Shown: in pieces, positions 1-64,000 of the stretch
How positions within the stretch are numbered: the first letter of the stretch is position 1
How the letters are laid out: every line of letters starts with the position of its first letter
NCBI GenBank assembly: GCA_025055235.1
Contig: JANWYN010000064.1
Location: 1-64,000 of the forward strand
DNA length: 64,000 bases
Direction: 5' to 3'
Source: Candidatus Roseilinea sp.
GTDB taxonomy: Bacteria; Chloroflexota; Anaerolineae; J036; Brachytrichaceae
Position numbers and translations under genes: made by a program
Notes under the pieces: generated by a model
Told to the model about the DNA's origin: nothing
The model's database searches: none
The model's input: only the letters and a program-made list of their open reading frames with translations

Positions 1-1017
1 TTGCGCTACCTCGATCTCATCCAGTCGCGTGGTGCGGTGACTGTTGAGCGCGCCAGCCAACACACAGCAGTTCATCAACTGCGCCGCGCTAGTTATATGT
101 CCGCTTGGAATCGCGCCCTCATCCAGGTCACCAACGATGGCGTGATGATGATCGGGTCATTGACGCTGCTGTTGGTCGGAGGCTACTTCGTGGCGATGCG
201 TGAGCTGACGCTGGGCCAGTTGATCTCCGCATATGCCGCATTGGCGCTGATGCGCATGCATGCCGGCAATCTGGCGTCAACGCTTCCTGCGGTTATCGAA
301 GGCAAGCTCGCTCTGGAGCATATCTACGCCTTTGCCCGGACGGTAACGCCATTGCGCCGGGCGGGAGAACAACGGATTGACTTTAGCGGACGCCTGGACG
401 TATGCGGCGTCACCTTCGGGTATGGTGATTCGCCCATACTGCGTAATGTGTCGTTTTCGGTTCGCCCATCATCACTTACCCTGATCGTAGGCGCGAACGG
501 CTCCGGCAAGAGCACGCTGTTAAGACTAATGATCGGTTTGTATCAACCCTGGAGCGGCACGATCCTAGCCGAAGGGGTGCCATTGCACGAATTGGACATC
601 CAGCATTTGCGGCGACAGATCGGCGTGCTCTATCAGGAACCGCTGCTGTTCGCCGGCACAATTCGCGATAACATCGCCTATGGCTTCCCGGATGCGAGCG
701 ACGCCGACATACGACGTGCTGCGCAGTTGGCGTGCGCGCATGAATTCATCACAGGGCTGCCGAGCGGATACGACACGGCGATCGGTGAAGACGCCCTGCG
801 CTTGTCCGGCGGGCAGCGGCAGCGCATCGCGCTGGCGCGCGCATTGCTGCGTTCGCCGCGCCTGCTGTTGCTGGACGAACCCACCAATCACCTCGACGCC
901 GAATCGCTGCGCGCGATCCTCGCCAACTTGAGCCGTCTCGATAACGCGCCGGCGATGGTCATCACGACACACCGGCCATCCCTCTTCCCTTCTGCCGATC
1001 AAGTCATTCAGCTCTAG
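1..1017 (+). CDS. ABC transporter, permease-ATPase fusion (5' truncated)
   Basis: C-terminal part of an ABC exporter half-transporter; the reading frame is open to base 1, so the true start lies outside the window. Residues 1-110 are the last part of the membrane domain, with a hydrophobic segment near 45-65. The nucleotide-binding domain follows: Walker A GANGSGKST (about 164-172), Q-loop YQEP, signature LSGGQRQ (about 268-274), Walker B LLLLDEP (about 288-294) and the switch His in TTHRP (324). All catalytic motifs are intact. It is followed after 20 nt by an NTP_transf_5 protein. In other bacteria that pairing is seen in peptide natural product (RiPP) clusters, so peptide export is possible. 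The substrate cannot be read from the sequence. Confidence 0.93.
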   Translation: MRYLDLIQSRGAVTVERASQHTAVHQLRRASYMSAWNRALIQVTNDGVMMIGSLTLLLVGGYFVAMRELTLGQLISAYAALALMRMHAGNLASTLPAVIEGKLALEHIYAFARTVTPLRRAGEQRIDFSGRLDVCGVTFGYGDSPILRNVSFSVRPSSLTLIVGANGSGKSTLLRLMIGLYQPWSGTILAEGVPLHELDIQHLRRQIGVLYQEPLLFAGTIRDNIAYGFPDASDADIRRAAQLACAHEFITGLPSGYDTAIGEDALRLSGGQRQRIALARALLRSPRLLLLDEPTNHLDAESLRAILANLSRLDNAPAMVITTHRPSLFPSADQVIQL

Positions 1018-1037
1018 ACGCAACTTTCATCTCATAC

Positions 1038-2234
1038 ATGAAGCGCCTCAGCTATCTTCCCTCGCCGGAGCACGAATTGCTCCTGAAAGCCGGGCTGCTG
1101 CGAGACGAGCGCGCGACGGAGGCCTGGCAAGCGTGGACGGCGCGCGTGCGTTTGCCGGACGATGTTGTGGACGGCGGAACTTATCGCCTGCTGCCGCTGG
1201 TTTATCGCAACCTCACCGAACTCGGCTTCCAAGATGCCTCCCTGGCGCTTTTGAAAGGCATCCACCGGCGCACGTGGTACGAGAACCAGCTGCGGTTACG
1301 CTCGCTGGCCGAGCTGCTCGATCGCTTTCGCGAAGCCGGCATTCCTACGCTTGTGCTCAAAGGCGCCGCGCTGGCGCTACGTTATTACGACGACGTCGGC
1401 CTGCGACCGATGGACGACGTGGACGTGCTGGTTCCAACTGAACGCGCGTCTGAGGCGGTTGCCCTGCTTCATCGCCTAGGTTGGCGCGAGATGCCCTATC
1501 GGGAGATGTGCCGCGTTGATTCGACAGTAATCGCGGCTCGACACTCATGGGAATTTAGCAATAAGTCCGGCGATCGCGTGGATTTGCACTGGCACGCACT
1601 CTTCACAAGCTGCTTCCCGGGCGCGGATGAGCCTTTTTGGCGCGATGCGGAGCCGTTGACGGTCGGCAACACATCGTCACTTGCCCTGAACGCCACTGAT
1701 GCTCTGGTTCACACGTGCGCTCACGGCGCATGCTGGAATCCGCTGCCACCTGTGCGATGGGTGAGCGATGCAATTTACATCCTGCGTTCCGGCACGCATC
1801 GCATCGCATGGCAACGCTTCGTAGATCTGGCGCAGTGGCTGGGCGTGACGCTGCACGTGCGCGACAGCTTGGACTATCTCGTCCAGAAGTTCGACGCGCC
1901 TGTCCCCGCTGAAGCGTTCGCTCAGCTGGCGCGCGCGCCGGTTTCAGCGGAGGAACGTCGCGCCTACGTTTGTCTCAGCTCAACGCCTGCAGGCCCTGTG
2001 CCCAGCGTTGCACGCATATGGCACAGCTACCGGCACTATCGGGCGTTGTGGGTGAGGCGAACGTCGTCCCGGCCGCCGATTGGGTTGCTTGCCTACGCAC
2101 GGGCCACTGCCGGCCAGCCGACCAATCTGCATCTGCTTCGGCGCGGCTTACAACTGGTTTGGCGTGACATACCCGCACGGCTCGGCAGCATAGGCAAATC
2201 GCAGCCCAGGCAAGTGGCAAACCCAACACCGTAG
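1038..2234 (+). CDS. Nucleotidyltransferase-fold protein, NTP_transf_5-like
   Basis: 398 aa. The segment LVLKGAALALRYY followed by RPMDDVDVLVP (about residues 107-138) is the signature of the uncharacterised nucleotidyltransferase family NTP_transf_5: a GA motif and then a D-x-D metal pair. The family is often encoded next to PqqD-like and ABC transporter genes in RiPP and lasso peptide loci. Here it directly follows an exporter on the same strand and was probably cotranscribed with it. The substrate is unknown and the RiPP link is inference, since the upstream genes are not visible. It converges with pfkA, with only about 20 nt between the stop codons and no clear terminator. Confidence 0.8.
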   Translation: MKRLSYLPSPEHELLLKAGLLRDERATEAWQAWTARVRLPDDVVDGGTYRLLPLVYRNLTELGFQDASLALLKGIHRRTWYENQLRLRSLAELLDRFREAGIPTLVLKGAALALRYYDDVGLRPMDDVDVLVPTERASEAVALLHRLGWREMPYREMCRVDSTVIAARHSWEFSNKSGDRVDLHWHALFTSCFPGADEPFWRDAEPLTVGNTSSLALNATDALVHTCAHGACWNPLPPVRWVSDAIYILRSGTHRIAWQRFVDLAQWLGVTLHVRDSLDYLVQKFDAPVPAEAFAQLARAPVSAEERRAYVCLSSTPAGPVPSVARIWHSYRHYRALWVRRTSSRPPIGLLAYARATAGQPTNLHLLRRGLQLVWRDIPARLGSIGKSQPRQVANPTP

Positions 2235-2255
2235 CTCGCCGGCGCTCCGCCCAAA

Positions 2256-3230
2256 CTAGCGGCACAGCATATCGGCGATGCGCAACATCTCGGCGGAGAG
2301 CGGCTTCTGCCGCGATGTGGCGACTTCGAGCGGCACCAGGGCGAGCTGACCGCCGTGCAAGCCGACCATATGGCCAATGCCGCTGCCGTCCAGCAGCGAC
2401 TCGACGGCGCGCACGCCCATGCGCGTGGCCAGCAAACGGTCGAACGCCGTCGGCGTGCCGCCGCGCTGCACGTGACCCAGCACTACCTCGCGCACGTCGA
2501 ACCCTTCCTCGATGTGGTTGGTGAGCAGGTGCTCCTTCAGCGCCCGCAGCCCAGGCGGCCACCCTTCGGCCACGATGATGATGCAATGTGCCTTGCCGGT
2601 ATGGCTGACCTCGATGATGCGATGCGCGACGTCATCCGGCGAGGCCGGCTGCTCCGGGATGAGCACCATCTCCGCGCCGCAGATGATGCCGCTGGCCAGC
2701 GCCAGGTAACCGCACCGCCGGCCCATCACCTCGATCAAGAAAGCGCGCCGGTGCGACGATGCTGTGTCTTTGACGCGCCCGACCGCCTCGGCGATGGTGT
2801 TGAGCGCCGTGTCTACGCCGATAGCGGTGTCGGTGCCATATTGGTCATTGTCAATCGTCTTGGGCACGCCGACCAGCGGAACCCCCAGCTTGTAGAGCTG
2901 ATACGCGCCGGCCAACGTCCCGTTGCCGCCGATGACGACTAAGCCTTCGATGCCGGCCCGATCCAATTGTTCTTTAGCTGCGCGGCGGCCTTCGTCGGTC
3001 ATGAACCGCTCGCTGCGCGAGGTACCCAGGATGGTGCCGCCCTTGCGCAAGATGCCGCCCACGTCGCGCGAGGTCAGCTCGGTGAACTCGCCGGCGATCA
3101 GGCCCTCGTATCCGCGATGGATGCCGATCACCTGGACGCCATACGCCAGCGCCGAACGCGTGACGGCGCGGATGGCGGCGTTGAGGCCGGGGACGTCGCC
3201 GCCGGAAGTGACTACTGCAATTCGCTTCAT
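2256..3230 (-). CDS. pfkA: 6-phosphofructokinase
   Basis: Phosphorylates fructose 6-phosphate to fructose 1,6-bisphosphate in glycolysis. Seen: VTSGGDVPGLNAAIR at the N-terminus, IGGNGTLAGA (phosphoryl-donor loop), PKTIDND (catalytic loop), MGRRCGYLA and LGHVQRGGTPTAFDR (fructose phosphate site). I chose the ATG at 3230 (MKRIAVV), which has GAGAG 5 nt upstream; an ATG seven codons earlier at 3251 is possible. The donor loop GGNG plus Lys in PKTIDND is a mixed pattern: Gly at the ATP-selecting position, Lys at a position often seen in PPi-dependent and group III enzymes. The phosphoryl donor is therefore uncertain. Length is usual for the short bacterial form. Confidence 0.93.
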   Translation of the reverse strand: MKRIAVVTSGGDVPGLNAAIRAVTRSALAYGVQVIGIHRGYEGLIAGEFTELTSRDVGGILRKGGTILGTSRSERFMTDEGRRAAKEQLDRAGIEGLVVIGGNGTLAGAYQLYKLGVPLVGVPKTIDNDQYGTDTAIGVDTALNTIAEAVGRVKDTASSHRRAFLIEVMGRRCGYLALASGIICGAEMVLIPEQPASPDDVAHRIIEVSHTGKAHCIIIVAEGWPPGLRALKEHLLTNHIEEGFDVREVVLGHVQRGGTPTAFDRLLATRMGVRAVESLLDGSGIGHMVGLHGGQLALVPLEVATSRQKPLSAEMLRIADMLCR

Positions 3231-3372
3231 TGCTCTCGAAAGTTCTCTCATCTAGGCGCGCGCCGAGTTTGACGCACGCTTATGCAATGTTAAGGCTGAA
3301 TGTTTAAGCCCGTTTGATTATTCGCGGACAGCCGAGCGTAAGGCCGGCGCCTCGGGCATCGCGCGCCCTCCG

Positions 3373-4518
3373 TCAAACAACAATTGGCGCGAGCGATCGG
3401 GCATACATGCGATGCGTCTTGTAGAACGTAATGCCGAGGTCGCGCATCTCGCGCTGCATCTGCACGTTCTCGACGCCGATCTGCACCAGGTCGGCGTGTT
3501 CAAAGCCGCCCTCGATGATGCTCCGGCGCATCTCGCTGAACAACACTGCCGTGCTACCGCCGCCGCGATGCTCCTCCAAGATACCCATGCCGTTCACGTT
3601 CACCCACTTGGTAGATTTCAGCGCGCGCCACAGCCGGAACCATCCCAGCGGCCATAGCCGGCCGCGCACGCGTTGGATCGCTGCGGAGATGTCGGGATAG
3701 GCCAGAAGAAATCCAACCGGCTTATCCGCCTTATACACCAGCTTGATCAGCCGTGGATCGGCGAACCAAATGATCTGATCGGCCATCGTCTTGGCCTCAT
3801 CTGCTGTGAACGGCACGTTGCCTTCGGAACGGCCCAGCGCGCTGTTGTATAGCTCAAGCAACGTCGGCACGGCCCGGCGCAGCTCACGACGCGAGGTGAA
3901 ACGCGCCACATGCAACCCGCGCCGCGCTTTCACACGCTCGGCCACCCGGTCAATCTGCTCGAACGCTGCCGCGTTCAGTGTGCGCGGGCTGAGATAGCCG
4001 GAGACGATGTCGCCTTTGCCTGCGAACCCAGCGTCTTCGAGTAGCTTCGGGTAATAGTCGCGGTTGTAGGGGATGCCCAGCGCCGGGCGATGCTCGAACC
4101 CCTTGACCAGCAGCCCCAGGCCGTCGAGCGCGGTCATGCCCTTCGGCCCCTCGATGCAATCCAAGCCGCGCCGGCGTGCCCATTCGAACGCCGCATCGAA
4201 CAATGCGCGCGATGCAGCGAGGTCGTCTTCGCACTCGAACAAGAAGAAGTGTGCCGTCCGGCTGGCGTTGAAGTCGTTGTAGTGGCGATTGTCCAACACG
4301 CAGATGCGCCCGCAGACCTCGGCGCCGCGATAGGCGAGGAAGAATGCGGCATCCGAGTGCTGGAAGAAAGGATGGCGCTTGCGGTCGAGCTGGCGCGCCG
4401 CGTCGCCGGCCAGAGGTGGCACCCACTGCGGCACATCGCAATAGATGCGAAAAGGCAAACCCAGGAATTGCTGCACCTGCGCCCGGTTGGTAGTATCCAT
4501 TTCGACGACGCGAATCAT
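3373..4518 (-). CDS. GNAT-like acyltransferase fold protein
   Basis: 381 aa cytoplasmic protein with no signal peptide. The C-terminal half looks like a GNAT domain: LVYKADKPVGFLLAYPD (beta4) and GMGILEEHRGGGSTAVLFSEM, which resembles the acetyl-CoA pyrophosphate-binding segment. The N-terminal half (AFFLAYRGAEVCGRICVLDNRHYNDF) looks like a second degenerate GNAT repeat. Such double-GNAT proteins are common and uncharacterised in Chloroflexota and related phyla. It is divergent from the chelatase gene, with about 90 nt between the start codons. The substrate is unknown. Confidence 0.65.
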   Translation of the reverse strand: MIRVVEMDTTNRAQVQQFLGLPFRIYCDVPQWVPPLAGDAARQLDRKRHPFFQHSDAAFFLAYRGAEVCGRICVLDNRHYNDFNASRTAHFFLFECEDDLAASRALFDAAFEWARRRGLDCIEGPKGMTALDGLGLLVKGFEHRPALGIPYNRDYYPKLLEDAGFAGKGDIVSGYLSPRTLNAAAFEQIDRVAERVKARRGLHVARFTSRRELRRAVPTLLELYNSALGRSEGNVPFTADEAKTMADQIIWFADPRLIKLVYKADKPVGFLLAYPDISAAIQRVRGRLWPLGWFRLWRALKSTKWVNVNGMGILEEHRGGGSTAVLFSEMRRSIIEGGFEHADLVQIGVENVQMQREMRDLGITFYKTHRMYARSLAPIVV

Positions 4519-4610
4519 CGGACGGCCGCTGGGATTGTGTCACCCAGTCAGCAGAATCGCAACTGGGCTGCGCGAATGGCGCACATCCCGTGTGATAGCA
4601 TTGAACTGGT

Positions 4611-5701
4611 ATGGCCATCATCTTCCCTTTCACTGCGATCGTTGGACAAGACCGCATGAAGCGCGCGCTGATCCTGAACGCGATCTACCCGCAGATCGGC
4701 GGCGTGTTGATCCGCGGCGAACGCGGGACGGCCAAGAGCACCGCAGCGCGTGCGTTGGCCGCCATCCTGCCGGAGATTGACGTGATCGAGGACGACCCGT
4801 TCTCGTGCGACCCGGCCAATCCGGCCTCGTTCACCGAGGATCTCAAGCGGCGCGCCGCGGCGGGCGAGCAGTTCAAGATCGTGCGCCGCAAAACGCGCTT
4901 CGTGAACCTGCCGGTCAGTGCGACCGAAGACCGCGTGGTCGGCACGCTCGACATCGAGAAGGCGATCCAGAAAGGCGAGAAGCACTTCGAGCCGGGCGTG
5001 CTGGCTGCGGCCAACCGCGGCGTGCTCTATGTGGACGAGGTCAACCTGCTCGACGACCACGTCGTAGATTTGCTGCTCGACGTGGCTGCGATGGGCGTGA
5101 ATGTGGTGGAGCGCGAAGGCATCAGCTTCAGCCATCCGGCGCGCTTCGTGCTGATCGGCTCGATGAACCCTGAAGAGGGCGACCTGCGCCCGCAGCTGCT
5201 CGACCGCTTCGCGCTCTGCGTGGACATCATGGGCATTCGCGATCCGCGCGCGCGCATGACCATCCTCGAACGCAATCTGGCCTTCGAGAGCGACCCCGTG
5301 GCGTTCGCGAAGGAATGGGAGCCCTACGAGAAAGCACTCACGTTGGAGATCGCCGAGGCGCGCGAGCGGCTGCCTTCGGTCAGGCATACCCAGCGCGACC
5401 TGGCGACGATCGCCAATTTGGTCGCCAGCCTGGGCGTGGATGGCCACCGCGCCGATCTGGTCATCCTCAAAACGGCGCGCGCGCATGCTGCGTTCATGGG
5501 TCGCGATGCGATTACCGAGCAAGACATCTTGTTGGCTGCCGAGCTGGCGCTGCCGCATCGCCTGAAGCGCCATCCCTTCCAAGACACCGAGCAGGCCATG
5601 GCCGCGCTGAGCGAGAAGCTGCAACAAATCGAGCAGCAGGCCGAGGCGCAGGCGGCCAATTCGCAGCAGCCGCCGCCCCCACCGGACGCGACCGCAAAAA
5701 A

Positions 5702-5717
<16 letters not shown>
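4611..5717 (+). CDS. chlI: Mg/Co-chelatase AAA+ subunit, ChlI-like (zero-frame product)
   Basis: 368 aa AAA+ ATPase: FPFTAIVGQD, Walker A GERGTAKST (about 40-48), the chelatase insert region (70-120), Walker B GVLYVDEVNLLDD, and SMNPEEGDLRPQLLDRF (sensor and arginine finger). The GTAKST Walker A resembles the ChlI/ChlD proteins paired with CobN in cobalamin makers, more than plant-type BchI. The zero-frame product ends in a Pro-rich tail just after a run of seven A. The -1 frame continues into a VWA domain, so this gene probably yields both a short ChlI product and a 693-aa ChlI-ChlD fusion by frameshifting. No chelatase large subunit (CobN/BchH) is in the window, so Mg versus Co cannot be decided. 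Confidence 0.88.
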
Positions 5718-6691
<974 letters not shown>

Positions 6692-6705
6692 CGATGGCGC
6701 AGGGG

Positions 6706-6812
6706 CTGGTCGTCGGTCGCTGGTGGCTAGTCGCTGGTCGCTAGTTGCTGGTGGCTGACTCCTGACCTTCTGACCTCTGACCTTCTGACTTCTGACTTCT
6801 GACCTCTGCCCC
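6706..6812. repeat. Heptamer element (GTCGCTG / TTCTGAC words)
   Basis: Fills most of the 181-nt gap after chlD. Six or seven degenerate copies of GTCGCTG (6706-6757) are followed by about seven copies of (C)TTCTGAC (6758-6808). Period is 7 bp with occasional 8-bp steps. No gene is seen here. An A/T-rich stretch (ctatttataattccg, about 6811-6825) follows and may belong to the promoter of the next gene. Confidence 0.85.
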
Positions 6813-6872
6813 TATTTATAATTCCGCCGAGATTTTGAAGATTCGAACGATTGGAGGAGAGCGAGAAGAGAA

Positions 6873-7166
6873 ATGTCCAACACTCAACCACCCGTCAAGT
6901 TCTACGGCGCTATGTGGTGCGGCGATACACGCCGCGCTCGCTCGTGGTTCGACAACAACAAGATCCCATACGAGTGGATAGATGTGGACAAGAACAAGGA
7001 AGCCGAGGAGTTCGTCAAGTCGGTTAACAACGGCTTCCGCAGCATTCCGACGATCGTCTTCGCCGATGGCTCACGGCTGACCGAGCCGAGCGTGCGCAAG
7101 CTGGAAGAGCACGCGCGCAAGCTGGGCTTGATCCCGCCGGCGCCCGAGCAACCCACGAATGTCTGA
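6873..7166 (+). CDS. Monothiol glutaredoxin / mycoredoxin-like protein
   Basis: 97 aa thioredoxin-fold protein: VKFYGAMWCGDTRRARSWFD, SIPTIVFADG (cis-Pro loop) and TEPSVRKLEEHA. The active site is C-G-D-T, not C-x-x-C, so only one redox Cys is present and a monothiol mechanism or partner-dependent reduction is expected. Preceded by GGAGGAGAG about 13 nt before ATG. Its end overlaps the next gene by 8 nt, suggesting translational coupling. The family reduces mixed disulfides; the specific thiol partner is unknown. Confidence 0.85.
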   Translation: MSNTQPPVKFYGAMWCGDTRRARSWFDNNKIPYEWIDVDKNKEAEEFVKSVNNGFRSIPTIVFADGSRLTEPSVRKLEEHARKLGLIPPAPEQPTNV

Positions 7167-7956
7167 TCCGAACGAGCGCGAGCGCACTACCTCTGTCCTG
7201 ACTCGGCAATCGGACAATCCGCCGGATACGCCGCCGCCAACGCCTCCGTTGATGCCGCCACAATCGCCGCCCGGCGGCATCTCACAGACCACGCTCGGCT
7301 GCCTGATCGGCGCCGGCATCATTGCGCTCGCGCTCGTGATCGCCGGCGCGCTGGTGGCATTCGCCCTGCGCGAATCTGCCGAGCGCATGGCAGAGACGGT
7401 GGATCGCGCCAACCCGGCCAACATCATCCAGACTGTGATCCCGCCACCCACGCCGACCATCGTGGTGCGGCCGCCGGCAGTGCTGCAATTGCGCGCGATC
7501 AGCGACCTGGCCACGGCGCAGTCGCTGCTATCCACCATTGCCGAGGTCAATCAGGCGCGTGTGGGCAACGTGCTCTACGAGAAGCTGGTGCTGATCGCAT
7601 GCGGCCGGGTGAAGGCCGGCGTTGACCTCACTCAGCTCAAGGACAGCGACGTCGTGGTAATGGACGACGGCAAGACGGTGCGTGTGAAGCTGCCCCCCGC
7701 TCAGTTGCTCGACGCATACTTGATTGACGACTCGACGCAGCCATGCACGACCCGCGTATATGATCGCACCAACCTACTGCTCATCCCCGAAAGCAAGGAG
7801 CTAGAAGCGCAGGCGCGCGAGAAGGCGTTGGAGGCGATCCGCACCACGGCGATCGAGAGCGGCCTGCTGAACGACGCGCGCCGCAACGCGCAGATCGCCA
7901 TCGAACGCATTTTGCTGAACGCCGGCTACGAGCGCGTCGAGTTCATCGAAGAATGA
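7159..7956 (+). CDS. DUF4230 domain membrane protein
   Basis: 265 aa. A Pro-rich N-terminus (about 18-35) precedes one membrane helix (GCLIGAGIIALALVIAGALVAF, about 45-67) and an extracytoplasmic DUF4230-like domain. Typical features are LRAISDLATAQ, ADLxxL-like KAGVDLTQLKDSDV, VKLPPAQLLDAYL and RNAQIAIERILLNAGYERVEF. DUF4230 has no assigned biochemical function. It starts inside the glutaredoxin gene and converges with the cytochrome gene 8 nt away. Confidence 0.85.
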   Translation: MSDPNERERTTSVLTRQSDNPPDTPPPTPPLMPPQSPPGGISQTTLGCLIGAGIIALALVIAGALVAFALRESAERMAETVDRANPANIIQTVIPPPTPTIVVRPPAVLQLRAISDLATAQSLLSTIAEVNQARVGNVLYEKLVLIACGRVKAGVDLTQLKDSDVVVMDDGKTVRVKLPPAQLLDAYLIDDSTQPCTTRVYDRTNLLLIPESKELEAQAREKALEAIRTTAIESGLLNDARRNAQIAIERILLNAGYERVEFIEE

Positions 7957-7964
7957 GCGCGCAG

Positions 7965-8825
7965 CTACTCCTCTGAAATCGTCACCACGGCCGGCCCCTG
8001 GCCCGTCTCGCGGTGGCACTGCTCACAGGCCGGCTTGACCACTGCTTGCAGATCCAGGAAGCGCGCCGTCTCCAGCGTGCGGTGCGCCTGGTGACAGTCC
8101 GAGCATTGCAACGTCGTCTCGTAGCGCGTTAACCCCAACGCGATGACGGCCTGCGGATCGGGCGCATCCCTCGGCGCGATTAACGGCGCGCCGCGCTTCC
8201 ACGCATCGTATACGGCCGGCAGCATGTTATGCATGTGATTGTCCATCCCGGCGACGAGCAGTTGCTCTTCGTGGCAGCCGATGCAGCCGGCGTTCGAGAG
8301 GTGCGGCGCGCGCAAGCCGAGCGTCGTCTGCGGCACCGTCTGGGTGATCCCATTGACCACCGTCGTGGTAATAGCGGTCTTCTCCAGCCGCTGATCGTCC
8401 TGGCCGGCCAGCCAGAGCGCCGCCATCTCTGCGCTGAGGATCAGGGTGTCCACCCGATGGCGCGCGCCGCCGTCGCCGCGATGGCAGTCAATGCAACGCA
8501 GCTCGCCGCCCTGGCCGTGGATCTGCTGGTAGTGATAGCTGGATAGATCGGGCGCGAGGGCGCCGGCAACCGAGGCCTGTGCGCGATCCACGTAGGCGCG
8601 GTGCTGCGCAGTGTGGCACGATAGGCAGAACGAGTCGCGCTCCTGGCGCTCGGAGATGGTGAACAAGCCGGCCGCGCCTGCGCCGATCGCGATCAGCGCT
8701 GCCAGCACAGCGAGCAACCCGGCAGGCGGGCGGCGCCGACGACGGTAGATCTTGCCTTCGTATTGCCAATCGTCATCATCGTCGTCAGGCAGCTCGTACT
8801 CATCGGTGATGCGGTAGCGCGGCAT
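7965..8825 (-). CDS. Membrane-anchored pentaheme cytochrome c
   Basis: 286 aa. After an acidic N-terminus there is one membrane helix (LLAVLAALIAIGAGAAGLFTI), then five CxxCH haem sites: CLSCH, CIDCH, CIGCH, CSDCH and CEQCH. This resembles NapC/NirT/NrfH-type quinol-oxidising or electron-relay cytochromes in the membrane, with haems outside. I chose the ATG at 8825, 4 nt after the lgt stop; an ATG at 8885 lies inside lgt and is less likely. As last gene of the complex I locus it may share its transcript. Electron donor and acceptor are unknown. Confidence 0.88.
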   Translation of the reverse strand: MPRYRITDEYELPDDDDDDWQYEGKIYRRRRRPPAGLLAVLAALIAIGAGAAGLFTISERQERDSFCLSCHTAQHRAYVDRAQASVAGALAPDLSSYHYQQIHGQGGELRCIDCHRGDGGARHRVDTLILSAEMAALWLAGQDDQRLEKTAITTTVVNGITQTVPQTTLGLRAPHLSNAGCIGCHEEQLLVAGMDNHMHNMLPAVYDAWKRGAPLIAPRDAPDPQAVIALGLTRYETTLQCSDCHQAHRTLETARFLDLQAVVKPACEQCHRETGQGPAVVTISEE

Positions 8826-8829
8826 GGCG

Positions 8830-9690
8830 TTACGCCGAAACTGCCGGCTGTGGCGCAGCCGGCGGACGAACGACGTGGTTGACAATGAGAATCGTCGCGC
8901 CGAAAGCGATGCCGGCCAGTGAGATGAGCGTCGCGGTTGGCAGCGCGCCGAACGTCCAGGCGTCGGGCCGGAAGAACAGCTCTATCCACGCGCGGCCCAG
9001 CCCATACCAGATGAAGTACAGCCCCATGATGTCACCATCGCGCAGGCGATCTTCGAAGCGGCGCGCAATCCACATCAGCCCGATGAACCCGACGAAATTC
9101 CAAACCGACTCGTAGAAGAACGTGGGATGGAAGCGCGTCTCCGGCGGGTAGCGCTGCAGATCGGTGAAATCCACATTGGGTGTGCGGATGCGGAAGGCAG
9201 GGTCTATGGTGATGCCCCACCACGACGAGCCGGTCGGCCCGCCGTAGAGCTCCTGGTTGAAGTAATTGCCCCAGCGACCGATGGACTGCGCGAGGAGCAC
9301 GCCCGGCGCGGCACTGTCGGCCAGCCGCCAGAAGCTGACGTGATATTTGAGGCTGACGAGAACGGCGCCGATGATGCCGCCGATCAAACCGCCGTAGATG
9401 CCTAGCCCGCCGTTCCAGATGGCGAGGATCTGCAGGGGATTCTGCCGGTAGTAGGCCCAGCCGCTGTTGCTGCCGTCGTTGGGCGAGGAGAAGACGTGAT
9501 ACAGCCGCGCGCCGATGATGCCGAGCACAATGACCCACAGCACACCATCCCAGACCACATTCGGGTCTTCGCCCCGGCGCTTCATCTCCAGCGCGGTGAT
9601 GTAGGTCGCGATAATCATGCCGGCGGTGATGATGACGCCGTACCAGTGCACGCGCAGCGGGCCGAGTTCGAACGCAATTCGTGGATCCAT
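8830..9690 (-). CDS. lgt: Prolipoprotein diacylglyceryl transferase
   Basis: 286 aa polytopic membrane enzyme that transfers diacylglyceryl from phosphatidylglycerol to the lipobox Cys. Seen: HWYGVIITAGMI, GARLYHV, the Lgt signature GRWGNYFNQELYG, FHPTFFYES and YGLGRAWIE. It has seven or so hydrophobic segments and the usual length. It lies 21 nt downstream of nuoM, where nuoN commonly sits. Confidence 0.97.
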   Translation of the reverse strand: MDPRIAFELGPLRVHWYGVIITAGMIIATYITALEMKRRGEDPNVVWDGVLWVIVLGIIGARLYHVFSSPNDGSNSGWAYYRQNPLQILAIWNGGLGIYGGLIGGIIGAVLVSLKYHVSFWRLADSAAPGVLLAQSIGRWGNYFNQELYGGPTGSSWWGITIDPAFRIRTPNVDFTDLQRYPPETRFHPTFFYESVWNFVGFIGLMWIARRFEDRLRDGDIMGLYFIWYGLGRAWIELFFRPDAWTFGALPTATLISLAGIAFGATILIVNHVVRPPAAPQPAVSA

Positions 9691-9711
9691 CGAGGCGTAT
9701 CTACTCGTGCA

Positions 9712-11163
9712 TCATTTCATCGCCAGCCCGGCCCCGGTCAACAAGCCGGCCACGCTGCTGCTCATCAGGTTGAAGAACGGCGCAGCATACAGGCCGATCA
9801 CGAAGCACATGACGATCAACGGCGCGACCGAGGCGACCTCGCGCCAGTTCAGGTCGCGCAGCGCGTCGTTGGCCGGGTCGCGGCTCTCGCCGAGGAAGAT
9901 CTTTTGGAACATGGTGAGCAGGTATACCGCGCTGAGCACCATGCCGAAGGCGGCGAAGGCCGTCGCGAGTTGGTTAGCTTGGAAGGCGCCTTGTAGGATG
10001 ACGAACTCGCCGACGAAGCCGTTGAGCGCCGGCAGTCCAGCCGAGCTCAACACGAGGATCAGCGCCAGCGCGCCGTAGAGCGGCATCTTCGCCCACAGGC
10101 CGCCGAACTTATTCATCTCGCGCGTGTGCCGGCGCTCGTAGATGAAGCCGATGATCAGGAACAAGCCGCCGGTGCTCAGGCCGTGGTTGATCATCTGCAG
10201 GATCGCGCCCTGGATGCCGATCTGGTTGAGGGCGAAGATGCCCAGCAGGATGTAGCCCATGTGGCTGACCGACGAGTAGGCGACCAGCTTCTTCGCGTCG
10301 CTCTGCGCGAAAGCAACCACCGCGCCGTATAGGATGCCGATGACCGCCAGCGCGATCATCAGCGGGGCGAAGGCCGCGCTCGCCTCGGGGAAGAGCTGCA
10401 GGTTGAACCGGATCAAGCCGTAGCCGCCCATCTTCAGCAGCACCGATGCCAGGATCACCGAGCCGGCGGTGGGCGCTTCGACGTGCGCGTCGGGCAACCA
10501 GGTGTGGAACGGGAAGACCGGCACCTTGATCGCAAACGCGATGGCGAAAGCCAGGAAGAGCAGCGTGTTCGCTGCAAAGGCGCCGTTGTTGCGCGCGATG
10601 GCCTCCAGGTCGAACGAGCCGGCGTTGATCCCCAGCGCCAAGATGGCGATCAGCATCAGCACGCTGCCGGCCATGGTGTAGATGAAGAACTTGACCGACG
10701 CATAGGTGCGCCGCTCGCCGCCCCACATGCCGATGATGAAGTACATCGGCACCAGCGCGAACTCCCAGAACACGTAGAACAGGAACATGTCCAGGGCGAG
10801 GAACACGCCCAGCGTCGCCGTCTCCATCAGCAGCATCAGCGCGTAGTAGGCTTTCTCGCGTTCGTGGATGGATTCGCCGGAGAACCACAGCGCGATGGGG
10901 AAGATGAACGTAGTGAGCAGCACCAGCCAGATGCTGACGCCGTCCACGCCTAGCTTATAGCCGATGCCGAACTGGGGGATCCACGGCGCGGACTCGACGA
11001 ACTGGTAGCCGGCCTGCGCTGCATCGAAGCCGGCCAGCAACGCCAGCGAGAGGGCGAATGCGACCAGCGAGGCGCCCAGCGCGACGACCCGCGCCAGGCG
11101 CTGCGGCGCCAGCGCCACGATCGCCGCGCCGATAAGAGGAATGAACGTGATCAGTGAGAGCAT
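9712..11163 (-). CDS. nuoM: NADH-quinone oxidoreductase subunit M
   Basis: 483 aa antiporter-like proton-pumping subunit of complex I with about 14 membrane helices. Seen: LLMETATLGVFLALDMFLFYVFWEFALVPMYF region (pumping Glu in WEFALVP), FHTWLPDAHVEAPTAGS, SVSHMGYILLG and NHGLSTGGLFLIIGF. It is followed by lgt rather than nuoN, and preceded after 12 nt by the toxin-like hepT. Confidence 0.97.
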   Translation of the reverse strand: MLSLITFIPLIGAAIVALAPQRLARVVALGASLVAFALSLALLAGFDAAQAGYQFVESAPWIPQFGIGYKLGVDGVSIWLVLLTTFIFPIALWFSGESIHEREKAYYALMLLMETATLGVFLALDMFLFYVFWEFALVPMYFIIGMWGGERRTYASVKFFIYTMAGSVLMLIAILALGINAGSFDLEAIARNNGAFAANTLLFLAFAIAFAIKVPVFPFHTWLPDAHVEAPTAGSVILASVLLKMGGYGLIRFNLQLFPEASAAFAPLMIALAVIGILYGAVVAFAQSDAKKLVAYSSVSHMGYILLGIFALNQIGIQGAILQMINHGLSTGGLFLIIGFIYERRHTREMNKFGGLWAKMPLYGALALILVLSSAGLPALNGFVGEFVILQGAFQANQLATAFAAFGMVLSAVYLLTMFQKIFLGESRDPANDALRDLNWREVASVAPLIVMCFVIGLYAAPFFNLMSSSVAGLLTGAGLAMK

Positions 11164-11175
11164 CTCAGTCCTTAG

Positions 11176-11655
11176 CTACAGCCTCCAGAAATCAGCGAAG
11201 GCTGATAATTCTCTATTCACAAGCGCTTCTGCAGTTGGCAAAATACTTACAATCGCCTCTAGTTTGACAGGGTCGAAGTCGTATGTATATGCATTCCGCA
11301 CCACGTGGCGGAAGCGCCTTAATTCGTTGAGCGCCGTTTGAGTTTCGCTTCCGATCACTGCCGGTCTCACGCCAGGTGATTCATTTGCCATCTGCTCCAG
11401 CAATGCTTGGTGCCAATGCTCGCCCGACGGCATTGACTGATCAATTGACTGATCAATCGAAGTCGCGATCATTTCAAAAACGCGCTCGACGCCCGTATAA
11501 AAACTATGCAAGCTGAGCGCCACACTGTCAACGTACGCTTCATCGCCTGACACTTTCGCCCGTTGCCAGTTCCTGCTCGCTTTGTCGGCTTCGCGACGAA
11601 TGCCAACCAGCTCACGGCGAATGCGCTCGGCTGCCGCTAAGTAAGTGTCTTTCAC
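11176..11655 (-). CDS. hepT: HepT-like HEPN toxin
   Basis: 159 aa, all-helical in appearance. The segment RRFRHVVRNAYTYDFD (about residues 113-128) matches the HepT-like HEPN active site pattern (R, then RH, then Y). It overlaps the preceding MntA-like gene by 4 nt (ATGA), the standard HEPN/MNT toxin-antitoxin order with antitoxin first. HepT toxins cleave RNA, and MntA antitoxins AMPylate the toxin at the active-site Tyr. The pair sits inside the nuo operon between the dienelactone hydrolase and nuoM. Function is inferred from motif and pairing. Confidence 0.75.
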   Translation of the reverse strand: MKDTYLAAAERIRRELVGIRREADKASRNWQRAKVSGDEAYVDSVALSLHSFYTGVERVFEMIATSIDQSIDQSMPSGEHWHQALLEQMANESPGVRPAVIGSETQTALNELRRFRHVVRNAYTYDFDPVKLEAIVSILPTAEALVNRELSAFADFWRL

Positions 11656-12035
11656 AACAGCTGCGCTTCACCCAGAATGACCTCTCTCCACTCAGGCTTA
11701 CAATCTTCCATCGGAAGGAGATCAATATCGAAATCGCTTGAAAGCGCCTCAGCTACGCCCAGAGCCTCGAAGAATCTGGACGGCTCGAGTCCCCATACAG
11801 CAATGTCAATGTCCGAGTTGCGCGTATACCAATGACCATGCGCTAGTGAGCCGAATAGCATGACCTGCTTCGCGCCGAACTGTTCTTTGAGTGAATCGGC
11901 GACTTGCTTAGCGACCTGCAAAGCGCGGCTGCGACGCGCGAGCAAATCAGGCGTATCCCAGGCCGGCTTGCGGGCCAGGCCTGCGCGATACGCCTGAATC
12001 TCTTCTGCCGTCAAATCAGCTGCTGTCTTGGGCAT
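11652..12035 (-). CDS. mntA: MntA-like minimal nucleotidyltransferase antitoxin
   Basis: 127 aa. The nucleotidyltransferase motif GSLAHGHWYTRNSDIDIAV (about residues 62-80) has GS followed by the D-x-D metal pair. Start is the ATG at 12035, 2 nt after the dienelactone hydrolase stop; the frame is open further upstream, but that stretch lies within the hydrolase gene. The predicted role is AMPylation of the downstream HepT toxin. The N-terminal 40 residues (LTAEEIQAYRAGLARK) are helical and could contact the toxin. Confidence 0.8.
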   Translation of the reverse strand: MPKTAADLTAEEIQAYRAGLARKPAWDTPDLLARRSRALQVAKQVADSLKEQFGAKQVMLFGSLAHGHWYTRNSDIDIAVWGLEPSRFFEALGVAEALSSDFDIDLLPMEDCKPEWREVILGEAQLL

Positions 12036-12037
12036 AG

Positions 12038-12733
12038 TCAGACTAGATGTCTCTTGAAGAAGGCCACTGCGCGCGCCCAAGCATCCTTCGCCGCCTCGGG
12101 GACATACATGCCGTGGTCGGGGTTGTTGAAGGCGTGGCCGGCGTTCGGGTAGATGCGCACTTCGATGTCCTTGCCGGCGTCTTTGTAGAGCTTTTCGATC
12201 TTCTTCACCTGCACGACCGGGATGGCGCCGTCCGTCTCGCCGTAGATCGCCAGCACCGGCACGTTGACCTTCGCGACGTCCTCCGGCGTTGGATCGTAGC
12301 CGCCACCATACCAAGGCGAGATCGCGCCCAGGTGCGGGTAACGCTCGGCAGTCTTGTAGGTGAGCAGGCCGCCCATGCAAAAACCCATTAGGCCGATTTT
12401 CTTCGGCTGCACGCCGGGGTCGTTGCGCAGATAGTCCAGTGCCAGCGTGATCTCACGGATGGCCTTGTCCATGTTTTGCACGGTCGCCATCAGCATCTTC
12501 TGCGCTTCGTTCGGCTCGGTGGCGATCTTGCCGTGATACAGGTCAGGCACGAGCACCACGAAGCCGGACGTGGCCAAGCGCTGCGCCAGCTCGCGAATGT
12601 GCGGCTCGATGCCCCACCACTCCTGGATCAGCACGATGCCGGGATACGTCTTATCGTCGTCCGGCCGCACCAAGTACCCCTGCGGCGCAGGGTCGTTCGG
12701 ATCGGTATGAACGGTCGAAGCTTGAACGATCAT
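12038..12733 (-). CDS. Dienelactone hydrolase family protein
   Basis: 231 aa alpha/beta hydrolase. Seen: Glu of IQEWWG (about 37), nucleophile Cys in GFCMGG (about 117), Asp in GETDGAIP and His in NAGHAF, the Cys-Asp-His triad of dienelactone hydrolases. No signal peptide, so cytoplasmic. It lies between nuoL and the toxin-antitoxin pair. The true substrate is unknown; the family hydrolyses lactones and esters. A GGAGG is 5 nt before the ATG. Confidence 0.92.
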   Translation of the reverse strand: MIVQASTVHTDPNDPAPQGYLVRPDDDKTYPGIVLIQEWWGIEPHIRELAQRLATSGFVVLVPDLYHGKIATEPNEAQKMLMATVQNMDKAIREITLALDYLRNDPGVQPKKIGLMGFCMGGLLTYKTAERYPHLGAISPWYGGGYDPTPEDVAKVNVPVLAIYGETDGAIPVVQVKKIEKLYKDAGKDIEVRIYPNAGHAFNNPDHGMYVPEAAKDAWARAVAFFKRHLV

Positions 12734-12747
12734 GGCAACCTCCTACT

Positions 12748-12808
12748 CACGACTTCCCGACTCCCTACTTCAGCCTTCTGAAAGCTAGTCAGGAGTCGGA
12801 AGTCGGGA
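12748..12808. repeat. Heptamer foldback (GACTTCC / GGAAGTC)
   Basis: Lies between nuoL and the dienelactone hydrolase. The left arm reads cgacttcccgactccctactt, and the right arm ggagtcggaagtcggga is its approximate complement. The 7-bp word is degenerate. It can form a hairpin in the nuo transcript. Confidence 0.75.
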
Positions 12809-12809
12809 A

Positions 12810-14705
12810 TTACCTCGCATTCAGCACGAAATATGCCACAACCACGACTACGCCGACAAGCATGACCAGGCCGTAATTGCGCACGAAGCCGGTTTGCACG
12901 CTGCGCAGCGACCCGCCGAGGTTGCGGAACAAGCGCCCCACGCCGTTCACTGCGCCGTCAATCATGCCGACGTCAATCACCTGCGCGCACACCGTGCTGA
13001 TGACGTAGAAGGGCTTGACGATCGCCGACTTGTAGGCGTCGTCGAAGTACCAAGCCTTCGCCAGGAAGCGCCCCAGGCCAGTCTCGGCCTCGGCCTGTGC
13101 GCGCTCAGGGTTGCGATACAGAAACCACGCGCCGGCCAATGCGCCGATTGCCAGTGCGCTGAATACGGCCGCCAGGACGACATCGAACTTCGGCGCTTCG
13201 CCGTGCTGCACGACCGGCGCGAGCCAATCGGTGAGCGGGTGCGTGGCCGGGAAGTTGAACAGGCCGGCGAACACCGTGCCAATCGTCAGCGCGATCAGCG
13301 GCACGGTCATCAGCCAGTTCGACTCGACGACATGTGCAGCAGCGTCGCTGCGCGGCCGGCCGGCGAATACCAGCGCCAGTTGCCGGCCCACGTAGAACGC
13401 CGTCACCACCGAGCTGACGGCCAACAAAGCGAACACCGGCAGGTTGTGCTTGAAGGCGTCCAGCAGAATCTCATCCTTGGAGAAGAAGCCGGACAGCGGC
13501 GGCACACCGGCCAGCGCCAATCCGCCCAACAGGAAGGCGACGAACGTGACCGGCATCTTGCGCGCCAAGCCGCCCATGTGGCGCATGTCCTGCGCGTCCA
13601 AATGCGTGCCATGCGCAGCGTGCATGCCGTGCTCCATGCCGTGAATCACGCTGCCGGCGGCCAGGAACAGCGCCGCCTTGAAGAAGGCATGCGTGAGCAG
13701 GTGAAAGTCGGCGGCGATGAACGCGCCCAGGCCACAGGCCGTGACCATATAGCCGAGCTGGCTGACGGTCGAATAGGCCAGCACCTTCTTGATGTCGAGC
13801 TGGCGCAGTGCGCTCGTGCCGGCGACGAGCGCCGTCAGTGCGCCGATGATCGCGACGATGGCCTGCGTGGCCGGCGCGAGCTCATACAGCACGCTGGCGC
13901 GGATCATCATATAGACGCCGGCGGTCACCATCGTCGCCGCGTGGATGAGCGCAGACACCGGCGTCGGGCCGGCCATGGCATCCGGCAACCACACGAACAG
14001 CGGGATCTGCGCGCTCTTGCCCGCCGCGCCGATAAACAGTAGCAGGGTGATCAGTCCAATGGCGCCGGCCAACGCTTCGCCCTGCGCTTCGGCTTGCGCG
14101 AATACGTCGGCGAAGCTGAGGCTGCCGAACGTGACGAAGATGAGCAAGATGCCCAGCACGAAGCCGACGTCGCCGATGCGGTTGACGACGAACGCCTTGC
14201 GGCCGGCTTCGGCGTTCTTCAGGTTCTTGAACCAGAAGCCGATGAGCAGATACGAGCACAAGCCGACCAACTCCCAGCCCATGAACAGCACCAAGAAGTT
14301 GTCGGCCATCACCAGCACCAGCATGGACGCCAGGAACAGATTGAGATAGATGAAGTAGCGCTGGAAGCGCTCGTCGCCGTGCATGTAGCCCACGCTGAAC
14401 ATGTGGATGAGCGTGCCGACGCCGGTGACGATCAGCATGATGACGATGCTGAGCCGGTCCACCAGGAAGCCGAACGACACGTTGAGCGCGCCGGCGCTGA
14501 TCCATGGCGAGATGGTCGCGGCCAGGCGCGCATCTTCCGAAGCGGTCAACCGGCCGAACATCATCATGCTCACGGCGAATGAAGCTGCCGCAGCCAGCGT
14601 GGCCACGCCGCCGATGGCGCGTTCGCTCATGCGCCGGCCCCAAATTGTGTTGACCAGCAGGCCGAGCAGCGGGAATAGGATCGGTGAAAGGATGAATAGC
14701 TCCAT
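12810..14705 (-). CDS. nuoL: NADH-quinone oxidoreductase subunit L
   Basis: 631 aa, the largest antiporter-like subunit of complex I with a long C-terminal lateral helix. Seen: VGTLIHMFSVGYMHGDERFQRYF region, MGWELVGLCSYLLIGFW (pumping Glu), WLPDAMAGPTPVSALIHAATMV, YSTVSQLGYM and the His-rich loop HGMEHGMHAAHG after HAFFKAALFL. It is followed by a heptamer foldback rather than directly by nuoM. Confidence 0.97.
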   Translation of the reverse strand: MELFILSPILFPLLGLLVNTIWGRRMSERAIGGVATLAAAASFAVSMMMFGRLTASEDARLAATISPWISAGALNVSFGFLVDRLSIVIMLIVTGVGTLIHMFSVGYMHGDERFQRYFIYLNLFLASMLVLVMADNFLVLFMGWELVGLCSYLLIGFWFKNLKNAEAGRKAFVVNRIGDVGFVLGILLIFVTFGSLSFADVFAQAEAQGEALAGAIGLITLLLFIGAAGKSAQIPLFVWLPDAMAGPTPVSALIHAATMVTAGVYMMIRASVLYELAPATQAIVAIIGALTALVAGTSALRQLDIKKVLAYSTVSQLGYMVTACGLGAFIAADFHLLTHAFFKAALFLAAGSVIHGMEHGMHAAHGTHLDAQDMRHMGGLARKMPVTFVAFLLGGLALAGVPPLSGFFSKDEILLDAFKHNLPVFALLAVSSVVTAFYVGRQLALVFAGRPRSDAAAHVVESNWLMTVPLIALTIGTVFAGLFNFPATHPLTDWLAPVVQHGEAPKFDVVLAAVFSALAIGALAGAWFLYRNPERAQAEAETGLGRFLAKAWYFDDAYKSAIVKPFYVISTVCAQVIDVGMIDGAVNGVGRLFRNLGGSLRSVQTGFVRNYGLVMLVGVVVVVAYFVLNAR

Positions 14706-14709
14706 GCGG

Positions 14710-15771
14710 TTATAAACACTCTCGGATGATCTCGCGCAGCGCGTGCTCTTTGCGGCGCAGCTCGGTGAGCAGGGCCCACTGATTGCGCGCCCGATCGAAG
14801 TTGTGTTCCTCGTATGTTACCGGGTAATACACATCGCCGGCCAGATAATCGGTCAAGAAGCGCAGCGCTTGCATGTAAATCATAAACTCGCCCGCGTAGA
14901 ACAACAGCTCGCGCTCGAGCGCGGTGAGCGCGCCGCGCATTTCGGACAAATAGCCATCCATCAGCGCGGCGAAATACGCCTCGCGTACGACGACGCGGCT
15001 CACATCGCGCTCTTCCTCGGAGACTGGGCACACGTAGGTGCGCACCATGTCGCCGACGTCGGAGAGGATTTTGCCCGGCATCAGCGTGTCCAAGTCAATC
15101 ACGCACACGCCCTCGAACGTGTCTCGATGCAACAGCACGTTGTTGATCTTCGTGTCGTGATGCATCAGCCGGTCGGGCAACGTGCCGGCGCGAACCAGAG
15201 CAACGTATGTCTCCACGATGGAGGCCGCGGCGAGCATCGCCTCGATTAGCTGGGCTGCCTTGTGCTTGCGCGCTTCGTCTGCTGTGGCGACCGCGCGCTC
15301 GAAAGCCTCGAAGCGGAGCGCCAGGTTGTGGAAGTTCGGGATGGTCGGCTGAAATTCCGACAAATCAATGTTCGCGGTCAGCCGCGCCAGCCGGCCGAAC
15401 TGTTTGGCCGCTTCATAGGCTTGCTTCGGAGAAGCGGCTTCGTTCAATGCCACGGTGTCCGGCACGTAGGGCGTCAGCCGCCAATAGCCTGTGCCGTCGC
15501 AGTGCAGGTCGTCGCCGGCAGCGGTGGGGATGATGCGCGGGAAGAGATAGTCAGGTTGGGTGCGCGCCAGGTAGTCGCCGGCCAGCCGGTGATTGCGCGC
15601 GATGACCTGCGGCTGCTTGAAGACGTTGGTGTTGATGCGCTGCAGGATGTAATGCGCGTCGCCGGCGCGGTCGGTTGCCAGGTAGGTCTTGTTGATGTGG
15701 CCACAGCCGAACGGTTGCACGTCGAACCGTCGCGGTTCCAAACCGTATGCGGCTAACACGTGCGCGTCCAT
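14710..15771 (-). CDS. Phosphotransferase, APH/N-acetylhexosamine-kinase-like
   Basis: 353 aa kinase-fold protein. Seen: GHINKTYLA (nucleotide loop), YILQRIN (ATP-binding strand), the Brenner motif HDTKINNVLLH (catalytic Asp, metal-binding Asn) and VIDLDTL (metal Asp). The overall look fits N-acetylhexosamine 1-kinase and related sugar kinases, but an aminoglycoside or homoserine kinase-like role cannot be excluded. It is inserted between nuoK and nuoL, only 4 nt before nuoL, so the two are probably translated from one mRNA. Confidence 0.82.
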   Translation of the reverse strand: MDAHVLAAYGLEPRRFDVQPFGCGHINKTYLATDRAGDAHYILQRINTNVFKQPQVIARNHRLAGDYLARTQPDYLFPRIIPTAAGDDLHCDGTGYWRLTPYVPDTVALNEAASPKQAYEAAKQFGRLARLTANIDLSEFQPTIPNFHNLALRFEAFERAVATADEARKHKAAQLIEAMLAAASIVETYVALVRAGTLPDRLMHHDTKINNVLLHRDTFEGVCVIDLDTLMPGKILSDVGDMVRTYVCPVSEEERDVSRVVVREAYFAALMDGYLSEMRGALTALERELLFYAGEFMIYMQALRFLTDYLAGDVYYPVTYEEHNFDRARNQWALLTELRRKEHALREIIRECL

Positions 15772-15773
15772 CG

Positions 15774-15869
15774 TTCAACTTTCAGACCCACTCTCGACTT
15801 TCGACTCCCGATTTCTGTGAGCAGTTGGGAGTGGGGAGTGGGGGAGTCGGGAATGGGGAGTCGGAAGTT
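15774..15869. repeat. Heptamer foldback (GACTTTC / GGGAGTG)
   Basis: Fills the 100-nt gap between nuoK and the phosphotransferase. The left arm (actctcgactttcgactccc) and the right arm (five degenerate copies of GGGAGTG, 15828-15866) are roughly complementary around tgtgagcag. Confidence 0.85.
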
Positions 15870-15871
15870 GC

Positions 15872-16174
15872 CTATCCCCTCAGTGCCGCCAAGTCATCCA
15901 CGTTCGTGCTGCGCTTGGTGCGGAAGATCGTAACGATCAGCGCCAGGCCGACGGCGACCTCGGCTGCAGCGACCGCCATGACGAAGAACACGAAGATCTG
16001 CCCGTCGAGCTGCACCCAGCGATGCGCATATGCGACGAAAGCGAGATTGGCCGCGTTGAGCATCAGCTCGACCGACATGAAGATCAGCAGCGCGCTCCGG
16101 CGCAACAGCACGCCCAGCACGCCGATGATGAACAAGATGGACGAGAGGAAGACGACGAAGGTCGTGGAGTCCAT
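15872..16174 (-). CDS. nuoK: NADH-quinone oxidoreductase subunit K
   Basis: 100 aa with three membrane helices. Seen: [38 protein letters not shown] (the conserved Glu in MSVELMLN) and a second Glu in [12 protein letters not shown] chose the ATG at 16174, which gives the standard 100-residue NuoK and has an AGG 6 nt upstream. The frame stays open to 16276, but the extra 34 codons come from the heptamer repeat and are probably not translated. Confidence 0.95.
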
Positions 16175-16183
16175 GAGAGCCTG

Positions 16184-16272
16184 TTTGTGTGTTGTGTCTC
16201 GTGTATTCCGAGCGCGTGAAATATCAAACGCAAGACGTAAGACGCAGGACGCAAGATGTGGATACGCAATAT
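16184..16272. repeat. Heptamer element (GACGCAA word)
   Basis: Between nuoJ and nuoK. At 16228-16256 there are four degenerate copies of GACGYAA/GACGCAG. The region tgtgttgtgtctcgtgt (16187-16205) may be a partial opposite arm. Keeps nuoK's upstream frame open. Confidence 0.7.
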
Positions 16273-16275
16273 GCA

Positions 16276-16776
16276 CTACCTATTCCGCGTCAGCACCACT
16301 GCGCCGACCATCGCGACCAGCAGCAGGATAGACACGACTTCGAAGGGGAAGACATACGGGCCGAACAGCGACAGGCCGACGGCCAGCGGGCTGGAGTCGG
16401 CCAGCGCCGTCGCCGTCGTCGGCGGCTGCCGGGCGAACAGCACATAGAGCGCCAATCCCAGCAATATGCCGCCGAGCGCGATCGCCAGCGGCCGCTGGAA
16501 CGACGTCCCCGGCGGGTTCTCGCCCGGGCTGAGCCGCTCCGCGCCCAGCAACATGATGACGAACAAGAAGAGCACCATGATCGCGCCGGCATACACGCTC
16601 ACCTGCACGACGGCGATAAACGGCGCGTTCAGGACGAGGTAGATCACTGCCCCGACGCCGAAATTCAGCACCAGGAATAGCGCGGCGTAGATCGCGTTGC
16701 GGCTCAGCAGCAACCCAAGTGCCGAGGCGACGCTCACGGCGCCAAGCAAAATGAGAATGGGCAAGTCTGGGTTCAT
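16276..16776 (-). CDS. nuoJ: NADH-quinone oxidoreductase subunit J
   Basis: 166 aa, five membrane helices. Seen: [54 protein letters not shown], the NuoJ signature with its pi-bulge helix. The start overlaps the nuoI stop by 4 nt (ATGA), so translation is coupled. Confidence 0.96.
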
Positions 16777-17297
16777 TGGCTTTCGTCAATGGGTGGGAAG
16801 GGCAAGATGGCGCGGTCGTATTTGCCCGGCGGCGTGCGCTGTGGCGTGGCCGGCACGTTGATCGGCGGCGATTCGAGCAACATCTCCTTGGTGTAGATCA
16901 TGCTCTCGCGTGTGTAGCCGGTCGGGAACTCGATCGGCTCGAGCACGATGGCGTTCGTCGGGCAGGCGTCTTCGCAGTAGCCGCAGAAGATGCAGCGCAG
17001 CATGTTGATCTCGTATGTCTTGGCGTAGCGTTCGCCCGGCGAATAGCGCTCCTCGTTGGTGTTTTCGCCGGCTTCGACGTAGATCGCGTCGGCCGGACAA
17101 GCCGCCGCGCATAGCGCGCAACCGATGCAGCGCTCGAGACCGTCTTCGTAGCGCTTGAGATGATGACGCCCACGGAAGCGCGCCGACATCGGCTTCTGTT
17201 GCTCGGGATACTGAATCGTCACCGGCTTGCGCGTCACGGTCTTGAGCACCGTCATGAAGCCGACCGGGATGCGGGTAAGCACGTCTTTCAAGCTCAT
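16773..17297 (-). CDS. nuoI: NADH-quinone oxidoreductase subunit I
   Basis: 174 aa ferredoxin-like subunit carrying clusters N6a and N6b: [12 protein letters not shown] and [12 protein letters not shown], both with full 4Fe-4S Cys sets. The C-terminal tail is Pro-rich ([13 protein letters not shown]). It links NuoB to the rest of the Fe-S chain on the peripheral arm. Confidence 0.97.
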
Positions 17298-17304
17298 CTC
17301 TTGT

Positions 17305-17408
17305 TCAGATTGTCAGAAGTCAGATGATTGATGATTGATGATTAATGGATTGATGACTTGACGACCTGACGACGACATCCTCGAATCACCAATCATCACT
17401 CATGAATC
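17305..17408. repeat. Heptamer foldback (GATTGAT / ATCAATC)
   Basis: Fills the 112-nt gap between nuoH and nuoI. Left: gtcagaagtcagatgattgatgattgatga (about 17310-17340), then ttgatgacttgacgacctga. Right: atcaccaatcatcactcatga (17385-17406), roughly complementary to the GATTGAT run. Confidence 0.85.
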
Positions 17409-17409
17409 A

Positions 17410-18411
17410 TCACTTATACCCAGGCACGCCCAAAGTGATCAAGAATGCCGTCACGATCACGTTGGCGATCGCCACCGGCGTGAGCACTTTCCAGCCGAAG
17501 CTCATCAGCCGGTCGTAGCGCATGCGCGGCAGCGTCGCGCGCGTCCAGATCATCAACAGCAAGCAGGCAATGACCTTGATCGCGAAGTACACGACCGAGA
17601 GGATCGGCACCTGATCTACGAACGGCCCGCTCCAGCCACCCAAGAAGAAGGTGACGAACAGCGCGCTGACGGCGATCATCTTGACGTATTCGCCCATGAA
17701 GAACAGCGCGAACTTCATGCCGCTGTATTCGGTCATGAAGCCGGCGGTCAGTTCCTGCTCGGCCTCGACCAGGTCGAACGGCGCGCGCGCCAGCTCGGCC
17801 AGCGCCGTGATCGCGAAGATTGCTGCTGCAACCGGCTGGCGGAAGATGAACCAGCCCAAGATGTTGCCGGGCATCTGTGCCTCGACGATCTCGGCCAGGC
17901 TCGCGCTCGACGCCATCAGCACGACGGCGACGATGGACAGGCCCATGCCCAGCTCGTACGAGATCACCTGCGCCGAGGCGCGCAGGCCACCCAGCGCGGC
18001 GTATTTGTTGTTCGACGCCCAGCCGGCCAGCGTGATGCCATACACCGCTACGCCCATCACGCCGACCACGTAGAGCGCGCCGACATTGATGTCGCTGGCG
18101 AGTTGGAAGGCCGGCCCCTTGCCGACCGGGATTACTGCGAACAGGATGAGCGCCGGCACGACGACGAGCACCGGCGCGAGAAAGTAGATCGGCTTGTCTA
18201 CCCCGGCCGGAGTGATGCTCTCTTTGAAGATGAGCTTGAGGCCGTCGGCCAGCGGTTGGAGCAGGCCCATCGGGCCGGCGCGGTTTGGGCCGATGCGCGC
18301 CTGCAGCCGCGCCAGTACCTTGCGCTCCACCAGCGACAGATAGGCGAAGCCGGTCAGCAGCACAAAGACCAACACAACCGACTTCAGGGTGACTTCGAGT
18401 AGAGCAGGCAT
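17410..18411 (-). CDS. nuoH: NADH-quinone oxidoreductase subunit H
   Basis: 333 aa, eight membrane helices. Seen: [32 protein letters not shown] (quinone-channel loop), [27 protein letters not shown] and [19 protein letters not shown]. This subunit forms the quinone cavity at the membrane interface. Confidence 0.97.
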
Positions 18412-18417
18412 TCCGCT

Positions 18418-18510
18418 ATTTCACATTTCTCATCTTTCATCTTTCATTTCCGGACGAGCTGCGACAAATGGAAGATGAAAGATAAGAGATGAAAGATGAA
18501 AGATGACTAA
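18418..18510. repeat. Heptamer foldback (CATCTTT / AAAGATG)
   Basis: Fills the 104-nt gap between nuoG and nuoH. The left arm has three CATCTTT-type words (18428-18450). The right arm has five AAAGATG-type words (18470-18507). The arms are complementary around ccggacgagctgcgac. Confidence 0.9.
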
Positions 18511-18515
18511 TCTCC

Positions 18516-20792
18516 CTAGGCGATCTCCTGGACTGGAACGATGTGCGATGCGAGCACGGCGCTGCGGCGAATCAGTTCGCCATCGCGATACAGCGGGCGT
18601 GGCCCGCGCTCTAGGCCGGCGATGGTCGGCTCGGGAACGGCCACGTCGTATGGGTGCACACTAGAAGGATCGCGTTCGGCGTCGCCGGCATAGCGCGCAC
18701 CTAAGCCGCCGGTGTTGTCGTATACCGTGCCGCCGTAATATAGATCGCTGCGCCCCATCGGCGGCCACTGCGGGCCGCTCGCGCTGATGAACTCGTAGGA
18801 CAGCTCGCGGTAGTGCGGGATGTTTCGCGCGATGTCGGCGAAGATGTGCATCGGTCCCTGGAAGCCCCAGTTGTGGCCGAGCCGCTTGGCGATCTCCTGC
18901 GCCACCCACCAATCGGGCCGGGCTTCGCCCAACGGCGGAAGGGCGCGATAGAAGCGCTGCACGCGCCGGTCGCCGCTGGTGAACGTGCCCTCGCGCTCGG
19001 CGAAACTCAGCGCGGGCAGCACGACATCGGCCCGCTTTGCCAGCTCCGTCATGAACAGCTCTTGCACGACGGTGAACTTAGCCGGCGGCGCGTCGCTTGC
19101 GTCGCCCACGCCGATCAACCAAGCTGCCTCGAATTGAGAATTCGCCTCGACCTTACCGTTCACGCCATCCCTTGAAGCGTCCATGTGCCCGGTGCCCAAT
19201 GTCATGTCGAAGACACCTTGGGTGTTGGCATGCGGGTAGAGGGCGAGCAGGCCGCTATCGGCCTTGCCGGCGTGGCCGGTCGCGATGAGCAGGTTGGCCA
19301 GCGACTGCGCCAATGCGCGCGCGCCGGGGCCGTCCAAGCTTTCGTCGCCGAAGACGATCAGCAGGTTACGCGCGTCCTTCAAGTCCTTCGCGATGAGTTC
19401 CTCGCTCTGGGTGACCACCCACTGCGCTGCATAGCCGGGTTCGTAGCGATAGATTGCCCGCGCGTAGCGGTGCATCTTCGTGCTGCGTGCGTGAGCCATC
19501 ACCAACGCCGCGCCGCGATCTACTACGGCCTGGCGCAAACGCAAGAACCACACCGGCGCTTGCTCCTCCACGTCGCCGTTTACCACGAGGATCACATCGC
19601 CCTTGCCCAGCCGGGCGAAGTCGGTTTGCGCGCCTACGCCGAAGGCGCGCACGACGTCCGCATAGTGCGCCGGCACGGACGGTGACATGCCGATCGCACC
19701 GCCTAGCGCGCGCATCAGCTTGGCGACGAGATAGGCATCTTCGTTGGCGATCCGGTCGCCGACCACAGCGGCCACGTGCGAGCCTGCAGCCTTCAGCCGG
19801 TCGCTCACCAGTTGCAGCGCTTGCTCCCAGGTTGCCTCGACCAGCCGGCCATCGCGCCGGATCATCGGTTGGCGCAGGCGATCCTCGGCGCGAGTGAAGT
19901 GATGCACGTAGCGCCCCTTGTCGCAGATCCAGATTTCGTTCACCTGCTCGTTCTGGCGCGGCATCACGCGCTTGATCTCGTAGCCGCCGGTTTTCGTCTC
20001 CAGCCGGGTGTTCAGCGTGATGTTGCACCCGACGGGGCAGTGCGTGCACAGGCTCTGCGCACTGTCGAGTTCCCACGGCCTCGCCTTGAAGCGAAAGTCG
20101 GCTGTGGTCAGCGCGCCGACCGGGCAGATGTCGGTCGTGTTGCCGCCGAAGTACGAGTCGAACGGCGGGTCGCTGAAGGTGATGATCTCCATGCCCCGCC
20201 CGCGGTCGTGGAACTGCAACACATGATCGTCGGCGATCTCATCCTGAAAGCGGATGCAGCGCGCGCACTGGATGCAGCGCTCGCGGTCGAGGTAAATCAG
20301 GTCGCCAAGCGGCACGTGCTTCTCGTTGTGAAACTTGGCGTCGTAGTCGAAACGGCTGACGCCGGGGCCGAAGCCCAGGGTCAGGTTCTGCAACGGGCAC
20401 TCGCCGCCTTTGTCACAGATGGGGCAATCCAGCGGGTGTGAGGTGAGCAGGAACTCCAGGATGTCCTCGCGCGCAGCGCGCACCTGCTCAGTCGCCGTCC
20501 GGACGACCATGCCTTCGCTTACCGGCGTCGTGCAGGCCGTCGTCAGCTTGGGCATGAAGACGATGACCACGTTGCCCTGCTCATCGCGCACCGGCTGCTT
20601 GGTCGCCGGGTCTATCTTCGGCGTGCCGATGTCCACCAGGCACATGCGGCACATGCCCACCGGCTTGAGCTTGGGGTGATAGCAAAACACCGGGATGTCG
20701 TTCCCGATCTTCTTCGCCGCATCCACCACCAGCGTGCCTTTCGGCACCGACACAGGCACGCCGTCAATCGTCAGATTCACTAGGTCAGCCAT
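18516..20792 (-). CDS. nuoG: NADH-quinone oxidoreductase subunit G
   Basis: 758 aa Fe-S subunit with a molybdopterin-oxidoreductase-like C-terminal half. Seen: 2Fe-2S ligands CYHP..CRMC (about 37-51), HPLDCPICDKGGECPLQ with the His-ligated cluster, CIQCARCIRFQDEI and ICPVGALT, then CTHCPVGCN, the extra cluster motif found in many bacteria. The molybdopterin fold (residues 230-750) is expected to be catalytically empty. It lies 3 nt downstream of the OB-fold gene. Confidence 0.97.
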   Translation of the reverse strand: MADLVNLTIDGVPVSVPKGTLVVDAAKKIGNDIPVFCYHPKLKPVGMCRMCLVDIGTPKIDPATKQPVRDEQGNVVIVFMPKLTTACTTPVSEGMVVRTATEQVRAAREDILEFLLTSHPLDCPICDKGGECPLQNLTLGFGPGVSRFDYDAKFHNEKHVPLGDLIYLDRERCIQCARCIRFQDEIADDHVLQFHDRGRGMEIITFSDPPFDSYFGGNTTDICPVGALTTADFRFKARPWELDSAQSLCTHCPVGCNITLNTRLETKTGGYEIKRVMPRQNEQVNEIWICDKGRYVHHFTRAEDRLRQPMIRRDGRLVEATWEQALQLVSDRLKAAGSHVAAVVGDRIANEDAYLVAKLMRALGGAIGMSPSVPAHYADVVRAFGVGAQTDFARLGKGDVILVVNGDVEEQAPVWFLRLRQAVVDRGAALVMAHARSTKMHRYARAIYRYEPGYAAQWVVTQSEELIAKDLKDARNLLIVFGDESLDGPGARALAQSLANLLIATGHAGKADSGLLALYPHANTQGVFDMTLGTGHMDASRDGVNGKVEANSQFEAAWLIGVGDASDAPPAKFTVVQELFMTELAKRADVVLPALSFAEREGTFTSGDRRVQRFYRALPPLGEARPDWWVAQEIAKRLGHNWGFQGPMHIFADIARNIPHYRELSYEFISASGPQWPPMGRSDLYYGGTVYDNTGGLGARYAGDAERDPSSVHPYDVAVPEPTIAGLERGPRPLYRDGELIRRSAVLASHIVPVQEIA

Positions 20793-20795
20793 ACC

Positions 20796-21764
20796 TCATC
20801 GTTTCACTTGCACATCGCTGGGCAGCGCCACCTCGATGGCGACGCCCCCGGTCTTTGACGCTTTCACGCGCCCGATCGCCTCGATCTTGTCGCCTACTTT
20901 CAACTTGACGCGCTTGGCCACCACCTGATAGAGGCGCAGGCGCTGCGCGCCGGTCTCATCTTTGATCAACACTTCGCTGCCGTTGTCGAACGGCTCGATG
21001 CGAGCAACCTCGCCGATCACACGCACGATCGCGTTGTGATCGTTGCCGCTGATCTGCGACAAGGCATATTGCCTCACATCGCGTGCCGGTGGCGCGACGA
21101 CGCGAATTCGGCTCGCCGAGCCCGGCGTGATCTCCAGCGCGCCGCCAAAGGTGTTCACCTCGCCGGTCACGCTCAGCGTCGCTCCGACGTTGAGCTGCTC
21201 TGGCTTGACCAGCGCATCGAACACGTTCTCGAAGATCGTGACCGTGATCTGGCCGGTGTCGTCGCCCAGTCGCAGCTTGAAGCCGGCGGAGAAGTTGGAC
21301 GCTTCGGCGACGACGCCCTGCACCGCCACGGTCTTGCCTACATCGCCCGATCCGATCGCCCCAATTGCCATCGGTGTGATCGGCGGCGCGGGTTTCACGA
21401 TCACCACATCCGTCCCGCGCACCGGCACGATCTGCTTTTCTGTGTTGAAGAAGTCCACCTTGCCGGTGACGTTGACCGTCGCGCCCTCGATCAGTTGATC
21501 TGGCCCTGGCGCTTGCTTCAACTCGCGGTCGAACAGCACCAGGGTGATCTTGCCGGTGTCGTCGCTGACCACGTAGCGCATGCCGGCTTTGAACCGGCGC
21601 TCGCTCTGAATCACGCCCTCGATGGTGACGAACTTGCCTTTGTGTTCAGTTGTGATCTTGCCGATCGGTGTGACGACTTCCTCCGCCGCGTGCACCGGCA
21701 GCCACGCGGTCAACGCCAACAGCACAACGGCGAGGCGCGCCGTCCACCTCACTTTCGCGTTCAC
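20796..21764 (-). CDS. Secreted triple OB-fold protein
   Basis: 322 aa with a Sec signal peptide (VRWTARLAVVLLALTAWLPVHAAE). Three repeats of an OB-fold-like unit follow, each with a V-x-GVV/GVI strand and a DDTGxI or DETGA turn: near residues 45-75 (VTIEGVIQ..VSDDTGKI), 140-175 (VAVQGVVA..LGDDTGQI) and 250-280 (VRVIGEVA..KDETGA). It acts outside the cytoplasmic membrane; the ligand is unknown. Coupled to both neighbours: 4-nt overlap upstream and a 3-nt gap to nuoG. A related protein is encoded at 40012-41076. Confidence 0.8.
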   Translation of the reverse strand: MNAKVRWTARLAVVLLALTAWLPVHAAEEVVTPIGKITTEHKGKFVTIEGVIQSERRFKAGMRYVVSDDTGKITLVLFDRELKQAPGPDQLIEGATVNVTGKVDFFNTEKQIVPVRGTDVVIVKPAPPITPMAIGAIGSGDVGKTVAVQGVVAEASNFSAGFKLRLGDDTGQITVTIFENVFDALVKPEQLNVGATLSVTGEVNTFGGALEITPGSASRIRVVAPPARDVRQYALSQISGNDHNAIVRVIGEVARIEPFDNGSEVLIKDETGAQRLRLYQVVAKRVKLKVGDKIEAIGRVKASKTGGVAIEVALPSDVQVKR

Positions 21765-22279
21765 AGCGATTCGAGCACCTCGGGCGGCACCTGGCTGCGC
21801 AACTCTGGATAACGTTCCAGGATGCGCTCGATGTCGAGCAAGTCTTTCTTTCGTTTGCTGGATCGGCGCTCTGGGTCTTGCGCTGCCCAGACCTTGCCCT
21901 GTAGCACATCTTCTAGCCGAGCTACCCGCAGCAGCATGCCGAGCACTTTCTTCGTCTGAGCGCGTTCGACATAGGCAGCGTAGCGCGGATCGGTTTGAAT
22001 CCGGATGCGCAAGTTCGAACCAGGCGCCGACACATTCAAGCTGTGCGCATATTCCTCAACCTTGAACGCTGTGGCCAATAATCGCTTCGCTTCCTGGAGC
22101 TGATCGTTTGCAATGACCACATCGAGATCGAGGCTGACGAGCGGTTCGACATAGGCGTTCACAGCCTGGCCTCCAATCACGCAATAGCGCAGGCCATGTT
22201 CCTCCAGCAACCCCACGAATCGCTCCAGCAGGTTGCTTTCGTCCATGGCGACAGCTTTCCAGAAGGCTAGGGCTTGCAT
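21761..22279 (-). CDS. Nucleotidyltransferase-fold protein (AbiEii-like class)
   Basis: 172 aa. YCVIGGQAVNAYVEPLVSLDLDVVIA (about residues 32-57) gives the G-G motif and D-x-D metal site of the DNA polymerase beta-like nucleotidyltransferases, in the AbiEii/minimal-NTase style. A basic patch (PERRSSKRKKDLLDIERIL) lies near the C-terminus. No HEPN partner is adjacent; the partner could be elsewhere. It starts 6 nt after the nuoF stop. A second start at 22246 (MDESN) is also possible. Function is unknown. Confidence 0.75.
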   Translation of the reverse strand: MQALAFWKAVAMDESNLLERFVGLLEEHGLRYCVIGGQAVNAYVEPLVSLDLDVVIANDQLQEAKRLLATAFKVEEYAHSLNVSAPGSNLRIRIQTDPRYAAYVERAQTKKVLGMLLRVARLEDVLQGKVWAAQDPERRSSKRKKDLLDIERILERYPELRSQVPPEVLESL

Positions 22280-22285
22280 GATCGG

Positions 22286-23650
22286 TCAGTGGCGGGCGAT
22301 GACGCCGTCGGGCCCGGCGATGACGCCCTCGCGGATCAACTCGTCGGTATAACCGTTCATCTTGCCGCCCTGATGGTTGGCGATGAACGCTTCGTATTCT
22401 GCCCGGAAGTGCTTGAGCGTGCTTTGCATCGGCGACGTGGCGAATTCGCCCAGCAGGCAGAAGCACTTGCCGGCCATCTGCCCGGCCACCTCGCCAATCA
22501 TGTCCACGTCTTCCAGTGTGCCGCGACCGGAGAGGATCTTGTCGTAGAGCTTGAGCGCCCAATAGGTGCCCTCGCGGCAGGGCGTGCACTTGCCGCAGCT
22601 CTCGTGTTTGAAGAAGCGCACCATCTTGCGCGCCGCCCACACGATGTCCACGGTGTCGTCGAGGATGACGAACGAGGCCGAGCCGAGGATCGAGCCGGCA
22701 GCCTGCACGCTCTCGTAGTCCAGCTTCGTGTCGAGCGCGCTGGCCGGCAGGATCGGCGCGGACGAACCGGCGGGCAGCACGCCTTTCACCGGCCGGCCGT
22801 CAATCGTGCCGCCGGCCATCTCGATCAACTCGCGGATGGTGTATTTGCCCAGCGGCAGCTCGTAGTTGCCCGGCTTGTTCACGCGCCCGCTTACGCAGAA
22901 GATCTTCGTGCCGGGGCTCTTCTCCGTGCCGTATTGGCGGTACCACTGCGCGCCGTTCAGCACGATGGGCGGCACGTTGGCCAAGGTCTCGACGTTGTTG
23001 ATCACCGTCGGCTTGGCGTAGAGGCCCTGCGTGGCCGGGAAGGGTGGGCGCAGGCGCGGCTGGCCGAGCTGGCCTTCCAACGACGACAGCAGCGCCGTCT
23101 CCTCACCGCAGATGTATGCACCGGCGCCCATGTGGATATGGATGTCTATGTCGAAGCCGCTGCCGAGCACGTTCTTGCCCAGCATGCCGTGCGCGTAGGC
23201 TTCGTCTATGGCCTTCTGCAGCGTCTTAGCCGGCTCGTAGAACTCGCCACGCAGATAGATGTAGGCCGTCTTGGCCTGCACGGCATACGCGCACAGCACT
23301 ACGCCCTCGATGAGCTGGTGCGGGTTGCAATCAATGATCTGGTGATCCTTGAACGTGCCGGCCTCGCTCTCATCGCCGTTGACCACGACGTACTTGGGGA
23401 AGACGTCCTTGGGAATGAAGCTCCACTTCACACCGGCGGGAAAGCCTGCGCCGCCGCGACCGCGCAGGCCGCTATCCTTGACGACGTTGATCACCTCGTC
23501 CGGCTTCATCGTCGTCAGCGCCTTCTTCCACGCCGCATAACCGTCGTTGGCGACGTAAACGTCGTACTCGCGAATGTCCGGCACGTCAATGTCGCGCAGC
23601 AACACGTGCCGGTCCATCGTCTTGTGCTTCGTTCCGTAAAACCCAGCCAT
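22286..23650 (-). CDS. nuoF: NADH-quinone oxidoreductase subunit F
   Basis: 454 aa flavoprotein that oxidises NADH. Seen: GLRGRGGAGFPAGVKW (NADH site), FMN loop VVNGDESEAGTFKD, YIYLRGEF, GAGAYICGEETALLSSLEG and the N3 cluster ESCGKCTPCREGTYW. All conserved residues are present. Between nuoE and nuoF lies a retropepsin-like gene. Confidence 0.97.
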   Translation of the reverse strand: MAGFYGTKHKTMDRHVLLRDIDVPDIREYDVYVANDGYAAWKKALTTMKPDEVINVVKDSGLRGRGGAGFPAGVKWSFIPKDVFPKYVVVNGDESEAGTFKDHQIIDCNPHQLIEGVVLCAYAVQAKTAYIYLRGEFYEPAKTLQKAIDEAYAHGMLGKNVLGSGFDIDIHIHMGAGAYICGEETALLSSLEGQLGQPRLRPPFPATQGLYAKPTVINNVETLANVPPIVLNGAQWYRQYGTEKSPGTKIFCVSGRVNKPGNYELPLGKYTIRELIEMAGGTIDGRPVKGVLPAGSSAPILPASALDTKLDYESVQAAGSILGSASFVILDDTVDIVWAARKMVRFFKHESCGKCTPCREGTYWALKLYDKILSGRGTLEDVDMIGEVAGQMAGKCFCLLGEFATSPMQSTLKHFRAEYEAFIANHQGGKMNGYTDELIREGVIAGPDGVIARH

Positions 23651-23668
23651 ATCCCTTTACTCCACAAC

Positions 23669-24022
23669 TCAAGCCAACATCGCCCGCATCGGTTGTAGCG
23701 AGCGCTTGAACGGGTCGAGCACCAACCCCAACACCTCCAGAGTCACTGCGCCGAGGAGCGCCTCGTCACCGGGCTCGCCCAGGATGACCGGGCTGGTGCC
23801 GTCCTTGCCGGCCAGCGCGATGTGCGCTTCCGAAATCGGCCGGCTGGTGGTCGTACCATCGGCCAGCGTGAACGTCATCTGCCGCTTGGGCTGCAGCCCT
23901 AACTCGCGCCAGACCGGATCGGGCAGCAGCGTGTAGGTCGCGCCGCTATCCACCAGGAAATTCACGCGCGCCTGCTTGCCGGTCGGCCCGGTCACAATGC
24001 CCTCGATGAATGTAAGACCCAT
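23669..24022 (-). CDS. Retropepsin-like aspartyl protease family protein
   Basis: 117 aa. VNFLVDSGATYTLLPDPVWRELGL carries the DSGAT active-site motif, and LLGAVTLEVLGLVLDP matches the second conserved segment of the small clan AA proteases. One active-site Asp per chain implies a dimer, as in retropepsins. No signal peptide or helix is seen, so cytoplasmic. It starts 2 nt after the nuoE stop, inside the complex I operon. A role in complex I maturation is possible but untested. Confidence 0.8.
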   Translation of the reverse strand: MGLTFIEGIVTGPTGKQARVNFLVDSGATYTLLPDPVWRELGLQPKRQMTFTLADGTTTSRPISEAHIALAGKDGTSPVILGEPGDEALLGAVTLEVLGLVLDPFKRSLQPMRAMLA

Positions 24023-24024
24023 GC

Positions 24025-24501
24025 TCAGCTTCGCGAAAGCTCGTCCACCATCCGGTCGAACGACTCCTCAGTCAGTTCGTAGCGATACTCGCGGTTAACC
24101 TGCGCCACCGGCGCGCGGTCGCACGCCGCGATGCACATGACGGTGTTCAGGGTGAACTTGCCGTCGGGCGTGGTCTGGCCGGCACGGATGCCCAGCTTCT
24201 TCTCGCAATGGGTGACGAACTTGTCCGCGCCGCGCAGCGCACACGGCAGGTCATCGCACACGTCAATCACGTATTTGCCGACCGGCTGTTCGTAGAACAT
24301 CGTGTAGAAGCCGACGATGCTCTTTACCTCGGTCGGGTCGCAGCCGATGATCTCGGCCACCTCGCGCACGGCCTCGTCGCTGCAGTAGCCGTATTCTTCT
24401 TGCGCGATATACAGCAACGGCATGACCGCGCTGCGCTTGCGCTCCGGCGGATATTTGGCCAGCACCTTCTCGATGTCGGCGGCTCGCTTCTCTTTAAGCA
24501 T
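24025..24501 (-). CDS. nuoE: NADH-quinone oxidoreductase subunit E
   Basis: 158 aa thioredoxin-like subunit with the N1a 2Fe-2S cluster. Ligands: CDDLPC (C-x4-C) and CIAAC (C-x3-C). Also RSAVMPLLYIAQEEYGYCSDEAVREVAEI and VGFYTMFYEQPVGKY. Complete and of usual length. Confidence 0.97.
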   Translation of the reverse strand: MLKEKRAADIEKVLAKYPPERKRSAVMPLLYIAQEEYGYCSDEAVREVAEIIGCDPTEVKSIVGFYTMFYEQPVGKYVIDVCDDLPCALRGADKFVTHCEKKLGIRAGQTTPDGKFTLNTVMCIAACDRAPVAQVNREYRYELTEESFDRMVDELSRS

Positions 24502-24529
24502 TTGTCACTAATGATCTGGTGAGCAAGTT

Positions 24530-24603
24530 ATTTGGTAATTGGTAATTGGTAACTGGTAATCATCAATCATCAATTACTAATTACCAGTTACGAATTACCA
24601 ACA
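24530..24603. repeat. Heptamer foldback (GGTAATT / AATTACC)
   Basis: Between nuoD and nuoE (102-nt gap). Four GGTAATT-type words (24533-24561), a short atcaatcatc spacer, then aattactaattaccagttac, the complement (24572-24601). A clear hairpin. Confidence 0.92.
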
Positions 24604-25893
24604 TCACCGATCCACATCTCCCAACACGATATCAATCGAACCGATGATGGCGACGATGTCGGCCAGCAGCGCGCCCTTGCTGATCTCGCCCAACGGTTGC
24701 AAATTGTGGAACGACGGCGCGCGGAAGTGCACCCGGCGTGGCTTAGGCGAGCCGTCGCCACTGAGCAGCACGCCGTATTCGCCCTTGCCGCTCTCGACGG
24801 CGAAATACACCTCGCCTTCCGGCGCTTTGAACCCTTCAGTCCACAGCTTGAAGTGATGGATGAGCGACTCCATCGAGTAGGCGATCTCGTGCTTGGGCGG
24901 CGGAGCCACCTTGCGATCGTCGGTCATCACCGGGCCGGGCGGCAGCCGGTCCATCGCCTGCTTGATGATCTTGAGCGACTGGTTGAACTCTTCCATCCGG
25001 CACTTGTAGCGGTCATACACGTCGCCGTTGCTGCCAAGCGGCACGCTGAACTCGAAGTGGTCGTAGCTCGAATACGGCTGCGCCTTGCGCACGTCGTAGT
25101 TCACGCCGCTCCCGCGCAGGCATGGGCCGGTCATCCCCCAAGCGATGGCGTCCTGGGCGCTGATCTTGCCGATGCCGACGGTGCGCTCCTTCCACAGCGG
25201 GTTCTCCTTCAGCAGCTTCTCGTATTCGAGGAGGCGGCCGGGGAAGACGTCGAGCACGCGCTGCACCAGTTGCGGGAAGTGTGCTGGCACGTCGCGCCAC
25301 AAGCCGCCAGGGCGGATGTAGCTGCTCATCATGCGCGCGCCGCTGACGGCCTCGTAGATGTCCAAGATCATCTCGCGCTCGCGCATGCAGTAGAGGAACA
25401 CGCTCATCGCGCCGATGTCCAGCGCGTGCGTGCCCAGCCACACCAGGTGGCTGTTCATGCGCGTCAGCTCCATCAGGATCACGCGCAAGTATTGTGCACG
25501 GATGGGCACGTCAATGCCGACCAGCTTCTCCACGGCGCCGCAAAAGGCCAGGTTGTTGCTCATCGGTGCCAGGTAGTCGGTGCGGTCGGTGAGCGGGATG
25601 ACCTTGAGATAGGTCTTGCCCTCGGCGGTCTTTTCGATGCCGGTATGCAGGTAGCCGATGTCGGGGATGCAACTGACGATGGTCTCACCGTCCAGCTCGA
25701 GCAGCAGCCGGAGCACGCCATGCGTGCTGGGGTGTTGTGGCCCCATGTTGAGCAGCATGGTTTCGCCGGTGAGCGCGCGCGGGCTGACCAGCTTCTTCAG
25801 CTGCTCGAAGGTGATGTCGAGCTGGACGTCCTCGGCCCGCACTGCATTCAGCGGCGAGTCCTCGACGCGGATAGGGGGTTCTGCAATCGCCAT
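24604..25893 (-). CDS. nuoD: NADH-quinone oxidoreductase subunit D
   Basis: 429 aa, homologous to the NiFe hydrogenase large subunit without the metal ligands. Seen: LNMGPQHPSTHGVLRLLLELDGE, GYLHTGIEKTAEGKTY (quinone-site Tyr and His region), LDIGAMSVFLYCMREREMILD and GSIDIVLGDVDR at the C-terminus. Complete. Confidence 0.97.
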   Translation of the reverse strand: MAIAEPPIRVEDSPLNAVRAEDVQLDITFEQLKKLVSPRALTGETMLLNMGPQHPSTHGVLRLLLELDGETIVSCIPDIGYLHTGIEKTAEGKTYLKVIPLTDRTDYLAPMSNNLAFCGAVEKLVGIDVPIRAQYLRVILMELTRMNSHLVWLGTHALDIGAMSVFLYCMREREMILDIYEAVSGARMMSSYIRPGGLWRDVPAHFPQLVQRVLDVFPGRLLEYEKLLKENPLWKERTVGIGKISAQDAIAWGMTGPCLRGSGVNYDVRKAQPYSSYDHFEFSVPLGSNGDVYDRYKCRMEEFNQSLKIIKQAMDRLPPGPVMTDDRKVAPPPKHEIAYSMESLIHHFKLWTEGFKAPEGEVYFAVESGKGEYGVLLSGDGSPKPRRVHFRAPSFHNLQPLGEISKGALLADIVAIIGSIDIVLGDVDR

Positions 25894-25897
25894 CTTT

Positions 25898-26022
25898 TAG
25901 ATCAAAGAACCAAGAGCTGAGAACCAAAGTCAAGAGCAAAGAACCGAAAGCGAATCGTTTGTCTTGGTTCTTAATTCTCAATTCTTGATTCTTGGTTCTT
26001 GAATCTCGAATCTTGACTCTTT
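25898..26022. repeat. Heptamer foldback (GAACCAA / TTGGTTC)
   Basis: The largest nuo-operon gap (129 nt, nuoC-nuoD). The left arm has repeated AAGAACC/AAGAGC-type words (25902-25950). The right arm (25960-26020) has eight or nine words of the CTTGGTT/CTCAATT/CTTGATT type. Arms are complementary around AAAGCGAATCGTTT. Confidence 0.92.
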
Positions 26023-26532
26023 CTACTCCGTCGCATACGGTTTCGCGGCATCAATGCGCGCGCGGTTGAACGAGAACGCATTCTCCTCCACCGTGACCGG
26101 CACCTCCTTGCGCAGCGGGTGGCCCTGGTAGTCCGGCGGCAGCAAGATGCGCCGTAGGTCAGGATGCCCCTCGAAGTGGATGCCGAATAGGTCGTAGATC
26201 TCGCGCTCCAGCCAGTTGGCGTTGCGATACACCGGCACGGCGGATGGGATGCTGGCGTCGTACTCGCTCAGCATCACCTTGACGCGCACGCGAATGTTGC
26301 GTGGGATTGAATACAACTGGTAGAGGATGCCGAAGCGTGGCTCGCGCGGGTAGTAGTCCACGCACGTCTCGTCGGTCAGCATGTTGAATTGCTGGACATC
26401 GCGCAGGTGCGTCAACACTTCGATGATGCGCTCGCGTGGCACATGCAGCGTCACCTCGTCGCGAAAGAGGGTGACCTGGCTGATCGCATCGCCCAGCGCA
26501 GACTTGAGCAGTTCACTCAGCGGTTGATTCAT
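26023..26532 (-). CDS. nuoC: NADH-quinone oxidoreductase subunit C
   Basis: 169 aa from the ATG at 26532 (MNQPL). Seen: YDLFGIHFEGHPDLRRILLPPDYQGHPLRKE, the NuoC signature. The frame continues upstream to 26586, but those 18 codons derive from the repeat element, so the shorter start is preferred. Confidence 0.94.
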   Translation of the reverse strand: MNQPLSELLKSALGDAISQVTLFRDEVTLHVPRERIIEVLTHLRDVQQFNMLTDETCVDYYPREPRFGILYQLYSIPRNIRVRVKVMLSEYDASIPSAVPVYRNANWLEREIYDLFGIHFEGHPDLRRILLPPDYQGHPLRKEVPVTVEENAFSFNRARIDAAKPYATE

Positions 26533-26534
26533 CG

Positions 26535-26598
26535 TGTTGCGTGTTGCGTCGTAAGCCTTGCGGCTTACGTCTTGCGTTCTACGCAATGCGTGACGTGT
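26535..26598. repeat. Heptamer element (GTTGCGT / ACGCAAT)
   Basis: Between nuoB and nuoC. Words such as GTGTTGC/GTTGCGT then gtcttgcgttctacgcaatgcgtgacg; gtaagcc ttgc ggcttac (about 26554-26571) forms an internal hairpin. Confidence 0.7.
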
Positions 26599-26601
26599 TA
26601 T

Positions 26602-27084
26602 TCACTGCCACTTCTTCAGCGGCTCGTGTTTGATCTTCTCTTGCAGCTTCATGATGCCGTCAATCAGCGTCTCGGGGCGCGGCGGGCAGCCGGCCACATA
26701 CACGTCCACCGGCACGATCTCGTCCACGCCCTGCACGATGGCGTAGTTGTTGAACACGCCGCCGCACGAGGCGCAATCGCCCATCGCGATCACCCACTTC
26801 GGATCCGGCATCTGGTCATATAGGTTGCGCAGCACCGGCGCCATCTTGCGGCTCACCCGGCCGGCGACGATCATCAAGTCGCTTTGGCGCGGGCTGGCGC
26901 GCATCAACTCCATGCCGAAGCGCGACAGGTCATAGCGCGAGGCCTGCGTGCTCATCATTTCGATGGCGCAGCATGCCAGGCCGAACAGCATCGGCCAGAT
27001 GGCATTCGACCGCGCCCAATTCACCGCCTTCTCCAACGAAGTGGTGACGATGCCCATGTCACCCAGTTTCTGTTCCAGTCCCAT
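26602..27084 (-). CDS. nuoB: NADH-quinone oxidoreductase subunit B
   Basis: 160 aa from the ATG at 27084 (MGLEQ). Binds terminal cluster N2: [10 protein letters not shown] (tandem Cys), GDCASCGG and VAGCPPRPE. Longer starts (to 27153) would add 23 repeat-derived residues and are unlikely. Confidence 0.96.
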
Positions 27085-27097
27085 TCCCGAACTCCGT

Positions 27098-27173
27098 TCG
27101 GAATTGAGAATGAAGAATTGAGAATGGTGAAAACCACCTTTCTCAATTCTCAATTCTCAATTCTTCATTTGTC
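27098..27173. repeat. Heptamer foldback (AATTGAG / CTCAATT)
   Basis: Between nuoA and nuoB. The left arm is gaattgagaatgaagaatt, the loop has GGTG-aaaa-CCACC, and the right arm is tttctcaattctcaattctc. Near-perfect hairpin of more than 20 bp. The right edge reaches into the last codons of nuoA. Confidence 0.92.
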
Positions 27174-27536
27174 CATGGTTTCCCATTCCAATGCACCTTT
27201 CTTCCAGATCCAGAAGTAGCCCACCAGCAAGATGCCGACGAAGATCAGCATCTCGATCAAGCCGAACCAGCCCAACTGCCGGAACGCCACAGCCCACGGG
27301 TAGAAGAAGATGACCTCGATGTCGAACAGGATGAAGAGCACGGCGATCAGGTAGAAGCGCACTGAGAAGCGCCGTTGTCCCTGGCCGATGGCGCGCATAC
27401 CGCTCTCATACGGTTGGATCTTCATCGGATTGTTCGCCCGCCGGCGCGGCCCAAACAGGATCGAGATGAAGACTACCAGGACTGCCAACGCCGTGGAGAC
27501 GAACAACAGGATGAAGACCGGGAGAAATTCGCTCAT
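27165..27536 (-). CDS. nuoA: NADH-quinone oxidoreductase subunit A
   Basis: 123 aa, three membrane helices, first gene of the locus. Seen: KIQPYESGMRAIGQGQRRFSVRFYLIAVLFILFDIEVIFFYPWAVAF, the NuoA signature with conserved acidic residues. Its C-terminal codons run into a heptamer foldback. A sigma-70-like promoter lies about 80 nt upstream. Confidence 0.97.
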   Translation of the reverse strand: MSEFLPVFILLFVSTALAVLVVFISILFGPRRRANNPMKIQPYESGMRAIGQGQRRFSVRFYLIAVLFILFDIEVIFFYPWAVAFRQLGWFGLIEMLIFVGILLVGYFWIWKKGALEWETMDK

Positions 27537-27615
27537 GACTTATTCGGCTCGACGAGACGCGGCAATTGTCTCATCGTTCGGTTTTCGTTTGAGAAGTTTA
27601 TCACAAACGGGCTGC

Positions 27616-27643
27616 ATTCTAAGCATCCGTGCTGCCCTGTCAA
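27616..27643 (-). promoter_or_regulatory. Sigma-70-type promoter of the nuo operon
   Basis: On the minus strand TTGACA (27643-27638) is followed after 16 nt by TAGAAT (27621-27616). It lies about 80 nt upstream of the nuoA start, in a 119-nt gap with no gene and no heptamer element. Both boxes are near consensus. The predicted transcript starts near 27609. Confidence 0.7.
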
Positions 27644-27655
27644 ATGGCGTTTGCA

Positions 27656-30600
27656 TCATGACAAATGCCGCGCGATCACCTCGACCGGATGCAGCGCAGC
27701 GCGGCCAGTGAAATGCAGGATTTGCTCGCGGCAGGACGTGCCCGGCGCGACGATCAACGTCTCGGCGCTCGCCGCGCGCACCGCTGGCAGCAGCGCCAGC
27801 TCACCGATCTGCCGCGACAGGTCGTAGTGCTCTGCCTCGTAGCCGAACGCGCCGGCCATACCGCAACAGGTCGCATCCACTTCGCACACATCGTATCCGG
27901 CGGATGTTAAAAGCGCGCGCGTCGCTTGCATCCCCCACAGCGCCTTCTGGTGGCAGTGGCCGTGTAACAGGATCTTCGATCTTTCATCTTTCGTCTTTGA
28001 TTGGTCATGTGTCGCTTCGATGAAAGATGAAAGATGAGAGATGAGAAATTCCTCGACGCTCTGCGTCATCTGCGCCACGGCGTCGGCATCCTCGCCCGGC
28101 AACAGGTCGGGATAGTCATCTTTCAGCGCGCTAATGCAGCTTGGCTCCAGGCCGAGGATAGGCACGCCCTGCCGCGCCAGCGGGGCGAGCTGCTCCAAGT
28201 TAAAGCGCGCCCAGGCCAGCATGGCTTTCGGCTGGCCCTGCGAGAGGAGCGGCCGGCCGCAGCACCGCCACGGCGGCACGATCACTTGGCAGCCGGCTGC
28301 TTCGAGCACCTTCACAGCCGCGATGGCGACTTGAGGGTGGTTGTAGCGCGAGAAGGTGTCCACGAAGAGCGCCACGCGCGGTCTCGACACATCCGACCGG
28401 CGTGCACGGGCGGAGCGCGCCCACCACCGGTCGAACGTCCGGCGCTGGAACGCCGGCAGCGCGCGCTCCGGCGCGATGCGCAGCAACCGCTTGGCCAGAG
28501 CGCGATTGACCAACCAATTGGAGACCGGCGCAAATAGCGATGCCGCTGGCGCGAGCGACGCGATGCGTCCCAGCAGCCACGCACGTAGCGGCACGCCGCG
28601 CGCGTCGTAGAAGTGCGAGAGGAACTCGCTCTTCAACTTGCTCATGTCCACGCCGGCAGCGCACTCCGTGGCGCAGGCCTTGCAGCTCAGGCACAGGTCG
28701 AGGGCGGCTTTGACGTCTTCAGGCGATGGTTTTAGGGATTGGAGATCAGAGATTGGGAGATTAGAGATTGGAGATTGATCGAATCTCCAATCTCCAATCT
28801 CTAATCTCCTTTCCGACAGGAACTCGCGCAGCAAATTCGCCCGCCCCCGCGTGCTGTGCATCTCTTCGCGCGTGGCGCGGTACGACGGGCACATCACACC
28901 GCCGTCCAGCTTGCGGCACACGCCGCTGCCGTTGCACTGCTCCACCAGCGCGGCGAAGCTGCCGTTGTGGCGAAAGGCAAAAGTCGTTTGCAGCGGGCGC
29001 GTCGCGTAGGCCGGACCGTAGCGCAGGTGCGATTCCATCTCGACGGCGCGCACCTTCTTGCCGGGGTTGAGCAGGCCGCGCGGGTCGAAGGCGTCCTTCA
29101 ATTTGCAGAACGCCTGATACACATGCGGGCCGAAAAGCGCCTCGTTTTGATGCGAGCGCTCGTAGCCGTCGCCGTGCTCGCCGCTCATCGCCCCGCCCAA
29201 GTCGCGGCACAACGCCAGCGCGTCGCGGGCGATGCCCTTGAGCTGCGCCACGCCGTGCGCAGTGCGCAGGTTCACCAGCGGCCGCACGTGTAACACGCCG
29301 GCGCTGGCATGCGCGTAGAACGCGCCCGCGGTGCCATGCGCAGCGAAGATCGCGCTCAGCCGCTCGACGTATTCGGCCAGCCGCTCTACCGGCACGGCCA
29401 CGTCCTCCACGACGCTGACCGGCTTGGTCTGGCTGCGGATGCTCGTCAGCACGTTTAGGCCGATCTTGCGCACATACCACACGTCGGCCTGCGCCGCCGG
29501 ATCGAACAGCGGGCGCAGCGCGCAGGGCAAACGCTCGCGGGCGACCAACTGCTGCAGGCGCTCGACGCCGGCGCGCGCTTCGGCCGCGCTCTCGCCGTCG
29601 AATTCGATCACCAGCAAGCCCTCCGGTGTCGCCTGGCCGTCCAACCAGCCGATGCGCCCGCGACACTCCGGCAGTTCGCGAGCGGTGCGAATGAACATGC
29701 CGCCGATCAGCTCGATCGCCGACGGTTCGGTGGTGAGCAGCACCGGCACGGCGCGCATGGCCTCGACCAGCCCGTCGAATGCGGTGATGACCAGCGCCGT
29801 GTGCTTCGGCTTGGGGAACAGATACAGCGTCGCTTCGACGACCACGCCCAGCGTGCCCTCGGCGCCGGCGAACAGCGGCGCCAAGTTCAACTGGCTGATC
29901 TGCCTCAGATGGTTCTCCAGGTTGCTGCCCTGTCGCCGGGCGTTAGCCTCGGTCAGGCAGGCCGCCGGATGCGCCGGATCGTAGGCCAACATCTCGGCCA
30001 CGTAGTCCAGGTTGTAGCCGCTGGCGCGCCGCCATACTTTGGGGAAGTCGCGCCGGATCGCGTCCTCATGCGCGCGGACGATCTCCTGCACCCTCTCGGC
30101 AAGGGGAATGGATACAGAGTGACCGTCTCCCGGTCCCCTCGTCCCCTTGTCTCCCTGTCCCTCTATCCCCTTGTCACGATCCTGCGAACCAAACTCCGCC
30201 AACGATCCATCCGCCAGCACCACCTTGAGCGCAGTGACGTTGTCGGCGGTCATGCCGTAGCGGATAGAGTGCGAGCCGGTCGCGTTCGCGCCGATGACGC
30301 CACCGATGGCGGCGCGTTCGGCGCTGGCCGGGTCGGGGCCGAACTGCAACCCGTGCTGCGCCAGGCGCTTGTTCAACTGGCCTAGCACCAGCCCCGGCTG
30401 CACGCGCACGACGCGTCCGCTCGCATCCAGGTCGAGCAGCGCATCCATGTACTTGGTGAAGTCAACGACGACCCCCGGGCCGATGGACGAGCCGCACAGG
30501 CTGCTGCCGCCGCCACGAGGGGTGATCGGCACACTGTGTTCTGCGCACAGCGTCACGGTCGCGATCACATCATCGGTCGTCTTGGGCAGCACCACGCCCA

Positions 30601-30730
30601 GCGGCATCATCTGATAGTTGCTGGCGTCGGTGCTGTAGATCAGGCGCGTGGGGATGTCGAAACGGACTTCGCCGGCGATGTGGCGCGCCAATGCCTGCGC
30701 CAGTGGATGGTCGTGAGCTGGGGACGGCAT
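27656..30730 (-). CDS. FAD-linked oxidase / Fe-S oxidoreductase fusion (GlcD-GlcF-like)
   Basis: 1024 aa. The N-terminal FAD_binding_4 domain (LPKTTDDVIATV, ITPRGGGSSLCGSSIGPGVVVDFTK) and FAD-oxidase C-terminal domain (to about 560, with SGEHGDG) are followed by Fe-S segments (CNGSGVC; CLSCKACATEC with CP-like end) and two CCG-type segments (CGRPLLSQGQ; TCCGMAGAFGYE). This is the layout of D-lactate or 2-hydroxyglutarate dehydrogenases of the GlcD/GlcF fusion type. Electrons likely go to quinone or another carrier; the substrate is not certain. Three heptamer elements are read in frame: residues about 182-204, 639-667 and 891-918. All three lie between conserved blocks, so the enzyme may still work. 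Confidence 0.88.
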   Translation of the reverse strand: MPSPAHDHPLAQALARHIAGEVRFDIPTRLIYSTDASNYQMMPLGVVLPKTTDDVIATVTLCAEHSVPITPRGGGSSLCGSSIGPGVVVDFTKYMDALLDLDASGRVVRVQPGLVLGQLNKRLAQHGLQFGPDPASAERAAIGGVIGANATGSHSIRYGMTADNVTALKVVLADGSLAEFGSQDRDKGIEGQGDKGTRGPGDGHSVSIPLAERVQEIVRAHEDAIRRDFPKVWRRASGYNLDYVAEMLAYDPAHPAACLTEANARRQGSNLENHLRQISQLNLAPLFAGAEGTLGVVVEATLYLFPKPKHTALVITAFDGLVEAMRAVPVLLTTEPSAIELIGGMFIRTARELPECRGRIGWLDGQATPEGLLVIEFDGESAAEARAGVERLQQLVARERLPCALRPLFDPAAQADVWYVRKIGLNVLTSIRSQTKPVSVVEDVAVPVERLAEYVERLSAIFAAHGTAGAFYAHASAGVLHVRPLVNLRTAHGVAQLKGIARDALALCRDLGGAMSGEHGDGYERSHQNEALFGPHVYQAFCKLKDAFDPRGLLNPGKKVRAVEMESHLRYGPAYATRPLQTTFAFRHNGSFAALVEQCNGSGVCRKLDGGVMCPSYRATREEMHSTRGRANLLREFLSERRLEIGDWRFDQSPISNLPISDLQSLKPSPEDVKAALDLCLSCKACATECAAGVDMSKLKSEFLSHFYDARGVPLRAWLLGRIASLAPAASLFAPVSNWLVNRALAKRLLRIAPERALPAFQRRTFDRWWARSARARRSDVSRPRVALFVDTFSRYNHPQVAIAAVKVLEAAGCQVIVPPWRCCGRPLLSQGQPKAMLAWARFNLEQLAPLARQGVPILGLEPSCISALKDDYPDLLPGEDADAVAQMTQSVEEFLISHLSSFIEATHDQSKTKDERSKILLHGHCHQKALWGMQATRALLTSAGYDVCEVDATCCGMAGAFGYEAEHYDLSRQIGELALLPAVRAASAETLIVAPGTSCREQILHFTGRAALHPVEVIARHLS
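27975..28056. repeat. Heptamer foldback inside FAD/Fe-S oxidoreductase gene (CATCTTT / AAAGATG)
   Basis: Left arm tcgatctttcatctttcgtc, spacer ggtcatgtgtcgcttc, right arm gatgaaagatgaaagatga. The same word pair as the nuoG-nuoH element, here in frame and encoding residues about 891-918, just before the HGHCHQKAL block. Confidence 0.9.
28728..28812. repeat. Heptamer foldback inside FAD/Fe-S oxidoreductase gene (GATTGGA / TCTCCAA)
   Basis: Five GATTGGA/GATTAGA-type words (28738-28778), a gatcga centre, then four complementary words (28782-28808). In frame, encoding residues about 639-667 before the Fe-S segment CLSCKACATEC. Confidence 0.92.
30119..30185. repeat. Heptamer element inside FAD/Fe-S oxidoreductase gene (CCCTTGT words)
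   Basis: Degenerate 7-8 bp words of the GTCCCCTT/GTCTCCCT kind in a run of about seven (30119-30178). Read in frame on the minus strand as a Gly/Asp/Lys-rich linker (RDKGIEGQGDKGTRGPGD). Confidence 0.88.
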
Positions 30731-30749
30731 CGCGCCGATTGTATGCGCA

Positions 30750-32339
30750 TCACGCCGGCGCTTGCACGGGCCGCTCCTCAGCGGCGACGCGGCGTTCCCG
30801 CTCTGCTTCGCGCCGCCCGGATTCGACGATCGCCCGCGCTACGTCCACGGTCAACAAGATCGCCAGGCCGACCACGAAGAAGATCACCACCGACAGGATG
30901 GCCGGGCGCAGGTTTCCGACGACTGTGTTGACGAAACCGAAGAGGAACGGCCCCATCCACGATGTGCCGCGCTCGCTGATCTCGTAGATCGAGAAGAACT
31001 CGGCTTCCTTATCCTTCGGGATCATCTGCGCGAATAGGCTGCGGCTGAGCGCCTGGCTGCCGCCGAGCACGGTGGCGATCATCGCGCCGAGGATCCAGAA
31101 CTCCAGCTCCGCGCGCGGAATGCCCAACGCCGAGGGATCGTAGTCGCGCATGCCCAGGAAGGCGTAGATCACCACGCCGCTCCAGATCACCAGGCTGGTG
31201 ACGAGCGCGCGTTTGCCGCCGATGCGGCCGGCCAGCCAGCCGAAGAACAACGCCCCGAAGAACGCGACGAACTGGATCATCAAGATCAGCAACGTGAGCC
31301 GTTCGACCGGGATGCCCAGGCCGCCGCGGATGACCGGCGCAGCGGCGAACACCGCGGCCACGGCGATCACAGTCTGAATGCCGTCGTTGTAGATCAGATA
31401 GGCCAGCAGGAACTTGGCCGTCTGCGGCAGGCTGCGCGACTTGCGCCACAGAAAGACGCCGATCATGATCAGCGGGCCGAGCACCGCGATGAAGATCACC
31501 TCTAGTGGCAGCCCCAACACCGAGACCAACGGGAAGAGGATGAACACGAGCAGTGGCGAGAGCAGCAAGCTGGCGACCGTGCGCGGGGGCGTCTCCATCG
31601 TCTCGCCGAGCTGATCGAACGCGACGCGCAAGACGCCCCTGCCGGGCGGAAGCCGGCGCGCGCGGTGTCGCGGGCGCAGCGTCAGCCACGTCCACACCGA
31701 CCAGCCCAGCCACCAGATGCCGGCCGAGGCCAGGTTGAGGCGCACGGCCAGGCCGCTGTCCAGGCCGAGCCGGTCGCGCATCAGGAAGATGATCAGGTTG
31801 ATGACCAGGAGCAACCCGCCGCCGAGGTAGCCCATCGCCCAGCCGAAGGACGACACGCGGTCGCGCGTCTCTTCGCTGGCGATGTCGGGCAGGTAGGCGT
31901 TGTAGAAGACGATGGCCGCGCCGAAGCACAAGTTGGCGATGATGAACAAGATGCCGCCCAGCCACCACAGGCTGCCTTGCACGAAGAACAGCAGCGTTGT
32001 CGCCAGGCCGCCGATGAGGGCGAAGAGCTGCATCATCTTCTTGCGGCGATGCGAGTAATCGGCGATGGCGCCGAGGATGGGCAGGAAGCCCGCCTGTAGC
32101 ACGACCGAGAACGCGATGCAGTAGGGCAGGAACGAGTCCGGCGCGATCGGCAGGCCGAAGAAGCGCGCCTGGCCGTCGGGGCTGGCTTTCGCTGCCGCAT
32201 CTGCCAGCGAGGCCAGATACGGCCCCAGGAACACCGTGCCGACGGTGGTGCTGAAAGCGCTGTTGGCCCAGTCGTACATCGCCCAGCCGACGATCTCGCG
32301 ACGATTGTTGGTCGGTTGCTCGAGCGGAATCTCGGTCAC
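30750..32339 (-). CDS. UMF1-family MFS transporter
   Basis: 529 aa, about 12 membrane helices. Seen: GWAMYDWANSAFSTTVGTVFLGPYL at the start, DYSHRRKKMM, NAYLPDIASEETRDRVSSFGWAMGYLGGGLLLVINL and GSQALSRSLFAQMIPKDKEAEFFSIYEISERGTSWMGP, the Atg22/UMF1 family pattern. I chose the GTG at 32339 because GGAGG lies 7 nt before it; an upstream ATG at 32366 would place that ribosome site within the gene. Substrates of bacterial UMF1 proteins are unknown. Confidence 0.9.
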   Translation of the reverse strand: MTEIPLEQPTNNRREIVGWAMYDWANSAFSTTVGTVFLGPYLASLADAAAKASPDGQARFFGLPIAPDSFLPYCIAFSVVLQAGFLPILGAIADYSHRRKKMMQLFALIGGLATTLLFFVQGSLWWLGGILFIIANLCFGAAIVFYNAYLPDIASEETRDRVSSFGWAMGYLGGGLLLVINLIIFLMRDRLGLDSGLAVRLNLASAGIWWLGWSVWTWLTLRPRHRARRLPPGRGVLRVAFDQLGETMETPPRTVASLLLSPLLVFILFPLVSVLGLPLEVIFIAVLGPLIMIGVFLWRKSRSLPQTAKFLLAYLIYNDGIQTVIAVAAVFAAAPVIRGGLGIPVERLTLLILMIQFVAFFGALFFGWLAGRIGGKRALVTSLVIWSGVVIYAFLGMRDYDPSALGIPRAELEFWILGAMIATVLGGSQALSRSLFAQMIPKDKEAEFFSIYEISERGTSWMGPFLFGFVNTVVGNLRPAILSVVIFFVVGLAILLTVDVARAIVESGRREAERERRVAAEERPVQAPA

Positions 32340-32411
32340 GGTGTTCCCTCCGTTCTCGATTCGCATCAGGCGCGTAGTGTGCTGGCTTTCTGTGAAGTTT
32401 GGTTTAAAACA

Positions 32412-32438
32412 CTTCCGAAGTCGCTGGGACTTCGGAAG
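32412..32438 (-). terminator. Hairpin with T-rich tail between two minus-strand genes
   Basis: CTTCCGAAGTC and GACTTCGGAAG form a perfect 11-bp stem with a 5-nt loop, followed on the minus strand by tgttttaaacc. Located just after the sulfite-oxidase-like gene, where a terminator is expected. The T run is short, so partial termination is likely. Confidence 0.55.
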
Positions 32439-32447
32439 CCTATCGTC

Positions 32448-33095
32448 TCACCATTGGCCCTCGAATCGTTCCTCTGCCCACACGCGGGCGACGTTGTGAT
32501 AGCCTGCCTGTTCCCAGAAGCCCGGTCGGTCGGTCTGGGTGAACTCCAGCGCGCGCAGCCACTTGCCGCCCTTCCAAAAGTAGCGCGTGTCCGGGTCTTT
32601 GGCGTTCTCCCGAGTCGCACCCACCACCACGCGCAGCGGATAGCCGTGGTCGGGGTCGAGCGGCTTGCCGTCGTACTCGATCGCCAGCAGCGTCGTGGGC
32701 TTCATGAAGTGCTGCAGGTCGAGGTTCGTGGTGAAGCCGTACTCGCAGTGCTCAATGACGAAGCGCGCCGTGGGCTTGAGCTTGATGATGCCCTGCTCGA
32801 TCAAGTCCGGTAGCCACACGCCTTTCCACTTCGTATCGAACTTGCTCCAGCGCGTGACGCAGTGGATGTCCATGGTGACCTCGCGCATGGGCAGCTTGAG
32901 GAACTCCTCCCAGGTCCACTGCTTCGGCTCCTCGACCTCGCCGTAGATGCTGAAGGTCCACTTGCTCATGTCGTAGCGCGGCACCGGCCCATAGTGCAGC
33001 ACGGGGAACTTCTCGGTCAGCGACTGGCCGGGCGGCAACCGGCCCATCAACTTGAGCTCATTTTCGCGCTCCTTGCGCGGATTGAATAGATTCAT
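32448..33095 (-). CDS. Sulfite-oxidase-like molybdopterin protein
   Basis: 215 aa cytosolic-looking protein without a Tat signal. Seen: WTFSIYGEVEEPKQWTWEEFLKLP, the Mo ligand region DIHCVTRWS (Cys), GVWLPDLIEQ, YGFTTNLDL and GYPLRVVVG. It corresponds to the small YedY/sulfite oxidase-like proteins with only the Mo domain. The physiological substrate is unknown. A GAGGAG abuts the ATG with almost no spacer, so initiation there may be weak. Confidence 0.9.
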   Translation of the reverse strand: MNLFNPRKERENELKLMGRLPPGQSLTEKFPVLHYGPVPRYDMSKWTFSIYGEVEEPKQWTWEEFLKLPMREVTMDIHCVTRWSKFDTKWKGVWLPDLIEQGIIKLKPTARFVIEHCEYGFTTNLDLQHFMKPTTLLAIEYDGKPLDPDHGYPLRVVVGATRENAKDPDTRYFWKGGKWLRALEFTQTDRPGFWEQAGYHNVARVWAEERFEGQW

Positions 33096-33165
33096 CTCCT
33101 CACACTCCAGCCATCAGCAATGGATAGATTGACAAAACGCCCTGAGCATACTCGATGACGCACAC

Positions 33166-34449
33166 TCATGGCGACCGTTTGAGCGTCGGTGCAGCCGGCT
33201 CTTCGCGCTCTCGCGCCGGTTGCGCGCCCGGCGACCGGGCGCTGCGCGATGGCTGCGCTGCCGGCGCTGCGGCCAGACCTTCCGGCGCTTCGCTCTCCTC
33301 CGGCAGGCCCTCGGCCTTGCGGCGCCGCGGCAGGTAGAAATCGAAGACCAGCGCATACACCGCGCCGATGAACGGCACGCCGAAGATCACGCCCCAGAAG
33401 CCGAGCAATTGCACGCCGACGCTGATGGCCAGCAGCGCGACCAGGCCGGGCACGCCAACCAGGTCTTTCATCAATCGCGGCATGACGCCATAGGCGACGA
33501 ACTGGTCGAAGGCAAACATGAGCAGCGTCACCGGCAGCACGGCGTCCGAGTTGACGATCAGCACCACGATGGCGGCGAATGCGATGCCGATCGGCCCGCC
33601 GATCAACGGCACGAAGGACGACAGCGCGAAGACGATCGCCACGACCACGCCGAACTTGACCTGGAACAGGCCGAAGACGACCAGCGTGAACAGGCCGCGC
33701 AACACCGCGCCGATGAACTGGCCGCGCAGATAGCCGCTGAAGGCGCGATCCACCGCCGTCAACATCGCCCGCGCCGTCTCGTGCGTGCGCCGCGGCAGCA
33801 CCATGAAGAGCTGGCGAATCAGCAGGCGATCCTCGACTACGATGTACAAGCTGAGGATGAGCACGAGGAAGAACTGGCCGATGAAGCTAGCCGTGAACGC
33901 AGCCACGTTCAGCACCTGCGTCGCGGCGATGCCGGCGGCCTGCGTCACCGCGCCGGGGATGTCCTGGCTGGCGATGAACTGCTCCAGCGCCGCAGGATCG
34001 AGCCCGAAGCGCGCGGCGAAGCCGGCCCAGAATTCGGCAAGCTGCTCGGGCAAGGTCGCCGCGAAGCCTGGGATGCGGCTGATCAGGTCGGCGGCTTGCG
34101 GGATGATCGTCGCCGTGGCGATGGTCACGCCGCCGATCAAAGCGATAAGGAAAATGAGATAGGCGACGACGACGGCGACCGACATCGGCAGCCGGATGAG
34201 CCGGAGCTTATCCGCCGGGAAGGCCGGATACCGCTGCTCCAGCCACGCGATCACGAGCGGCGGGACGATGCCGGTTTGCAACTGGACGACGAGAGGCTTG
34301 ATGAGGAACGCCACGAACCATGCAGCGACCAGCGTCGAGATCACGCCGCCGATGAACTGCCCGAACGTCCACACCCGCTCGACGATGAATAGGAGGAGCG
34401 CGATGATCGAGAGGATCAGCGCAATGCGGATGAGGCGAGAGTGTCCCAT
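33166..34449 (-). CDS. AI-2E family transporter (PerM-like)
   Basis: 427 aa from the ATG at 34449 (MGHSRLI), 7 nt after the polyketide synthase stop. Eight or so hydrophobic segments and family features LLRGLFTLVVFGLFQVKFGVVVAIVFALSSFVPLIGGPIG region and FLLGFWGVIFGVPFIGAVY-like end. The C-terminal tail (about residues 375-427) is charged and Ala/Pro-rich. The family exports small molecules or ions; calling it an AI-2 exporter is only the family name. Confidence 0.88.
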   Translation of the reverse strand: MGHSRLIRIALILSIIALLLFIVERVWTFGQFIGGVISTLVAAWFVAFLIKPLVVQLQTGIVPPLVIAWLEQRYPAFPADKLRLIRLPMSVAVVVAYLIFLIALIGGVTIATATIIPQAADLISRIPGFAATLPEQLAEFWAGFAARFGLDPAALEQFIASQDIPGAVTQAAGIAATQVLNVAAFTASFIGQFFLVLILSLYIVVEDRLLIRQLFMVLPRRTHETARAMLTAVDRAFSGYLRGQFIGAVLRGLFTLVVFGLFQVKFGVVVAIVFALSSFVPLIGGPIGIAFAAIVVLIVNSDAVLPVTLLMFAFDQFVAYGVMPRLMKDLVGVPGLVALLAISVGVQLLGFWGVIFGVPFIGAVYALVFDFYLPRRRKAEGLPEESEAPEGLAAAPAAQPSRSARSPGAQPAREREEPAAPTLKRSP

Positions 34450-34456
34450 AACGTCA

Positions 34457-35542
34457 TCAGACGACGGCGACTCGCAGCAGAACCAGCTCCGAGCTGAAGC
34501 CCGGCCCCAACGCGCCCATGAGGGCATATTGGCCCGGCGCGATGCGCTTGGCCTGCAGCGTGCGTTCCAATACGAATAACACCGTCGGCGAACTCATGTT
34601 GCCACATTCGCACAGCACCTCGCTTGATGATTGCAAGACGATTTCGTCCAGCCCGAACGCCTCGCGGTAAGCTTCGATCACGCGCGCGCCGCCCGGGTGC
34701 AGCACGTAATGCGCCAGGTCACTCAGGTCGAGCCGGCATTCGCTCAGGAAGTCGCTTACTACCGGTCGCATGTCGCGCGCGATGCGGGCGGGGATCTCCG
34801 GCGCGAAGATCACCGACAGGCCGGTGTCCACGACATCCCACCCCATCACGTGCTCCGAGTTGGGGAAGATATATGAGTGCGAAGCGACATACTGCAACAT
34901 GACGCTCCCCGCCGGCACGATGCGCCGCACCCAATCCGCGCCACCGATCACGGCAGCCGCTGCGCCGTCGGCGAAGATCGCCGTGGCCACGAAGTTCTTC
35001 TTCGAGAAGTCGTCGAACTGAAAGGTGATGCTGCACGTCTCCACCGAGATCAGGAGCGCCAGTTTATCGGGGAAGGCGCGCACGAACTCGGCGGCCCGCG
35101 CCAGGCCGGCGACGCCGCCTGCGCAGCCCAATCCCCACACCGGCAGGCGCTTGGTCACCGCGCGCATGCCCAGCTTCGCGATCAGCCGCGCATCCATGCT
35201 AGGCGTGGCCAGGCCGGTGGTCGAGACGAAGACGATGAAGTCCACATCGCGCGGCGAGACACCGGCGCGGTCGAGCGCTTGCCGTGCAGCCGCGATGCCC
35301 AGCGCCTCGGCGCTGCAGATGTAGAGGTCGTTGCGTTCCTTCAAGCCATGGTGAGGGGTGGAGAACCATTCGAGCGGGGCGACGAAATGGCGCTTGGCGA
35401 TGCGCGCGTTGGTGAAGATGCTCATCAACTGGCTGTGGCGCGCGAGTTTGCCCTCGAAGTGGCGCAGTGCAAACGTCGCAGCCTCATCTTGTGCTACGAC
35501 ATACGGGGGCAGCGCTGTGCCGACAGACAGGAGATAAGTCAT
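34457..35542 (-). CDS. Type III polyketide synthase (chalcone synthase-like)
   Basis: 361 aa. Catalytic triad visible: Cys in GLGCAGGVAGLARA (about 145), His in YVLHPGGARVIEAY and Asn in CECGNMSSPTVLFVLE. Condenses an acyl-CoA starter with malonyl-CoA units to pyrones, resorcinols or phloroglucinols. No tailoring enzyme is adjacent; a permease follows 7 nt downstream and could export the product (inference). Confidence 0.93.
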   Translation of the reverse strand: MTYLLSVGTALPPYVVAQDEAATFALRHFEGKLARHSQLMSIFTNARIAKRHFVAPLEWFSTPHHGLKERNDLYICSAEALGIAAARQALDRAGVSPRDVDFIVFVSTTGLATPSMDARLIAKLGMRAVTKRLPVWGLGCAGGVAGLARAAEFVRAFPDKLALLISVETCSITFQFDDFSKKNFVATAIFADGAAAAVIGGADWVRRIVPAGSVMLQYVASHSYIFPNSEHVMGWDVVDTGLSVIFAPEIPARIARDMRPVVSDFLSECRLDLSDLAHYVLHPGGARVIEAYREAFGLDEIVLQSSSEVLCECGNMSSPTVLFVLERTLQAKRIAPGQYALMGALGPGFSSELVLLRVAVV

Positions 35543-35554
35543 CGCTGTTTCAGG

Positions 35555-35673
35555 TGTCGCTTATCACGCTTTGCGTTTTACATCTCACATCTCGCGTCTC
35601 CCGTCTAGTGATGCACAAAACGCAAAACACTTGACGCATGACGCAAGACGCAGGACGCATGACGCAACACGCC
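35555..35673. repeat. Heptamer element (CATCTCA and GACGCAT words)
   Basis: Fills the gap between mutS2 and the polyketide synthase. cttttgcgttttacatctcacatctcgcg-type words (35562-35606) are followed by ttgacgcatgacgcaagacg-type runs (35630-35670), with about six GACGCAA/GACGCAT words. Confidence 0.8.
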
Positions 35674-35674
35674 A

Positions 35675-38059
35675 TCACATCGCCTTCAGCTTCACCACCG
35701 TCACGCCATCGTCACCTTCGCCCTCCAGGCCGGTCTCGAACGACTGGACCGCAGGATCCGCCTTGATCGCATCGCGAATCGCGCGCCGCAGCGCCCCCGT
35801 GCCTTTGCCGTGGATCAGGCGCACGAACGGTAAGCCGGCGCGCGCTGCGCGATCGAGATAATCGCGCACCCGCGCCACGCCTTCCTCGGTCGTCAGGCCG
35901 CGCAGGTCGAGTTCGAGCGGGGGTGGTGGCACGCGCGGGATCGAAACGACCTCGTCGCGCACTTCGGCCTGCGACCGGCGCGCCAGCGCGCCTGGGCTCA
36001 CCCGCTCCAAGTCGTTCAGCTTCACGCGCATGCGCGCGCGCCCGATTTGCACATCGGCCTCCTCACCATCCACAGCATTGACCTCGGCGATCGCGCCGAG
36101 TGACTTGACGCGCACCGCATCGCCGGCCTGGATCGCGCGTTTAGGCTGTGGCTCGCGCGGCGCCGGCTTCGGCTTGTGCGCAGCCGCTGCTTCGACCAGC
36201 TTCTCCACGTCCTGCTCGATGCGCTTCACTTCGTCGAGCGAGCCGCCCGCCGCAACAATGCGGTTGCGCAAGCGGCGCACTTCGGCGCGCAACTGCTCGG
36301 TCTCGCGCAGCGCTTCTTCGCGCGCCTGCTCGATCAACGCCTTGCGCTCGTCCTCAATGGCGTTTAAGCGGGCGCGGATGCGCTCGGCGTTGGCCTCCGC
36401 CTCGCGCTGCGACTTGCGCGCGGCTTCGAGCGCCCGTTCGGCCTGCTGTTGCAGCCGGGCGATCTCGGCCAGCATGTCTTCTGCCCGCGCGACGTTGGCA
36501 TCTAAATACCGCCTGGCTGTAGATACGATCTCATCAGGCACGCCCAGCCGCTGAGCAATGGCAAACGCGTTCGACCGGCCGGGCAGCCCGATGGATAGCT
36601 TGTAAAGCGGGCGCAGCGTCTCATAGTCGAAAGCGACGTTGGCGTTCGCTGCACCCGGCGTCAGCGACGCCCAGGCCTTGAGCTCAGGGTAATGCGTGGC
36701 GACAACGCAGATGGCGCCGGTTTGCAGCAGGTATTCCAGGATCGCGCGTGCCAGGGCCGCGCCCTCCGCCGGATCGGTGCCGGCGCCCAGCTCGTCCAGC
36801 AATACCAGCGTACGCTCGTTCACTCGCTCGAGGAATGTGCGCAGGTTGGTCAGGTGCGCGCTGAACGTCGAAAGGCTTTGCTCGATGGATTGTTCGTCGC
36901 CGATGTCGGCATACACCGCCTCGAAGACGGGCAGGCGCGCGCGCTCGCAGGGGATGTGCAAGCCGCATTGCGCCATCAACGCCAACAAGCCGATCGTCTT
37001 GAGCGCGACGGTCTTGCCGCCGGTGTTTGGCCCGGTGATGACCAGGACGCGGACGTTATCCGGCAGGATCACGTCAATCGGCGTGACCGTCTCAGGGTTC
37101 AGCAGCGGGTGCCGCGCCTGCACAATGGCGACGCGAGACCCAGACGAACTCGCCTCTCCCCGTCCCCTTGTCTCCTTGTCAATCTGCGGCTTCACACTGC
37201 GCGTCGCCTCGGCATACTTCGCCTTGGCTAGCGCGAGATCGAAGCGGGCAATCGCCTCGACCGTGCGGATGATGCTCTCCGCTTCTGCGCCGACCCAGCC
37301 GGACAACGCCGCCAAGATGCGGCGCACCTCGCGCTCTTCGGCCAGTTGCAACTCCCGCCACTCGTTGTTGAGTTCCAACGTAGCCAACGGCTCGATGAAC
37401 AGCGTCATGCCGCTCGCGCTCTGGTCGTGCACTACGCCGGGGATGCGCCCTTTGAAGTCGGCCTTGACCGGGATGACGTAGCGGCCGCCGCGCTGGGTGA
37501 TGAGCGCCTCTTGCAGATAGGGCGCGTTGCTGGCGTCGCTGACCATGCGTTGCAGTTTGGCCAGCAGCCGGTCGTGCACCACGCGCACCTCGCGGCGGAT
37601 GGCGGCGAGCTCCGGCGACGCCGTGTCGCGCACTTCGCCGCTATCGTCAATGCAGCGGTTGATCTCGGCGACGAGCGCGCCGCTCGGCTCGATGGCGTTG
37701 GTGATAGTGGTGAGCTGTGGGTAGATCGCGCCGAAGCGCGACAGGGCGCGCTGGATGTTGCGCCCGCTCAGCAGCGTGTCGCGGATTTCGAGGAAGGTCT
37801 GCGGCTCCAACACGCCGCCGCGCGCGGCCAAGCGCACTGCATCGCGCACATCGCGCGCCCCGCCGATGGTGAGTTGGTCATTCTTGCCGAGCGCATCACG
37901 CGCTTCGGCCGTCTCGGCCAGGCGACGTTCCACTTCGGCGGGCTGCGTCGCCGGCTCCAACGCGCGCGCCAGCGCAGCGCTTGCGGAGAATGCGCAATAG
38001 CCTGCCAAGCGGTCGAGAATCTTCGGCAGCTCGAGCGTGTGGAGGTGCTTGGCGATCAC
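35675..38059 (-). CDS. mutS2: Endonuclease MutS2
   Basis: 794 aa. MutS core: DLFIEP-like TLFIEPLATLELNNEWRELQ, Walker A GPNTGGKTVALKTIG (about 345-360), VYADIGDEQSIEQSLSTFSAHL, Walker B LVLLDELGAGTDPAEGAAL and VATHYPELKAWA. A long coiled coil (about 520-620) precedes a C-terminal Smr nuclease domain (LDLRGLTTEEGVARV, LIHGKGTGALR). MutS2 acts on recombination intermediates or stalled ribosomes. A short heptamer run is read in frame at about residues 292-301. Confidence 0.95.
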   Translation of the reverse strand: MIAKHLHTLELPKILDRLAGYCAFSASAALARALEPATQPAEVERRLAETAEARDALGKNDQLTIGGARDVRDAVRLAARGGVLEPQTFLEIRDTLLSGRNIQRALSRFGAIYPQLTTITNAIEPSGALVAEINRCIDDSGEVRDTASPELAAIRREVRVVHDRLLAKLQRMVSDASNAPYLQEALITQRGGRYVIPVKADFKGRIPGVVHDQSASGMTLFIEPLATLELNNEWRELQLAEEREVRRILAALSGWVGAEAESIIRTVEAIARFDLALAKAKYAEATRSVKPQIDKETRGRGEASSSGSRVAIVQARHPLLNPETVTPIDVILPDNVRVLVITGPNTGGKTVALKTIGLLALMAQCGLHIPCERARLPVFEAVYADIGDEQSIEQSLSTFSAHLTNLRTFLERVNERTLVLLDELGAGTDPAEGAALARAILEYLLQTGAICVVATHYPELKAWASLTPGAANANVAFDYETLRPLYKLSIGLPGRSNAFAIAQRLGVPDEIVSTARRYLDANVARAEDMLAEIARLQQQAERALEAARKSQREAEANAERIRARLNAIEDERKALIEQAREEALRETEQLRAEVRRLRNRIVAAGGSLDEVKRIEQDVEKLVEAAAAHKPKPAPREPQPKRAIQAGDAVRVKSLGAIAEVNAVDGEEADVQIGRARMRVKLNDLERVSPGALARRSQAEVRDEVVSIPRVPPPPLELDLRGLTTEEGVARVRDYLDRAARAGLPFVRLIHGKGTGALRRAIRDAIKADPAVQSFETGLEGEGDDGVTVVKLKAM
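37155..37184. repeat. Short heptamer run inside mutS2 (CCCCTTGTCTC words)
   Basis: ctctccccgtccccttgtctccttgtc, the same word set as the run at 30119. In frame, it encodes DKETRGRGE in mutS2 just before RVAIVQARHPLL, a variable loop. Confidence 0.75.
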
Positions 38060-38087
38060 GCCGGGATTGTAGCATTCGCAGGGCTGC

Positions 38088-38124
38088 GAGATTGGAGATT
38101 AGAGATTGGGGATTGGAGATTGCT
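38088..38124. repeat. Heptamer run (GATTGGA words)
   Basis: Four or five words GAGATTG/GATTAGA upstream of mutS2 in the 298-nt gap to the cyclodeaminase-like gene; same word as the element at 28728. The rest of that gap is the mosaic repeat described at 38190. Confidence 0.8.
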
Positions 38125-38189
38125 TTGCTCACGTGACGATTGGAAGTCGCGCTGCGCTGCGAAGTCGCTCCGGGGCGACTTGGCCCCGA

Positions 38190-38357
38190 GTTGCCCGCGA
38201 CTTTAGTCACCGGGCAACGTTACTAGCAGTGAGTGTCCAAAAGAATTAATGCGCTGTAGGGCGCGATCGCTGCAGCGCGCCGGCAGGGAACGCTGCGGAC
38301 TTGTGCCCCGAATGGGATAGAGCGTTCCTTGCCCACGTCAAAACATTTGGCGATCAA
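38190..38357. repeat. Composite dispersed repeat (copy 1)
   Basis: Contains gttgcccg and cgggcaac (stem with a nested gact/agtc) and a block shared with 55682-55800: gggaacgctgcgga, then gcgttcc, then cccacg-caaaacatt-ggcga. The homology runs about 100 nt with gaps. No coding potential that I trust. Confidence 0.7.
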
Positions 38358-39293
38358 CTAGGCCGCAGCCTTGCGCGCAGCCAAGCGTGCTGCCGCCAAA
38401 TCCCAGAGCGCATGGCCGACGCTCTTGAAGATGACTGGTGTCTTCGAGGCTTTAGGGCAGGAAATGTCGGGTGGCTCTCCGGCGATTGCCTCCTCCAGCG
38501 GCGTCACGCGAGACCAATCCACGCCGGCCTGGATCAAGTCGCCGGCTTCGGCACGCGCACCCTCCAGCGTGTCCACAAAGACCCGCGCGCGGCGCACGAG
38601 GCCTGCGGGCAGCTCGGCCATCTCATGCGAATACGCGCCGACGGCGATGACGAGCGCGTCGTCGCGCACGCGGTCTTCGAGCACCGGCTGCCGGCTGGTG
38701 GTGGCCGTCACGACGATGCCGCACGCCGGCAGCATGTCGCTGATCGTCCCGATGGCCTGCGCGTTGATCCCCAGCATGCGCCCATGATGCGCCAGTGCTT
38801 CGGCATCGGCAAACGTGCGCGAGAAGACGAAGGCGTCGCTCGCCGGCAGCCACCGGCCGAATGCTTCTAGATGCGCCTTGCCTTGCACACCCGCACCGAT
38901 GATGAGCAACGGCCCATGCTTTGCCTCTTCGGATGCGAGGATTTGCGCGGCGAGCAGCGAGAGCGCTGCCGTGCGCCGGGCCGTTACGGCGCGACCATCG
39001 AGAATCATCAGCCGCTCGCCGGTGTGCGCGTTCATCACGACGACCTCGCCGTGGATGCTGGGCAGGCCGCGCTCGGCGTTGTGCGGATGCACGGTGACGA
39101 GCTTGGTGATCGCGATATTCCGGTCGGCAGCGGGCATGACGAGCAACACGCCGCCATCGCCGACCGGCAACGCCAGCCGCTGGGGCGCTACGGCAACACC
39201 GGCACGCTTGTCGCGCAGCACGACGCGCAACTCATCGGCCAACTCCAGATAGGGCAAAAGCTGGTGGGTGGTCGCAAAATCGAAGATGCGCAC
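38358..39293 (-). CDS. Ornithine cyclodeaminase / mu-crystallin family protein
   Basis: 311 aa NAD(P)-binding enzyme. Seen: KLVTVHPHNAERGLPSIHGEVVVMNAHTGERL, LLIIGAGVQGKAHLEAF (Rossmann glycine motif), GIVVTATTSRQPVL and VIAVGAYSHEMAELP. The family includes ornithine cyclodeaminase and pyrroline-2-carboxylate reductases; the exact substrate is unclear. I chose the GTG at 39293 (VRIFDFATTHQLLP). The longer frame to 39578 lies inside the MITE-like repeat. TACAAT lies 6 nt upstream of the GTG, so the mRNA may be leaderless. Confidence 0.85.
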   Translation of the reverse strand: MRIFDFATTHQLLPYLELADELRVVLRDKRAGVAVAPQRLALPVGDGGVLLVMPAADRNIAITKLVTVHPHNAERGLPSIHGEVVVMNAHTGERLMILDGRAVTARRTAALSLLAAQILASEEAKHGPLLIIGAGVQGKAHLEAFGRWLPASDAFVFSRTFADAEALAHHGRMLGINAQAIGTISDMLPACGIVVTATTSRQPVLEDRVRDDALVIAVGAYSHEMAELPAGLVRRARVFVDTLEGARAEAGDLIQAGVDWSRVTPLEEAIAGEPPDISCPKASKTPVIFKSVGHALWDLAAARLAARKAAA

Positions 39294-39315
39294 AGAGCAA
39301 TTGTATTGCAGGCGA

Positions 39316-39641
39316 GTGCATTCACGTATAAAGGCAAATGGGGGGACAAAACGTTTTGCGGTAGGCGCGGACGCCATCCCGTGCCCGTGTGCGCTGCCAA
39401 CGGCGCGCCGCGGTGGCCAATGCGTGCCGTTCAGAGCGCGCCTTACCAAGCTGTGCTCGCCCTCGTTGGCGAATGCACCCTTGCAGTGTGGGATGTATTT
39501 CCCGATCAGGGCAAAATGCCCGGCGACTGAAGTCGCGGGCAGCTTGCAGCAAAGCCGGCCGTGCGCCGGCTTTGCCATGCGTTGCGCGCGGATTCATCCG
39601 CTGCGCAAATCCGCGCAATGCCCCCGTTAGAAAATGCACCC
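39316..39641 (-). mobile_element. MITE-like dispersed element, copy 1
   Basis: About 326 bp ending in inverted GTGCATT (39317) and AATGCACC. Homologous over its length to the inverse of 57808-58135. Shared modules include the palindrome gcccggcgactgaagtcgcg, gccggc-gcgccggctttgcc, gcgcgcggattcatcc and gcgtgccgttcagagcgcgcc. No transposase. It occupies the 390-nt gap between the cyclodeaminase-like gene and the Trm112-like gene. Confidence 0.75.
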
Positions 39642-39683
39642 GTGCGGGCTGGAAACGAAACGCGCGGGTTTAAAATCAAACGT

Positions 39684-39932
39684 ATGGCATCACCGATCAA
39701 CCCTGAACTGTTGGAGATTCTGCGCTGTCCGTACTGCGTTAGCACGGCCACGCGCCAGCCCGGCGAAGACCCCGGCCGGCTCATCCTCTACAAAGACTGC
39801 TGGTTGATCGAGCCGGTCTACGGGCGCAAATATCCAATCAAGGACGGCATCCCCATCATGTTGATCGAAGAAGGCGAGAAGTGGATGCACGTGAAGCCGG
39901 AAGACCTGCCCGTGCCACCACCGGCTGATTGA
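39684..39932 (+). CDS. Trm112 family zinc-binding protein
   Basis: 82 aa from the ATG at 39684 (MASPINPELLEILRCPYC). Trm112-like features: INPELLEILRCPYC, a Gly/Arg loop, CWLIEPVYGRKYPIKDGIPIMLIEEGE. Two Cys from CPYC are clear, with one more in DCWL. In bacteria these small proteins are partners of methyltransferases or are uncharacterised. The frame extends upstream into the MITE-like repeat but not reliably. Confidence 0.88.
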   Translation: MASPINPELLEILRCPYCVSTATRQPGEDPGRLILYKDCWLIEPVYGRKYPIKDGIPIMLIEEGEKWMHVKPEDLPVPPPAD

Positions 39933-39939
39933 CGAACGA

Positions 39940-40009
39940 GGAATTGAAATCGAGTATCGAGAAGAGCGCCTTCGCAATTCTCAATTCTCGATTCTCAATT
40001 TTCAATTTA
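39940..40009. repeat. Heptamer element (ATTCTCA words)
   Basis: ggaattgaaatcgagtatcgagaa followed by five ATTCTCA-type words (39976-40008). Shares its word with the nuoA-nuoB, 42896 and gcvT elements. Confidence 0.85.
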
Positions 40010-40011
40010 CT

Positions 40012-41076
40012 ATGCGCTTGCTCAAAGCCCTCATCCTTCTCCTGGCTGCGAGCAGCGTGATCGCGCTCATCGTCGCCTCGCGCGCGACGCCGCGCCCGCT
40101 GACCGCCATCGCCGCGGTGCAGCCGGCGATGAACTTCGGCTATGTGCGCATCGAGGGCGTAGTGACGGCTTATCCCACCCTCTCGGAGCAAGACAAGTTT
40201 CTCTCGTTTCGCGTGTGGGACGCCAGCGGCGAGTTGCGCGTCACGGCCTATCGCGCTGTGGTCGAGCGCCTGCTGGCCGAGCGTCGCATCCCCCTGCCCG
40301 GCGACCGCGTCAGCGTCGAAGGCACGCTACGCATTCGCGATGACGAGCCATCGCTCATCCTGAACACCGCCGAAGGGCTGACCATCGCGGCGCCGCCCGC
40401 TGCCCTGATCCGCCTCGCTGCGCTGGATGACATTGCGCTGGGTGAGCGTGTGCAGACCGCCGGTCAAGTGCGTCGTATCCGCAGCGCAGGCGACCGGTTG
40501 CGCATCGTCTCCGTCCGCGACGGCGATGCGACCACTGACGTCGTGCTCCCGCTCGATTTGCCGGCGTTCATCGCTGCACCGCAGCTCGGCATAGGCGAAT
40601 GGATCAGCGTCACCGGCGCAGTTGGAGAATACCGCGGTGCGAAACAAGTGCTTGCATTGCAAATAGATATCTCGCAGGAAGGTACAACGCCCGCAGCCGG
40701 CCACTTCCGGCCAATCGCCGAACTCGGCGATCATCTGCTCGGCCGGTGGGTCGGCATCGAGGGTGTGGTGAGCGACCTCCGGCCGTTCAAGCAAGGCATG
40801 CGCGTGGATGTGACCGACGCATCCGGCGGCTCGATCGTCGTCGTGATATTCGACTCGGTGTGGCAGAACCTGCCCTTCTCGACCACGCTAAGTGTAGATG
40901 ACCGCGTTCGCGTGGCGGGTGAACTAACTGAGTATCGCGGGCAAGTCGAGTTGCTGCCCGAGCTGCCGGTGGATGTCGCGCTGGCCGATGAGCCAAGCAG
41001 CAGCGCGCCTGGCGATGACTCGATCACCGCTCGAGCGTTACTGCGCATCTCTCGGCGATCCGTTCAACTTGCATGA
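40012..41076 (+). CDS. Secreted triple OB-fold protein (paralogue)
   Basis: 354 aa with an N-terminal membrane segment or signal (LLKALILLLAASSVIALIVAS). OB-like units: VRIEGVVTAY..FRVWDASGEL, VQTAGQVRRI..SVRDGD and VGIEGVVSDLRPFKQGMRVDVTDASGGSI with VRVAGELTEYRGQVELLP. Compare VIQSERRFKAGMRYVVSDDTG in the nuo-operon protein. The last unit is the closest match (RPFKQGMRVDVTD/ERRFKAGMRYVVSD). Function is unknown; likely anchored outside the cytoplasm. Confidence 0.78.
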   Translation: MRLLKALILLLAASSVIALIVASRATPRPLTAIAAVQPAMNFGYVRIEGVVTAYPTLSEQDKFLSFRVWDASGELRVTAYRAVVERLLAERRIPLPGDRVSVEGTLRIRDDEPSLILNTAEGLTIAAPPAALIRLAALDDIALGERVQTAGQVRRIRSAGDRLRIVSVRDGDATTDVVLPLDLPAFIAAPQLGIGEWISVTGAVGEYRGAKQVLALQIDISQEGTTPAAGHFRPIAELGDHLLGRWVGIEGVVSDLRPFKQGMRVDVTDASGGSIVVVIFDSVWQNLPFSTTLSVDDRVRVAGELTEYRGQVELLPELPVDVALADEPSSSAPGDDSITARALLRISRRSVQLA

Positions 41077-41263
41077 CTGTGGAAGTCGCCTTACAGCTAG
41101 CCGCAGTGATCCGTTGATGAACTTGCCAACGAGACCGGCTCCGAGTCAGTGCGGGTTGTGGTAACGGGTTGCCAAAATACTCAAGTCATGCCAAATTAGC
41201 ACCACTCGCATGCCACGTGATTGGCATCACCACGTCTTTTAAGTGTTCTCAAGGGGGAAAGAA

Positions 41264-41440
41264 ATGTTGCAAAACAATGAGGGAGTCACCGCGGCCTTTG
41301 TCATCGGCTTCGGTCTCGGATTCTTATGCGGCCTTTTCTTCCGAAACGTCGTTGACTTCTTCAGGAAGGGATTACCGGTGCTGCTGACCGCGTTCGTCAC
41401 CGTGCTAGCCATCTACGGGGCGTATGTTGCGCTCATGTAG
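41264..41440 (+). CDS. Small membrane protein
   Basis: 58 aa with two hydrophobic segments (GVTAAFVIGFGLGFLCGLFF and LPVLLTAFVTVLAIYGAYVAL) and a basic loop (FRNVVDFFRKG). AGGGGG lies 7 nt before ATG, a strong ribosome site that decides the start over an ATG at 41243. No family recognised. The flanking gaps (41077-41263, 41441-41625) show no repeats or genes I can support. Confidence 0.7.
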   Translation: MLQNNEGVTAAFVIGFGLGFLCGLFFRNVVDFFRKGLPVLLTAFVTVLAIYGAYVALM

Positions 41441-41625
41441 GTCTTAGTAGACCATGAGACCTTCTGCCACCTAATGGGCTGCCATTAAGCGCGCCCTGAA
41501 AGTCAACTGAGCGTGCCCCAGCAGTTGTCTGCTTGGCTCATAGGCGTTCCTCGCCCAGTGGTCGGGTTGGATCGTCGCTGCTTGTAGACGCCAGTCTGGT
41601 CAGCAAGTCGTGAATCATCGTGCCC

Positions 41626-42894
41626 TCAATCCGTCAGCAACAGCGCCACTGCGTTGACCTGTGTGCGCACGGCGTGTCCTTCGGCGTAGATTTTGATGGC
41701 CTCGATCGTTTGCACGTTGGGCAGATAGGGGAAGAGGTTCTCCGATTCCCAACGCATCCGCTGGCCCAGTGGCATTTTGACGTGCTTGCGCTGCGGGTTC
41801 GTCAGGATGGAATCCGGCAAGATCGGCGCTCCCGGCTGAATCTGCGGCGTGCCGTTGGCGTAGAAGCCCTGAATCCATTCGCGCACGCCCTCTTTCGCGT
41901 CGCGCCAAGTGATGGAGACGAAAAGCGGGCATTCGCTGCCGACGCTGGCGCACACCGGCAATTCTTGGAACAGGATGGCGAAGTCCAGCACCAGTCGCAG
42001 GTCGCGACCGCCATCTACCCGCGCGTCGAGCGATTGCACGATGCCGGTGCGCCCCCATCCTAGTCCTTCGCCCATGCGCTCGAGGATCAACGCCCGTGAC
42101 GTGCCCTCCTCGACGACCTGGGCTGTGCCGAGCGGCGCATCCGGCGCCGCAGCTAGCACTTCCACCTGCCAATCCGGCTGCAGTGCAGCCTGGAATTGGC
42201 CGTTGCGGACGAGGTTGCGCGGCGGCGGCAATACGCCTGCGACGCTCGATGCCGTCACCGTGGTGCGCTGGCCGGACGATAGGTTGAGCGACATCTCGCC
42301 GCTGCGCGTGGCAACTGTGGCAATGCCCTCTAACACGTTCAGCTGAAGCGCGTCGTTGGCATGTTCGATGGAATACACGCCCGGCGTGCTGATCAACACG
42401 CCGCCGTGGTCACTCGAGATGCGCAAGCTGAATCTGCGATCCGGCACGTGGGCCGTGACCTGGATTCGACCACCGGCCAGCCGGAAGGCGAATTCATCGC
42501 CCCGGGCACTGGCGCCGAAGCGCGGAAGTCGTGCTCGCTCGATGCGCAGCCGCGCGTTTGGATACAACTGCACGGTCAGCAATGATTGCGGTGGGGATGA
42601 AGCGCTATCCAACAGCGTGAGCAGGCCGGCGGAATCGGTGCTGAGCGCGACGAGGCTGCCTTCGCTGATGTCGTATCCATCCAAAGACACGACGCTCGGC
42701 GGGTCGCGGTCGGTCTGCGTTGGCCGCCACACGCTCATCTGGCCGGCCTGCAGCTTGACGTTGATGGTGGCCTCGACCGTGGCCGTGTTGTAGAAGGCCA
42801 AGGTGGCAGCCGGCATGCCGACAGCCAGCGCACAGCATGTAAACAACGACGCGAACAAAACGATCCACGCCGTCCGTTCGGGAGAGCGTTTCAC
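41626..42894 (-). CDS. FecR-like extracytoplasmic protein
   Basis: 422 aa with one N-terminal membrane helix (TAWIVLFASLFTCCALAVG). The segment LLTVQLYPNARLRIERARLP with ISTPGVYSIEHANDALQLNVLEGIATVAT looks like a FecR beta domain, which senses or anchors at the cell surface. The second half has a jelly-roll-like pattern (NLVRNGQFQAALQPDWQVE). No sigma factor is adjacent, so a signalling role is doubtful. The operon partner is unknown. Confidence 0.7.
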   Translation of the reverse strand: MKRSPERTAWIVLFASLFTCCALAVGMPAATLAFYNTATVEATINVKLQAGQMSVWRPTQTDRDPPSVVSLDGYDISEGSLVALSTDSAGLLTLLDSASSPPQSLLTVQLYPNARLRIERARLPRFGASARGDEFAFRLAGGRIQVTAHVPDRRFSLRISSDHGGVLISTPGVYSIEHANDALQLNVLEGIATVATRSGEMSLNLSSGQRTTVTASSVAGVLPPPRNLVRNGQFQAALQPDWQVEVLAAAPDAPLGTAQVVEEGTSRALILERMGEGLGWGRTGIVQSLDARVDGGRDLRLVLDFAILFQELPVCASVGSECPLFVSITWRDAKEGVREWIQGFYANGTPQIQPGAPILPDSILTNPQRKHVKMPLGQRMRWESENLFPYLPNVQTIEAIKIYAEGHAVRTQVNAVALLLTD

Positions 42895-42895
42895 A

Positions 42896-43034
42896 GGAGT
42901 CAGAGATCAGAAATCAGAAGGTCAGATGTCAGACGTCAGAGTCCAGAAGCCAGAGCCCAGGCACTCAGAAGTCAAGAACCGGAAAGCAGAACACGATTCT
43001 CAATTCTCAATTCTCAATTTTCAATTTTCAATTT
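42896..43034. repeat. Heptamer element (CAGAAGT and ATTCTCA words)
   Basis: Longest element: about twelve TCAGAAG/CCAGAGC-type words (42899-42990), then five or six ATTCTCA-type words (42993-43030). Two word families abut. Lies between the FecR-like gene and accC. Confidence 0.9.
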
Positions 43035-44531
43035 CTACTCCCAGTTCTTGCGCAAGCTCCAGCGCCAATAGGAGACGTGGCCGTGATCGGTGCGCTCGAT
43101 GCGCTCGGCGGCCTCGCGCGCTTGCCGGTGTGCGATCAGCGTAGCCGCAATGGCGGCCACGTCACTGTGCGCCTGGGACTGTTCCTCGATCTCGAAGCGG
43201 TCCTCGACGAAGCGCGTATCGAACTGGCCGGCTTGGAAGCGCGCGGAGCGGAAGAGTTGTTGGTGGAACGGCACGTTGGTCTTCACGCCCATGATGCGGA
43301 ATTCGTTCAGCGCGCGCTTCATGCGCACGATCGCTTCGGCGCGCGTATCACCCCAACAGATCAGCTTGGCGATCATCGAGTCGTAGTATGGCGTGACCTC
43401 GTAGCCTTCGTATACGCCGCTTTCGACGCGCACGCCCGGGCCGGTGGGAAAGTTGATGCGCTTGATGATGCCGGTGCTGGGCATGAAGTTGGCGAACGGA
43501 TCCTCGGCGTTGATGCGGCACTCGATCGCCCAGCCGGTCATCTTGATGTTCTTTTGCTTGTAGCGCAGCGGTCGCCCGCGCGCGATGCGAATCTGCTCCT
43601 TGACGATGTCCACGCCGGTCACGCGCTCAGTGATCGGATGCTCCACCTGCAGGCGCGTGTTCATCTCCATGAAGTAGAAGTTGCCCTGCTTATCGAGCAG
43701 GCATTCGATCGTGCCGGCGTTGACGTAGTTCACGGCCTGCGCCGCGCGCACCGCCATCTCACCCATCTTGGCGCGCAACTCTGGGCTCACCGCCGGCGAT
43801 GGGCACTCTTCCACCAGTTTCTGGCGCCGGCGCTGCAAGCTGCACTCGCGTTCGCCGAGGTGGATGATGTTGCCGTGATGGTCACCCAGCAATTGAAACT
43901 CGATATGCCGCGCGCCCTCGACCAGCTTCTCCAGATACACCGAGCCGTCGCCGAAGGCCGATTCGGCTTCGCGTCGCGCGCTGGCCAACAACGCCGGCAT
44001 CTCCTCCAGGCTGTGCACCTCGCGCTGCCCCTTGCCACCGCCGCCTGCGCTGGCCTTGATCAGCAGCGGGAATCCGATCTTGGGCGCGATGTTCAGCAGC
44101 TCTTCGTCGGACAGATCCGCTTCACCTTCCGTACCGGGGATGACAGCAACGCCGGCGCGCTGCACCGTTGCGCGCGCCACGGCTTTGTCGCCCATCTTAG
44201 CAATGGCGCTCGGCGATGGGCCGATAAAAACGATACCCTCATCGGCGCAGGCTTGCGCGAAGTCCTCGCGCTCGGCCAAAAAGCCGTAGCCGGGGTGGAT
44301 CGCGTCGGCTTCGGCCTTCTTCGCGACCTCGAGGATCTTGTCAATGCGGAGGTACGAGTCGCGCGAAGGCGGCGGGCCGATGTGATAGGCCTCGTCGGCA
44401 AAACGCACGTGCAGCGCGTTGCGATCCACGTCGGAATAGACGGCGACCGTACTGATGCCCAGCTCGTGACAGGCGCGGATGATGCGCACGGCAATTTCGC
44501 CGCGGTTGGCGATCAGAACCTTCTTGAACAT
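43035..44531 (-). CDS. accC: Acyl-CoA carboxylase, biotin carboxylase subunit
   Basis: 498 aa from the ATG at 44531. ATP-grasp enzyme that carboxylates biotin. Seen: KVLIANRGEIAVRIIRACHELGI, IHPGYGFLAE, GGGGKGQREV (ATP-loop), ERECSLQRRRQKLVEECPSP, FYFMEMNTRLQVEHPITE and IECRINAED. Two substitutions are notable: GQR where GMR is usual, and QRRRQK where QRRHQK is usual. The C-terminal extension to about 498 residues fits stand-alone biotin carboxylase of propionyl/acetyl-CoA carboxylases. The carboxyltransferase and BCCP are not in the window. Confidence 0.93.
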   Translation of the reverse strand: MFKKVLIANRGEIAVRIIRACHELGISTVAVYSDVDRNALHVRFADEAYHIGPPPSRDSYLRIDKILEVAKKAEADAIHPGYGFLAEREDFAQACADEGIVFIGPSPSAIAKMGDKAVARATVQRAGVAVIPGTEGEADLSDEELLNIAPKIGFPLLIKASAGGGGKGQREVHSLEEMPALLASARREAESAFGDGSVYLEKLVEGARHIEFQLLGDHHGNIIHLGERECSLQRRRQKLVEECPSPAVSPELRAKMGEMAVRAAQAVNYVNAGTIECLLDKQGNFYFMEMNTRLQVEHPITERVTGVDIVKEQIRIARGRPLRYKQKNIKMTGWAIECRINAEDPFANFMPSTGIIKRINFPTGPGVRVESGVYEGYEVTPYYDSMIAKLICWGDTRAEAIVRMKRALNEFRIMGVKTNVPFHQQLFRSARFQAGQFDTRFVEDRFEIEEQSQAHSDVAAIAATLIAHRQAREAAERIERTDHGHVSYWRWSLRKNWE

Positions 44532-44572
44532 GACGCTCGTTAATGTTACACCGACTGTGTGCAGGTGATTTG

Positions 44573-44605
44573 AGCGCGCAACGCGCTCCGAGCGCGTTGC
44601 GCGCT
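44573..44605. repeat. Perfect 15-bp palindrome between accC and leuB
   Basis: agcgcgcaacgcgct, ccg, agcgcgttgcgcgct: a perfect inverted repeat with a 3-nt loop in the 127-nt divergent promoter region. It could be an operator, a bidirectional hairpin or a repeat remnant; no T run follows on either strand. Confidence 0.7.
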
Positions 44606-44658
44606 GCTGAATACGCCGCCCGTGCGGGATGTTCAAATCGCGGTTTAATAGGCGTCCC

Positions 44659-45738
44659 ATGAAGCTACGAATCGCTGTCCTTCCCGGCGATGGCATCGGG
44701 CCGGAAGTGTGCGCCGAAGCCGTCGCCGTGCTCCAGGCGCTGGGCCTCGACCTGGAGTTGAACACCGCTCTGGTCGGCGGCTGCGCGATCGAGGCGCTGG
44801 GCACTGCGCTGCCCGACGAAGCGTTGAAGATGGCGCAAGACGCGGACGCCGTGCTGTTCGGCGCGGTCGGCATGGCCAAGTTCGATAAAGACCCCACTGC
44901 CAAAGTACGGCCGGAACAGGCGATCCTCGGCCTGCGCAAAGGGCTGGGCTTGTTCGCCAACCTGCGGCCGGTGAAGGCCTACGATGCCTTGCTCGACGCC
45001 TCGACGCTCAAGCCGGAGGTCATCCGCGGCGTGGATCTGATCATCCTGCGTGAGCTGACCGGTGGTACATACTTCGGCAAGCCGCAGGGGCAATCCGGCG
45101 AAGCGCCGCACCGCCAAGCGGTGGACACGACCTTCTACACCGAAGAGGAGGTGCGCCGGCTGATGATCATGGCCTTCGAGTTGGCCCGCGGGCGCAAGAA
45201 GAAGGTGACGCAGGCCGACAAGGCCAACGTGATGGCCACCGGCCGGCTGTGGCGACAGGTGGCGCATGAGATCCGCGAGGAATATCCCGACATCGAATAC
45301 GAAGACATGTATGCCGATGCCTGCGCCATGCACCTGCTGCGCAACCCGCGCGCCTTCGACGTCATCGCCACCGAGAATCTGTTCGGCGACATCCTCAGCG
45401 ACGAAGCTTCGATGCTCACCGGCTCGATGGGCATGCTGCCCAGCGCGTCCTTGGGCGATGCGCTGAACCGGCACGGCTACCGGCGCGGCTTGTATGAGCC
45501 GATCCACGGCGCGGCGCACGACATCGCCGGCCAGGGCGTCGCCAATCCACTGGCGATGATCCTGAGCGCAGCCCTGATGCTGCGCTGGTCGTTCGGGTTG
45601 CACCGCGAGGCCGAGCGCATCGAGCAGGCAGTGAATCGTGTGCTGAACGACGGCTTGCGCTGCGGCGACATCAAGCAGCCCGGCGCAACCGTGCTCGGCA
45701 CGCGGGAGATGGGTCAGGCGGTGATCGCGCGCCTGTGA
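44659..45738 (+). CDS. leuB: 3-isopropylmalate dehydrogenase
   Basis: 359 aa from the ATG at 44659 (MKLRIAVLPGDGIGPEVC). Seen: LRKGLGLFANLRPVKAY, ELTGGTYFGKPQG, KKKVTQADKANVMATGRLWR, YADACAMHL and TENLFGDILSDEASMLTGSMGMLPSASLG. Catalytic Lys and Tyr regions are present. Converts 3-isopropylmalate to 2-oxoisocaproate in leucine synthesis. No other leu gene is nearby. Confidence 0.95.
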   Translation: MKLRIAVLPGDGIGPEVCAEAVAVLQALGLDLELNTALVGGCAIEALGTALPDEALKMAQDADAVLFGAVGMAKFDKDPTAKVRPEQAILGLRKGLGLFANLRPVKAYDALLDASTLKPEVIRGVDLIILRELTGGTYFGKPQGQSGEAPHRQAVDTTFYTEEEVRRLMIMAFELARGRKKKVTQADKANVMATGRLWRQVAHEIREEYPDIEYEDMYADACAMHLLRNPRAFDVIATENLFGDILSDEASMLTGSMGMLPSASLGDALNRHGYRRGLYEPIHGAAHDIAGQGVANPLAMILSAALMLRWSFGLHREAERIEQAVNRVLNDGLRCGDIKQPGATVLGTREMGQAVIARL

Positions 45739-45744
45739 CTTGGG

Positions 45745-45847
45745 CTTGGCGTACTTCGACATGCTTCGGCATGCTCAGCACGCGCGGCATGCTCAGCACG
45801 CGCGACAACGCTCAGCATGCGCGACGCCCCCTGAGCTTGTCGAAGGG
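45745..45847. repeat. Tandem direct repeats and REP-like palindrome after leuB
   Basis: Degenerate copies of catgctcagcacgcgcgg run 45763-45815. They are followed by ccctgagcttgtcgaaggg (45829-45847), an imperfect palindrome. Sequences of that form are widespread repeats in Chloroflexota and actinobacteria. No gene seen. Confidence 0.75.
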
Positions 45848-45908
45848 GTGCATTCGCAATGCAGGGATAAAAATGTCGCGAAGTAGGGCGCGGACGCCGT
45901 TCCGCGCC
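45845..45908. repeat. Partial MITE-like element
   Basis: ggggtgcattcgc (45845) and tagggcgcggacgccgttcc (about 45883) match the end and the next module of the element at 39316 (gtgcattc, gtaggcgcggacgcc). A fragment of about 64 bp. Confidence 0.6.
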
Positions 45909-45930
45909 GATGATGCTCTAGAATACTTGC

Positions 45931-46719
45931 ATGCGCTCGCCGTTCCCGGGCATGGATCCGTATCTGGAACATCCGGCGCTGTGGCCGGACGTTCACAACC
46001 GGTTGATCGCAGCGATCGCCGACGCGATCACACCGCTCGTCGCGCCACGCTACTACGTCGGCCTGGAACGGCGCATGTATCTGCTCAGCCTCGATGACCT
46101 CGTCTTCGTCGGCTGGCCCGACGTGGCCGTGCTGGCCGGCGCAGCACGCGTCGCCGAGCCTCACGCGCCGGCCTATGAGGTCACTTCCGGCAGCGCCCCC
46201 AACCCGCTGTGGGTCGAGCTGCCCACTCAGGACGAAGTGGGCGACAACTACCTGGAGATCCGCCTCGCCGACGGCGGCAAGGTGATCACCGTGCTGGAGC
46301 TGCTCTCGCCGGCCAACAAGCTGCACGAGCGCAGCCGGGAGCTCTACATCAACAAGCGCAACGCCCTCTTCGCCTCGCGCACCAACCTGGTTGAGATTGA
46401 CCTGATGCGCGCCGGCGAGCCGATGCCCCTGCGCGGCAAGCCGGTGCGCAGTGACTACCGCATCCTGGTCAGCCGGAGCTGGCAGCGCCCGCGGGCGCAG
46501 TTGTATCACTTTCGCCTGCGCGAGCCGATCCCGGCGATCACCATCCCGCTTCAGCGGGGGGAGGACGAGCCGGCGCTCGACCTGAACGCCGTGTTGCACG
46601 ACCTGTATGCCCGGGCGCGCTACGACCTGATGCTGGACTACAACCAGCCGCCCGTCCCGCCGCTGAACGAGGCCGACGCCGTCTGGGCGCGCGAACGCAT
46701 CGCCACAACACGCGCGTGA
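45931..46719 (+). CDS. DUF4058 family protein
   Basis: 262 aa. Family features are MRSPFPGMDPYLEHPALWPDVHNRLI at the N-terminus, YLEIRLADGGKVITVLELLSPANKLH and DLNAVLHDLYARARYDLMLDY. The family is common in cyanobacteria and Chloroflexota and has no proven function. TAGAAT (45919-45924) ends 6 nt before ATG with no ribosome site, so a leaderless transcript is likely. It converges with the lytic transglycosylase. Confidence 0.9.
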   Translation: MRSPFPGMDPYLEHPALWPDVHNRLIAAIADAITPLVAPRYYVGLERRMYLLSLDDLVFVGWPDVAVLAGAARVAEPHAPAYEVTSGSAPNPLWVELPTQDEVGDNYLEIRLADGGKVITVLELLSPANKLHERSRELYINKRNALFASRTNLVEIDLMRAGEPMPLRGKPVRSDYRILVSRSWQRPRAQLYHFRLREPIPAITIPLQRGEDEPALDLNAVLHDLYARARYDLMLDYNQPPVPPLNEADAVWARERIATTRA

Positions 46720-46722
46720 CGC

Positions 46723-49209
46723 TTAGCGCGCATACAGCCGGTGATAGATCGCGTAGTTCGCAGCAAGCGCGCGGACGTAGCGCTGCGTCTCGTCGAACGT
46801 GATGGCCATGAAGAAGACGTCCGGGTCGCCGGCGCTGCGTTCCTTCCAGCGCAGGGCATTGCCCGGCCCACCGTTGTATGCGGCAATGGCCGCATATAGA
46901 TCGCCGTCGAAGAAGCGGCGTTGTTTGGCCAAGTAGTGGCTGCCGAAGCGCACGCTCACGTATGGCTTCTGCAAGTCGGCTGTGGTGTAGTTCGGCGGCC
47001 AGTTCAGGTCGTTGTAAATCTCGCGGCCGGTGCTGGGGATGACTTGCATCAAGCCGTTGGCCGCCGCGCTGGACACCGCAAACGGCTCGAACAAGCTCTC
47101 CTGGCGGATGAGCGAGAAGAGCAGCAGCGGGTCTAACCCGAATTCCTGGGCGTGCTGCTGAACCAGATCTCCGTAGTAGGCGGGGTAGAGCAGCTTGGCG
47201 ATGAAGGCCGGCAGCGCCGACGGCGTCTTGGCCGGCGAGAGGCGCATCAGCGTATCGGCTGCGCCGATGGAGGAGCGGTACAGACCGATGTCGCGGAAGA
47301 ACAGCGCAAGCTGATACTGGGCCAGCGCATCGCGCCCAAACGCGGCGCGCAAGCCCTCGAACTCCTCGCGCGCCTCCAGCTTGAAGCCCAACCGCCATAG
47401 CTCGCTGCCGCGGATGAAGCGCGGATCGCTGCGCACGTCCTCGCGCAAGTCGCGCACATTGGCCGATGCATCCAGCCCCAGCCAGCCGCGCAGCCACGCC
47501 TCTGCTTCTTCCTGCCCTGCCTCGTCTGCTTGGCTGCCCAGCGATGGGAATGGTGCAGAGAGCGGCGGCTTATCCGGATCGGCCACCAGCTCCGCAGCGC
47601 GCGCGCCCTCGTAGGCGTCGGGCGCCTGTTGCGCCAGCGCTTGCAAAGTCTCCATGCCTTCCACCAGATCGCCCAGCGCAAGCTGCGCCTTGCCCAACCA
47701 CAGCCGGCCGAGCAGCGCCTGCGGCGACCGGTCGTATTTGCTGAGGAGCGTCTGCGTCGCCGTCATCGCCTCGGCATATCGCCCCAGGCGATAGTGCAGC
47801 GCTGCAGCCCGCGCCAGCGCTTCCGGCCCGCGCTCGGCGTCGAATTGCACTGCCTCGGCTGCTTCGTAGGCGCGCGTCGCCTCGGCAACCAGCGCGTCGT
47901 TGCGGGCGAACGTCTGCGCCACATCGAACAGCACGCTCGCACCGGTCTGCCCGCGCGGGACGTTGGCGATCAACCGTTCGAAGGTCGCGCGCGCGTTCGC
48001 TGCGTCGCCTGCGTTTGCGTAGATCTTGGCCTTCTCGCCCAGCGCAACGGCGGTCGCCGGCGCGCCGGCCGGGTTGCTGGCGATGGTCTGGTCGAGGTTG
48101 CGGAAGGCGTCGGCGACGCTGCCGAGCTTGAGGTAATTCAGTGCCGCCCAATAGCGCACGTCGTTGGCGCGGTCGGGATAGAGGACGATCGCCCGGCGGA
48201 ACGCCTCGCGCGCGGCTACGTGCGAGCCGTTGTGATAGCCGATGATGCCGCGCTGCAACTCGTCCACCGGCTGGCCGGCGTTGATGAGCGCCTGCAGGGC
48301 CTGGAAGGCCTGGGGCGTCTTCGGGTGGTTTGCCATCAGCTCGTTCATCCGCCGGTAGGCCGCGCCGGTCTGGCCGGCGGCTCGCAGCGCCTGCGCCAGT
48401 TCCCACAGGATGCGCGCGCGATAGGCCGGCAGTTGCGCGCGGCTGAGGATGGTCTCATACTGTGCAATGACTGCCTGATAATCGCCGGAGAGCTGGCCGG
48501 CCAGGGCCAGCTTCTCACGGCGAGCAAATTCTTGCGCCGTGTTCGGCGCGGCGTCCAGGCTGGCGCGATAGTGGGTGATGGCCTCCGCCAGTCGGCGCGC
48601 GTCGAGATGCGCATCGCCCAGCCACACATGCAACCAAGGCGAAATGACCGATCCGGCCGCCAGTGCTGCGGCGTATTGCGCCGAGGCGTTGACAGGGTCG
48701 CCGGCCATGGCATAGGCGCGCCCAAGCAGCACATGCGCTCCGGGCAGCTCCGCGCTCGAATCCCCGCCGGCGGTGCTGAGGTCGGCGACGACCGACGATA
48801 GCGCCGCGGCTGCGGCGTTGATCTCGCCGGCGTCCATCTGCCAGCGCCCGATGTTCAGGCGCATGCGCAGCGCTGCCTCACTCGTCCCGCTGCCCAGCGC
48901 CGCGACGACCTGCCGGCCTACCTCGACGGCGCGGGCGTAATCGCCGATGAACGCGGCATAGTGCGCGCTTTCGGTCAGCGCGGCAACGTCCGGCGTAGGC
49001 TCCGGCGTAGGTGAAGGCGTCGGCGCCGGCGTCGCAGTTGCCTGAGGCGCGCGCGTCGCGTAGATGGTCGGCTGAACCGGAGGCGCGGCGACTGCGCGCG
49101 CGGCCGGTTCGGCCGGCGAGTCATTGGCGCAGGCTGTGCAAATGAGCGAGGCGAAGAGGGCAGTGACGAGGGCAAAGCCACGCTGCCAGGCATGCGATCC
49201 AAGCGGCAT
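46723..49209 (-). CDS. Lytic transglycosylase with TPR-like repeats
   Basis: 828 aa. N-terminal signal or membrane segment (RGFALVTALFASLICTACAND, possibly a lipobox CTAC), a Thr/Pro linker (TPAPTPSPTPEPTP), a helical TPR-like solenoid (about 80-640) and a C-terminal SLT domain (about 690-826) with catalytic Glu in LIRQESLF and the motifs AANGLMQVIPSTG and AIAAYNGGPG. Cleaves peptidoglycan glycan strands outside the membrane, as Slt70-type enzymes do. Confidence 0.93.
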   Translation of the reverse strand: MPLGSHAWQRGFALVTALFASLICTACANDSPAEPAARAVAAPPVQPTIYATRAPQATATPAPTPSPTPEPTPDVAALTESAHYAAFIGDYARAVEVGRQVVAALGSGTSEAALRMRLNIGRWQMDAGEINAAAAALSSVVADLSTAGGDSSAELPGAHVLLGRAYAMAGDPVNASAQYAAALAAGSVISPWLHVWLGDAHLDARRLAEAITHYRASLDAAPNTAQEFARREKLALAGQLSGDYQAVIAQYETILSRAQLPAYRARILWELAQALRAAGQTGAAYRRMNELMANHPKTPQAFQALQALINAGQPVDELQRGIIGYHNGSHVAAREAFRRAIVLYPDRANDVRYWAALNYLKLGSVADAFRNLDQTIASNPAGAPATAVALGEKAKIYANAGDAANARATFERLIANVPRGQTGASVLFDVAQTFARNDALVAEATRAYEAAEAVQFDAERGPEALARAAALHYRLGRYAEAMTATQTLLSKYDRSPQALLGRLWLGKAQLALGDLVEGMETLQALAQQAPDAYEGARAAELVADPDKPPLSAPFPSLGSQADEAGQEEAEAWLRGWLGLDASANVRDLREDVRSDPRFIRGSELWRLGFKLEAREEFEGLRAAFGRDALAQYQLALFFRDIGLYRSSIGAADTLMRLSPAKTPSALPAFIAKLLYPAYYGDLVQQHAQEFGLDPLLLFSLIRQESLFEPFAVSSAAANGLMQVIPSTGREIYNDLNWPPNYTTADLQKPYVSVRFGSHYLAKQRRFFDGDLYAAIAAYNGGPGNALRWKERSAGDPDVFFMAITFDETQRYVRALAANYAIYHRLYAR

Positions 49210-49414
49210 GTCGCGGGCAGTCTAACACGCACCCACGGGCCGCTTGCTCGACGATTGCCCATCTTTTGGCGAGGAGCTAGAGAGCGTTTTAAGAATCACC
49301 AGGTCCTGGACCGAAAGCACGTCATGCCCGCGAATGCGCTGATCGTTGCACAGAACTTCTGTGCTTAGGAAGGAAAACCCGGCGCTAAACCACACCAGGC
49401 TAAGGGGATGGGCG

Positions 49415-49612
49415 AAGCGCGCACAGACCGCAGGCGTGAAGCCTGCGGCTACTGCACGGATTTGCGCATGCCCACCTCCTTCAGCGCGGCCATTCATGAC
49501 TGCGCTGCCTTAGACGGCGCAGCCATGAATGGGCTGCGCTGAAGAGGGCGGGCGATGCACAGTTTGTCCGGTCGGCCTGCTGCCGCGCGCCTGCGAAAGG
49601 CGCGTCTCCTGC
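49415..49612. repeat. Cluster of hairpins in a 458-nt gene-free gap
   Basis: The gap 49210-49667 between the transglycosylase and the enolase-superfamily gene. Three hairpins: ccgcaggc-gtgaa-gcctgcgg (about 49427-49447); a long imperfect inverted repeat ccttcagcgcggccattcatg / catgaatgggctgcgctgaag (49480-49545); gcgcgcct-gcga-aaggcgcg (49583-49602). No convincing gene. Confidence 0.7.
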
Positions 49613-49667
49613 TGCTTTGCTGGATGCTCCCGGCTCGGCGGTTCAGCACCGGCTTTGGCCGGCAATA

Positions 49668-50864
49668 TCACCTCACGAGGAAGTCCTCGTAGTGCACCGG
49701 CAGCGCCCAGTCGCCGGTCAGATAAGGGAAGGTCGCCTCCAGGTCATCGGCCAGCTCGACGCCCAGGCCCGGCGCGTCCGGCAGGTGCAGCACGCCGGCT
49801 TCGATGCGCGGCGTTTGCTTCAAGATCGCCCACTGCAGCGGCCCCTGGATCATGCACAGCTCGCACCACAGCGGATGCGGCAGGGCGGCGACGAAGTGCG
49901 CATTGGCCAGGGTCATCAGCCCGTTGTGCCAGTTGTGCGGGATCACTTTCACGCCGTAGTGTTCGGCCATGCGGGCGATGCGCATGCCCTCGCTCAAGCC
50001 GCACCAGCCCATATCGGGCTGTACGACGTCATAGGCTTTCTTCTCGAAGTAGGGCATGAACTGAGCGACGGTGGTGAATTGCTCGCCGCCGGTGATGGGG
50101 ATTTCGACGGCTGCTGCTAGGCGTGCGTAGCCGTCTACGTCCGCCTGTGGGATCGGCTCCTCAAACCAGGCGAAGCCCAGCCGCTCCAGCTCGCGGGCAA
50201 TGGGCAGCGCCTGCGCCTCGGTGAGGCGCTGGTTGCCGTCCAGGGCAAGGTCGAAGGGCATGCCGGTCGCGCGCACGGTTTGCATCAGCTCGCGCATCAA
50301 CCCCAAGAACCGATCCACCGTCACGCCGTGCCATGACCACTCTGTGCCCAGGCGCAGCTTCATGGCTTTGTAACCCTGGGCGATGTAGCCCAGCGCCTCC
50401 TCGATGAGCTGGTGCGGATCATCGCCCCAGTCGTAGCGGCAGCCCGAAGAGGCGTAGAGCGGGACCGGATTGATCGGCGATTCGGCCCACGGGCTGGCGC
50501 CGCTCTCCACGAGCAACTGACCGACCGGCTTGCCGGCGACTTTGCCGCGGATGTCCCACAGCGCGCAGTCAATGCCCGCCACGGCGCAGTCGTGGCTGCT
50601 CGACCGAAAGTGCGGCGATGGCACGATGCTCGGGTCGAGCGGGTCGCGGCCGATGAGCAGCGGCGCGTAGCGCTCGACCCAGCGCCGGATCTGCAACGGC
50701 CCGCCGTAGGCGCAGGCTTCGGCGATGCCGGTGATGCCTGCATCCGTCTCGATGACGACGATGGCGCAATCGGCCTTGACGACGCGAAAGGTCGAAGTGA
50801 ACCATTGCCGCTCCGGCTCGTGCATCCGGCTGAGGCAGAGGGTGCGGAGAGAGGTGATCTTCAT
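49668..50864 (-). CDS. Mandelate racemase / muconate lactonizing enzyme family protein
   Basis: 398 aa from the ATG at 50864 (MKITSLRTLCL). Enolase superfamily: catalytic MKLRLG (K-x-R in place of K-x-K), Asp of LALDGNQ, Glu of FEEPIPQ, Glu of TGGEQF (metal ligands) and His of VIPHNWH. It probably acts on a sugar acid or another carboxylate (dehydratase or racemase). The neighbouring genes do not reveal the pathway. Longer starts run into a short heptamer stretch (50868-50895). Confidence 0.85.
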   Translation of the reverse strand: MKITSLRTLCLSRMHEPERQWFTSTFRVVKADCAIVVIETDAGITGIAEACAYGGPLQIRRWVERYAPLLIGRDPLDPSIVPSPHFRSSSHDCAVAGIDCALWDIRGKVAGKPVGQLLVESGASPWAESPINPVPLYASSGCRYDWGDDPHQLIEEALGYIAQGYKAMKLRLGTEWSWHGVTVDRFLGLMRELMQTVRATGMPFDLALDGNQRLTEAQALPIARELERLGFAWFEEPIPQADVDGYARLAAAVEIPITGGEQFTTVAQFMPYFEKKAYDVVQPDMGWCGLSEGMRIARMAEHYGVKVIPHNWHNGLMTLANAHFVAALPHPLWCELCMIQGPLQWAILKQTPRIEAGVLHLPDAPGLGVELADDLEATFPYLTGDWALPVHYEDFLVR

Positions 50865-50904
50865 CGTGGCGAGTCGGGAGTGAGGGAGTCGAGAAGTCCG
50901 CGCG

Positions 50905-51390
50905 TCACAGCTTGTAGCCGATACGGCGCAGCAGGTCTTTGCGCCAGGCGACGTCCTCGGCGGCCTCGACGCCCTTGGGGCTATGGCCGTCAATCACGCC
51001 CAACACGCCCCGGCCCTGCTCGCTCTCGGCCACGATCACCTCGGTAGGGTTGGCTGTGGCGCAGAAGATGCGGCACACCTCCGGCACCATCTTGATCGCA
51101 TTCAGGACGTTGATCGGATAGAAGCCTTCCGCCAGGAAGATGATGAAGGTGTGGCCGGCGGCGATGGCCTGCGCGTTGCGCGTCGCCAAGGCGATCATTG
51201 CCTCGTCCGTGCCGGTGCAGCGGATCAGCCGCGCGCCCGACGCTTCACAGAACGCCAGACCGAACCGGATGCCGGGCACAGCAGTCACCATCGCTTCGTG
51301 GATGTCCTCGACCGTCTTGATGAAGTGGGACTGGCCGAGGATGAAGTTCACGTTGTCGGGTTTGTCTATTTTGACCGTGGCCAGTTGCAT
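50905..51390 (-). CDS. Adenosine-specific kinase
   Basis: 161 aa. Matches the adenosine-specific kinase family: MQLATVKIDKPDNVNFILGQSHFIKTVEDIHEAM, PGIRFGLAFCEASG, GHTFIIFLAEGFYPINVLNAIK and VIVAESEQGRGVLGVIDG. The role is probably purine salvage, but it is not well tested. GGAGG is 6 nt before the ATG. The frame runs convergent to nothing; UspA follows in the same direction at 51515. Confidence 0.88.
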   Translation of the reverse strand: MQLATVKIDKPDNVNFILGQSHFIKTVEDIHEAMVTAVPGIRFGLAFCEASGARLIRCTGTDEAMIALATRNAQAIAAGHTFIIFLAEGFYPINVLNAIKMVPEVCRIFCATANPTEVIVAESEQGRGVLGVIDGHSPKGVEAAEDVAWRKDLLRRIGYKL

Positions 51391-51514
51391 GATGTCCTCC
51401 TTACTTGCTTCGCCGAGTGCACCTATATCTGTTTAGCGCGACGAAGCAACCCTCCTCGGGTCGCCTGCATCATATATGCGCGGGTTCACGAGTTGGCAAT
51501 GCTGCGCGCCGGCG

Positions 51515-51937
51515 TCACTTCACTACGAGCACGGGGCAGTCCGCGCGCTGTGTCACGGACATACTCACGCTGCCCAGGAACGCGCCCTGCCACGTGCCCA
51601 GCCCACGTGAGCCGATTACCACCAGATCGGGCTTGCGCGTCTCGACCAGCCCGAGGATCACATCGGTGGCATATCCCTCGATGAGTTCGGTGGCGACGTC
51701 CTTCACACCCAGCTCGCGCAGGCGTTTGGCGACGCTCTCCAACAGTTTCGTGCCGCCCTCCAGCACGCGCTCCACGGCTTGGCTGTAATTCGGCTCGCCG
51801 AGAAAGATCGGGACGGGATGGTAAGCGTGCACGACGGTGAGCTTGGCGTCGTAACGCATGGCGAGCGAAGCAGCCATGTCGGCGGCACGCTCGGCAGCCG
51901 CCGAGCCATCCGTCGCTAACAGGATGTGTTTGATCAT
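51515..51937 (-). CDS. Universal stress protein
   Basis: 140 aa from the ATG at 51937 (MIKHILLATDGSAAAERAAD), preceded by GAGAGG. UspA pattern with an ATP site: ATDGS, VIGSRGLGTWQGAFLGSVSMSVTQRADCPVLVVK (G-x2-G-x9-GS). Nucleotide-binding type. Divergent from glyA, sharing a 115-nt promoter region. Confidence 0.93.
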   Translation of the reverse strand: MIKHILLATDGSAAAERAADMAASLAMRYDAKLTVVHAYHPVPIFLGEPNYSQAVERVLEGGTKLLESVAKRLRELGVKDVATELIEGYATDVILGLVETRKPDLVVIGSRGLGTWQGAFLGSVSMSVTQRADCPVLVVK

Positions 51938-52008
51938 GACTATTTCGACCTCTCTGTGGTAGTGAAATCTTCCATGGCAACCGCCCGGCGGCGATGACCA
52001 CCGGCTCA

Positions 52009-52038
52009 TTGGATGGCTTACCATCGCCGTGCTAGAAT
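52009..52038 (+). promoter_or_regulatory. Sigma-70-type promoter of the glyA operon
   Basis: TTGGAT (52009-52014), 18-nt spacer, TAGAAT (52033-52038). The predicted start near 52045 is just upstream of the riboswitch aptamer, which supports the assignment. Confidence 0.65.
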
Positions 52039-52052
52039 CGCGTTAATTGAAC

Positions 52053-52130
52053 CGCTGCGCCGACTGACGATTCGAGTGGAATGGACCACATGGAAGCGCA
52101 GCGCGCATGCCAAGCCGATCGTCTGGGCAG
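52053..52130 (+). promoter_or_regulatory. ZTP (pfl motif) riboswitch aptamer
   Basis: P1 is CGCTGCGC (52053-52060) with GCGCAGCG (52096-52103), 8 bp. The conserved internal segment GACTGACG follows P1, then P2 GTGG/CCAC (52076-52079, 52086-52089) and GGAAGC. The diagnostic CTGGGCA (52123-52129) is present. The pseudoknot GACG (52066-52069) with CGTC (52120-52123) is kept by a compensatory change from the usual GGCG/CGCC. ZTP riboswitches sense ZMP/ZTP (low folate) and switch on one-carbon genes; it lies upstream of glyA-gcvT. Confidence 0.85.
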
Positions 52131-52168
52131 GAGGCAATCGAGGCGCGTCGCCTCATTGCCTCTTTTTT
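52131..52168 (+). terminator. Intrinsic terminator, expression platform of the ZTP riboswitch
   Basis: GAGGCAAT/ATTGCCTC (8 bp) stacked on GAGGCG/CGCCTC (6 bp) with a CGT loop and one unpaired C, followed by six T (52163-52168). It follows the aptamer directly and lies about 107 nt before the glyA start. Ligand binding would prevent its formation and allow transcription of glyA. Confidence 0.85.
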
Positions 52169-52275
52169 GTGGCAGGCAACCTGCGCAGCGCAGAGATCGC
52201 GAACGGCTGCGACTCATGAATCAAAGCAGCCATCGGCGCTGAGGCCGATGACCGAACATTCGCAAGGAGACACGG

Positions 52276-54165
52276 ATGGACGACTTTCTCATTCGCGGCG
52301 CGCTGGCCGACGTTGATCCCGACGTGGCCGAATTGATCCGGCACGAGCATGCGCGCCAGCTCGACAAGCTCATCATGATCGCCAGCGAATCCTACGTGCC
52401 GGCGGCGGTGCGCGAGGCCGAGGGTTCGGTCTTCCAGAACATCTATGCCGAAGGCTATCCGCACGCCGACATGCACGGCATGACCGAGGACGAGATCCTG
52501 GACTACGAGTCGCAACTGGCGTTCTACCGGCGCAATGGCGACCGGCGCTATTACAAGGGCGTCGAATACTGCAACTTGGTCGAGGCGCTGGCGCAGCGGC
52601 GCGGTGCCGAAGTGTTCTGCCCGCCCGGCATGTCGCCGGAGCAGGTGTTCGTCAACGTGCAACCGCTCAGCGGGGCCGTGGCCAACACAGCGATCTACGA
52701 GGCGCTGGTGCAGCCGGGCGACACGGTGATGACGCTCGACTTGTTGCACGGCGGCCATCTCTCGCACGGCAGCCCGGTCAACGTCACCGGCCATCGCCAG
52801 CGCATCGTGCACTATCGCGTGAACGAAGAGACCGAGCTGCTGGACTACGAGGAGATCTACGAGCTGGCCCAGCGCGAGAAGCCGAAGATGATCATCGCCG
52901 GTTACACGTCGTATCCGTGGGCGCCCGACTTCCACAAGTTCCGCGCCATCGCCGATTCGGTTGGCGCGTATCTATTAGCCGACATCGCGCACACTGCCGG
53001 CATGGCCGCTGCCGGCGTCTATCCCAACCCGGTCGGCGTCGCGCACGTCACATCGTTCACCACCCACAAGACGATGATGGGGCCGCGCGGCGCAGTCATC
53101 ATCACCACCGACCCAGAGCTGGCCAAGCGCATAGACCGCGCCGTGTTCCCGGGCATGCAAGGCGGCCCGCACCTGAACAAGATCGCCGGCATGGCCGTCA
53201 TGTTCAAGCTGGCGAAGACGCCGCAGTTCAAAGCGCTCCAGCGCCAGATCGCCAAGAACGCCGTTGCGCTCAGCGACGGCTTGAAGGCCAACGGCCTACG
53301 CGTGGTGCACGGCGGCACCAACACGCACATGGTCTTGCTGGATTGCAAGTCCATCGCCCAGCACGACGGCGTGCCGCTGATGGGCAACGTGGCGTCGCGC
53401 ATCCTCGACCTGATCGGCATCGTGTGCAACCGCAACACCATCCCCGGCGACAAAGACGCCAGCCGGCCGAGCGCGCTGCGCTTCGGCACGCCGTGGGTCA
53501 CCCAGCGCGGCTTGAAGGAAGACGACATGCGCGAGATCGCCGACGTGATCGCGCTGGTGCTCAAGACGGCCAAGCCGCACACCATCCCGACGAAGAAATC
53601 CGTGGCCTACACCGCGCGCGTGGATTTCGATGCGCTGATGGAAGGCGTGTCGCGCATCAACGCACTGGTCGCCAAGGCCAGCCGCGACTTCGACCTGCCG
53701 CACGAGGGCTATCCGTTCGTGTGGTATGCGACGAATGGGCAGGAGCCGGGGGCCAGGGACCAGGGGTCAGGGGCCGGGGATCAGGGACTCGGTGCCGGGG
53801 GTCAGGGCTCGGGGCCTAGGGGACAGGAGTCGGAGGTCGGGAGTCGGGAATCGGAAGTGGGGAGGCGGATCGAGGTATGTGGTGCGCAGTCGGCGGCGTT
53901 CCTAAGCGTCGTCTTGGGCGTGGACGTGGACACGCTGGCCGATGGCGCCGAGGTGACCGTGCTCGGGCGCAACCGCACACCGCTGTGCACGGCGAGGTTG
54001 ACCCGCGCCGCCGGCGGCTACGCGCTCGACGCGCCGCAGGACAAAGCGTCGCGCGTCACACAATGGCTGCGCGCGCTCTCCGACGGCTACGTGATCTTCG
54101 ACGACGCCGACGTGGGCATCAACATCCCCGGGCCGGTAGTGGTGAGATTGGTTGCTGGTCGCTAG
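52276..54165 (+). CDS. glyA: Serine hydroxymethyltransferase with C-terminal extension
   Basis: 629 aa, against about 420 for most GlyA. The SHMT core (residues 1-488) has SESYVPAAVREAEGS, the NIYAEGYP region, HGGHLSHGSPV, ADIAHTAGMAAAG and the PLP-Lys site TTHKTMMGPRGA (Lys near 265). A repeat-derived linker (about 489-532) joins a roughly 95-residue C-terminal domain (CGAQSAAFLSVVLGVDVDTLADGAEVTVLG to the end) that I cannot assign. Makes glycine and 5,10-methylene-THF. AGGAG is 9 nt before ATG. The stop lies inside a heptamer element; gcvT is 110 nt downstream. Confidence 0.92.
   Translation: MDDFLIRGALADVDPDVAELIRHEHARQLDKLIMIASESYVPAAVREAEGSVFQNIYAEGYPHADMHGMTEDEILDYESQLAFYRRNGDRRYYKGVEYCNLVEALAQRRGAEVFCPPGMSPEQVFVNVQPLSGAVANTAIYEALVQPGDTVMTLDLLHGGHLSHGSPVNVTGHRQRIVHYRVNEETELLDYEEIYELAQREKPKMIIAGYTSYPWAPDFHKFRAIADSVGAYLLADIAHTAGMAAAGVYPNPVGVAHVTSFTTHKTMMGPRGAVIITTDPELAKRIDRAVFPGMQGGPHLNKIAGMAVMFKLAKTPQFKALQRQIAKNAVALSDGLKANGLRVVHGGTNTHMVLLDCKSIAQHDGVPLMGNVASRILDLIGIVCNRNTIPGDKDASRPSALRFGTPWVTQRGLKEDDMREIADVIALVLKTAKPHTIPTKKSVAYTARVDFDALMEGVSRINALVAKASRDFDLPHEGYPFVWYATNGQEPGARDQGSGAGDQGLGAGGQGSGPRGQESEVGSRESEVGRRIEVCGAQSAAFLSVVLGVDVDTLADGAEVTVLGRNRTPLCTARLTRAAGGYALDAPQDKASRVTQWLRALSDGYVIFDDADVGINIPGPVVVRLVAGR
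53740..53870. repeat. Heptamer element inside glyA (GGGTCAG and GGGAGTCG words)
   Basis: About ten words of the GGGTCAG/GGGGCCG type then GGAGTCG/GGAATCG-type words. Read in frame as a Gly/Ser/Glu/Arg linker between the SHMT core and the C-terminal domain. Confidence 0.88.
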
Positions 54166-54268
54166 TCGCTGGTCGCTGGTTGTCGGTTGCTGGTCGCTAG
54201 TTGCTGGTTGTTGATTGCCGGTGAGCTGACACCCAATCATCAATCATCCAATCATGAATCATTCCCGA
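54150..54268. repeat. Heptamer element (GTCGCTG and ATCAATC words) between glyA and gcvT
   Basis: About nine GTCGCTG/GTTGCTG words (54152-54210), then aatcatcaatcatccaatca (54236-54258). The glyA stop codon and final residues (VAGR) are formed by the first words. Same word as 6706-6757. Confidence 0.88.
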
Positions 54269-54275
54269 TGACGCC

Positions 54276-55472
54276 ATGGCCGACCTCAAACGCACTGCCC
54301 TGTTTGAGACGCACAAGCAGCTCGGCGCGCGCATGGCGCCGTTCGGCGGATGGGAGATGCCGCTGTGGTACGCCTCGGCGCGCGAGGAGCACCTGGCCGT
54401 GCGCACCGCCGCCGGCCTGTTCGACGTCAGCCACATGGGCATGTTCGATGTGCGCGGGCCGGACGCCTGCGCCTTCCTCGACCGCGTCGGCACAAACGAC
54501 GTGAGCAAGCTGGCCGTCGGCCGCTCACACTACAGCTACATGCTCGACGAGCATGGCAACGTGGTGGACGACATCATGGTCTACCGTGTCGAGCCAGAGC
54601 GCTACATCGTCGTCGTCAACGCCGCCAACAACGACAAGGATTGGGCCTGGCTGCACACTCACGTCGGCGACTTCCGCTGTGCATTGCGTGACCTGCGCGA
54701 TCCGGCCTCCGGCGCAGACCGGCGCGTTGACCTCGCTCTGCAAGGCCCTAGGTCGCTGGAGATTTTGCAGCGCCTCATTCTCAATTCTCAATTCTCAATT
54801 CTCAATTCCCTCCCATACACCGGCGTGATGCGCGCCTCGCTCGCCGGCCATGATGTCTTCATCTCGCGCACCGGCTACACCGGTGAGCGCATCGCCTATG
54901 AGATCTTCGTGCACCCGGATGCGTCGGTCGCGCTGTGGCATGCGCTGCTGGACGCCGGCCGCGACCTGGGCCTGAAGCCGTGTGGGCTGGCCGCGCGCGA
55001 CAGCCTGCGCACCGAGGCCGGCCTGCCGCTCTACGGCCACGAGCTGGGCGGGCCGCTCAACCTAGCCCCGTGTCACATCGGCTTCGACAACTTCGTGAAG
55101 ACCGGCAAGGCCGCCGACTTCATCGGCAAGGCCGCCTATTTGGAGAAGGCGGCGCGCAACACATCGAAGATGATCCGCTTCCGCATGAACGAGAAGGGCG
55201 TGCGGCCGAGCAAGCTGGGCGACCCGGTGCTCGAGAGGCGCGGCCGGGTGATCGGCACGGTCACCTCCTGCGCGCAGGACGGCGAAGGCTACCTGCTGGG
55301 CATGGCGCTGGTCGAGCAGTCGGCGGGCGCGGAAGAGGGCAGTGTGATCTACATCGTCGCGCTGCCGGAGCGCATACCCGAACCGCTCAAGCCGTTCGCG
55401 CCGCCGGGCAGCCGCACACTGATGCCGGACGCAGCGACGGTGCTTTCGCGCTTCCCACCGCGGAGGGGGTGA
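54276..55472 (+). CDS. gcvT: Aminomethyltransferase, glycine cleavage T protein
   Basis: 398 aa. Seen: LFETHKQLGARMAPFGGWEMPLWY, HLAVRTAAGLFDVSHMGMFDVRG, YSYMLDEHGNVVDDIMVYR, SRTGYTGERIAYEIF, LGLKPCGLAARDSLRTEAGLPLYGHEL and IGTVTS. Transfers the methylene of aminomethyl-H-protein to THF, making 5,10-methylene-THF. Same transcript as glyA is likely. A heptamer run (54774-54813) is read in frame as an LNSQFSI-type loop. GcvH and GcvP are not in the window. Confidence 0.95.
   Translation: MADLKRTALFETHKQLGARMAPFGGWEMPLWYASAREEHLAVRTAAGLFDVSHMGMFDVRGPDACAFLDRVGTNDVSKLAVGRSHYSYMLDEHGNVVDDIMVYRVEPERYIVVVNAANNDKDWAWLHTHVGDFRCALRDLRDPASGADRRVDLALQGPRSLEILQRLILNSQFSILNSLPYTGVMRASLAGHDVFISRTGYTGERIAYEIFVHPDASVALWHALLDAGRDLGLKPCGLAARDSLRTEAGLPLYGHELGGPLNLAPCHIGFDNFVKTGKAADFIGKAAYLEKAARNTSKMIRFRMNEKGVRPSKLGDPVLERRGRVIGTVTSCAQDGEGYLLGMALVEQSAGAEEGSVIYIVALPERIPEPLKPFAPPGSRTLMPDAATVLSRFPPRRG
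54774..54813. repeat. Short heptamer run inside gcvT (ATTCTCA words)
   Basis: Five ATTCTCA words, in frame; because 7 bp x 3 = 21 bp the encoded peptide repeats every 7 residues ([11 protein letters not shown]). Lies between LEILQRL and YTGVMRA. Confidence 0.9.
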
Positions 55473-55681
55473 AGCGACGACACGCGCGCAGACACATCAC
55501 ACCTGGGACAGACACGGGTCGTCGCGCACGAACGCCGGCACGAAACCGGGGTGGGGCGATGATGGCCCACGAACCGGAATGAGGCCATCTTGGCAGTATG
55601 ATCTCATCAGAGAGCGCATCGCATCAGCACTGAAGACACCGGCCGAAGCATTCGTCTTGGCATCGGCGATGGTGCGCTAAG

Positions 55682-55800
55682 CGCTGCAGGGCGCGCTCTG
55701 AATGGCCCGAATGGGCTACCGCAGCGCGCCAGCAGCTACGGGAAGGGAACGCTGCGGAGAGCGTTCCCTTCCCACGCCAAAACATTCGGCGACAACTTAG
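55682..55800. repeat. Composite dispersed repeat (copy 2)
   Basis: Shares gggaacgctgcgga and cccacgccaaaacattcggcg with 38290-38357, and ggcgcgctctgaatggcc..ccgcagcgcgcc with both MITE-like elements. Also carries a gggaacgctgcgga-gagcgttccc hairpin. Lies in the 338-nt gap upstream of the GH42 gene; the first 200 nt of that gap show nothing I can name. Confidence 0.75.
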
Positions 55801-55810
55801 GAGTTGATCT

Positions 55811-57814
55811 ATGCCCCTACACCTCGGCGCTGCATGGTACCCCGAGCATTGGCCCGAAGCGCGCTGGGCCGAAGACGTGAAGTTGATGCGCGACGCCGGC
55901 CTGACCGTCGTGCGCGTGGCCGAATTCGCATGGTCCAGCCTGGAGCCGCGCGAAGGCGCGTTCGACTTCGGCTGGCTGGAGCGCGCCATCGCCTTGGCCG
56001 CCGATCATGGCCTGGCCGTGGTGATCGGCACGCCGACCGCGGCTCCGCCGGCGTGGATGACCCAGGCTTACCCCGACGTGTTGGCCGTGAACGCCGACGG
56101 CCGCCCGGCCACGCACGGCGCGCGCTGTCATTACGACGTGACCAGCGAGCGCTACCTGGCGTTCTGCCGGCGCATCGCCGAGAAGCTGGCAATCTGCTTC
56201 GGTCGCGATGCGCGCGTGATCGGCTGGCAGATTGACAACGAATACAACACCGTCAGCTACAGCGAGGGCGCCCGGCGCGCCTTTCAGGATTGGCTGCGCC
56301 GGTGCTACGGCTCGCTGGACGCGCTCAACGCGGCCTGGGCGACGGCCTACTGGTCGCAGACCTACAGCGACTGGTCGCAGATTCCGCTGCCGATTCAGGG
56401 CGCGCACGGGTTCGGCCAGCCGCACAACCCCGGCCTGCGCCTGAAGTGGCGCCAGTTCATCACCGAGGCCTATCGCCGCTTCCAGCTCAACCAGATCGAA
56501 GTGATCCGCGCCCACGCCATGCCGTCGCAGTGGATCACCCACAACTTCATGGGCTTCTTCGACGGCTTCGACCACTACGTGCTGAGCGCCGATCTGGACT
56601 TCGCGTCATGGGATCAGTACTATCCCGCCGGCCATCTGGATTTCGCGCGCGACAGCGCCGGCCATGACCTGACGCGTGGCTTCAAGCGCAAGAACTTTTG
56701 GCTGATCGAGACGCAGCCGGGCAGCGTGAACTGGGCGCCGATCAACAGCGCCCAGGACCGCGGCGAGACGCGCGCGGCGGCCTGGAACGCCGTAGCCCAT
56801 GGCGCCGAGGCAGTGTGCTACTGGCAATGGCGCAATGCGCCGAACGGGCAGGAGCAGTATCACGGCTCGCTCATCGCGCCGGACGGCAACCCGCGCCCGG
56901 TCTACGAGGAGATCAGCCGCATCGGCCGGGAATTTCAGCAGGCCGGCCACCTGTTCGACGGCGCTACGGTGGAGGCGAGCGTCGCGCTCCTGCACTCGTA
57001 TGACGACCGCTGGGCGCTCGACTTCCAACGCCATCACGCCGACTTCGACCCGCTGCAGTACCTCGGCAGCTTCTATCGCCCGCTCTCCCGGCGCAACATT
57101 GCGATGGACATCCTCTCCACACGCGCCGCGCTCGACGGCTACAAGCTGGTCATCGCCGCGCCGCACATCCTGGACGAGGCGATCGCCGGCGAGCTGATCC
57201 GCTTCGTCGCGGGCGGCGGGCATCTCGTGCTCGGCGTGCGGAGCGGCATGAAAGATGGGAACAACGCGCTGCTGCGCCAGCGCCAGCCGGCGCTGCTCCA
57301 GGACATCGCCGGCGCGCACGTGGAGGAGTACTATGCGCTGCGCGAGCCGGTTCCCATCCATGCAGTGACATCCGGCCGGAGGAAGCGCGGCGCGACGCCG
57401 GCCCTGCCGGACGGCAGCGCGCACATCTGGGCGGAGTGGCTCGTCCCGCATCCGGGCGCTCAGGTGCTGATGACCTACGGCGCTGCGAACGGTTACCTGA
57501 ACGGCCAGGCGGCAGTGACGATGAAGCCACACGCAAGCGGCGGATGCGTGTATTACCTCGGCGCGTGGCTGGATGACGCGCTGCAGGATGCGTTGATGGG
57601 CTGGATCGTCGCGCGAGCCGGCGTCGAGCCGGTGCTGCCCGGCCTGCCGGCCGGCGTGCACGCCATGCGCCGCGGCGAGGCCTACGTGCTGATCAACGAC
57701 ACCGAAGCTAAATCGGTGACGTTGCCCTGGCGCGCCAAAGATCACCTGAGCGGCAGAACGGCCAAGCGATTCATGCTCGGGCCGTGGGACGTGATTGTGG
57801 CGACGCGGGTGTGA
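55811..57814 (+). CDS. GH42 beta-galactosidase
   Basis: 667 aa, no signal peptide, cytoplasmic. GH42 features: MPLHLGAAWYPEHWPEARWAEDVKLMRDAG, acid/base Glu in WQIDNEYNT (about 142), nucleophile Glu in FWLIETQPGSVNW (about 300), a trimerisation domain (about 370-560) and a C-terminal beta domain. Hydrolyses beta-galactosides, often from plant or host glycans. AGGAG is 9 nt before ATG. The stop codon falls within the edge of the second MITE-like element. The maltose/galactan genes that often accompany GH42 are not seen here. Confidence 0.93.
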   Translation: MPLHLGAAWYPEHWPEARWAEDVKLMRDAGLTVVRVAEFAWSSLEPREGAFDFGWLERAIALAADHGLAVVIGTPTAAPPAWMTQAYPDVLAVNADGRPATHGARCHYDVTSERYLAFCRRIAEKLAICFGRDARVIGWQIDNEYNTVSYSEGARRAFQDWLRRCYGSLDALNAAWATAYWSQTYSDWSQIPLPIQGAHGFGQPHNPGLRLKWRQFITEAYRRFQLNQIEVIRAHAMPSQWITHNFMGFFDGFDHYVLSADLDFASWDQYYPAGHLDFARDSAGHDLTRGFKRKNFWLIETQPGSVNWAPINSAQDRGETRAAAWNAVAHGAEAVCYWQWRNAPNGQEQYHGSLIAPDGNPRPVYEEISRIGREFQQAGHLFDGATVEASVALLHSYDDRWALDFQRHHADFDPLQYLGSFYRPLSRRNIAMDILSTRAALDGYKLVIAAPHILDEAIAGELIRFVAGGGHLVLGVRSGMKDGNNALLRQRQPALLQDIAGAHVEEYYALREPVPIHAVTSGRRKRGATPALPDGSAHIWAEWLVPHPGAQVLMTYGAANGYLNGQAAVTMKPHASGGCVYYLGAWLDDALQDALMGWIVARAGVEPVLPGLPAGVHAMRRGEAYVLINDTEAKSVTLPWRAKDHLSGRTAKRFMLGPWDVIVATRV

Positions 57815-58135
57815 TGCTTCTGACGGGGCATCGCACAATTTGCGCAACGAATGAATCCACGCGCAACGCGTGGTAAAGCCGGCGCGCAGCCGGCTTGGCT
57901 GCAAATTGCCTGCGACTTCAGTTGCCGGGCATTTCGCCCCCAGCGGGAGATACACCTAGTGAGCGGGGTGCATTCGCCAGCGGGGCTGTAAGGCGCGTTC
58001 TGAATGGCTCCCATGGGCTACCGCAGCGCGCCGTTGGCGGCGCACACGGGCACGGCACAGCGTCCGGGCACGGCACGGAACGGAGTCCGTGCCCACTGTG
58101 CGATGGTTTGCCCCTATCCGCGAATGCACCCCAGC
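57808..58135 (+). mobile_element. MITE-like dispersed element, copy 2
   Basis: Reverse orientation relative to the copy at 39316. Shared: ggggcatcgca/gggggcattgcg, gaatgaatccacgcgcaac, the palindrome cgacttcagttgccgggcat, ggtgcattcgccag, ggcgcgttctgaatgg and cgcacacgggcacgg. Ends in gcgaatgcacccc. It begins at the GH42 stop codon and fills most of the gap to the next gene. Confidence 0.75.
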
Positions 58136-58252
58136 GAGAGAGCGAAGCACTTCTGGTAGCATTAGCGATGAAGCGCCGGGCTGTCCCGTTGGCCATGAGG
58201 CAACCCCCGCATCACTACAACACATCATCCAAACTTGGAGGCAACCTTCAGC

Positions 58253-60451
58253 ATGAAGCGAATCTTCCCCCTTGGAGCAGCCGCCGGCGCATCGCTGGCG
58301 TTGGCGCTCGCATTAGCCGTGATTGGCGCGCCTGCCGTCGCGCAGTCGCCTGCTCCCCGGCTCTCCCAGCAAGCGCTGTCCAATGCCGCCTACCCGCTCG
58401 ACGTCGTCCCCGGCGGACCCGTCCAGCTCAAAGATGGCAAGTTAGATGACCCGAAGAATCAAATCAGCGTCGCGCTCGCCAATCCGCAGGCCAGCGGCGA
58501 CCTGAACGGCGACGGCGCGCCCGATGCCGTCGTCACGCTGATCGTGAATACCGGTGCCAGCGGCGTGTTCTCATACATCGCCGCCGTGTTGAACGACGGC
58601 GGGACCGCGAAGCCCGTCTCCAGCGCGTTCCTCGGCGACCGCATCCGCATGCGCACGATCAACATCGCGCGCAACGGCGAGATCGCTGCAAGTTACCTCG
58701 ACCGCCGCTTCAACCAGCCGATGTCGGCGCGGCCGACGATCCCGGTCACACGACGCTTCAAGCTGAACGAGGGCAATGCCCTGTTCGCCTCAGCGCCGTT
58801 GGCGAATGCCGACCTGAACAACACGACCTACCCGTTGCCGGCTGCGCCGGGCGGCAGCGCACCCTTTTCTCTTGGCCGGTATCGCGACTCCGCCGGCGGC
58901 GTGACCGCGCGCATCTTGCCCACGCCGCGCGCCAGCGGCGACCTGGACGGCGATGGGTCGCCCGATTCGGCTGTCGTCATGGCCGTCAACGGCGAAGGTG
59001 AAGGGACGCTCTTTTACTTATGCGCGGTGCTGAACCAGCTTTACAAGCCGAAAGCGACAGACTGCGTCTTGTTCGGCGATCGGGTTGCAGTCACCGGCCT
59101 CGCCATCACCGACGGCGTGGTGACGTTGAAATTCCTCGATCGCAAACCGGAGGAGCCGATGACCGCCCGACCCAGTGTGCCGACCACGTTCGATTACCTG
59201 CTCGAAAATGGCAAGCTCGTCTCGGCAGCCGGCGAAACGAGCGTCGTGACCTACGCCTGCGCCGAGGGCAAAACGATGAAAGTGACCTTTGGCAAAAACG
59301 CTGCCGTCGTTGAGTTCGATGGCACGATGGAGGTGCTGCCGCAGCGCCCGGTCGCCAGCGGCATGCGCTACGCCAACGACAAGTGGGAGCTGCGCGGCAA
59401 GGGAGACGAAGCGACGCTCGCCGATGCCAAGTCGGGCCAGGTGCTCGCCGGCAGTTGCGTCGCGCGGGCGCCGGCTGGCGCGCCGCCTGCTGCGCCATCG
59501 CTCACCGGCGTGCTGACCGGCACGGTGACGTATCTGCCGCGCATCGCCCTGCCGCCCAACGCCGTCATCCAGGTGCAGCTCGCCGATATCGCGATCGCCG
59601 ATGCGCCGGCGAAGATCATCGCGTCGCAAACGATCACGGCCGGCGGCGCGCAGGTGCCCATCCCCTTCGAGCTGAAATACGACCCGGCCGCCATCGAGCC
59701 GCGCGGCCGCTACAGCGTTGCAGCGCGCATCACGGAGGACGGCAAGCTGACGTGGACCAGCACGAAGATCAACACTGTGTTTGCCCCGGGCGCGCCCTCA
59801 ACCGGCGTCGAGATCATCGTCGAGCCAGTACCCAGCAGCAAGGCCGGCGCCGAGGATCGCGCGGTCGAATACGACTGCGCCGACGGCAAGACGGTGAAGG
59901 TGGTCTACGGCGCCGACAGCGCCGAGGTCACCTTCGACGGCCAGACCTGGACGCTGCCGCAAGTTCCCAGCGCTTCGGGCGTCCGCTATGACGATGGCAT
60001 CTGGGAATGGCGCAGCAAGGGGCCGAACGGCTTCCTGGTGGACGTGCAGAACAACGTCGTCGTCGCGAACGATTGCCGTGAGCGCGCGAGCAGCGGCGCG
60101 CCGGGCCAACCGGAGGGTCGAGCCGTGATGACCGGAACAGTGACCTATCTTCAGCGCGTAGCACTCCCGCCCAGCGCGATCATCGAGGTGCAACTAGCCG
60201 ACGTGTCGAAGCAGGACGTGGCCGCGACGGTCATCGCCTCGCAGACCATCCGGGCGAACGGCGCGCAGGTGCCGATCCCGTTCGAGCTGGTCTACGACCC
60301 GGCGCAGATAGACCAGCGGATGGAGTATGCCGTGTCGGCGCGGATCACCGTCGGCGGTGAGCTCGCCTGGATCAGCACGACGCGCAACCGTGTCTTGACG
60401 CGCGGCGCGCCGGTGACCGGCATCGAGATCATCGTGGAGCCGATCCCGTAG
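58253..60451 (+). CDS. Secreted MliC-like/YbaY-like tandem-domain protein
   Basis: 732 aa from the ATG at 58253, with GGAGG 13 nt upstream. Signal peptide (GAAAGASLALALALAVIGAPAVAQS). Two EF-hand-like or VCBS-like units (DLNGDGAPDAV and DLDGDGSPDSAV) are followed by two rounds of an MliC-like domain (YACAEGKTMKVTFGKN..; YDCADGKTVKVVYGAD..) and a YbaY-like domain (TGTVTYLPRIALPPNAVIQVQLADI..; TGTVTYLQRVALPPSAIIEVQLADV..). MliC inhibits c-type lysozyme, and YbaY is a lipoprotein of unclear role. Here they alternate in one secreted chain. No lipobox is obvious. Confidence 0.8.
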   Translation: MKRIFPLGAAAGASLALALALAVIGAPAVAQSPAPRLSQQALSNAAYPLDVVPGGPVQLKDGKLDDPKNQISVALANPQASGDLNGDGAPDAVVTLIVNTGASGVFSYIAAVLNDGGTAKPVSSAFLGDRIRMRTINIARNGEIAASYLDRRFNQPMSARPTIPVTRRFKLNEGNALFASAPLANADLNNTTYPLPAAPGGSAPFSLGRYRDSAGGVTARILPTPRASGDLDGDGSPDSAVVMAVNGEGEGTLFYLCAVLNQLYKPKATDCVLFGDRVAVTGLAITDGVVTLKFLDRKPEEPMTARPSVPTTFDYLLENGKLVSAAGETSVVTYACAEGKTMKVTFGKNAAVVEFDGTMEVLPQRPVASGMRYANDKWELRGKGDEATLADAKSGQVLAGSCVARAPAGAPPAAPSLTGVLTGTVTYLPRIALPPNAVIQVQLADIAIADAPAKIIASQTITAGGAQVPIPFELKYDPAAIEPRGRYSVAARITEDGKLTWTSTKINTVFAPGAPSTGVEIIVEPVPSSKAGAEDRAVEYDCADGKTVKVVYGADSAEVTFDGQTWTLPQVPSASGVRYDDGIWEWRSKGPNGFLVDVQNNVVVANDCRERASSGAPGQPEGRAVMTGTVTYLQRVALPPSAIIEVQLADVSKQDVAATVIASQTIRANGAQVPIPFELVYDPAQIDQRMEYAVSARITVGGELAWISTTRNRVLTRGAPVTGIEIIVEPIP

Positions 60452-60484
60452 CCCTTCGGCGATCTCAGAAACCAGCGATCTCAG

Positions 60485-60514
60485 AACCAGGTTTCTCAAG
60501 GAAACCTGGTTTTT
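60485..60514 (+). terminator. Intrinsic terminator after the MliC-YbaY protein gene
   Basis: AACCAGGTTTC, loop tcaag, GAAACCTGGTT, then TTTG. 11-bp perfect stem overlapping a run of five T. 33 nt after the stop codon. Confidence 0.85.
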
Positions 60515-60659
60515 GTTGGCAAATAGTTGCGCGGCAGCGAAAGGGCGTTGTAAACTCTTGCCGGTTGTGTGCGCGGGTGTAAGGCTGCACTGCTTTCAGC
60601 TCCCGTCAACGCATCCGTCTGTTTGTGATCGAGTTTTCAGTCAAAGCCGTGGAGTGTGA

Positions 60660-63323
60660 ATGAACAGTGCACCTGCCAAGCGGCCATCGTTGCTCTTCAT
60701 CATCGCCGGCCTGAATGCCCTCGTCGTTAGCGGGCTCGTCCTCGGTTCGATCTTCCCCCTGGCTGCGCCGGCTGCGACTCCGGCGCGTGTGTTTCGGTCA
60801 GCGAGGCTCTCGAGCGGGACGTGGACGCCGCCCTCGCCCCGCAGTCAGCCGGCCACCCATCAACCCACGCCGTGGGACGCCTTCTTGGCGTTGCAAGCGC
60901 GCGCCGGCGCGCCGCTGCACGCACAGTGGGATCCGGTGACCGGCATCCCAGAATTCCTCACCCCTGGTGATCCATCTAAGCGCCTGCCCTACACGCCCAC
61001 TGCGGCGGAACGCGGTAACCCGGTCGCCATCGCGCGCGGCTTTTTGGACGCCAACCGCGCGCTCTTCAAGCTAGGCAGCGCTATGGAGGAGCTGACCCTG
61101 CTGCGTATCGAGCCAGACACGCAGTTGAACTACGCGCATGTCCGGCTGAACCAGACCTACAAGGGCCTGCCGGTGTTCGGCCGGCAGCTCGTGGTGCACC
61201 TCGATCCCAACGAAGCAATCGTCGCGGTCAACGGGCAGTATGCCCCCGGCATCAACGTCGAGACGCAGCCGGCCTTGACCAAGGCGGAGGCCGAGGCGCT
61301 GGCCGTCCAGGACTTGATGAACAACCAGTTCACGCCCGACGAGGCCGAACGCGCCGAGATTGAGGTCTACAAACATCGCACTGCGCTGACGGTGTATGTG
61401 GACGGCAACAACAAGGCCACGCTCACCTGGCGGGTGAAGATTCTGAGCAAGTCGCCACTGGGCGAATGGGACTTCTTCGTCAACGCGCGCCGGCCGGTGG
61501 TGGTGCATCAGGTGCAATTCGCGCACCCGGCGATGCGCCGCCTGACCTACTCTGCGCGAAACAGTACCAACATTCCAGGGCGGCTGGTCATTGACGAGGG
61601 CCAGCGCTCGCGCGACCCGATCGCTCAGGCTGCGCACGACGGCGCAGCCAAAGTGTACGAATACTTCTGGACCAAGTTCAAGCGCGACAGCATTGACGGG
61701 CGTGGCATGCCGCTGGTCTCGACGGTGAACTACGGCAGCGATCCGTCCGACGCCGAGAACGCAGCGTGGATTGGCGAGGCACAGCAGATGATCTACGGCG
61801 ACGGCGGGCGCATCTTCCGGCCGCTGCCCTACGGCCTCGACGTCGTGGGGCACGAGTTCACGCATGGCGTGATTAACAGCACCGCCGACTTGATCTACGA
61901 AGGCCAGTCCGGCGCGTTGAACGAGTCATACGCCGATATATTCGGCGCGTTGATTGACCGCGGCAACTGGTCCATCGGCGAAGCAGTGGTCAAGTCGCCG
62001 CCCTATCCGGCGCCCACGCTGCGCAGCTTGGAAGACCCCACGCTGGGCGGCTTGTACGACCCGCGCAACCCGCTGGCCGGCGTCGGCCAACCGCGCACGA
62101 TGCGCGAATATGCGAACCTGCCCATCAGCCGGCGCGCCGACAACGGCGGCGTGCACATCAACAGCGGCATCCCGAACTACGCCGCATACCTGATCGCCAA
62201 GACCATCGGCTTGGAGAAGATGGAACAAATCTACTACCGCACGCTGACGCAGTACTTGACGCCGCGCAGCAACTTCTTGCAGGCGGCCAACGCAACCGTA
62301 CGCGCAGCGGCGGACTTGTATGGCCAAGCCGAAGTGGACGCGGTGCGCAACGCCTTCAACCAGGTGGGCATCAACATCGGTGGCGATGCTGCGCCACGCC
62401 CGCCCGCTGCAAGCGGCCCGCCGGTGGATGCCAAAGGTGGCGCGCAGACCACGCCGGCGCCGTTGCCGTCCGGCTGCGTCGAGGTCGTCGCCGATGGCGG
62501 GTTCGAATCGAGCAACCCGTGGGTGCAGGAATCGAAGAGCCAGATCATTGATTCCGAGTTGCCCTACGCCGGCGACCGCAGCGCCTGGTTGGGCGGCACC
62601 GACCAGGAAACCATCCAGATCATCTACCAGCAAATCCGCCTGCCGGCTAACGCCACGCGCGTGGAGTTCAGCTACTACCGGTTGATCCACGAAGAGATGG
62701 CCGGCGGCTTGTTAGGCTCGCTGTTCGGCAAGCCCGACCCGGCGCGGTTCAGTGTGCTGGTGGCCAACGAGCGCGGCGACCTGCTGGGCGCAATCGAGCA
62801 GTTGACTTCTCAAGGCGGTGACGACACGTGGCGCCGCGCGCGCTTCGACGTGTCGGAGCTGGCCGGCAAGACCATCCGGCTGGCCTTTGCCGCCGAGAAC
62901 CCGCGCGGCAACGTCAGCAGCTTCTTCGTGGACGAGGTCAGCATGATCGCCTGCACGACCGGCCAAGGGCCGGCCGCGCCGCAGACATCAGCCGGCAACC
63001 TGGTCTATCTGCAGGGCAAGGTGACCGATGCTGACACCGGCCGGGGCATCTACGGCGCGCAGGTGTTCATCATGAAGCCGGGCGTGAGCGCTGCTCAGGC
63101 CGCGGCGGACGACACCGTGACCTCCGATGAGGTCAGCGCTACCGCGGTCACCGACCAGAGCGGCTTCTTCCGCACCGACAAGCCGGTCCAAATCGGGCAG
63201 ACGTATAGCGTGATCATCATCGCGCGCGGCTATCGTCCCATCGTCGCCAACGATGCGGCATCCGTGCCGGGCAACGCTTCCAACCCCTTCCCGCTGGATG
63301 CGACTATGCGGCGTAGTAGGTGA
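60660..63323 (+). CDS. Secreted M4 metalloprotease (thermolysin-like) with C-terminal domains
   Basis: 887 aa. Signal peptide (LLFIIAGLNALVVSGLVLGSIFPLAAPA), propeptide with FTP/PepSY features (LTLLRIEPDTQLNYAHVRLNQTYKGLPVFGRQLVVH), then the M4 catalytic domain: zinc site GHEFTH (about 397-402), Glu of GALNESYADIFGALID and the active-site His of NNGGVHINSGIPNYAAYL. A beta-sandwich/CBM-like domain (about 604-766) and a carboxypeptidase-regulatory-like domain (about 780-880) follow. Degrades proteins outside the cell. Preceded by GTGGAG 5 nt from ATG. Confidence 0.93.
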   Translation: MNSAPAKRPSLLFIIAGLNALVVSGLVLGSIFPLAAPAATPARVFRSARLSSGTWTPPSPRSQPATHQPTPWDAFLALQARAGAPLHAQWDPVTGIPEFLTPGDPSKRLPYTPTAAERGNPVAIARGFLDANRALFKLGSAMEELTLLRIEPDTQLNYAHVRLNQTYKGLPVFGRQLVVHLDPNEAIVAVNGQYAPGINVETQPALTKAEAEALAVQDLMNNQFTPDEAERAEIEVYKHRTALTVYVDGNNKATLTWRVKILSKSPLGEWDFFVNARRPVVVHQVQFAHPAMRRLTYSARNSTNIPGRLVIDEGQRSRDPIAQAAHDGAAKVYEYFWTKFKRDSIDGRGMPLVSTVNYGSDPSDAENAAWIGEAQQMIYGDGGRIFRPLPYGLDVVGHEFTHGVINSTADLIYEGQSGALNESYADIFGALIDRGNWSIGEAVVKSPPYPAPTLRSLEDPTLGGLYDPRNPLAGVGQPRTMREYANLPISRRADNGGVHINSGIPNYAAYLIAKTIGLEKMEQIYYRTLTQYLTPRSNFLQAANATVRAAADLYGQAEVDAVRNAFNQVGINIGGDAAPRPPAASGPPVDAKGGAQTTPAPLPSGCVEVVADGGFESSNPWVQESKSQIIDSELPYAGDRSAWLGGTDQETIQIIYQQIRLPANATRVEFSYYRLIHEEMAGGLLGSLFGKPDPARFSVLVANERGDLLGAIEQLTSQGGDDTWRRARFDVSELAGKTIRLAFAAENPRGNVSSFFVDEVSMIACTTGQGPAAPQTSAGNLVYLQGKVTDADTGRGIYGAQVFIMKPGVSAAQAAADDTVTSDEVSATAVTDQSGFFRTDKPVQIGQTYSVIIIARGYRPIVANDAASVPGNASNPFPLDATMRRSR

Positions 63324-63392
63324 GGTGATGCGGGTGAGGTGATGATTGATGATTGATGATTGGAGATTAGAGTTAGAGATTGGCTGAGCGCT
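63323..63392. repeat. Heptamer element (GTGAGGTGAT / GATTGAT / GATTAGA words)
   Basis: gtgaggtgatgcgggtgagg, then three tgattga words and gattggagattagagttagag. Joins two word families. Begins at the protease stop codon. Confidence 0.85.
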
Positions 63393-63404
63393 GGGTGAAC
63401 GAAT

Positions 63405-64000
63405 ATGGCTGAGCAGCAACCAACCGAGCAGCAAACCGAACAGCGATACTGCTGTATCACCGGCGAGCCGGTGTACCCGCCCTACAACATTCTGGGCGGC
63501 CGGGTGTATAGCGACCGTGCCTTCGCAATGGTGAACAAGCCCCATCCCGGCTTCTGGCGCGCCGTGGTCGTGCAGTTGGTCGGCATGGCGATCTTCGCCG
63601 CCGTCGTGGCGCTCCTGGCTAACCTGATCACCGAGCCGACGCCAACGGTGCGCATCCTGCTCGGGCTGTTCCTAGCCGTCGTGCCCACGGCGCTGTGGAT
63701 GGGTTACTTCTATCGCCAAGACCGGCTGGAGCCGGAACCCAAACATCGCCTCGGCTTGGTGTTCATGACCGCGCTGCTGCTGACGGACGTGATCGCACGC
63801 CGGCTGATCTACGACTGGTTTCGTATGCAGGAGTGGGCAGCTTATAACTTCTGGACGTCGCTCGCCGCTTCGATCCTCATCACCTCGGTCACCTACACCG
63901 CCATCACCTACGTCGCCGTGCGCATGGTGTATGCGACCGACGAATTCGACGAGCGCATGGACGGCGTGGTGTACGGCTCGGTCGCCGGCCTCGGCATCGC
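63405..64000 (+). CDS. PrsW family intramembrane metalloprotease (3' truncated)
   Basis: 198 codons seen; the gene runs off the window. N-terminal YCCITGEPVYPPYNILGGRVYSDRAFA carries a Cys pair, then four membrane helices and the PrsW signature WMGYFYRQDRLEPEPKHRLGL. PrsW proteins are Glu-dependent intramembrane proteases (anti-sigma factor cleavage in Bacillus); substrates here are unknown. The ATG lies in the flank of a heptamer element. Confidence 0.85.
   Translation, partial: MAEQQPTEQQTEQRYCCITGEPVYPPYNILGGRVYSDRAFAMVNKPHPGFWRAVVVQLVGMAIFAAVVALLANLITEPTPTVRILLGLFLAVVPTALWMGYFYRQDRLEPEPKHRLGLVFMTALLLTDVIARRLIYDWFRMQEWAAYNFWTSLAASILITSVTYTAITYVAVRMVYATDEFDERMDGVVYGSVAGLGI

Follow-up and report, generated by a model that had tools for sequence, protein, structure and literature searches.

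Rickettsia palindromic elements (RPEs) measure 105-150 bp and lie in frame in many conserved enzyme genes and also in intergenic DNA (Ogata et al. 2000, as reviewed in PMC2229807 and PMC10969869). Among repeats with a unit of 5-11 nt, heptanucleotide repeats are the commonest class in many bacteria (Mrazek 2007, as reported in PMC4679880). Heterocystous cyanobacteria carry STRR sequences, degenerate heptanucleotide hairpins that occur in P6b of the tRNA-Leu intron (PMC3488679) and in RNase P RNA (Vioque 1997, as cited in PMC2858038), and the Beggiatoaceae have a single heptamer word, TAACTGA, mostly before start codons, with ORF cases mainly at protein ends (PMC4679880).

The window analysed here, a 64-kb stretch of DNA, belongs to a genome of 3.99 Mb in 151 contigs (G000) that groups with Candidatus Roseilinea / Thermoflexales MAGs (Chloroflexota); its nearest relative is a closed congeneric genome, G006, and further genomes are given by number. 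No literature combining Roseilinea with repeats, and none on heptamer foldbacks inside Chloroflexota proteins, was found in a search of incomplete coverage. A sequence-only reading of the window had noticed three heptamer runs within one oxidoreductase gene and proposed tolerated, ongoing insertion or expansion in coding DNA. That single-gene scope proves too narrow, since the words occur genome-wide and the GcvT and SHMT genes of the same window also carry in-frame arrays (Table 1). The three runs are read here, at a probability of roughly 60%, as local copies of genome-wide, non-autonomous heptamer-armed foldbacks, which would be tolerated, filtered, slipping and homogenised in Candidatus Roseilinea.

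Results

Table 1. The oxidoreductase gene, its three runs and other arrays, in window positions
Feature	Position	Strand	Remarks
YdiJ/GlcD-GlpC-like FAD and Fe-S oxidoreductase gene, host of the three runs	27656..30730	-	single ORF, 1024 aa
Site 1, aa 182-204	30119..30187	-	degraded run of octamers and heptamers, GACAAGGGGATAGAGGGACAGGGAGACAAGGGG..., in the loop that follows the FAD-binding domain
Site 2, aa 640-668	28728..28813	-	heptamer foldback, arms (GAGATTR)n / (AATCTCY)n; Fer4_8 region, between two Cys motifs
Site 3, aa 892-919	27970..28056	-	heptamer foldback, arms (CTCATCT/TTCATCT)n and (GAAAGAT)n
Intergenic foldback of the site-3 word (TTTCATC / GATGAAA), adjoining nuoG	18417..18508	.	
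Intergenic TTGAGAA-family foldback, nuoB-/nuoA-like genes	27106..27173	.	5' arm with TGAAGAA second word; 3' TTCTCAA arm
Intergenic array of the site-2 word GAGATTG	38087..38123	.	
TTCTCAA array, gene edge	39969..40013	.	
TTCTCAA/TTTTCAA array, gene edge	42990..43039	.	position conserved in G006
In-frame GGGGTCA/GTCGGGA-type heptamer arrays near the SHMT C-terminus	53745..53868	+	gene at 52276-54165; shorter by 21 nt in G006, not present in G002
In-frame TTCTCAA array in the GcvT folate-binding domain	54772..54813	+	gene at 54276-55472; total length as in array-less orthologues

Three runs in one oxidoreductase gene

The host protein contains the Pfam domains FAD_binding_4, FAD-oxidase_C, Fer4_8 and CCG, and its top NCBIfam match is the YdiJ model at 549 bits, a score under the model's cutoff. 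With the repeat sites excluded, dN/dS against relatives is 0.11-0.13, and the gene is intact and under purifying selection. A spurious ORF was ruled out by the conserved domains, by positive coding scores on both sides and by the dN/dS of 0.11, and an assembly artefact by arrays at orthologous sites in independent assemblies, the closed genome G006 among them. The AlphaFold model has a mean pLDDT of 85.8; its two longest segments below 50 are residues 183-202 (site 1) and 644-663 (site 2), while site 3 lies in a block (901-910) with a mean of 55, and all three runs fall on low-confidence loops of the oxidoreductase.

The periodicity of the runs is far beyond chance. With 18 of 21 matches as the threshold, lag 7 flagged 582 bp of the window and lags 4-6 and 8-13 flagged 0 bp, while order-1 and order-3 Markov sequences gave 0 bp at every lag. 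The lag-7 peak was found again in 400 kb of G006, together with its harmonics at 14, 21 and 28.

Not all three runs are of the kind first described. Sites 2 and 3 are indeed heptamer foldbacks, with strong predicted RNA folding (-43.2 kcal/mol, z -8.6, and -19.0 kcal/mol, z -3.5, respectively), but site 1 is a degraded octamer array with a weak foldback (-30.1 kcal/mol, z -2.5, equalled by 4 of 200 shuffles). The frame claim holds, a single ORF spanning all three runs without a stop. The claim that words are shared with the nuo spacers holds for site 3, whose TTTCATC word lies in the spacer separating nuoG from the next gene; the site-2 word is found again at 38088-38123, outside the nuo spacers, and the spacer of the nuoB- and nuoA-like genes contains a TTCTCAA array instead. 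The supposed 7-residue peptide period is barely completed here, as the arms are just 20-30 nt long, but it is clear in longer arrays elsewhere (e.g. KTQDAGR).

Relatives fill the same loops differently or leave them empty, and this, together with the purifying selection on the gene, agrees with the earlier view that the runs are tolerated in coding DNA. In G006, site 1 holds an octamer array, GACAAGGG, and a short foldback; the site is a degraded mix of 7- and 8-mers in G000, is 24 nt shorter in G008 and G001 than in G006, and lacks an array in G002, G003, G005 and G007. An octamer run of the same word type, GTCCCCTT, was also seen at window positions 37162-37180, inside the gene at 35675-38059. 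The GAGATTR foldback of site 2 is found in three species (G000, G006 and G008), is replaced by a TTGAGAA-family foldback in G004 and by CAATCGY words in another genus (L014, L016), and has no counterpart in G001, G002, G003, G005 and G007. The site 3 array is present only in G000, and the array-less G006 and G003 have the same length there (117 nt).

A genome-wide population of arrays

In 464 kb, 57 arrays were counted, of which 16 lay within genes, 14 at the edge of a gene and 27 in intergenic DNA. The interiors concerned include those of GcvT, SHMT, NuoG, methylmalonyl-CoA mutase (MCM), GalT, a GT4 glycosyltransferase and an amidohydrolase, and several of these arrays sit in the middle of a Pfam domain. 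Sixteen evenly spaced 20-kb stretches of G006 held interior arrays in 5 of 256 genes, which extrapolates to about 73 genes genome-wide (95% CI 24-170). In G000, 36 of 49 TTGAGAA arrays, a pattern-selected set and not a random sample, lie inside genes as called by a simple codon model, and in nearly all cases the coding score is positive on either side; by reading of the sequences, the genes probably include CarB, MetH, HisH, PrmC and MurD/MurE-like ligases. The heptamer foldbacks look like a genome-wide repeat family tolerated within working proteins. One CarB-like gene of 1160 aa (L298, G000 C1:17000-22000) has in-frame heptamer arrays at three separate places, differing in their words, and in another genus (G014) the GT4 gene L206 has a GAGATTG-type foldback that seems to be independent, at the glycosyltransferase loop also occupied in G006.

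Orientation within genes is strongly biased. The coding strand of interior arrays in G000 reads TTCTCAA 132 times and TTGAGAA 21 times, and one-armed copies in this genome are nearly all in the stop-free orientation; the reverse orientation of the main-family word gives a TGA every 21 nt.

In aligned copies of the main family a 5' arm, GAATTGAGAATGMAGAATTGAGAATTGAGAAA, is followed by a loop of some 7-36 nt, different at every locus, and then by a 3' arm, TTTCTCAATTCTCAATTCTCAATTCTCAATTC; the whole measures about 70-110 nt. Inside genes an arm is most often exactly four words plus TT, and outside genes it reaches up to 51 nt. The arm consensus, with TGMAGAA as its second word, recurs inside and outside genes in several species, around loops that are unique. 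Mere selection against TGA within genes was ruled out as the source of TGMAGAA, which the non-coding copies have too. The MCM loop reads ACAGGTGACTCACCC between the arms in G006, ACAGGACTCA in G000 and ACCGGCAGCTCGCCC in the array-less G002, a comparison suggestive of retained host sequence between the arms.

A GC-rich hairpin of 46 nt, TCCCGCRATCCCRGCTCGCYGRAGGCTTCGCCRGAAGCGGGATCGGGA, was observed at three loci in two species: L439 (CarB of G006), L443 (a MurE-like gene of G006) and L378:1633-1700 (G004, where a GNAT-type domain precedes an ArgG-like part). Each time it lies in frame between CAATTCT units of a TTCTCAA array, with identical junctions, and it was seen nowhere else in the 3.1 Mb of loci examined.

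Array density in the orthologous region is 26.6 per 100 kb in G000, 15 in G006 and 0-5 in the others, a difference of about 20-fold between sister species. The TTGAGAA family is common in the genomes G000, G004 and G006 and seldom seen in six sister species; as the word occurs in just 7 of 150 sampled Anaerolineae genomes, it was rejected as a marker of the class. Density differences this strong weigh on the reading adopted here, since they call for some lineage factor. This could be a trans-acting process specific to the Roseilinea lineage, in which heptamer arms drawn from a common vocabulary are copied into loops at hundreds of sites, coding and non-coding alike, continually giving core enzymes new short peptides; the factor would be present in the array-rich G000, G006 and G004 and lost from the array-poor sisters. 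Such a process is put forward as an improbable proposal.

The fixed unit length, the limited vocabulary, the near-constant arm length and the lineage-specific activity would also suit a dedicated enzyme, such as a template-directed polymerase or a reverse transcriptase, that writes heptamer arms into the genome. The likelihood of such a generator is close to negligible, because no linked candidate gene was found, RVT_1 genes are absent from the array-rich G006, so that a reverse transcriptase is not required, and homogenisation would account for the shared words without it. Elsewhere in the genus, reverse transcriptase genes (L409, L410, L411) were noted twice in G000 and once in G004, with no others among its nine genomes.

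Exchange, replacement and decay

Where an interior array retains an arm in G000 as well as in G006, synonymous differences affect 6 of 78 sites in the arms and 296 of 919 in the flanks of the same genes (pS 0.077 vs 0.322, P 2e-7). The arms had been pre-filtered at 85% identity or more, a mild filter given that divergence like that of the flanks predicts about 89%. Nonsynonymous change is not reduced in the arms (pN 0.060 vs 0.045 in the flanks), and on this comparison the arms give no sign of protein-level constraint. The roughly fourfold synonymous deficit fits homogenisation between loci, although recent independent re-insertion in both species could also leave little synonymous change. Arms not kept between the two genomes are replaced or absent. 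The words of the PrmC 5' arm switch coordinately, being of the TTGAGAA type in G000 and the TTGAAAA type in G006, and at MCM the loop carries CCCCTTA words in G006, against TTCTCAA words in both G000 and G004. Together, the synonymous deficit in the arms and these word switches suggest conversion as the homogenising process.

The same results bear on the idea that the peptides are ancient linkers, conserved and selected as parts of the protein. Some arrays are common to G000, G006 and G004 at the same loop, as that idea would have it; sister species, however, lack the arrays or have other words, the segments are predicted by AlphaFold to be disordered and the arms appear free of protein-level constraint. 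The sequence-only reading would have been refuted by identical peptides at equivalent sites of distant homologues; more distant homologues instead have short unrelated loops without these peptides, and an origin as ancient linkers is very improbable.

The proposed insertion and expansion are borne out in part. Net gains in multiples of three are seen at site 2, in MCM and in HisH, but at site 3 and in GcvT (78 nt) the length equals that of array-less orthologues (G006 and G003 for site 3), which points to replacement or homogenisation of pre-existing sequence. Shared arrays differ in length by 21, 42 or 63 nt at several loci and are equal at others; the differences between sister species lend indirect support to ongoing expansion.

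Copy-number differences in multiples of 21 nt, like the strong lag-7 periodicity, would be expected if the runs had grown in place from chance heptamer duplications by slippage alone, with foldbacks arising through hairpin-templated strand switching and shared words through convergence; polymerase slippage has been proposed for heptanucleotide repeats in bacteria (Mrazek 2007, as reported in PMC4679880). Purely local slippage is nevertheless rather unlikely. The same arm consensus, including the odd TGMAGAA word, stands at many unrelated loci in several species, and its sharing by unlinked loci speaks against slippage as the sole process; moreover, whole arms change word family at orthologous loops and there is almost no period other than 7.

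The cleanest empty site is in HisH, where G002 reads GGCGAATCC/CAGCTCAAAATCCCG and G006 has 27 nt more. The sequence-only reading had looked to target-site duplications as a sign of insertion, and none was found at this one clean site. The result weighs against RPE-, MITE- or REP-like transposition, by which the foldbacks would be non-autonomous elements mobilised by a transposase such as the REP-associated Y1. Dispersed palindromes, consensus arms and lineage-specific bursts would favour transposition, as would the greater number of Y1_Tnp genes in array-rich genomes (four in G006, three in G004, two in G000 and 0-1 in the others) and the 46-nt GC hairpin with its identical junctions. Against it, loops differ between copies, ends vary, several sites are same-length replacements and the Y1_Tnp genes are not flanked by repeats; a Y1/RAYT transposase is unsupported as the mover. 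Transposition of this kind is distinctly unlikely.

One array was recently transferred between species. Over the oxidoreductase gene, G008 is 94% identical to G001 and 84% identical to G006, yet a tract of about 200 nt around site 2 is identical to G006, including diagnostic flanking positions on both sides (L003 vs L002 and L005, codon columns about 808-877), and G001, the sister of G008, has no site-2 array. Because the identity spans the array and its flanks, the array moved between species by homologous recombination and not as a precise element; site 2 of G008 is the product of recent inter-species recombination. Decayed arrays were found in relatives in the GalT, Der-like and photolyase-like genes, and in array-poor species GalT and others contain arrays that are decaying into G+C-rich loops.

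Discussion

The data are brought together here in a model of dispersed foldbacks that persist within genes. Each copy has two arms of three to four heptamers in opposite orientation around a locus-unique loop, or one arm alone, and would land or grow at its locus. A copy would survive as a short disordered peptide if it lay in a flexible surface loop, had a net length divisible by three and stood in the TGA-free orientation, and copies failing these conditions of frame, orientation and loop would be purged. Dispersed arms would be kept alike, and word families swapped, through ectopic conversion over short tracts or through template switching, heptamer slippage would alter the number of words in frame-keeping units (21 nt), and in low-activity lineages the A+T-rich arms would decay to ordinary G+C-rich loop sequence.

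In-frame selfish DNA in working bacterial enzymes is known chiefly from the Rickettsiales and is now seen genome-wide in the Chloroflexota. The core genes affected include CarB, HisH, PrmC, GcvT and NuoG, and sister species have, lack or let decay the same element. Such species allow the birth, exchange and decay of new protein segments to be followed and the role of repeat DNA as raw material for protein loops to be tested.

Among known systems, REP/RAYT elements resemble the Roseilinea foldbacks in being short dispersed palindromes, and Roseilinea genomes have Y1 transposase genes; these genes, however, have no flanking palindromes, the arms are heptamer-periodic and the foldbacks often lie in genes. 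MITEs have terminal inverted repeats with a target-site duplication, of which the inverted arms are found here and the duplication, at the one clean site in HisH, is not; as for a related autonomous transposon, Y1_Tnp, the one transposase family searched for, is present but unbounded by repeats. Like TAACTGA, the arrays are abundant direct heptamer repeats, some within ORFs, but they comprise many words, form foldbacks and occupy interior loops of conserved enzymes.

The building unit resembles that of the cyanobacterial STRR, the degenerate heptanucleotide hairpins of Nostoc included, and of other bacterial heptamer repeats. Arrays and STRR alike are tandem degenerate 7-nt units, dispersed and of species-specific abundance, whose heptamers pair into hairpins of variable copy number, accept extra inserted sequence and sit in tolerant loops of functional molecules. 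The cyanobacterial repeats, however, lie in RNA loops or intergenic DNA, whereas those of Roseilinea lie in frame within many enzyme genes.

With RPEs the arrays share their in-frame insertion in conserved protein genes, which the protein tolerates, and the occurrence of intergenic copies; RPEs are known from RNA genes as well (tmRNA, RNase P RNA). RPEs differ in having a family-wide consensus that includes the loop and in their hosts, the Rickettsiales instead of the Chloroflexota; Roseilinea foldbacks share only heptamer arms of 20-30 nt around unique loops, with several word families and arms that look homogenised. By analogy, the Roseilinea foldbacks appear to behave like RPEs, as in-frame selfish DNA, while being built from heptamers of the cyanobacterial type.

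Follow-up and report, generated by a model that had tools for sequence, protein, structure and literature searches.

A ZTP riboswitch leader upstream of glyA and gcvT

The locus lies on the forward strand of the 64-kb stretch of DNA analysed here (the window) and comprises, in order, an extended -10 promoter, a ZMP/ZTP aptamer, an intrinsic terminator and the genes glyA and gcvT, with a divergently oriented universal stress protein gene (usp) upstream. The first gene, glyA (52276–54165), encodes a serine hydroxymethyltransferase (SHMT) of 629 aa (PF00464, 413 bits; NF000586, 436.6 bits against a cut-off of 335) with a long C-terminal extension past the SHMT domain, and gcvT (54276–55472) encodes the glycine cleavage aminomethyltransferase (PF01571; TIGR00528, 291.8 bits against a cut-off of 235.85), so that both genes named in the original prediction stand. 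A search of the glyA-gcvT gap found no terminator-like site, and co-transcription of the two genes is therefore likely from the sequence.

Arrays of 7-base repeats are found inside glyA (53740–53868, where they encode a linker rich in Gly), over the end of glyA into the gap before gcvT (54149–54222) and within gcvT (54777–54808; ATTCTCA, 4.6 copies, 100% matches), and the glyA linker repeat has weak matches at two other places in the genome. The C-terminal ~100 aa of the glyA product (53870–54165 in the window; L176–L181 and L183 elsewhere) are without a Pfam or NCBIfam match and are retained across the family, though with lower identity. The open frame of glyA runs to ~950–1200 aa in three further genera, a length that would suggest a glyA-gcvT fusion.

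The aptamer was identified with the Rfam covariance models (cmscan). RF01750 (ZMP-ZTP) matches 52050–52135 with 53.3 bits, well over its gathering score of 39, and is covered over its full length (model positions 1–86 of 86; E = 7.7e-06 for the 64-kb window against 4227 Rfam families). This is the sole Rfam match in the window with all families scanned, and a genome-wide search found the ZTP RNA as a single copy in the 4.0-Mb genome. The leader shares with the pfl motif of RF01750 all helices, the pseudoknot, the conserved core, a downstream terminator and a one-carbon gene, and the prediction of a genuine ZTP (pfl-type) riboswitch, with a terminator directly behind it and upstream of one-carbon genes, is confirmed. 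The link to one-carbon control is likewise supported, as a 2010 paper (PMC2864571) lists glyA as a target, one of the five found most frequently with pfl RNAs, and glyA and gcvT both belong to the one-carbon metabolism associated with RF01750.

The architecture reads as originally described and agrees with Rfam. P1 (8 bp) is formed by 52053–52060 and 52096–52103, with 100% of cells in the genus alignment paired in eight genomes and one compensatory change from C-G to U-A. The core GACTGACG (52062–52069) ends in the pseudoknot strand GACG (52066–52069), which pairs with CGTC at 52120–52123 and is invariant in the genus. Both Rfam and the genus alignment support the P2 hairpin at 52076–52089 (GTGG, 52076–52079; CCAC, 52086–52089) and the P3 core at 52114–52128 (GCC, 52114–52116; GGC, 52126–52128), whose loop holds the second pseudoknot strand and a conserved U; the P3 loop and core include CTGGGC at 52123–52128. 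The conserved words GACUGACG, GUGGAA, ACCAC, GCCG and CG.CUGGGC are all found. The pseudoknot GACG/CGUC differs from the Rfam consensus GGCG/CGCC by a paired change of G-C to A-U at one pair, and this variant occurs in more than 100 other genome stretches, many of them, among the matches listed, from Clostridia. U52124, in the P3 loop, is invariant across the genus; a U of the P3 loop contacts ZMP (PMC7337938). Every pair of P1, P2 and P3 is a standard pair in eight genomes, and as P2 and the P3 core are unvarying, covariation tests P1 only. The fold of the whole leader has a z of -2.9. We infer that the predicted aptamer binds ZMP/ZTP.

The strong terminator noted in the original prediction is a 14-bp hairpin at 52131–52162 followed by T6 at 52163–52168. 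Its arms are GAGGCAAT-c-GAGGCG (52131–52145) and CGCCTCATTGCCTC (52149–52162), and the hairpin alone is GC-rich, has a stability of -21.8 kcal/mol and carries one bulged base, C52139, presumably the reason why a simple terminator scan did not detect it. Two of its pairs show compensatory changes in the genus.

The promoter predicted upstream of the aptamer can be refined to an extended -10 element, TGCTAGAAT at 52030–52038, without a recognisable -35; a consensus scan found no two-hexamer promoter. The element is invariant in the eight ZTP-bearing members of the genus, and its longer form TGCTAGAATC (52030–52039) occurs once in the window against 0.14 expected. From the sequence, transcription would start ~7 nt past the -10 element, near 52045 and, as originally predicted, upstream of P1. 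Of the two results that the original prediction named as refuting it, neither is seen: the covariance score lies above threshold and the predicted start does not fall behind the aptamer. In 16 of the 24 family leaders read, TGCTAGAAT, TGCTACAAT or TGATAGAAT (the same element or one change from it) precedes glyA, and in these leaders the distance from the -10 element to the start codon ranges from 12 to 259 nt, with the riboswitch present or absent. The retention of the element where the riboswitch is absent supports independently a start upstream of the aptamer. At two loci of genus g3 (L169 and L170) TGCTAGAAT lies 12 nt before the glyA start codon, and the glyA transcript there may be nearly leaderless.

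Conservation of the leader within the genus

The ZTP RNA is present in eight of nine genomes of the genus. Direct reading places it before glyA in seven; the assembly of the eighth (G004) has the RNA at the end of one contig and glyA at the end of another. In the alignment of the eight leaders, whose core positions are invariant and whose mean column identity is 90%, standard pairs occupy 98.1% of 263 pair cells, compared with 32–50% when the structures are slid by 1–3 columns. Changes on both sides are seen in three pairs, one in P1 and two in the terminator, a number reached by 7 of 500 shuffles with a measure that is lenient owing to the relatedness of the sequences.

In the ninth genome (G007) the same promoter and a similar terminator, GAGGCAAC, are retained, with an unrelated stretch of ~50 nt in place of the aptamer. 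This leader (L165, upstream of glyA on the reverse strand) folds together with its terminator with a z of -4.9, and its CCTGC is able to pair with GCAGG of the terminator arm; it may be the remnant of an aptamer or else a leader RNA of another kind. A recurring new RNA was considered and dropped, as the stretch has no Rfam match and a search of 396 genomes of the class gave no second copy of full length.

Position of the terminator and proposed switching

The ZTP switches of Clostridium beijerinckii, Fusobacterium ulcerans and Thermosinus carboxydivorans also carry an intrinsic terminator directly behind the aptamer, but there the terminator includes bases of P3 and displaces the aptamer (PMC10085676, PMC7484762, PMC7337938), whereas here it starts 1–3 nt after the P3 core. 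In the C. beijerinckii switch the invading strand migrates through the pseudoknot (PMC10085676). What our analysis adds to the original picture is that the terminator barely overlaps the aptamer, its 5' arm containing neither the P3 3' strand nor the pseudoknot strand, so that the usual invasion of these elements is not directly applicable. In the minimum-energy fold of the leader P1, P3 and the terminator are all present together, and mutual exclusion is thus not evident from pairing.

To place this layout among ZTP RNAs, the start of the terminator 5' arm was measured from the last P3-core base at 118 ZTP loci where a terminator could be recognised, a set whose named part was chosen for the GACG/CGTC pseudoknot, so that its fractions are no census. 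Outside the genus, the arm starts 8–13 nt inside the core, within or before the pseudoknot strand, at ~50 loci, and 1–4 nt inside, mostly exactly at GGGC, at another ~50; one locus has a distant hairpin. The leader of the window and those of its genus relatives start 1–3 nt past the core, as do eight loci outside the genus. The genes at these abutting loci are purH (L009, L136, L140 and L154), folD (L076), metE (L137) and an aminotransferase (L143), and the protein start at the eighth (L101) is near-identical to that of the folD locus. We tentatively raise the possibility, which we hold to be rather less than even, that the abutting arrangement with 0–2 shared bases is a minority ZTP layout of the genus, other members of the phylum and a few other bacteria, in which strand invasion of P3 or the pseudoknot could not occur and either the terminator foot would be blocked or, more radically, the logic would be OFF.

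The leader is, with good confidence, a ZMP/ZTP riboswitch that acts on glyA-gcvT expression through early termination. Transcription would begin at the extended -10 promoter, near 52045, and P1, P2, P3 and the pseudoknot would build the ZMP/ZTP pocket. When ZMP/ZTP is scarce, the terminator at 52131–52168 would form and the transcript would stop before glyA; when 10-formyl-tetrahydrofolate is low, ZMP/ZTP would rise, the bound aptamer would prevent closure of the terminator, and the one-carbon enzymes of serine and glycine would be made. A ligand-ON switch with 2–3 shared bases is the most likely form of this control. The direction would be that inferred for pfl RNAs (PMC2864571) and described for the Thermosinus (PMC7337938) and Fusobacterium ulcerans (PMC7484762) switches, and the occurrence of the abutting layout before purH, folD, metE and an aminotransferase fits ON control, the expected direction for purH and folD.

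The block would act through the bases A, G and G at 52129–52131, where the outer part of P3 is predicted to compete with the terminator foot, rather than by invasion of P3 or the pseudoknot. The Rfam model assigns positions 52129 and 52130 to outer P3; in the terminator form their partners are the two leading U residues of the tract, and across the genus the pair 52130–52163, read off the alignment, is G-U in five leaders, G-C in two and A-U in one. A bound aptamer holding 52129–52130 would shorten the hairpin beside the U-tract. As the terminator retains -21.8 kcal/mol without its lowest pairs (-24.1 kcal/mol with them), such a block, if real, would have to work sterically or by altering the spacing to the U-tract. 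An overlap of this size has a precedent in another class, since the published covariation model of a TPP riboswitch has two nucleotides shared by aptamer and expression platform (PMC13273304); the parallel is one of layout only, the aptamer and ligand being different. An ON antiterminator by extension of P3 (UGCC, 52108–52111, with GGCA, 52133–52136) was rejected: random or shuffled linkers did equally well in ~0.2–0.3 of trials, no compensatory change was seen and one pair is lost in two genomes.

Among the alternatives, an aptamer that is real and selected could precede a terminator that shows little or no response to ZMP and is mostly a fixed attenuator. The lack of a supported competing structure is consistent with this, as is the genus member that keeps promoter and terminator with the aptamer swapped for an unrelated leader, but the invariance of the core and the covariation of P1 in the genus, whose aligned leaders average 90% column identity, speak against it and we consider it improbable.

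Marginally less probable again is a ligand-OFF switch, in which a hairpin formed without ligand by CGAU-c-GUCU (52116–52124) and AGGC-a-AUCG (52132–52140) would hold the pseudoknot strand and the terminator 5' arm and let the polymerase pass, while ligand would free the arm and the terminator would form. This hairpin excludes both the aptamer and the terminator, themselves compatible, which is the layout of OFF switches; it is part of the minimum-energy structure when the transcript ends at ~52141 to 52153 and is unchanged in seven of eight genus members. Against this, shuffled terminator arms were equally stable in 37% of trials, no compensatory change was seen, one pair is lost at L007, where a terminator pair covaries, and the abutting layout also stands before purH and folD, where ZMP-OFF control would make little sense. 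With no support above chance, the OFF antiterminator was set aside. Chance resemblance of the sequence to an aptamer, next to an ordinary intergenic terminator of a neighbouring gene, has no point in its favour and is refuted by the covariance score of 53.3 bits, together with genus-wide conservation and a site between the conserved promoter and glyA with usp divergent upstream.

We return to the ligand-ON reading with the expression platform, which is unusual but falls short of an established new mechanism. The ZTP switches of the cited papers are described as displaced by an invading terminator and here there is almost nothing to invade, which makes the leader a natural test case for the minimum overlap that a transcriptional riboswitch needs. 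The riboswitch type and its glyA target are already known and this leader is an added example; for annotation, one bacterial genus gains a glyA-gcvT leader under ZTP control.

Distribution in the family and phylum

Two other genera of the family have candidate ZTP leaders before glyA. That of G011 contains long insertions and stays below threshold with 31.7 bits (E 0.0011, 301 bases searched), and the weak candidate of G016 (22.1 bits, E 1.6) is accepted by position only. Horizontal gain in the genus alone, first suggested by the lack of hits in the other genera of the family, is weakened by these sub-threshold leaders. The ZTP leader is probably older than the genus and was lost more than once, a view drawn from few genomes.

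In a sample of 400 genomes of the phylum, 45 have a ZTP match, several of them directly upstream of SHMT or purH genes. An above-threshold match in G040 lies upstream of purH. In small genomes of one other family of the phylum (L130–L132, L138, L142, L145 and L151), a ZTP riboswitch stands before the gene for a protein of ~155 aa (MFSREWFVYVFGRWILLSGIAGA...) that resembles a small membrane protein.
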